This document shows, one piece after another, positions 1 to 20,502 of a stretch of 20,502 nt of DNA. The first letter of the stretch is position 1. Every line of letters starts with the position of its first letter. The notes beneath the pieces are model-generated. The model saw nothing but the letters and a program-made list of their open reading frames with translations, did no database searches and was not told where the DNA came from. This DNA comes from a virus, in IMG/VR virus record IMGVR_UViG_3300043427_000489, positions 1-20,502 of that record, one strand, 5' to 3'. Both the position numbers and the translations under genes were made by a program.

Positions 1-19
1 AGTCCGGGTTTGGTAGCCA

Positions 20-1546
20 TTATGATCCCATCCAAGAAGTTGCAACCACGCTTCGATCTGAATACATGCGGCGCTGCGTGGGTTCACGCGCCTCACGGTG
101 GGCCACAGGGTAGGCAAACGTCACACAAATCGCGTCTGCCGCGTCTGGTGAGGCCAAGCCCCGCGCTTTCATGTCCTTTTTCGACTCTAAGAAGATTGTA
201 CCCTTAGAGTCGGGCTTCATCATAGGCGAAATTAGATCAGTTTTAAGAAATCTGTCAAGCGGAATCGACGCCCCTTTGAGCCAATCTTTCATCGCACCCC
301 ACATTTCGGCTCTTTTATTACCATACATGATGGGATTCTTAGACTTAGTACCAAAGTTGATGCCCTTGACCTTGTAGCGTTGCTCTTTCAAACGGTCAAC
401 AATACCGGCGCCAAGGCCGCCTTCGTCGATCACCACCAAGGTCGGCTTGTATTCCTCTATCACGTCAATCACATGGCCAACTACGGTCATGGTGTCGTCG
501 CCTCGATGGCGCCGGATGCTGACTATGTCCCGTCCTTGGCGCACGGCGATCACCGTCGCGTCAGCGCCAAACCGTGCAGGGTCGACACCGATCACTATTG
601 GAGCGCTTAGGTCTTTATACGCCGGCCTTTTCATTGCGTCGTCCACCAGCAAGGCCGATATGAACTGATCGTCGCCTTCAGACGGGAACTGACCGTAGAC
701 CTCAACGTGCGCCTGCGCTGAGTCTGGGCCGTATTCGTCAATAATCTGCTGGTACACCTGTTTGTCTGTACCCTCGACCGTGCGGGCGTCCACCACCTTG
801 GTTGACCAGAACTCTCGTTTGCTGTTGAACGCTTCGTAAAAGTACCCAGTGTTGCGCCGTGGGTTAGAGAACGCCATCCAGAACCTGTTGGGCGTGTTCT
901 CTGTAAAAAATCCACTTGTGACCGCCCAGATGCTGTCGTCAATACCTGACGCTTCGTCAAACACAACCAGCACACCGTCAAAATTGTGTACGCCAGCGTA
1001 CGCATCTGGATTCTCCGCTGACCACAGTCGCCCTTCGACGCCCCAGTAACGTGTGCCCTTCTTAAGATCACGCTCGACTAATTCGGTGAGCCACTTGGCC
1101 GGCATCAGCCTGGTAGCCGAGACTTCAAACCAGTGGCTGTTAAGCGCCATCGCTAACCACTTGGTTATCTCGGCCCAAGTGACTGACCGGAGCTGTGATT
1201 CACTGTTGGCCGAGATGATGGTCGTGGAGCCAATCCTTGTGGACAGCATCCAGATTGTGATCCATGACACTAACGCCGACTTACCAATACCTCGGCCCGA
1301 TGACACGGCGTGCCGTAGGGTGTTGAAGTCAATCTGACCTTGGTTGCTTTTGATGTGATCTGTAATCTGCTGTAAGACTTCGCGCTGCCATTTGCGTGGG
1401 CCAGTGAAGTGTTCCAGTGGCGTGCCTTGTTGACCCCATGGAAACGCAAACATTACAAACGCCAGTGGGTTGTCCTTGATTGCTGGCGCCCATAGGCGCG
1501 CCATTAGTTCCTGTTCGTCTTCAGCGCTGTATATGGTCGATTGCAT
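20..1546 (-). CDS. terL: Phage terminase large subunit (packaging ATPase-nuclease)
   Basis: This is the motor that drives DNA into the procapsid and cuts the concatemer. Numbered from the chosen start (508 aa), the Walker A motif GRGIGKS is at about 84-90 and the Walker B strand LVVFDEA at about 193-199, with D197/E198. A coupling-type motif SNPRRNTG follows near 227. The C-terminal RNase H-like nuclease shows D322 in GVDPARFG, D374 in VIDEGG and D468 in SPDAADA, so all expected acidic residues are present. Length is normal for the family. I chose the ATG at 1546 because AAGGAG lies 4 bases upstream; an ATG at 1567 and a TTG at 1570 are in frame but lack a good ribosome site. It overlaps the small terminase gene by 26 bases. 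The stop is just inside the window, so the protein is complete. Confidence 0.95.
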   Translation of the reverse strand: MQSTIYSAEDEQELMARLWAPAIKDNPLAFVMFAFPWGQQGTPLEHFTGPRKWQREVLQQITDHIKSNQGQIDFNTLRHAVSSGRGIGKSALVSWITIWMLSTRIGSTTIISANSESQLRSVTWAEITKWLAMALNSHWFEVSATRLMPAKWLTELVERDLKKGTRYWGVEGRLWSAENPDAYAGVHNFDGVLVVFDEASGIDDSIWAVTSGFFTENTPNRFWMAFSNPRRNTGYFYEAFNSKREFWSTKVVDARTVEGTDKQVYQQIIDEYGPDSAQAHVEVYGQFPSEGDDQFISALLVDDAMKRPAYKDLSAPIVIGVDPARFGADATVIAVRQGRDIVSIRRHRGDDTMTVVGHVIDVIEEYKPTLVVIDEGGLGAGIVDRLKEQRYKVKGINFGTKSKNPIMYGNKRAEMWGAMKDWLKGASIPLDRFLKTDLISPMMKPDSKGTIFLESKKDMKARGLASPDAADAICVTFAYPVAHREAREPTQRRMYSDRSVVATSWMGS

Positions 1547-1949
1547 TTTGCTCCTTGGCCTGTACATCAATCACATCTAGCCTCTTAGCCGCCTCGGCCA
1601 GCGCGCCTGTGATGGAGATGCGCTGATCCACTTCGACAGATATGGCCTGCTTGGCCACCCAGCCGTGTTGGTGCTTTAAGACTTCTAGCGCCATCTTAGC
1701 GTCGCCGTCTAGCGCGGCGGCCCTGACAATATTGGCCATCTCTATTTCAGCGTCGGCTTTGCCTTTTTGCGCGGCCATCTCCACAACAGGATCAAGTTGC
1801 GTGAGTTGTCGGTATTCGGTGGGGAGCATGCCGGCGGCCAGCGCTAACGTGTCGCCTTTGAGGCCAAGTTTGGCGGCGTCGTACACCGCCTTTAAGCGCG
1901 ACTCTGTTGCCTGCACATTGCGCGGTGTGAATGGGATTGAATAGAACAT
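1521..1949 (-). CDS. terS: Putative terminase small subunit
   Basis: This 142-aa protein lies directly upstream of and overlaps the large terminase gene, the usual place for the DNA-recognition subunit. The N-terminal half (about residues 12-60) is rich in short helices and reads like a helix-turn-helix region (LKGDTLALAAGMLPTEYRQL). The middle (about 55-95) is alanine-rich and helical, suitable for ring oligomerisation. The C-terminus is charged and could contact the large subunit. Length fits small terminases. A GGAGAG ribosome site precedes the ATG. It would be the first gene of the leftward late unit, reading out of the gene-free region. Assignment rests mainly on position and fold impression; I did not recognise a specific sequence family. 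Confidence 0.75.
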   Translation of the reverse strand: MFYSIPFTPRNVQATESRLKAVYDAAKLGLKGDTLALAAGMLPTEYRQLTQLDPVVEMAAQKGKADAEIEMANIVRAAALDGDAKMALEVLKHQHGWVAKQAISVEVDQRISITGALAEAAKRLDVIDVQAKEQNAIDHIQR

Positions 1950-1981
1950 AGGCTCTCCATGCTGGTTGCACGTGGCTAGAT

Positions 1982-2009
1982 TCTATATTAAAAAAAAATT
2001 GTTTGCGAA
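1982..2009 (-). promoter_or_regulatory. Weak candidate leftward promoter for the terminase genes
   Basis: On the minus strand, TTCGCA (2004-2009) and TATAGA (1982-1987) are separated by 16 bases, each matching four of six sigma70 consensus positions. The spacer contains a run of nine A/T pairs. A start near 1975 would give a leader of about 25 bases before the small terminase gene. The match is modest, and a phage-specific or activator-dependent late promoter is equally possible. Confidence 0.3.
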
Positions 2010-2102
2010 CGCTACGTTTCCGCTGGCCCTATGCGCTCGGCCCTACCCACCCCCCTCGATGCTAAATGCCCCTGTTGTTAGTAGGGTCATGGCCGTGGGT
2101 CA

Positions 2103-2120
2103 TGTGGACAATGTGGACAA
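2103..2120 (+). repeat. Tandem pair of 9-bp TGTGGACAA repeats
   Basis: Two exact copies abut with no spacer at 2103-2111 and 2112-2120. They are preceded by GGGTCAT at 2084 and 2097. Confidence 0.9.
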
Positions 2121-2149
2121 CAAGTTGCAAGTCGCATGGCCACGCAATG

Positions 2150-2167
2150 TGTGGACAATGTGGACAA
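2150..2167 (+). repeat. Tandem pair of 9-bp TGTGGACAA repeats
   Basis: Two exact abutting copies (2150-2158, 2159-2167). With the inverted pair at 2180-2197 they can form a hairpin: 16 of 18 stem positions pair across a 12-base loop. Confidence 0.9.
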
Positions 2168-2179
2168 CATGAAAACACA

Positions 2180-2197
2180 TTGTCCAACTTGTCCACA
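2180..2197 (-). repeat. Inverted pair of the 9-bp repeat, one copy degenerate
   Basis: TTGTCCAAC (2180-2188, last two positions altered) abuts an exact TTGTCCACA (2189-2197). The orientation is opposite to the preceding pair. Confidence 0.85.
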
Positions 2198-2229
2198 TCT
2201 TTTTGCGTGAGAATTCCAGCGCGGGGATT

Positions 2230-2256
2230 TGTGGACAATGTGGACAACGTGGACTA
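2230..2256 (+). repeat. Three abutting copies of the 9-bp repeat
   Basis: Exact TGTGGACAA copies at 2230-2238 and 2239-2247 are followed without spacer by a degenerate CGTGGACTA at 2248-2256. Confidence 0.9.
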
Positions 2257-2295
2257 TGATTTTAAATTGGTAGCGGACGAGGTGTCATGTTAGCC

Positions 2296-2345
2296 TTACA
2301 CTGTCTATATATACAGTACTATCTACAATTTTAGTTTATATATAT
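2296..2345. other. AT-rich stretch, possible DNA-unwinding element
   Basis: About 50 bases dominated by A and T, including two TATATA-type runs, lie between inverted repeat pairs (2230-2256 and 2349-2366). Origins commonly place such a stretch beside initiator sites. No thermodynamic calculation was done. Confidence 0.4.
2300..2317. promoter_or_regulatory. LexA-like (SOS) operator palindrome
   Basis: The core CTGT-N8-ACAG sits at 2301-2316 with the alternating centre CTATATAT, flanked by A and T to give ACTGT...ACAGT. It differs at two of 20 positions from the classical enterobacterial LexA consensus. Only one base pair breaks the two-fold symmetry. I could not place a clear promoter overlapping it on either strand. 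It might instead act on the origin, or on a promoter I do not recognise. Confidence 0.65.
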
Positions 2346-2348
2346 CCA

Positions 2349-2366
2349 TTGTCCACATTGTCCACA
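2349..2366 (-). repeat. Inverted tandem pair of the 9-bp repeat
   Basis: Two exact abutting TTGTCCACA copies (2349-2357, 2358-2366). Together with the pair at 2230-2247, in opposite orientation, they flank the AT-rich stretch and the LexA-like site almost symmetrically. Confidence 0.9.
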
Positions 2367-2425
2367 TAACCTCCCAGACCGCGTCGTTGTTACGTTTGCG
2401 TGTGGGTCATACAGTGGTCGTTTTA

Positions 2426-2456
2426 TAGTCCACCGATAGTCCACCCATTGTCCACA
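2426..2456 (-). repeat. One exact and two degenerate copies of the 9-bp repeat
   Basis: TAGTCCACC occurs at 2426-2434 and 2437-2445, followed by an exact TTGTCCACA at 2448-2456. The group ends 44 bases before the -35 box of the rightward promoter. Confidence 0.75.
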
Positions 2457-2487
2457 TTTATGCAAAATACGCATAACCACAACTATT

Positions 2488-2506
2488 TGTCAAAATATGC
2501 TTGACA
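2488..2506. promoter_or_regulatory. Small inverted repeat over the -35 box
   Basis: TGTCAA (2488-2493) and TTGACA (2501-2506) are perfect inverted 6-mers separated by 7 bases. The right arm is itself the -35 hexamer of the early promoter, so a protein bound here would block RNA polymerase. A 6-base match can be coincidental. Confidence 0.35.
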
Positions 2507-2528
2507 GTGTAAAACAATCCCTTACAAT
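2501..2528 (+). promoter_or_regulatory. Strong sigma70-type early promoter
   Basis: A perfect -35 TTGACA (2501-2506), a 16-base spacer and TACAAT (2523-2528, five of six) form the best promoter I saw in the window. Transcription starting near 2535 would give a leader of about 50 bases to the first small gene at 2585. It probably drives the whole plus-strand cluster to the terminator at 4633-4663. Confidence 0.8.
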
Positions 2529-2584
2529 ATAAACACTGCGGACAAAATGACGCGGTAAAACCTAACCTCAAGTAAAGGACAGAC

Positions 2585-2791
2585 ATGAAAAGCAATTCTT
2601 GGAGAAAAGATTATCTAATTGTGTTGTTTGAAGACTACGACAACACATGGCGCGATGTAACCGCGCCCTGCACATTTTTGCAGGCGATCCGATTCGCCCG
2701 CGCTAAGGGTTGGCGTATTGACGACAAACGCGTCCGTTTAGTCACCCTGACCGAATTCGCAACACTTAACCAAAAGGAGCAAACCGCATGA
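2585..2791 (+). CDS. Small hypothetical protein, first gene of early cluster
   Basis: A 68-aa protein that I do not recognise. The N-terminal half is aromatic and acidic (YLIVLFEDYDNTWRDV); the middle is basic (FARAKGWRIDDKRVRLV) with an alternating pattern suggesting a small alpha/beta fold. AAAGGAC precedes the ATG and it is the first gene after the strong promoter, so it should be the most strongly and earliest expressed of the cluster. It overlaps the next gene by 4 bases (ATGA). Early position suggests host interaction or takeover, but the sequence gives no direct evidence. Confidence 0.75.
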   Translation: MKSNSWRKDYLIVLFEDYDNTWRDVTAPCTFLQAIRFARAKGWRIDDKRVRLVTLTEFATLNQKEQTA

Positions 2792-2982
2792 TAAATGAAA
2801 CACAAATTGCACATGAGTGCATCGCTATGAGCCGTGAGTGCAACAGTAGCTGGGCGATATTGGAATACGTAAGAGGCGAGGGCTACCCTTACAAAATGGC
2901 CGTGAATATTGTCACCCGCGCTTTGCGACTGGATGATGATGAAGTCTTCGAGATGCAAGACCGCTACAACGACTGCATCTAA
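2788..2982 (+). CDS. Small hypothetical protein (64 aa)
   Basis: I do not recognise this protein. It is predicted mostly helical, with an acidic C-terminal third (LRLDDDEVFEMQDRYNDC) and three cysteines at 11, 18 and 63. No membrane segment or known motif is seen. A clear AAGGAG lies about 9 bases before the ATG, and the start overlaps the previous stop as ATGA, so it is translationally coupled. The next gene begins 10 bases after its stop. Confidence 0.7.
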   Translation: MINETQIAHECIAMSRECNSSWAILEYVRGEGYPYKMAVNIVTRALRLDDDEVFEMQDRYNDCI

Positions 2983-2992
2983 GGGGCAAACC

Positions 2993-3130
2993 ATGAACCG
3001 CCACACTTTGCACTATATCGACCTGAACCCTGAGCCGGTTCAGGAACCCTCAGACGGCCTAATTATCGCGGGGGCGTTAGCCCTTGTCGTTGCCTTGGCC
3101 TGTGTGATTCTTTTCGCTTTTTCTTTGTAA
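2993..3130 (+). CDS. Small single-pass membrane protein (45 aa)
   Basis: A 45-aa protein with a short polar, proline-containing N-terminus (residues 1-21) and one long hydrophobic helix (about 23-45, LIIAGALALVVALACVILFA) running to the end. A good ribosome site (AAGGGG) precedes the ATG by 6 bases. A longer in-frame opening begins upstream at 2909 but lies inside the preceding gene and lacks a ribosome site. It is likely inserted in the inner membrane with the N-terminus on one side. Small membrane proteins in early phage clusters can alter host membrane functions or exclude other phages; no such role can be read here. Confidence 0.7.
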   Translation: MNRHTLHYIDLNPEPVQEPSDGLIIAGALALVVALACVILFAFSL

Positions 3131-3141
3131 GGACTTAAACC

Positions 3142-3447
3142 ATGAACGACAACAAATATAACGGCTGGACAAATTACGCCACATGGCGCGTCAACTTGGA
3201 AATTTTTGACGGCTTCGACCCGTTCGACAATTTCTCAGACGATCAAGCGAATATGATGGACTGGCTCGCGGATTACCTCAAAGAGTACGCCGAGGAGATC
3301 ATTGAGCAGACAAGTTCTGAGGGTTTAGCGCGCGACTACGCTTTGGCGTTTTTGCAAGAAGTCAACTGGCGCGAAATCGCCGAGCACATGTTTCTCGACT
3401 ACGCCGACGACGAAGACATCGCCGCATACAAGGAGGCGACAGCATGA
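3142..3447 (+). CDS. Conserved phage/plasmid protein, 'NGWTNY-TW' family
   Basis: This 101-aa protein starts with YNGWTNYATWRVNLE (about residues 6-20), a signature of a widespread family of unknown function in phages and plasmids. From memory it is annotated DUF7249, but the number should be checked. The rest is strongly acidic and helical with several tryptophans. AAGGAC precedes the ATG. Its end overlaps the next gene by 4 bases. The acidity could suit a DNA-mimic or binding protein, but that is speculation. It is the only member of the small-gene cluster whose family I recognise. Confidence 0.8.
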   Translation: MNDNKYNGWTNYATWRVNLEIFDGFDPFDNFSDDQANMMDWLADYLKEYAEEIIEQTSSEGLARDYALAFLQEVNWREIAEHMFLDYADDEDIAAYKEATA

Positions 3448-3668
3448 CACCCTCAGAACAAGCATTTATCAAAGCATATAGCCGATGTGTCGCGGTTGCG
3501 TCTGACTGTGACCTTGAATACTTTTTGGCCAACAAAGAGCGCGCGCAAAATGTTGACTATTACGAGGAGAAAAAGATCGCAGATGAGATTGAATATTGGA
3601 CACACATTGAAGACGCGTGGCTGATGTGGCTTGAGGCCATCGACTTTGCAAAGGAGACGACAGAATGA
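3444..3668 (+). CDS. Small hypothetical protein (74 aa)
   Basis: I do not recognise this acidic, mainly helical protein (TPSEQAFIKAYSRC at the start, tryptophan-rich IEYWTHIEDAWLMWLEAIDF near the end). GGAGG lies about 7 bases before the ATG, and its start and stop both overlap neighbours by 4 bases. Its leader (AAGGAGGCGACAGC before ATG) closely resembles that of the next gene (AAGGAGACGACAGA), suggesting a repeated or shuffled ribosome-site cassette. Confidence 0.7.
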   Translation: MTPSEQAFIKAYSRCVAVASDCDLEYFLANKERAQNVDYYEEKKIADEIEYWTHIEDAWLMWLEAIDFAKETTE

Positions 3669-3829
3669 CCAAAGACCAAATTCACGCGCTGAAAATGGCG
3701 TTATTTCTCGCTCAATATTTTGTCGAAGAACATCAGGACGATGACACTGAGCAATGGCACATAGACAACGAGCGCGTCATATTGGCGCGGGCGATCTTGC
3801 AAGAGTTGGAGGCAACATGCACGACATAA
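3665..3829 (+). CDS. Small hypothetical protein (54 aa)
   Basis: A 54-aa open frame that begins within the stop of the previous gene (ATGA) after AAGGAG. It reads MTKDQIHALKMALFLAQYF, then an acidic middle and a helical end, TAA at 3827. I do not recognise it. The ordered helix and acidic patch resemble its neighbours in composition, and it fills the space to the next gene, which it overlaps by 13 bases. Both ends are set by good ribosome sites, so it is likely real. Confidence 0.65.
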   Translation: MTKDQIHALKMALFLAQYFVEEHQDDDTEQWHIDNERVILARAILQELEATCTT

Positions 3830-3969
3830 AAGACCAGATCGACATTGTTTGGGCTGCTTTGGAGGCTTACCGCGCTGACCTGATACCCGAAGGTGACGAG
3901 CAATTTGACGAAATTTGGAACGATATTTGCACCGCAATGGCGGTCATTGAGGAGGACTTACAAAAATGA
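3817..3969 (+). CDS. Small acidic hypothetical protein (50 aa)
   Basis: A 50-aa protein starting at an ATG four bases after GGAGG; the in-frame upstream ATG at 3754 lies deep inside the previous gene without a ribosome site. It is helical and very acidic (EGDEQFDEIWNDI, then VIEEDLQK). No family is recognised. Overlaps the previous gene by 13 bases and the next by 4. Confidence 0.65.
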   Translation: MHDIKDQIDIVWAALEAYRADLIPEGDEQFDEIWNDICTAMAVIEEDLQK

Positions 3970-4184
3970 CCTCACACTACGACCGCACAACAGTGACCTT
4001 TCACAGGGGCAATGCCTTTGCCCCCGAGGGCATCACGCCCGAGCCGTTTGCCACGCTCACGATCAACGACCTCGTTGAGCGCGAATTAATCGACGCCATT
4101 TGCGAACTCATACGCACGCACGTCAACGAGACGCACATGGACTTCTGCAACATCAAATTAACTTCTGAAGACTGGGACTGCTAA
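3966..4184 (+). CDS. Small hypothetical protein (72 aa)
   Basis: This 72-aa protein is not recognised. Its first half is polar with beta character (YDRTTVTFHRGNAFAPEG), the second is helical (LVERELIDAICELIRTHV), and it ends in an acidic WDC tail. GGAGG lies about 9 bases upstream and the start is ATGA-coupled to the previous gene. One base separates its stop from the next ATG. Confidence 0.7.
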   Translation: MTSHYDRTTVTFHRGNAFAPEGITPEPFATLTINDLVERELIDAICELIRTHVNETHMDFCNIKLTSEDWDC

Positions 4185-4185
4185 C

Positions 4186-4383
4186 ATGATCGACTTAACA
4201 AAATTACCCCCTGCTGATGCTGAGCGCATTGCGTACGCTGAAGGCTTTACAGGTGTGGGCGACCTGTTTGCCCGCGTTTCAGACCTAGAACACGCCCTGT
4301 GTGTCCTTATTGACGCCATTGAGGAGGGCGACCCCCAAAAGATCGCTGATGTGGTTATGCAAGTGCAGGAGGTGTTGGAATGA
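4186..4383 (+). CDS. Small acidic hypothetical protein (65 aa)
   Basis: A 65-aa protein that I do not recognise, with a strongly acidic helical C-terminal half containing heptad-like leucines and valines (LEHALCVLIDAIEEGD, then IADVVMQVQEVLE), which could form a short coiled coil. Its start follows the previous stop by one base and has only a weak ribosome site, so coupling is likely. Its stop overlaps the next ATG. Confidence 0.65.
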   Translation: MIDLTKLPPADAERIAYAEGFTGVGDLFARVSDLEHALCVLIDAIEEGDPQKIADVVMQVQEVLE

Positions 4384-4571
4384 ATCCAGTCATGCAAGAA
4401 GCCCTCGCGCCTTTCAGACCCCTCACTTATACCGAGCATTATTACGTTGACCTTGGTTATCGGCACGAATTAGGCAAGTCCGAAGATTATGAATACAAAC
4501 AAGCGCAGGCCGAAGGCGCGGAGGCGCGCCGGCTTATGCAACGCGGCGCGATGGAGGCCATGATGCGATGA
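4380..4571 (+). CDS. Small hypothetical protein (63 aa)
   Basis: A 63-aa protein, not recognised. A tyrosine-rich middle (YTEHYYVDLGYRHELG, about 17-32) is followed by an alanine/glutamate/arginine-rich helix ending in methionines and arginine. GGAGG about 8 bases upstream and ATGA overlap with the preceding gene support the start. Its stop overlaps the ATG of a 19-codon frame. Confidence 0.65.
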   Translation: MNPVMQEALAPFRPLTYTEHYYVDLGYRHELGKSEDYEYKQAQAEGAEARRLMQRGAMEAMMR

Positions 4572-4627
4572 TTTTCCTTTTTGCGCTTATACTGGCGGCG
4601 TTGATTGCCATCCTTCTTGATCTATAG
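4568..4627 (+). CDS. Possible 19-residue membrane peptide
   Basis: The ATG overlaps the previous stop as ATGA, with GGAGG 11 bases upstream. The frame encodes MIFLFALILAALIAILLDL and ends at TAG 4625-4627, six bases before the terminator stem. Seventeen or eighteen of the 19 residues are hydrophobic, long enough to span a membrane. Coupling geometry is identical to the real genes before it. Such a short frame could still be chance; no homology judgement is possible by eye. Confidence 0.45.
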   Translation: MIFLFALILAALIAILLDL

Positions 4628-4632
4628 AAGTT

Positions 4633-4663
4633 AAGCCCCTAGAAATAGGGGCTTTTTTTTTTT
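4633..4663 (+). terminator. Intrinsic terminator ending the early cluster
   Basis: A perfect 9-bp stem (4633-4641 with 4646-4654, arms AAGCCCCTA/TAGGGGCTT), a GAAA tetraloop, and a run of T to 4663. On the opposite strand the T run is very short, so it acts rightward. The T run overlaps the stop codon of the convergent minus-strand gene at 4662. Confidence 0.92.
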
Positions 4664-4892
4664 AACTTATAAAAACAGGCGTTCGCTCGCCCATGTACGC
4701 GCCAAGAATATTAAATTCAAAATATTCAACGGCCTCCTCCTCGGGCATGTCACGCGCTAAGATTTCAATAATTTTATGTATGTCATAGGCCACGACTGGC
4801 TCCATGCCCGCGCGCTCGGCTATGCCAATGATTGCGTCATCGAAGCCATCTGCAAATAGCAGACCTTCACAGTCTAAATCTTCTCTATTCAT
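4662..4892 (-). CDS. Conserved phage hypothetical protein (76 aa)
   Basis: A 76-aa acidic protein of a type I have seen in many environmental phages, always small and unnamed, with the pattern LLFADGFDDAIIG, VAYD..KIIEIL, DMPEEEAVEYFEFN and a GAYMGE.TP end. Function is unknown. It is the last gene of the leftward replication unit: its ATG overlaps the primase-helicase stop (ATGA), and its stop lies in the T run of the convergent terminator. Location suggests a replication accessory or regulator, but nothing in the sequence proves it. Confidence 0.8.
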   Translation of the reverse strand: MNREDLDCEGLLFADGFDDAIIGIAERAGMEPVVAYDIHKIIEILARDMPEEEAVEYFEFNILGAYMGERTPVFIS

Positions 4893-7177
4893 TTGACTAA
4901 CCTCACAGATAAGGGCGCCGGCACGTCTTCAACGAGGCGCCTCAATTCTGACTTGCTCACATCCCGCATCTCAGGCGCGCAGAAGATGTGCTTTTTAGAG
5001 TCAAACTCACGCGACTTCAAACGGCCACAATCCACCCAACCAGCCTCCTTGAGCGCGTGCAACAAGGCGGGCTGAGGCACTTTCACGCCACTAGGGGCTG
5101 CCCCCGCCAGACGGTCACAAAGCGCGTGAAAGGGCGACGCCACCACGCCCTTAGAAAACTCACCCATACGAGCGCGCATAAGTTCGACAAGGTAACTTTC
5201 TGCCATGCTCATGCCATGCTCGACTAGGTTCATTTTAAACTCGGTCATCATCGGAGGCGCGCCAGCATTGAAGGCAGTCACATCACGCGATGCAAGCCAG
5301 CCACCAATGGCCTCAAACCCGCCCGACTTGTACCATTTCCACATCTTCTCAGCAGACGCAGAAGTCATGCGCGGGGCGTGCGACCATACGCAAAACCACC
5401 GGCGATCCTGCGAGTCAAGCGAGATGGGCACTGGATCGTTAGAGAACGCAAGAACAAAAACCCGATTGGCCATCTGATAAGGGTGCAGACCCTTGCGGTT
5501 CACTGTCAACATTTCAGGCGGCGCGGCAATAATTGGCTTGAGTTTATTGGCCAAGGCGCGGCGTTCTTTGGCGTCCGGTTCCTTTAATTCGTTCAAAATC
5601 AAAATTTCAGATTCAAGGGCGTAGCCAAACTGGCTGCTCATGGTGTCATTATCTAGCAGGCCACGGTTTTTAAGGTGTTCACCACACACTGCCCAGATGA
5701 ACGGCGCCCACATGGTGTCCTTGCCTGAGCCTTGGTCGCCGCCATGCAGCACGGCGTGATTGATCTTGACCTCGGGGTGTTGCACCTTGAACGCCATCAC
5801 GTCAAAAATATGCTCAAGTTCATCTGCGTCAGGGACAAGTGTTCGGCAATGCTCAAGCCAAGGGGTTATGTCACCCGACCCAAACGAGGGGCGCGCATCG
5901 CGCCAGCGGTTGCCATACAGGTCGCCATCACGGGCGACAATGACTGACTCACCTGCGGCATACGTAATTCCCACAAGCGCCTTCGCGCCATGCTTTTGGC
6001 GGTTCTCGTCAAAGCAGATTGACGCCTCGACCTTGGGGTTCTTGCCGTGGATTGAGTTGCACTTGATGTGACGAAACAGGGCGTTGAATGTGCTTCTGCT
6101 GACTTCACGTCTGTCTTGCATATCAAAATAGGACTCATCGTCTTGAATGTACGCAAAGCGCTCATACCACTGCGCCTTCTCAATGCGGCCAAGTTCCTTG
6201 CGCTCAACCTCGGCAATCACGGCTGCCGCGTCGTCTGTGAACATGTCAGTGGGCGTCAGCTTAGACAAGGCTTGATCCATGGCCAAGGTCAGCAGTTCGT
6301 CACGCAAGCCGTGCGCATGCTTGGGACCGCCATTGTTTGACACCCACTCCAAAAACGCGCTGGAGCCAAAGTCAACGCAGTGGCTATGCAGGCAGCAGTA
6401 GGCGCGGTTGGCGGGCATGTAGCGGCCTTCTGGGTTGCCGTCAGTATGCTCGGCTGAATTGGGGCACATCACGCCAGCCCAGCCCTCTTGGTTGGGTTTA
6501 GACAGTAGCAAACCTTGGCCAGACAGCCACGCCATCACATCATCGGCGCCATCGTCTGACAAGCGGATCGGTTTAAAGCCAACTGAGTCAGCAGGCGCGG
6601 GCACCACACCTAACGCGTCACAAATTTGGTCAAGCGTAAAGTCACGCGATGGGTGAAACTCAACCAGCTTGGCGGCGAAGTTATTGCGGTCAGGCTTCAA
6701 GTTGATCGAGCCGGGTATGCGAAAATTGCGCACGGCGTTGATGGCGCCCTTGTCGGTGTAGCCAGCATCGGCGATGGCTTTGATGGCGGCGCTGAAGTCG
6801 CCCTTGGTGGGCTGCTCAGAGAAAGCGTAGCCCCACTGGAACGAACCCTCAGACGTCTCAATCTTCCACGTCGGCTCAAGTGGTGGGATGGCCGCCTTAG
6901 TACCCACATCGTCCAGCACCATGACCAGCACATATTCACAGTTGGCGGCGCTGGCTGACACGTGACCATCTTTGAAGCGGTCGATGATAAAGCTGGCCGT
7001 GTTGCCGTAGATTGCCCAGTCGTCTTTGATGCGTGCGTTAGGCAACATAGCAGGCCATGTGCATTTGATCGCGCCATCTGCGTGGAATTGCAGTTCTTTG
7101 CCAATGGGCTTCTGACGCACAATTAGCGCAGTCTCGCCCTCGGGCGCCAAAGAAATTAAAAAATCAAGAAAGTTCAT
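4889..7177 (-). CDS. Primase-SF3 helicase-type replication protein
   Basis: A 762-aa replication protein. Residues about 50-190 look like an archaeo-eukaryotic-type primase or RepB-like region (VLVMVLDDVGTK near 83-94, KIETSEGSFQWGY near 105-117, INAVRNFRIPGSINLK near 146-161). A putative zinc-binding cluster, C238/H244 with C261-C262 and H264/C267, lies between the two halves. The ATPase is superfamily 3-like: Walker A GGDQGSGKD (479-487), Walker B ending in E530, a sensor strand VLAFSND with N580, and an arginine finger in DRRW (591-594). The family primes and unwinds DNA at the phage fork. It overlaps neighbours by 4 bases on both sides. No phage symbol can be assigned safely. Confidence 0.85.
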   Translation of the reverse strand: MNFLDFLISLAPEGETALIVRQKPIGKELQFHADGAIKCTWPAMLPNARIKDDWAIYGNTASFIIDRFKDGHVSASAANCEYVLVMVLDDVGTKAAIPPLEPTWKIETSEGSFQWGYAFSEQPTKGDFSAAIKAIADAGYTDKGAINAVRNFRIPGSINLKPDRNNFAAKLVEFHPSRDFTLDQICDALGVVPAPADSVGFKPIRLSDDGADDVMAWLSGQGLLLSKPNQEGWAGVMCPNSAEHTDGNPEGRYMPANRAYCCLHSHCVDFGSSAFLEWVSNNGGPKHAHGLRDELLTLAMDQALSKLTPTDMFTDDAAAVIAEVERKELGRIEKAQWYERFAYIQDDESYFDMQDRREVSRSTFNALFRHIKCNSIHGKNPKVEASICFDENRQKHGAKALVGITYAAGESVIVARDGDLYGNRWRDARPSFGSGDITPWLEHCRTLVPDADELEHIFDVMAFKVQHPEVKINHAVLHGGDQGSGKDTMWAPFIWAVCGEHLKNRGLLDNDTMSSQFGYALESEILILNELKEPDAKERRALANKLKPIIAAPPEMLTVNRKGLHPYQMANRVFVLAFSNDPVPISLDSQDRRWFCVWSHAPRMTSASAEKMWKWYKSGGFEAIGGWLASRDVTAFNAGAPPMMTEFKMNLVEHGMSMAESYLVELMRARMGEFSKGVVASPFHALCDRLAGAAPSGVKVPQPALLHALKEAGWVDCGRLKSREFDSKKHIFCAPEMRDVSKSELRRLVEDVPAPLSVRLVK

Positions 7178-7557
7178 TGTGTTGCCTTCATTTTGTTGTG
7201 TTTAACTCTGTCTGCACCGTTTTCAACTACGGTTCCGTAAGCCAAGTTGAACAGCGTGTTGTTTGCTTTGTCACCATCAAGGTGACGTATCTCACCGCGA
7301 TCTTCTGTCACTGGACGCGCGCCTACAAACGCTTGCAATACCAGCGCATGTACATAAAAAGTTTTTGGAGGGTAACCCCGCGCCAGCTTTACGCTTAGAT
7401 AGCCATTTGTTACAAATTGTTTTAGCCTACGACCGGCGTACGACGTTCTTTTGTGACGGCCATACTCCACAACCCGTGGTAACGAACGCACGTTCCCATA
7501 GTTGCTAATCTCATAATACGTTTCAAAATTTGGCACTGCGCGCCATTCTTCTGTCAT
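7174..7557 (-). CDS. Free-standing HNH homing endonuclease (NUMOD4-HNH)
   Basis: A 127-aa protein with an N-terminal NUMOD4 module (EEWRAVPNFETYYEISNYG, about residues 3-21, then NVRSL) and a C-terminal HNH core: VH near 88, IRHLDGDKANN near 109-119 and NLAYGT near 123-128 as counted by eye. All key His and Asn residues are present, so it looks active. It would nick or cut a target and copy itself into phages lacking it. I chose the ATG at 7557: it overlaps the previous stop (ATGA) and follows AAGGGG. Its stop overlaps the primase ATG in the same way. No intron or intein signs are visible in the neighbours. Confidence 0.88.
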   Translation of the reverse strand: MTEEWRAVPNFETYYEISNYGNVRSLPRVVEYGRHKRTSYAGRRLKQFVTNGYLSVKLARGYPPKTFYVHALVLQAFVGARPVTEDRGEIRHLDGDKANNTLFNLAYGTVVENGADRVKHNKMKATQ

Positions 7558-7808
7558 GTCAACCCCTTTGCTCGGATGTAGGCAGTTAAATCTTTTAAAT
7601 AGTTTGATGCGCGATATGCGTACAATTCGCTCAACATCTCTTGACACAAGGCACGTAAACGCTCTATTTCTTTTTGATCATTTTGTGCTAACAGCTTGGC
7701 AAAGGCCTCAATGTTTTCAGTTCCAATTAAAGCCAACTGATTAAAGTCTTTATGTATCGGGATGGCATTAGCTTGTTTAGCCAGATCCATAATTTCATTT
7801 TGTGTCAT
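7554..7808 (-). CDS. Conserved phage hypothetical protein (84 aa)
   Basis: An 84-aa helical protein of a common small phage type: an N-terminal NEIMDLAKQA segment, a central GTENIEAFAKLL segment and a coiled-coil-like EIERLRALCQEML stretch (about 47-62). Function is unknown. AAAGGG precedes the ATG. It starts one base after the DNA polymerase stop and its stop overlaps the HNH gene by 4 bases. Relatives in other phages are often found among replication genes. Confidence 0.78.
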   Translation of the reverse strand: MTQNEIMDLAKQANAIPIHKDFNQLALIGTENIEAFAKLLAQNDQKEIERLRALCQEMLSELYAYRASNYLKDLTAYIRAKGLT

Positions 7809-7809
7809 A

Positions 7810-9705
7810 TCAACCCTTTCCGTATCGAGTCATAGTTTCAACTTCAGCGTTCAAGGGCAGGCCGTCTGCCCATGCTGGCGCTGTACACATCACACGTTTT
7901 AATTCTTCTGCGGCGTTTGGATCAGCCGTCTCTAATACGATCTCGTCATGCACATGCAGCACGACGTCATCCAGTTGGCGCAGGGCGTGGCGAAGCAAGT
8001 CGTTGGCCACTGCCTGCGTTACATTTTCACATGCCAAGCCTTTCCACAGACGGGCGCGTGGCCATTCTTTTGCATCTTGCGCTGGCTTCCATGCCGCTTT
8101 GGCATAACTGACGCCCTCTGATTCCAGTTTGGCATAGGGGTAACACAAAATGCGCCCTGACGGTAGGGCATACCACAGGTGCAGGCCATCGTATAAATAT
8201 GTTATAAGGCCGGCTTTGAACTCGCGTCCTTTGTTTCGCATTGCTCTGGTGTATGCGTCCTCAAGCGCCGACCAATAAGGAACGCTCCAAGAATTAGCGC
8301 GCCGCCAGCCATCCACCATGCGTTTGGCAACTGGCTCAGGAAGACTGATCCCATAAGCCCTGCCCATAGCAGCAAAAGCGCCCACGCCGCCAGCAAATCC
8401 GCAGGCAAGTTCTTGAACCTTTCCAATCTGGCGCTGGTCTTTGGTGACGTCATCGACTTTGATGTTGAACGTTGCGGCTGCATTAACTTTATAGACGTCT
8501 TCCCCAGTGCGGAATAGTTCCAGTTTATCGGCGCCTCGCCCTGAGAGCCACGGGTTGACCCGCGCTTCGATGGCCGCCCAGTCGGCAACCACAAGGTGCT
8601 TGCCTGCGGCGGGGATAATGGCAGGTCTGAGCATGCCTTTGAGAACATCGGTAACGCGCTTTCCATACCGAGGGACGATAGCGTGCCCTCTGACCATAGC
8701 TTGCCTGACGTCGTCGGGCTTTTCGGCGCATTTGCGGGTAAAGTTGTGGACTTGCGCGCCGTAGGACGATGCCCGTCCTGTTGCTGAACCGCCTGCAAAT
8801 ACAAACGCTCCTCGGACTCGCTCATCTTCAATATCTGCCAAAGCTGCAAGTCTGTTAAATTTTGCGACTGACGATGCCCATAGGTCGTCTGCGCATTGAA
8901 TGACTTCTTGAACATCGGGTGGTACTCCATCACAGTTTAAAAGGTTGGCTCTTACGGTTTTGTCAATGCTGACCTTGTCGTCCTTTTGCATCAGCTTGCG
9001 CGCTTCTTCGTCCACGCGATCCCAGACCCACTCACGCATGCGGGGGCTGCGAACGCTGGTGATAGCGCCCTCAGTAACTTCCTTGACAATTTCCTCGATC
9101 TCGATTAGTTCGTCTGACGCGTACTTAACTGCGGCGTGGCACAACGGCACGTCCACCAGCACGCCCCTGTCGTTGATCTTTTCGTTGACGTGATAGTCCA
9201 GCAGTTCCTCAGCTGACAAGTCACGCATGCCCTTGCTGATTGCACGCATGGCGCGCACATCTTGCTCACAATACTTAATCATCTCGGCCATCAGTTCAGG
9301 CGAGTCTTTGAATGGCGGCACGCACATCAAGCGAATCAGTTGCGCGCCTCTATAATCTTTTTTCATGGACGCGCCAGCAAAGCGGCCAACGTCTTCCAGA
9401 CTGCCAGGCGCACAGTTGGCGCGGGCTTGTGTTGCAGTGCAATAAAACTGCTCTAATTTAAAATCTATTTGTAATACATACCAAAAAATCAATCGCTCAA
9501 ACGCCGCGTTGTGCGCCCTGATCTGGCCGGTGAAATTGCGCACACGCGCTGGGAATGGTTCCGTGGAAACCCAAGTCACCACGTCTTCGTCGTCAAACGC
9601 ATACGACATGCACAACACGTCGGTGCTGGCGTCTTGCGCATAGTTGTATACGCCCTTTGAGCGTAGGTCGCACGTACTGCGGGTTTCAAAATCTAACCAA
9701 AGCAT
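7810..9705 (-). CDS. Family A DNA polymerase (PolA type, with 3'-5' exonuclease)
   Basis: The phage replicative polymerase, 631 aa from the chosen start. Exonuclease motifs: LDFET (D5, E7), AHNAAFE (N66) and YCEQD (Y145, D149). Polymerase motif A is VVADWAAIEARV with D375; motif B is RQIGKVQELACGFAGG with R425, K429 and F437; motif C is HVHDE with H586, D587, E588. The 5'-3' nuclease domain of E. coli Pol I is absent, as usual for phages. In motif B, Leu433 occupies the place of E. coli Phe762. The ATG at 9705 follows AAGGAG by 6 bases; an in-frame start at 9735 lacks such a site and lies in a hairpin. It is followed by an 84-aa gene after one base. Confidence 0.95.
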   Translation of the reverse strand: MLWLDFETRSTCDLRSKGVYNYAQDASTDVLCMSYAFDDEDVVTWVSTEPFPARVRNFTGQIRAHNAAFERLIFWYVLQIDFKLEQFYCTATQARANCAPGSLEDVGRFAGASMKKDYRGAQLIRLMCVPPFKDSPELMAEMIKYCEQDVRAMRAISKGMRDLSAEELLDYHVNEKINDRGVLVDVPLCHAAVKYASDELIEIEEIVKEVTEGAITSVRSPRMREWVWDRVDEEARKLMQKDDKVSIDKTVRANLLNCDGVPPDVQEVIQCADDLWASSVAKFNRLAALADIEDERVRGAFVFAGGSATGRASSYGAQVHNFTRKCAEKPDDVRQAMVRGHAIVPRYGKRVTDVLKGMLRPAIIPAAGKHLVVADWAAIEARVNPWLSGRGADKLELFRTGEDVYKVNAAATFNIKVDDVTKDQRQIGKVQELACGFAGGVGAFAAMGRAYGISLPEPVAKRMVDGWRRANSWSVPYWSALEDAYTRAMRNKGREFKAGLITYLYDGLHLWYALPSGRILCYPYAKLESEGVSYAKAAWKPAQDAKEWPRARLWKGLACENVTQAVANDLLRHALRQLDDVVLHVHDEIVLETADPNAAEELKRVMCTAPAWADGLPLNAEVETMTRYGKG

Positions 9706-9721
9706 TGGCGTCTCCTTTCCA

Positions 9722-9742
9722 AAGCCCCCTGTCACGGGGCTT
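9722..9742. terminator. Intergenic hairpin, weak attenuator candidate
   Basis: A 7-bp perfect stem AAGCCCC/GGGGCTT with a 7-base loop lies between the stop of the upstream gene (9750) and the polymerase ribosome site. On the transcribed minus strand only TTT follows, so it is probably a weak attenuator, an RNA-stability element or a processing site rather than a true terminator. Confidence 0.35.
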
Positions 9743-9749
9743 CAGAAAC

Positions 9750-10385
9750 TTAGGCGCTACGGCGGCGGCGTGCGGGTGCTGCTGGCTCTTTAGCCGCTTC
9801 CACCTCTGGCGCTTCACCATCCATGCTTACCCATTCGACAACTTCAAACACTGGGGTGTAGATTTTGCCGTAGGATTTGTGGGCGTAGTGATCTTTTTTC
9901 AGACGCACGACTGGCACTGGCTTGGTCTGATCTTTCTCGACCTGCTCGGCCAAAGCAACGGCCAAGGTCTGAACCGCACGTTTGCCGCCCACTGACGTGG
10001 TGGTGAAGCGCGCTTCCATGCCCTTGTCTTCGCCGCTGATGCACTTCAGTGACATACCGACTTGGCTCTCCCAGCCTTTTTTGGCTTGAGGGGGCGCCTC
10101 ATCCAAAGCAGGCAATGGATTGCTCACGCTGGTCATCTTTTCGCCCAGCACTTCGCCATCGCCCCAAGCGATGAATCCATGCACAAATGAGAAAGGGTTA
10201 ACCGCCCAGACAGCGTCGTCTTCCGCTTCAGTTTGATCCGCACCAAAGACCCAGTGGCCAGTCTTGTCCATCTTAATAATGACAACACCGGCTGGGCCGA
10301 CTTCGGCTTGGATCGAACGCAAAGCGCTAGACAAAGTTGAAACGGCAGGCAAGTTTGCTTGAGAGAAGGTTACTAAATTTGACAT
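9750..10385 (-). CDS. Putative ssDNA-binding replication protein
   Basis: A 211-aa protein of a phage family I recall beside the DUF2800-type nuclease and polymerase. Features: GPAGVVIIKMDKTGHWVFG (about 32-50), WAVNPFSFVHGFIAWGDGEVLGEK (about 60-83), GWESQVGMSLKC, and a beta-rich C-terminal part with KKDHYAHKSYGKIYTPVFEV. The pattern suits an OB-like beta barrel. Its place between nuclease and polymerase is where phages of this type carry a single-strand binding protein. However, the tail is alanine/arginine-rich (PARRRRSA) rather than the acidic tail typical of SSB proteins. AAGGA is 6 bases before the ATG. Function is inferred from context. Confidence 0.55.
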   Translation of the reverse strand: MSNLVTFSQANLPAVSTLSSALRSIQAEVGPAGVVIIKMDKTGHWVFGADQTEAEDDAVWAVNPFSFVHGFIAWGDGEVLGEKMTSVSNPLPALDEAPPQAKKGWESQVGMSLKCISGEDKGMEARFTTTSVGGKRAVQTLAVALAEQVEKDQTKPVPVVRLKKDHYAHKSYGKIYTPVFEVVEWVSMDGEAPEVEAAKEPAAPARRRRSA

Positions 10386-10393
10386 GATTTTCC

Positions 10394-11521
10394 TTACTGT
10401 AGTTTAGAAAGGGCAGCAGATAACTGTTTGCCCAAGAGCATCACTTCGGGTCGTGGATCATCCACAGTTGCCAAAGTGTTACCTGAAGAAATGGCGACCA
10501 CTAGGTCTTCCGGTAGGCCGATCTTGCGTTTTTTAAGCGCCTTTTCGGCCTTGGCGGGGGAGACGACAGTTGTCTCCATCACTTCAGATTCTGTGAGGCC
10601 ACACGCAAACAAAGCGACTTTCGCTTTCTCGTCGTCTGACCATGACCGGATGGCACGCTTGGCCACCAGTTTGTATTCGGGTAACTTGGCGCCAGACTCA
10701 AGCATCTGCAATGCAAGAGCGCGCAAGTCTTTGATCCATTCCTCAAGCATGTCAGCGTTCTTGAGATACGTGCTAATCTGCGCAGCCGGCAGGGCGTCAA
10801 TCTGCACCTTCAACGCGCGATCAACGGCGCCGGTCATCTTAGGGCAGATGGGCTTGGCCGCGCACCACTTGCAGTGATCGCCCACGGCCAGCTTTGCGTC
10901 TGGCTTCTCGGCTTGCTTGACCGCTTGCACCAACTGCAATTCAAACTCAGCAATACGCGCAGGCGTTGTCACCCAGCGGCGCACTTCAGGTGGTTGCACA
11001 ATGACGCATTCGATCTCAGTCACACCCTCAAACGCCCACTGCGCTTCTGGCGTGCGCATGGCAGCTGCGGCATAGAACATCAGCTGCGGGTTTTCCTCAA
11101 CCTCGACCATAACGCCGTCACCGAATTTCCAATCCAGTACAACGGCACGATTGCCAAGACGACCAATAAGGTCAGTAGACCCAAAGACACCGTCAAGCAA
11201 GTCACCAAAATTGACGCTTGTCTCGGCCTCGATTTCCATGATTCGCTGTGGATCGATTGCATCTAGCGCCTCCAGTGCTGGTTTAATTTTATTGTCGATA
11301 AGTTCTTGCGTCAAAACTTGGTCTTCGTAACGCGCGCCAAGGTAATGCTCAGGGGCTTCGTCGCCCATGATAAGTTCGGCCATGACGTTGTGTAGGAGTG
11401 TGCCTTCGTCAGCGTATTTGCTAGATGGCCTTGGCGGCATTTTCTGCACCAGCGCCACACTGCCTGGGCAGTTGATGACGCGCTTAGCTGTAGAGCCGCC
11501 GACGATATTTGAGTGAAGCAT
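10394..11521 (-). CDS. DUF2800-type Cas4/RecB-like PD-(D/E)XK nuclease
   Basis: A 375-aa protein matching the phage DUF2800 pattern. Numbered from the ATG at 11521: C18 in INCPGS, YADEGTLLH (about 36-44), D117 in GSTD, D130 and K132 in LDWKFG, Q146 in ENPQLMFYA, and CKWCAAKPICP with C217, C220 and C226. The Asp/Asp-X-Lys set is a RecB/Cas4-type active site. One N-terminal plus three C-terminal cysteines resemble the Fe-S cluster of Cas4 and AddB. It is likely a 5'-3' exonuclease acting in phage recombination or end processing. AAGGAC precedes 11521; the in-frame start at 11557 has no site and lies in the divergent promoter. First gene of the leftward replication unit. Confidence 0.85.
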   Translation of the reverse strand: MLHSNIVGGSTAKRVINCPGSVALVQKMPPRPSSKYADEGTLLHNVMAELIMGDEAPEHYLGARYEDQVLTQELIDNKIKPALEALDAIDPQRIMEIEAETSVNFGDLLDGVFGSTDLIGRLGNRAVVLDWKFGDGVMVEVEENPQLMFYAAAAMRTPEAQWAFEGVTEIECVIVQPPEVRRWVTTPARIAEFELQLVQAVKQAEKPDAKLAVGDHCKWCAAKPICPKMTGAVDRALKVQIDALPAAQISTYLKNADMLEEWIKDLRALALQMLESGAKLPEYKLVAKRAIRSWSDDEKAKVALFACGLTESEVMETTVVSPAKAEKALKKRKIGLPEDLVVAISSGNTLATVDDPRPEVMLLGKQLSAALSKLQ

Positions 11522-11547
11522 ACTGTCCTTTACTGAGTTGAACTTGA

Positions 11548-11576
11548 ATGTTAGCACAGAAATAATTGTTGTGCAA
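11548..11576 (-). promoter_or_regulatory. Candidate leftward promoter for the replication genes
   Basis: On the minus strand, TTGCAC (11571-11576) and TAACAT (11548-11553) are separated by 17 bases. They match three and four of six consensus positions. A start near 11541 gives a leader of about 20 bases containing the AAGGAC ribosome site. Its -35 box overlaps that of the divergent rightward promoter. Confidence 0.45.
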
Positions 11577-11596
11577 ATCTTTTTTACATGTATACT
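11569..11596 (+). promoter_or_regulatory. Candidate rightward promoter for nuclease-helicase genes
   Basis: TTGTGC (11569-11574), a 16-base spacer and TATACT (11591-11596, five of six). Predicted transcription start at about 11603-11605 coincides with the ATG of the VRR-NUC gene at 11605, predicting a leaderless or nearly leaderless message. Confidence 0.5.
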
Positions 11597-11604
11597 TCAC
11601 GACC

Positions 11605-11910
11605 ATGAGAGAAAAAGAAATTGAAGTTTATTTTGACTGGGCGGTGCAGCGCGTCGGTGGCCGGACTTGGAAGTTTACTTCGCCCGGACGCAAAGGTGTA
11701 GCAGATCGCATTGCGTGTTTACCCGATGGCCAGACTTGGTTTGTGGAATTGAAAACCAAAGGCGGCAGATTGAGCGAACTACAAAAACTATTTCAGACAG
11801 AGATGGCGTTGTTGAATCAGAACTACGCGTGTTTATGGACTAAGGAGCATGTTAATGAGTGGGCAATTCAGACAGAAAAAAGAAACATTCTCATTAAACC
11901 GTGTATCTAA
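11605..11910 (+). CDS. VRR-NUC domain nuclease
   Basis: A 101-aa single-domain VRR-NUC protein (PD-(D/E)XK superfamily). GRKGVADRIACLPDG carries D34; FVELKTKGGRLSELQ carries E48, K50 and Q60, a complete catalytic set. The family cuts branched or flap DNA and in phages is usually a Holliday-junction resolvase-type enzyme beside an SNF2-type helicase, as here. I chose the ATG at 11605 because homologous positions begin there (EKEIEVYF). No Shine-Dalgarno precedes it, whereas a promoter -10 lies 8 bases upstream. A TTG at 11566 is in frame but falls in the promoter. It overlaps the next gene by 56 bases. Confidence 0.88.
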   Translation: MREKEIEVYFDWAVQRVGGRTWKFTSPGRKGVADRIACLPDGQTWFVELKTKGGRLSELQKLFQTEMALLNQNYACLWTKEHVNEWAIQTEKRNILIKPCI

Positions 11911-12169
11911 TCGGTTAATTACAAGGCCTGAACTTGAAGCAGTTGCCGTTGATTTTATGCAAGGTACTACGGGGGATCCTATAGCCGACAAAGTTATAGC
12001 CGAGTTTTTAGATACGCGCAAATGGAATATGCACGATTTAAAAGTTTTTGTTAAACGAGTTTATTACCTAGGAATGTTAGAAGGCACGCGCCGAATCAAT
12101 GCTGATCCCCGCGTCAGATACGTTAAAGTAAAAAATGAAACTAAGACCTTATCAAGAGACGGCTGCTGA
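11855..12169 (+). CDS. Hypothetical protein between nuclease and helicase (104 aa)
   Basis: I do not recognise this 104-aa protein. The first 25 residues are basic and polar, the middle (about 26-60) is helical and acidic (PELEAVAVDFMQGTTGD, then ADKVIAEFLDTRKW), and the end is basic (VRYVKVKNETKTLSRDG). Of two in-frame ATGs, 11855 is preferred because AAGGAG ends 7 bases upstream; 11849 is only 1 base from it. It overlaps the VRR-NUC gene by 56 bases and the helicase by 35 bases. The long overlaps suggest tightly linked expression with both enzymes. Confidence 0.7.
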   Translation: MSGQFRQKKETFSLNRVSNRLITRPELEAVAVDFMQGTTGDPIADKVIAEFLDTRKWNMHDLKVFVKRVYYLGMLEGTRRINADPRVRYVKVKNETKTLSRDGC

Positions 12170-13451
12170 TTTTCTCTTTGAGCATGACCGCGCCATGATC
12201 TTGGCGCCAGTCGGTGCAGGCAAGACGGCGATTACTCTGACGGCCATGTGGGAAATGTTGCGCGACGGCCATGTTAAGCGCTGGCTGGTGCTGGCGCCTA
12301 AGCGCGTCTGTACAGACGTGTGGCCAGTCGAGCGCCCCAAGTGGGCAGATCGCATCAGCATGGCTCTGTGCGTTGGCACACCTAAGCAACGCTTAGACGC
12401 CCTCAAGAGCAACGCCCAAGTGGTCGTGACCAACTACGACAACTTACAATGGTTGGCCGAACAAAAATTAAATTTTGACGGCGTGGTGTTTGACGAACTC
12501 ACGCGCCTCAAGAATCCATCAGGCACACGCTTCAAAGCATTCCTTAAAGTGGTCGACCCCATGACGACGCGCTGGGGCTTGACCGGCTCATTTACCAGCA
12601 ACGGCCTTGAGGACGTATTTGGCCAGTGCAAGATCGTTGATCAAAGCCTGCTTGGTCGGTCTAAAGGCGCGTTCATGCAGCAATACTTTGTGCTAATCAA
12701 CAAAGAGTTTGGCGAATGGGCGCCCAGGGTAGGGTCGCTTCAGAAGGTCATGGACGTAATTAAGCCTGCCACATTTGTCTTGGAGGCAGGCGAGTATAAG
12801 GACAAGTTGCCGCCGTTGCATACGGTAGAGTTGGCTTGCACGATGGACATGACGCCGTACAACACCATGAAGAAAGACTTTGTGCTGGAGGGCATCACAG
12901 CTGTCAACGCCGCAGTTGTCACGGGTAAGCTACAGCAACTGGCGTCAGGTTTTGTTTACGACACGACGACCACGCCGTCTGACTTGCCTGGCAAGTTTAA
13001 GGTTGATCAGAAGCCTGTCTGGTACAGCATGCACAAGTTTGAAAGATTAGAAGAATTATTGAACGAAAACCAACATGCCAACACCATCATCGCCTACACC
13101 TATCAAGAAGAACTTGCCGAACTCAAGCGACGCTTTAACGTCACCACCCTTGACGACACCGACGCTATTAAGCGATGGAATGAAGGCAAAATACGACTGC
13201 TCGCCGTACATCCAAAGTCAGCCGGCCACGGGCTTAACTTACAGCACGGCGGCTGTCACATGGTGTTTCTGTCGCTGCCGTGGAGTCTGGAACTGTACGA
13301 GCAGACCATTGGTCGTTTGCACCGCAGCGGGCAACAACACCCTGTGTGGTGCTACATCTTACTAACCAGCAAAACGGTCGATGAAAAAATTTGGGCGGCC
13401 TTGCACGACAAGCGCGCCATATCTGATATTGCAATGGAGGAATTAAAGTGA
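12135..13451 (+). CDS. SNF2-type (SF2) DNA helicase/translocase
   Basis: A 438-aa superfamily 2 ATPase. Motif Q-like PYQ at 5-7; Walker A APVGAGKT at 24-31; motif Ia VLAPKRV near 52-58; DEAD-box variant DELTR at 120-124; motif III LTGSFTSN near 149-156; motif V SAGHGLNLQ at 362-370; and motif VI QTIGRLHRSGQ at 390-400, typical of SNF2 proteins. It is short, comprising just the two motor domains. In phages this family member sits with VRR-NUC and is thought to remodel forks or recombination intermediates. Ribosome site is weak (TAAAG), so translation is probably coupled to the overlapping upstream gene. Ends with a GTGA overlap to the next gene. Confidence 0.92.
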   Translation: MKLRPYQETAADFLFEHDRAMILAPVGAGKTAITLTAMWEMLRDGHVKRWLVLAPKRVCTDVWPVERPKWADRISMALCVGTPKQRLDALKSNAQVVVTNYDNLQWLAEQKLNFDGVVFDELTRLKNPSGTRFKAFLKVVDPMTTRWGLTGSFTSNGLEDVFGQCKIVDQSLLGRSKGAFMQQYFVLINKEFGEWAPRVGSLQKVMDVIKPATFVLEAGEYKDKLPPLHTVELACTMDMTPYNTMKKDFVLEGITAVNAAVVTGKLQQLASGFVYDTTTTPSDLPGKFKVDQKPVWYSMHKFERLEELLNENQHANTIIAYTYQEELAELKRRFNVTTLDDTDAIKRWNEGKIRLLAVHPKSAGHGLNLQHGGCHMVFLSLPWSLELYEQTIGRLHRSGQQHPVWCYILLTSKTVDEKIWAALHDKRAISDIAMEELK

Positions 13452-13609
13452 AACGAATTGACCTTTGGAAGGCTAAACTGAAAGTGGCCAACGCCGAACT
13501 GCGCATCAGGGGGCGCGAAGCCAACGCCGCCGCCCGTGCAGTTATTCGCGTACACACAACAATAAAGCAATTGGAGAAGAAAATTGACAACTACTTGGCG
13601 AAGCCTTAA
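13448..13609 (+). CDS. Small basic helical protein with GTG start (53 aa)
   Basis: A 53-aa protein starting at GTG that overlaps the helicase stop (GTGA), with GGAGG about 7 bases upstream. It is very basic and helical, rich in Ala, Arg, Lys (RIDLWKAKLKVANAELRIRG, ending LEKKIDNYLAKP), with a likely coiled coil. No family is recognised. Charge suggests nucleic-acid contact or a partner for the helicase. The next frame begins 26 bases before its end. Confidence 0.7.
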   Translation: MKRIDLWKAKLKVANAELRIRGREANAAARAVIRVHTTIKQLEKKIDNYLAKP

Positions 13610-13775
13610 CAATGAACTTAGCAGGATGAGCGAGGAAGACGTCCTCAAACTGCTTAACGAGGAACGTGATGGCGCCAAGCGCGTTACCATGCTTCAGCGC
13701 CTTCACCAGCGCTACAACACCCTGCGCGTAGCACGGGAAAGATTAGAACTACTTAAAGGAGCAACACAATGCTAG
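13584..13775 (+). CDS. Conserved small phage protein, likely TTG start (63 aa)
   Basis: A 63-aa helical, charged protein. It resembles a small phage family of unknown function with MSEEDVLKLLNEERDG, RVTMLQRLHQRYNTLRVARER and a short tail. From the TTG at 13584 a GGAGA ribosome site lies 6 bases upstream and the encoded TTWRSLNNELSR fits the family start as I recall it. The ATG at 13626 (49 aa) has almost no ribosome site. I favour TTG. Overlaps the previous gene by 26 bases and the next by 7. Confidence 0.7.
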   Translation: MTTTWRSLNNELSRMSEEDVLKLLNEERDGAKRVTMLQRLHQRYNTLRVARERLELLKGATQC

Positions 13776-13954
13776 AAAAACCACCTTACTCAAAGATCAG
13801 TTACCCGTCTATGCCAAACAAAGATTTCAAATGGTCTTCTGGTTCAGACGTGCAGGCTATCTGGCGCAAGCATGGTTGGACACCGCCATCTGAGAAAATG
13901 ACGCCTCCACCGCCAGAGCGCGTTATGGACATGCCGCTTAGGAGAGTGCGCTAA
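13769..13954 (+). CDS. Small proline-rich hypothetical protein (61 aa)
   Basis: A 61-aa protein with AAGGAG well placed before its ATG. It has a central FKWSSGSDVQAIWRKHGWTPP segment (about 20-40) and proline-rich linkers. Many small phage proteins share a pattern of the type SDVQAIWRKHGWTPPSE, so this is probably a conserved gene of unknown function. Its stop overlaps the next ATG by one base. Confidence 0.72.
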   Translation: MLEKPPYSKISYPSMPNKDFKWSSGSDVQAIWRKHGWTPPSEKMTPPPPERVMDMPLRRVR

Positions 13955-14142
13955 TGATGCCTGCGATTCAAATGGGCCGAACCACGCCCGTGCATCAGCT
14001 AAAGTTTTGCACCAAGTGTCAAGAAAGCAAACCGCCAGAAGGCGGCGTTGAAATGGGCGCAAAGTGGCACTGCCAGCTTTGCTGGGTTAGACGAACAACT
14101 GGTAAACACCTGAGACAAAATGCCAAGACCAAAACCACCTGA
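13954..14142 (+). CDS. Small zinc-ribbon-like protein (62 aa)
   Basis: A 62-aa protein with two CxxC pairs: FCTKCQ (C19, C22) and HCQLCW (C40, C43). Spacing of 17 residues between pairs fits a small zinc ribbon. A basic tail follows (RRTTGKHLRQNAKTKT), suggesting nucleic-acid binding. GGAG lies about 10 bases before the first of two consecutive ATGs; the second at 13957 is also possible. It overlaps the next gene by 23 bases. Function is unknown. Confidence 0.72.
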   Translation: MMPAIQMGRTTPVHQLKFCTKCQESKPPEGGVEMGAKWHCQLCWVRRTTGKHLRQNAKTKTT

Positions 14143-14311
14143 ACCCCTGTTAGGCCGACAAGTCCGAATGTCAGACAGACATTGGATGATTTTGCAAGAA
14201 CTTGGCGGCGCCGAATGGCTGCGCAAACAACTGGATAAGAACGCCAAGATGCCGGCCAAGTATTACCGCCTTGAATTAGACGCGCCGTCTAAAAAGGAAT
14301 CCAATGATTAA
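14120..14311 (+). CDS. Conserved small phage protein (63 aa)
   Basis: A 63-aa basic protein of a recurrent phage type: GRQVRMSDRHWMILQELGGAEWLRKQLDK (about 12-40). The segment reads like a ribbon or helix-turn-helix DNA-binding fragment, but I know no demonstrated function. Ribosome site is weak; its start lies inside the zinc-ribbon gene, so it is probably coupled. Its end overlaps the next gene by 8 bases. Confidence 0.75.
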   Translation: MPRPKPPEPLLGRQVRMSDRHWMILQELGGAEWLRKQLDKNAKMPAKYYRLELDAPSKKESND

Positions 14312-14465
14312 CAGGCCAGACTTTCAAACATGGAGCCAGGCTAACTTGGCCAAGTTTGCCGAAGAAGCCTACGCCAAGTTGTGTGAGCAAGACGACCGCA
14401 TACAGATGCTGCAATGCGATCTGAAAACCGCTATTGAGGCGTACAGGGCGTTAACTAAGGAATAG
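14304..14465 (+). CDS. Small helical phage protein (53 aa)
   Basis: A 53-aa protein with AAGGA 6 bases before the ATG. The pattern RPDFQTWSQANLAKFAEEAY followed by a coiled-coil-like DRIQMLQCDLKTAIEAYRAL recurs in many phages at the end of replication clusters; function unknown. Last gene of the rightward nuclease-helicase unit. Its last 15 bases overlap the convergent endolysin gene. Confidence 0.75.
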   Translation: MINRPDFQTWSQANLAKFAEEAYAKLCEQDDRIQMLQCDLKTAIEAYRALTKE

Positions 14466-14927
14466 GCGGCGCTCGTCTATGCGGCGGGTTTGCAAGCCTC
14501 TAAGGACTTTTCCAGCCGCCATGCAATACTTCAGAAGTTCTTCGGCGGCGCCCTCTTTGTCGCCCCGAAGCAACTTCTGACGAAGCGTCGAACGCTGGAG
14601 TGTTCCCAAACCGACGTTAAAACTAAAGCTGACGAGGCCGTCAAACATACCTTGTGTAAGAGGGACAGGGCAGAAGCGCTCCACTCCACGCTCAAAACGG
14701 TCAAGATCAGCGCGAAGAATTCCATCTACTTCTTCTTTGGTAAACGTCCGGCTATCTTCAGGATGAAGCGCGTAAGCGCCCCTTTCAGCCAATAGTATTT
14801 TGATTTGATTCGGATAAAGAACATGGCCAACTCCTATTGTCCACAGCTTTGCTGGGCACTGGTATGGTTTGAATCGAACACCCTCATGGTGCTTGATCAT
14901 CTCAATGGCTTTGGGCGAGACGTTCAT
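14451..14927 (-). CDS. Endolysin, GH24 lysozyme (T4/P21 type)
   Basis: A 158-aa muramidase that cuts peptidoglycan glycan chains at lysis. The catalytic pattern E-x8-(D/C)-x5-T is met by E15 (HHEG), C24 (QCPAK) and T30 (WTIGVGH). GLVSFSFNVGLG (about 96-107) and a C-terminal RRIDERRLFL are typical of the family. Cysteine replaces aspartate at the second catalytic position, a known variant. No signal peptide or anchor is seen, so it should need a holin to leave the cytoplasm. Its ATG overlaps the holin-like gene stop (ATGA) and has a weak ribosome site. It overlaps the convergent gene 14304-14465 by 15 bases with no terminator visible between. Confidence 0.93.
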   Translation of the reverse strand: MNVSPKAIEMIKHHEGVRFKPYQCPAKLWTIGVGHVLYPNQIKILLAERGAYALHPEDSRTFTKEEVDGILRADLDRFERGVERFCPVPLTQGMFDGLVSFSFNVGLGTLQRSTLRQKLLRGDKEGAAEELLKYCMAAGKVLRGLQTRRIDERRLFLS

Positions 14928-15439
14928 TTGCCAAACGCTCTGCCGCCAAAATGGAAAGCAATGATGCTGGCAAACAACGCTTGAGTATCAGAGTCCCACA
15001 GCATCTCAGCCAAATCTACAAACGTGACGCCATTGTGCCAGCCGTAGGCAAACAGGCCAACGTCAACAAAAACTAGCAAGAAAAAGAAACCATAGGTAAT
15101 GACAGGGCGAACGCTGGCGCGTAGGTTACGCATCCACTGGCTAGTGCCCTCGTTTAGACTTTCATCATGGGCGTAGATGGCTTGCATTTCAGCCTGCTGC
15201 GCACCGATCAAAACTTGTTGGGTGTTAGCTGCGCTTTCGGTGGCCAACTGCTCTGAGCGAATGTGTTCAATGCGCTCTTGGGCTTCAAAGCCAGCCTTAC
15301 GCAACTCCAACTCACGCTCAATTTGCATCCTAGCCAACGCCAGTTCATGCAGTTTGTCAGACCGATCTTGAAAAAAGTCCAATAGTTTGGGTAAGCCGCC
15401 CATTAGAAAAGAAATTAGGGTAGAAAGTAAAGTTAACAT
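14924..15439 (-). CDS. Putative holin, three-TM type
   Basis: A 171-aa membrane protein directly before the endolysin. One hydrophobic segment at 1-23 is followed by a long charged coiled coil (about 25-90), then MRNLRASVRPVITYGFFFLLVFVDVGLFAYGW (TM2, about 110-134) and a final hydrophobic segment (151-168). The R-x-SVRP motif entering TM2 is a mark of the GTA-type three-TM holin family. It would form holes that release the endolysin. The long coil between TM1 and TM2 is larger than in minimal holins. It is coupled to its neighbours by TAATG and ATGA overlaps. Confidence 0.75.
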   Translation of the reverse strand: MLTLLSTLISFLMGGLPKLLDFFQDRSDKLHELALARMQIERELELRKAGFEAQERIEHIRSEQLATESAANTQQVLIGAQQAEMQAIYAHDESLNEGTSQWMRNLRASVRPVITYGFFFLLVFVDVGLFAYGWHNGVTFVDLAEMLWDSDTQALFASIIAFHFGGRAFGK

Positions 15440-15591
15440 TATCCTAGTCCAATCATTCCAAGTAATTTATTGACAATCTTGTCTGACAGATCGTCAGGCA
15501 AGAAGCGGAGCAGCCCAAGCACCCACCAAGCGATGCACAGGCGCACAAACACTTTGAGAAACAGGTCAAATTGTTTCTGGTACTCATTCAC
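15439..15591 (-). CDS. Small single-TM protein in lysis cassette, GTG start (50 aa)
   Basis: A 50-aa open frame fills the gap between the 165-aa and holin genes exactly: its GTG overlaps the upstream stop (GTGA) and its TAA overlaps the holin ATG (TAATG). It reads NEYQKQFDLFLKVFVRL, with a hydrophobic stretch at about 14-31 (VFVRLCIAWWVLGLLRFL), then a polar turn PDDLSDK and a hydrophobic end. No ribosome site is visible, so it depends on coupling. It could be a holin partner, antiholin or unrelated membrane peptide. Confidence 0.75.
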   Translation of the reverse strand: MNEYQKQFDLFLKVFVRLCIAWWVLGLLRFLPDDLSDKIVNKLLGMIGLG

Positions 15592-16085
15592 CGACCACAC
15601 CGCATTCTGGCGCAAACTTCTGAAATTTCAGCAATACCCCAGCCAACGGCGCCAATTAGTAAAACAAGGGTCACAATGCCAATTGCCCACGCCAGTTGTT
15701 CATCTTCTTCTTCTTTGCGTTTCTTTTCTTCGGCCTTGGCTTGGCGCGCTAGATGCGCGTCTTCAATGTCCATCTGCTGCTGGCGCTCTTTGATCTTTTG
15801 CCACACGTCTATGCGGCCCGTCTGCATAAAAAGCATCTGTAATTCGGCCTCAAAGCGTTTGGTTTCATCAAGCGCCATCTCAATTTGAAGGGCCGTGCCA
15901 AGGTTTGATTTGTTGCCAGAGCGTTTGGCCTCCACCATGGCCTTGGTGGCCACGCTTTTGGCGTCAAACATTTTAGCGATCATGGGCGCTAGGCCCGCTA
16001 GATCGTTGGCTACTTTACTTGCCTTTTTGACAAGTCCTATGGCTTGCTGTAGTCCTTCAAGCGCCGTGATGGGGTCGATGATCAT
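15588..16085 (-). CDS. Coiled-coil protein with C-terminal membrane anchor (165 aa)
   Basis: A 165-aa protein of a type recurring near lysis genes in environmental podoviruses; function unknown. Residues 1-45 are mildly hydrophobic (LEGLQQAIGLVKKASKVANDL, APMIAKMFDAKSVA). Residues about 55-128 are long charged helix (WQKIKERQQQMDIEDAHLAR, EEKKRKEEEDEQ), and a TM helix lies at about 130-153 (LAWAIGIVTLVLLIGAVGWG). The tail-anchored topology would leave the coil in the cytoplasm. It is not a typical spanin, which needs an N-terminal anchor with a periplasmic coil. Coupled by 4-base overlaps at both ends. Confidence 0.8.
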   Translation of the reverse strand: MIIDPITALEGLQQAIGLVKKASKVANDLAGLAPMIAKMFDAKSVATKAMVEAKRSGNKSNLGTALQIEMALDETKRFEAELQMLFMQTGRIDVWQKIKERQQQMDIEDAHLARQAKAEEKKRKEEEDEQLAWAIGIVTLVLLIGAVGWGIAEISEVCARMRCGR

Positions 16086-16303
16086 TTGTCAACTTTGCCA
16101 TCCAGTTTGTCAAAAATTTTGCCAAGCATATCTTTAACGTCGCGCATGTCAGCGCGGTAGTCATCGCGGGTAACATAGTTAAGCGGCATGCTACGTACGT
16201 CAGTGTCAAGGCGCTCAATGGATCGGTAGATGTTGTTTAGCACCCAGCCACCTAAAAACCCCGCCAGACTTACCGCGATGTTGAATAAGACTTGGGTGTC
16301 CAT
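16082..16303 (-). CDS. Small N-terminally anchored membrane protein (73 aa)
   Basis: A 73-aa protein with a TM segment at about 5-24 (VLFNIAVSLAGFLGGWVL) and a charged helical remainder (RSIERLDTDVRSMPLNYVTRDDYRADMRDVKDMLGKIFDKLDG). Small phage proteins of this pattern are common next to lysis genes and are often labelled holin-like, without proof. The topology (short N-terminus, one TM, helical exterior) also fits a very short inner-membrane spanin component, but no outer-membrane lipoprotein partner is visible. It begins right after the 673-aa gene stop, with one base between them. Confidence 0.75.
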   Translation of the reverse strand: MDTQVLFNIAVSLAGFLGGWVLNNIYRSIERLDTDVRSMPLNYVTRDDYRADMRDVKDMLGKIFDKLDGKVDK

Positions 16304-18325
16304 TTAACGCCCTGTGCCACGAATTTCTACGCGGTATGGTTGATTTAACGCGTTTTCATTATTGCGCTCAGGCGCCATTGCATTGACGCCAGTAGTAACC
16401 GTGCCGGTGCGGATTGCTTCGGCAGCTTCTTTGGCTTGTTGGCTTTTAAGCACTTTACCGGGCGATACATATAATCTTGACCCTTGCGTCAATACAGATG
16501 GGTCAGAAATTATTTGCAGCACACGGTTGCGCTCAGACGCAGGTAAAGTTTCTAGCAGCTTTGCCGCACCTTCAGGCGTTTTTAAACTTTCGGTTAGCGC
16601 ACCCATAGTCTTAGCGCCGATCTTGTCTTCTAAGATTTGCAAAGCCTTGTTAGTCGTCGCAGCCACAGCGTTTAAATATGAAGGCACACGCAACCTAGAC
16701 ATGTTATCTAACAACAATTGTTTTAATGCTTCTTGACCTGCGCCGACTTGTTCTTTAACAGCAAGATCAGTTAAGCGTTTTTTAGCTTGCTCTTGCAAAA
16801 CCGCCATGGTGCTGTCAGCCAGTTCGGTTGCAATGTTATACCTACCGGAGCCAAGAATCTTTTCAACAACGTCAGGCGATTCGTTTTGCACTAGACGCAC
16901 AAACTCATCTTTGTTGCTCTTAAATAGTTCAAGCGCTTTGCCAGCCAGTTTCTTTTCGTTAATCGCGCTCATACCCTTAGCGTGCGCTGTCAAATAATCG
17001 CGCCAGCCAGTACCACCTGCGGCTTCAATGGCGTCATCAATAGCAGGTTTGATTTTAGATAACACACCTGCGGCCAAGTTGCGCTGGGCAGTTGCATCAG
17101 CGCCTGGGCGCAGTTTAGCAATTGCAGCATCGACAGAGTTTTTGCGAATAGCTTCTAAAGCCGCCGCGTCAATAACGCCGCCGCTGTTAGTCCACTTGGC
17201 AATATCGTCAGCGACGTTTTTAACTGCGCCGCCGATTAGATCGTTACCCGCAAAAGCAGGATTGTTTGACGTTGCAGTAATGCGTTGGATAAGCGGCGCG
17301 CTTTCCAACGGATTGATTCCAACAGAACGCAAAGCCTTTTCTGCGCCAGTTGCTTGAGCAATAAATTGCGCCGGCTCAATCTTAGCGCCTGAGCCAGCCA
17401 ATATGGCCAGATCATTAGCAGCGCGGACATTTGCTTCATCAGCAACGTATTGGCCCAAATTAGCGCGCTTAATTACAGACTCGCGCTGTGGGCCTGTAAC
17501 TTTATTAAGGTTAACTTTAGCTTGCTCGGCCGTGCCACGGGCTTCAGCAGCTGTAGCGCCGCCGGCCAGTTTAGACAGCGCGTTAACAGACACGTCACCT
17601 TGCGACTTTTCCAAAGCAAGTAAAAACCGTGGGTCGCGGGCGGTGGCTCTGTCAACAAGCGCTTGGAATGTTGGGCTGTTGATATTAGCCGTGGCTTGCG
17701 CGGCGCTGACGCCTTGGCCTTGCGACGCCCTGAGGGCGTTTAACACTTCAGGCAGGTCTGGGCCAAGCGCATTGCGGGCTATCTCAGCCGCTTTCTGTTT
17801 AGGAATCTGGCGAAGGTCGGCGATCTTACCGCCAACATAGCCAATTGCAGGGCCAAGCACGCGCCCACCAGTTTCAAATAATGCACCTTCAACTACATTG
17901 CGAACTGGTTCAGTAATTTGAGCTGCACCTTGACGCGGCGCTTTGCCGCCAATGTAAATGTCAGCCAAGTTAAGTGCTTCTTTGGCCATGCCATAACCAA
18001 GGCCAGCACCGCCAACAGCGCCTGTGGCCGTACCAACACCAGGCAACACCAAAGTACCCGCGCCAGCACCTACTAAACCACCGCCAGCCGCGCCCAGCAT
18101 TTCAACTGTAGGCGTAACAAACTCACGAATTTTTTCGTAAGTTGTGGGCGGCTTGCGCTCAGTTGGCATGCCCGCCGAAACTGGCATAGATGGCTGTAAA
18201 GATTGCGGAATTTCAGGAACAGCGCGCATTCGTCGAATTTCGTCAGCAAATACTTTAGCATCGGCGGCGTTGCCTGCTGCGTCGGCCTTGACCAACGCCG
18301 CGCTAAGTTGTTCAAGTGTGGCCAT
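16304..18325 (-). CDS. Putative internal virion / DNA-ejection protein (673 aa)
   Basis: A 673-aa protein, the largest virion-type protein in view. It begins with MATLEQLSAALVKADAAGNAADA, a short acidic helical repeat common at the start of phage ejection proteins. Residues 78-112 form a glycine/alanine-rich hydrophobic zone (GAAGGGLVGAGAG, AVGGAGLGYG) like the membrane-active segments of ejection proteins. The remainder (about 170-640) is alanine-rich and helical, with no enzymatic motif that I can identify. Ejection proteins leave the capsid on infection and help form a channel across the envelope. Position just after two other such genes supports this. A tail structural role is the main alternative. 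Confidence 0.65.
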   Translation of the reverse strand: MATLEQLSAALVKADAAGNAADAKVFADEIRRMRAVPEIPQSLQPSMPVSAGMPTERKPPTTYEKIREFVTPTVEMLGAAGGGLVGAGAGTLVLPGVGTATGAVGGAGLGYGMAKEALNLADIYIGGKAPRQGAAQITEPVRNVVEGALFETGGRVLGPAIGYVGGKIADLRQIPKQKAAEIARNALGPDLPEVLNALRASQGQGVSAAQATANINSPTFQALVDRATARDPRFLLALEKSQGDVSVNALSKLAGGATAAEARGTAEQAKVNLNKVTGPQRESVIKRANLGQYVADEANVRAANDLAILAGSGAKIEPAQFIAQATGAEKALRSVGINPLESAPLIQRITATSNNPAFAGNDLIGGAVKNVADDIAKWTNSGGVIDAAALEAIRKNSVDAAIAKLRPGADATAQRNLAAGVLSKIKPAIDDAIEAAGGTGWRDYLTAHAKGMSAINEKKLAGKALELFKSNKDEFVRLVQNESPDVVEKILGSGRYNIATELADSTMAVLQEQAKKRLTDLAVKEQVGAGQEALKQLLLDNMSRLRVPSYLNAVAATTNKALQILEDKIGAKTMGALTESLKTPEGAAKLLETLPASERNRVLQIISDPSVLTQGSRLYVSPGKVLKSQQAKEAAEAIRTGTVTTGVNAMAPERNNENALNQPYRVEIRGTGR

Positions 18326-18327
18326 AA

Positions 18328-19656
18328 TTATTTGTACTTCTCAAGAAGGGCGTCAACATTAGCGCCGCCAGCCGCCGCACCGCCGCCAGCTTTACGTTGA
18401 GCATTCTGCACGCCTGTGCGAACAATATCTTGAAACTCGCGTGCGGCTTTGACGTACTCTTTTTCATCTTGCGCCAAACGCATACGCAAACGGGCAGCCG
18501 TAGCTTTTTCACCTTCTTTTTCAGAGATCGCGCCGCCGCCTTTAAGTGCTTCAAACGCTGACAAGAACGCAGTGCCTTCAACTTGGTCTTGCAAGGCTTG
18601 ATAGCTGGCCGCGTCAGTGCCGGGCACAAAGCGAGCGCCGGGCTTCCACGTTGCGCCCACGGCGTCTTGAAAGCCGGGGTGCGGTTTAGTGGCTGCTTCA
18701 ATAATTTTACCGTTGGCGTCGCGTACTTCTTGCTTACCAACCATTTGATCAACCACGTTAAGCGCCAGTTGCGCGTCGCTAATAATCTTGGGCAACGCTT
18801 GTTTGGCCGCCACATCGTTTTTAGCGATTGCCTCGCCCGTTGCTTTAGCGTTGGCCATAGTTTGCTGGAACACAGGGTCTTTGTCGCGCCGCGCATTTTC
18901 TTCCATGACAGCCACGCGCCGGCCTTCCAAACCAATTCGCTGACCTTCTTGTTTGATACGGGTAGCAGAATCTGCGGCTTCGCGTATTTGCGCGGGTGTC
19001 ATTGTGACGCTTTGCGTGCTGCCCGCAACAGTGCTTGCAGCGCCGCCAAGGCCAGGGACGCCCATAATGCTCTTAGTGCCGCCAAGGTCTTGCTGGAAGA
19101 ATTGAGGTTTGTTTTGCTTAACAAACTCGGTCATACCAAGCGCAGTCTGCTTTTTCCAGTTTTCAAAACCCACAGGGTCTTGAGGAATTGTAGACAACAC
19201 TTTCATCAAAGGTATGCGCGCTATAGGCGTGCCGGCCATGTCAGGGTCGTTGGCTTGCACTCTCATAAATTCAATTGCGTCAGCCGGATTAGTAATGTTG
19301 GCAATCGCGTCGCGGTACATGGATGTTTTGTCAATCGCCAATTTTGCTTTACGCGCCGCTTCTTCTGTACGCGCCTTGTCCAACTCAGTCAGACCTTTGG
19401 CAAACTCACGACCAGACTTGCCGTACTTGGCCATCAACGCGTTACGCGTCTCAGTTGCTGTTAAGTCAGCGCCTGACAGAAAGTTGCGCAGCCCTTCTTC
19501 TTCAGCGCGGGTGCGCTCGTATTCAGCCATTTGCATCTGGCCAAGTTTGTTGGCTTGTTGCGCACCTTGGATTTGAGAAAACTGTGCAAGCGCGTTAAGG
19601 GGGTTTTGCAACTCAACGCCGCGTACACCTAAAGAAATAGAAGGATCAAGTGCCAT
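18328..19656 (-). CDS. Putative virion / DNA-ejection protein (442 aa)
   Basis: A 442-aa helical, alanine/glutamine-rich protein. It starts with ALDPSISLGVRGVELQNPLN, a start shared by many podoviral virion proteins that lie beside DNA-transfer genes. A coiled coil follows (about 28-60), and a conserved-looking C-terminal part runs WKPGARFVPGTDAASYQALQ, GTAFLSAFEALKGGGAISE, KEGEKATAARLRM (about 338-405). The last 40 residues are Gly/Ala-rich with an LLEKYK end. No catalytic residues are recognised. Two bases separate its stop from the next ATG. Probably carried in the virion and ejected with DNA; not certain. Confidence 0.65.
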   Translation of the reverse strand: MALDPSISLGVRGVELQNPLNALAQFSQIQGAQQANKLGQMQMAEYERTRAEEEGLRNFLSGADLTATETRNALMAKYGKSGREFAKGLTELDKARTEEAARKAKLAIDKTSMYRDAIANITNPADAIEFMRVQANDPDMAGTPIARIPLMKVLSTIPQDPVGFENWKKQTALGMTEFVKQNKPQFFQQDLGGTKSIMGVPGLGGAASTVAGSTQSVTMTPAQIREAADSATRIKQEGQRIGLEGRRVAVMEENARRDKDPVFQQTMANAKATGEAIAKNDVAAKQALPKIISDAQLALNVVDQMVGKQEVRDANGKIIEAATKPHPGFQDAVGATWKPGARFVPGTDAASYQALQDQVEGTAFLSAFEALKGGGAISEKEGEKATAARLRMRLAQDEKEYVKAAREFQDIVRTGVQNAQRKAGGGAAAGGANVDALLEKYK

Positions 19657-19658
19657 AG

Positions 19659-20318
19659 TTAAACTCCCGCGCCAGGCATCTGACTTTGATACAGTGGGCT
19701 ATATCCAACACCAGTTGAACCGCCACCAGCAGCTGCTTGTGGCAACAAACGGTTCATCAAGTTTTGATTTTGCGTGTAGTTCATGTATTGATTTAAACCG
19801 CCAGTCAACGCGTTAGCACCACCAACATAACCCGAAGCGCGGGCAGCGCCTGCACCAGTCATTAAATTGCCTGCGTTAGTACCAAACTGACCTGCCGCGC
19901 CGCCCATAGCATTTGTGGCTGTTTGGCCAAGACCAGCCATGCTTGCAAGGCGGTTGTAAGCATTGCCAAACTCAGTCGACGCAAAGTCTTGGCCATAGCG
20001 TTGGGCGGCTTTTAACGCCCCGCCACTGATCAAACCACCGCGCGCGGCTGCTTGGCGGTCAAGTGCTTTAAGACCTTCGCCTAGTCTAAATTTGTATGAT
20101 GGATCCATCATGCCCATAACGTCACCAGACTGCATCCGGTTAAGCGCGTTAACACCGGCTTCTTGAAAAGGTTGTTGCAGTTCAAGTTGCTTGTTGAACA
20201 TGCGCTCTTGGAGTTCAGTTGCGCGATCTGCAGACGCGGCTTGTGTGTTAGCGGCGCTCTTAGATGCGCTTGCACCGAGTAGGGCGCTACCGCCAATTGC
20301 TAGGGCCATCCATGGCAT
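19659..20318 (-). CDS. DNA transfer protein, P22 gp7-like ejection protein
   Basis: A 219-aa protein with the features of phage DNA-transfer proteins: a hydrophobic glycine/alanine start (MALAIGGSALLGASASKSAA), a coiled-coil-like QERMFNKQLELQQPFQEAG segment (about 38-56), and the family core YKFRLGEGLKALDRQAAARG (about 74-93), SGGALKAAQRYGQDFASTE and NAYNRLASMAGLGQTA. The C-terminus is Gly/Asn-rich. Such proteins are ejected first and help DNA cross the envelope. The ATG at 20318 follows GGAG by 8 bases; another in-frame start at 20378 lies inside the preceding gene. Two bases separate its stop from the 442-aa gene. Confidence 0.8.
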   Translation of the reverse strand: MPWMALAIGGSALLGASASKSAANTQAASADRATELQERMFNKQLELQQPFQEAGVNALNRMQSGDVMGMMDPSYKFRLGEGLKALDRQAAARGGLISGGALKAAQRYGQDFASTEFGNAYNRLASMAGLGQTATNAMGGAAGQFGTNAGNLMTGAGAARASGYVGGANALTGGLNQYMNYTQNQNLMNRLLPQAAAGGGSTGVGYSPLYQSQMPGAGV

Positions 20319-20319
20319 A

Positions 20320-20502
20320 TTAGTTCTCCTGTAGGCACTTGGCCAGTTCTTGCGCTTGGGCTTGATCGCTTGGCACAATTAAAACTTCGTCAACTTCATC
20401 CAAATCAGTGCATTCTGTTGCATGAATGCAATACCACACAACATCTGTAAGCGATTTTACGCCATGATGCTTGTCAGCTTCAATAGTCAAACAGGCTGGC
20501 GC
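20320..20502 (-). CDS. Partial hypothetical protein, 5' end outside window
   Basis: The frame is open from the right edge and encodes at least 60 residues before TAA at 20320-20322. It reads CLTIEADKHHGVKSLTDVVW, YCIHATECTDLDEVDEVLIV, then PSDQAQAQELAKCLQEN. It is acidic with four cysteines. One base separates its stop from the next ATG, and the ribosome site of that gene lies inside its last codons, so it belongs to the same late unit. No family is recognised and the true length is unknown. Confidence 0.7.
   Translation of the reverse strand, partial: APACLTIEADKHHGVKSLTDVVWYCIHATECTDLDEVDEVLIVPSDQAQAQELAKCLQEN

Follow-up and report, generated by a model that had tools for sequence, protein, structure and literature searches.

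Variable 9-bp iterons upstream of terS form the probable replication origin of a freshwater phage

The stretch of DNA analysed here (the window) is a 20.5-kb virus record, most likely a fragment. It encodes large and small terminase-like proteins, a DUF5906 primase-helicase, a family A polymerase, a PD-(D/E)XK nuclease, an SNF2-type helicase, and a lysozyme. A repeat array occupies the gap between the leftward small terminase-like gene (terS; 1521–1949, − strand), which served as the anchor for finding relatives, and a rightward early operon of small genes (2585–4571, + strand). The gene of the 762-residue primase-helicase (4889–7177, − strand) is located about 2.4 kb from the array; DUF5906, profile match, Foldseek, and covariation make its product the proposed origin-binding initiator. 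Between the primase and polymerase genes, a 157-residue ORF (7174–7647), interpreted by eye as a homing endonuclease of the HNH type, has no match in any of the 22 related records with which the window proteins were compared, and is probably a recent insertion.

Among the relatives, the one with the best annotation is a 38.8-kb environmental podovirus record from Manatee Spring, whose portal and coat proteins are P22-like; the phage of the window is a freshwater, podovirus-like phage. IMG/VR contains hundreds of relatives, the longest being 35–40 kb and many being fragments. A prophage search of sequenced genomes for the host gave only short MAG contigs, several of them labelled Betaproteobacteria or Rhodoferax. 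Directly upstream of terS, a strongly conserved block (1980–2058) carries two AGGGCC-type repeats followed by AACAATTTTTT in the terS orientation. This block is found in nearly all the relatives displayed and is a candidate packaging site or terminator.

Counted over the 20.5-kb window, the 9-mer TTGTCCACA/TGTGGACAA occurs ten times within the 354 bp of the array (2103–2456) and once outside it, in the lysozyme gene (14837–14845). The original prediction had placed all ten copies of the array correctly. When up to one mismatch is allowed, there are 14 matches versus 5.6 expected, and none of 100 shuffles got to 14. The predicted head-to-tail pairs without spacer are present as well, four of them exact (starting at 2103, 2150, and 2230 on the − strand and at 2349 on the + strand). 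Degenerate partners lengthen the exact pairs and add a fifth, and ATTGTCCAC is the better reading of the conserved tandem unit.

The units flank an AT-rich core of about 90 bp (2258–2347), which separates inverted iteron blocks and is a candidate DNA unwinding element. To the left of the core, the iterons are mostly on the − strand: two exact dimers (2103–2120, composed of 2 × TTGTCCACA, and 2150–2167) and a run of three units at its border (2230–2257). The exception is the fifth pair (2179–2197), which lies on the + strand and has a degenerate first unit (ATTGTCCAA-CTTGTCCAC). To the right, a dimer at the border (2348–2366) and a run of three units with an 11-bp pitch (2425–2456; two ATAGTCCAC and one ATTGTCCAC) are both on the + strand. 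The AT content is 67% in 2249–2347, versus 47–54% in three stretches of 1950–2248 and 50% in 2348–2456. The core contains a LexA-like palindrome (CTG-N10-CAG, 2301–2316), which is found in the same gap in 18 of 79 relatives. A promoter-like site for the rightward early operon (TTGACA-16-TACAAT, 2501–2528, + strand) is a consensus match only, at 11 of 12 positions.

Among 174 distinct regions upstream of terS, about 140 carry an array at the same place, made of class-specific words. About half of the regions carry ATTGTCCAC, a share that is inflated because part of the set was retrieved by a search for the window's own word, and about a sixth carry ATGACCCAA; ATGACTCAC, ATGACCCAC, ATTGCCTAC, ATAGCCAAC, ATAGCCCAC, and others are found in the rest. 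We refer to the class of the window's word as class A and to the ATGACCCAA class as class B. The pitch is 9 bp in these two commonest classes and 10 bp in the ATGACTCAC class. A check of 13 genomes placed almost every copy of a genome's own word inside one 700-bp stretch. The word switches even between close relatives: the TerS of L008 is 100% identical to that of the window, yet its word is ATGACCCAA. Upstream of terS in L063, a mixed array of ATGACCCAA plus ATGGTCCAC/ATTGTCCAC units stands next to a class B primase and has possibly been caught in transition.

The arrangement around the core is conserved, too. Of 79 regions of classes A and B, 66 have an AT-rich gap with diverging dimers on its two sides. 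The gap lengths, 90 bp in the window, cluster near 88, 98, 107, and 119 bp (90 distinct gap sequences, all classes). Their periodicity (vector length 0.66 at 10 to 10.5 bp; 0.52 for 43 sequence clusters) is supportive only, because the period was chosen post hoc and related sequences are not independent. GC skew, which the original prediction had offered as a guide to the replication start, does not consistently point to the array.

The family profile of the primase-helicase matches the helicase region (CTR) of NrS-1 polymerase (2.8e-10), its nearest PDB relative by sequence. Foldseek of a full-length model of moderate confidence (mean pLDDT 64) also retrieves NrS-1 CTR, again as the nearest PDB relative (8.5e-11), in addition to PriRep1 with dsDNA and the SaPI5 primase-helicase. 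Both searches identify a hexameric-type SF3/D5-like helicase domain. A further Foldseek match, to the AEP domain of S-2L PrimPol (1.6e-5; target TM 0.65), indicates a predicted AEP primase domain in the same chain. The C-terminal domain (residues about 640–752; 4922–5260, − strand) is winged-helix-like in the predicted structures. In a second model, of residues 588–762, two helices (683–693 and 702–711) are followed by a hairpin with strands 715–720 and 729–733, so residues 721–728 make the hairpin loop. The helix-helix-hairpin layout falls in a confident part of the model. The PDB matches of this model include several winged-helix proteins, all weak and none under E 0.001. From the topology, we predict that the C-terminal domain is a winged helix with the loop as its wing.

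Across the relatives, the repeat word tracks one protein, the phage primase-helicase, through its C-terminus. The window's primase-helicase is 95–100% identical to that of G001 at residues 1–280 and 67–70% identical at residues 601–640 and 721–760; among members sharing the window's word, identity stays high at the C-terminal stretches. On trees of 68 sequences, for which the minimum is 6, the word class changes 9 times with primase residues 601–762 and with 441–600, 12 times with 281–440, 17 times with 1–270, and 23 times with TerS. On the TerL tree (62 sequences) it changes 24 times. Word distance correlates best with sequence distance over primase residues 640–762 (0.48 for 113 deduplicated pairs), above any other region. 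With TerS and the primase N-terminus controlled for, the partial correlation of the word with primase 601–762 is 0.32, a value reached in none of 500 permutations, and those of the reverse controls are 0.06 and −0.12. Other candidate binders were rejected: no small early gene family is common to all class A members, and TerS can be identical where words differ. Likewise, none of the 19 window proteins scanned has a Pfam match to the Rep_3-type initiators of iteron plasmid (Rep_3/RepA) origins.

Within the C-terminal domain, the covariation is most distinct at the wing loop (residues 720–731, LKSREFDSKKHI; 4985–5020, − strand), where K721, R723, and D726 are candidates for specificity. Seven columns tell classes A and B apart in all members, four of them at 720–726. 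Residues 721, 723, and 726 are K, R, and D in 30 of 30 class A proteins and A, G, and Q/P in 17 of 17 class B proteins; they are K, R, and T in the 10-bp-pitch class and mostly A, R, and Q in the GCCAAC class. Residue 726 ranks first in mutual information among all 762 primase columns (1.99, versus 1.3 for the best TerS column), and some primase columns elsewhere score too, as expected from shared descent. The top pairs after correction are residue 726 with position 5 of the word, 721 with position 5, and 721 with position 7. In pairs that are independent on trees of other regions, D726 accompanies T at position 5 in about 7 of 8 and 9 of 10 cases and never the opposite, and G723 accompanies A at position 9 in 6 of 6; for Q726 with A at position 7, the pairs are too few to decide.

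The expected word–wing pairings were fixed in writing before new loci were retrieved. The predicted word is the commonest in 35 of 49 scorable new loci, which are not a random sample because they were picked by likeness to one class E protein. By wing, the score is 8 of 11 for KSRxxD, 25 of 36 for ASRxxQ, and 2 of 2 for ASRxxI. Several new loci are known contigs under another locus id, and the score is 31 of 43 when the duplicates recognisable by contig name are removed. The 11 exceptions among the 36 ASRxxQ proteins adjoin arrays that are dominated by other words and are mixed; therefore, residues outside the wing count too, and a strict code of wing residues is rejected. We propose, from the covariation, that the wing loop (721–726) reads the variable middle of the word. 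Two further loci bear on the classes. L352 has a new word upstream of terS, ATAGCCGAC, with the wing SSREFQ, and represents a further class. The 4.6-kb contig L016 combines a class B array with a class C wing, which breaks the pairing, and may be a chimeric assembly or a fresh recombinant.

Taken together, the array is most probably the vegetative replication origin of the phage, recognised by the C-terminus of its own primase-helicase. The window's word is one base off the DnaA box TTATCCACA, and in some high-GC bacteria TTGTCCACA itself serves as a DnaA box. Both points favour reading the array as a group of boxes for host DnaA, or as a decoy that titrates it. However, we consider this very unlikely. 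None of TTATCCACA, TTTTCCACA, and TTCTCCACA occurs within the window, which has no canonical DnaA box, and the window's word neither matches the box nor is kept as a box in relatives. Nearly identical genomes carry AATGACCCA, ATAGCCAAC, or ATGACTCAC in the same array, and the change of word follows the phage primase and, so far as visible, does not follow the host. The words of the relatives share roughly the form ATNRYYNAC, to which the DnaA box also conforms; therefore, its likeness to the window's word is incidental, as also follows from most words not being DnaA boxes and from the different word next to an identical TerS. In addition, neither the window (0 of 1) nor the related records (0 of 32) encode a protein with DnaA domain IV, and on these grounds the DnaA reading was rejected. 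The original prediction had left open a phage-encoded initiator and an array that serves host DnaA as a decoy or is adapted to it; the former is favoured by the covariation and the latter is disfavoured. A distant relative (L007, MW202483), whose array at the same place is made of TGTTTACAT-like words, encodes a stand-alone DnaA domain IV protein (PF08299, 1.1e-17) in its early operon (31423–31719).

The position of the array between divergent genes, its overlap with promoter-like sites, and the LexA-like palindrome within it would suit a transcription operator to which the primase or an early protein binds and which has no role in replication start. We consider this improbable, since the protein that covaries with the word is a primase-helicase, no small early family is shared by all class A members, and inverted blocks set in helical register on either side of an AT-rich core suit an origin; dual use as origin and operator is possible. 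A different concern is that the word follows the primase C-terminus merely through genomic closeness and joint recombination, the two being about 2.4 kb apart with class-linked small genes between them. This is rather less likely still. The intervening e7 and e9 fit worse (5 and 6 changes) than the farther primase C-terminus (2 changes on the same sets, the minimum), residues 1–270 and 601–762 of one gene differ sharply, the signal is concentrated on wing residues, and wing and word repeatedly change together on trees of other regions. Finally, a partition or packaging site (pac/cos) might be expected immediately upstream of terS, where the array lies, but the differing words of the window and L008 accompany identical TerS proteins and the packaging-like block is a separate element closer to terS, which makes this the least probable explanation.

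For the favoured origin, we propose the following mechanism. The winged-helix-like C-terminal domain of the primase-helicase would bind the tandem 9-bp iterons, with a specificity that we infer from the covariation. The oppositely oriented blocks flanking the AT-rich core, as observed, would cause two helicase rings to be loaded in opposite orientation. The core would melt after loading on both sides, and the N-terminal primase would prime both forks.

It is also plausible, at slightly under an even chance, that the relatives represent one allelic series with six to eight or more mutually distinct origin specificities, in which the array and the primase C-terminus are exchanged together between near-identical genomes and which can be read from a few wing residues. 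If so, the series would be the phage counterpart of plasmid incompatibility groups, and origin diversity would be upheld by competition at the origin from co-infecting phages, satellites, or origin-directed nucleases. A handful of known cases illustrate how self-loading phage initiators recognise an origin. Here, the word and a few amino acids change together, an unusually readable protein–DNA recognition pairing; there are dozens of natural protein–origin variant pairs, and therefore specificity residues can be named and tested in vitro. Why near-identical phages change their origin word is a question that the satellite and anti-satellite literature makes testable (PMC8263062).

Our literature search found no paper uniting freshwater phage, primase, iterons, and origin, and the comparison is with individual systems. 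Like NrS-1 primase-polymerase, the protein combines a primase and a hexameric helicase in one chain. The N-terminal region of the NrS-1 enzyme reads an 8-nt site, TTTGGTTA, as single strand in primer synthesis (PMC8718748). There are only two copies of this site per genome (PMC7102993) and, unlike the repeats here, they form no array. On the opposite strand, words of our array (TTTGGGTCA, TGTGGACAA, and GTGAGTCAT) are similar to the priming sites of NrS-1, TTTGGTTA and GTGG/GTGA (PMC8718748); by analogy, the array might double as a priming template. Clusters of DnaA boxes likewise consist of 9-bp words, one base apart from the word in the window, but the words of the relatives are not DnaA boxes. 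In the PLE satellites of Vibrio, the DNA-binding domain of the initiator RepA covaries with the iterons of the origin; the two are exchanged as modules, and an origin-directed nuclease has been proposed to drive this exchange (PMC8263062). PLE differs in that RepA belongs to the RepA_N family and is not a primase-helicase, with three semi-palindromic repeats of about 30 bp and two module types. Phage P4 alpha with ori1/crr is a close known system, although the P4 repeats and their layout differ from those of our array. By analogy, the array is best read as an origin recognised by a self-loading primase-helicase, of the SaPI Rep/ori type. According to a passage of PMC7581432 that cites Ubeda 2007, the helicase C-terminal domain of SaPI Rep and of SCCmec Cch2 recognises short iterons, and the origin is near its own gene. 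The likeness extends to the fold, as the SaPI5 primase-helicase and PriRep1 are fold matches of the window protein. Unlike SaPI and SCCmec, the system here belongs to a whole tailed phage from freshwater metagenomes, its array lies 2.4 kb from the initiator gene instead of directly beside it, and its back-to-back 9-bp words form 18-bp units with a long series of alternative words.
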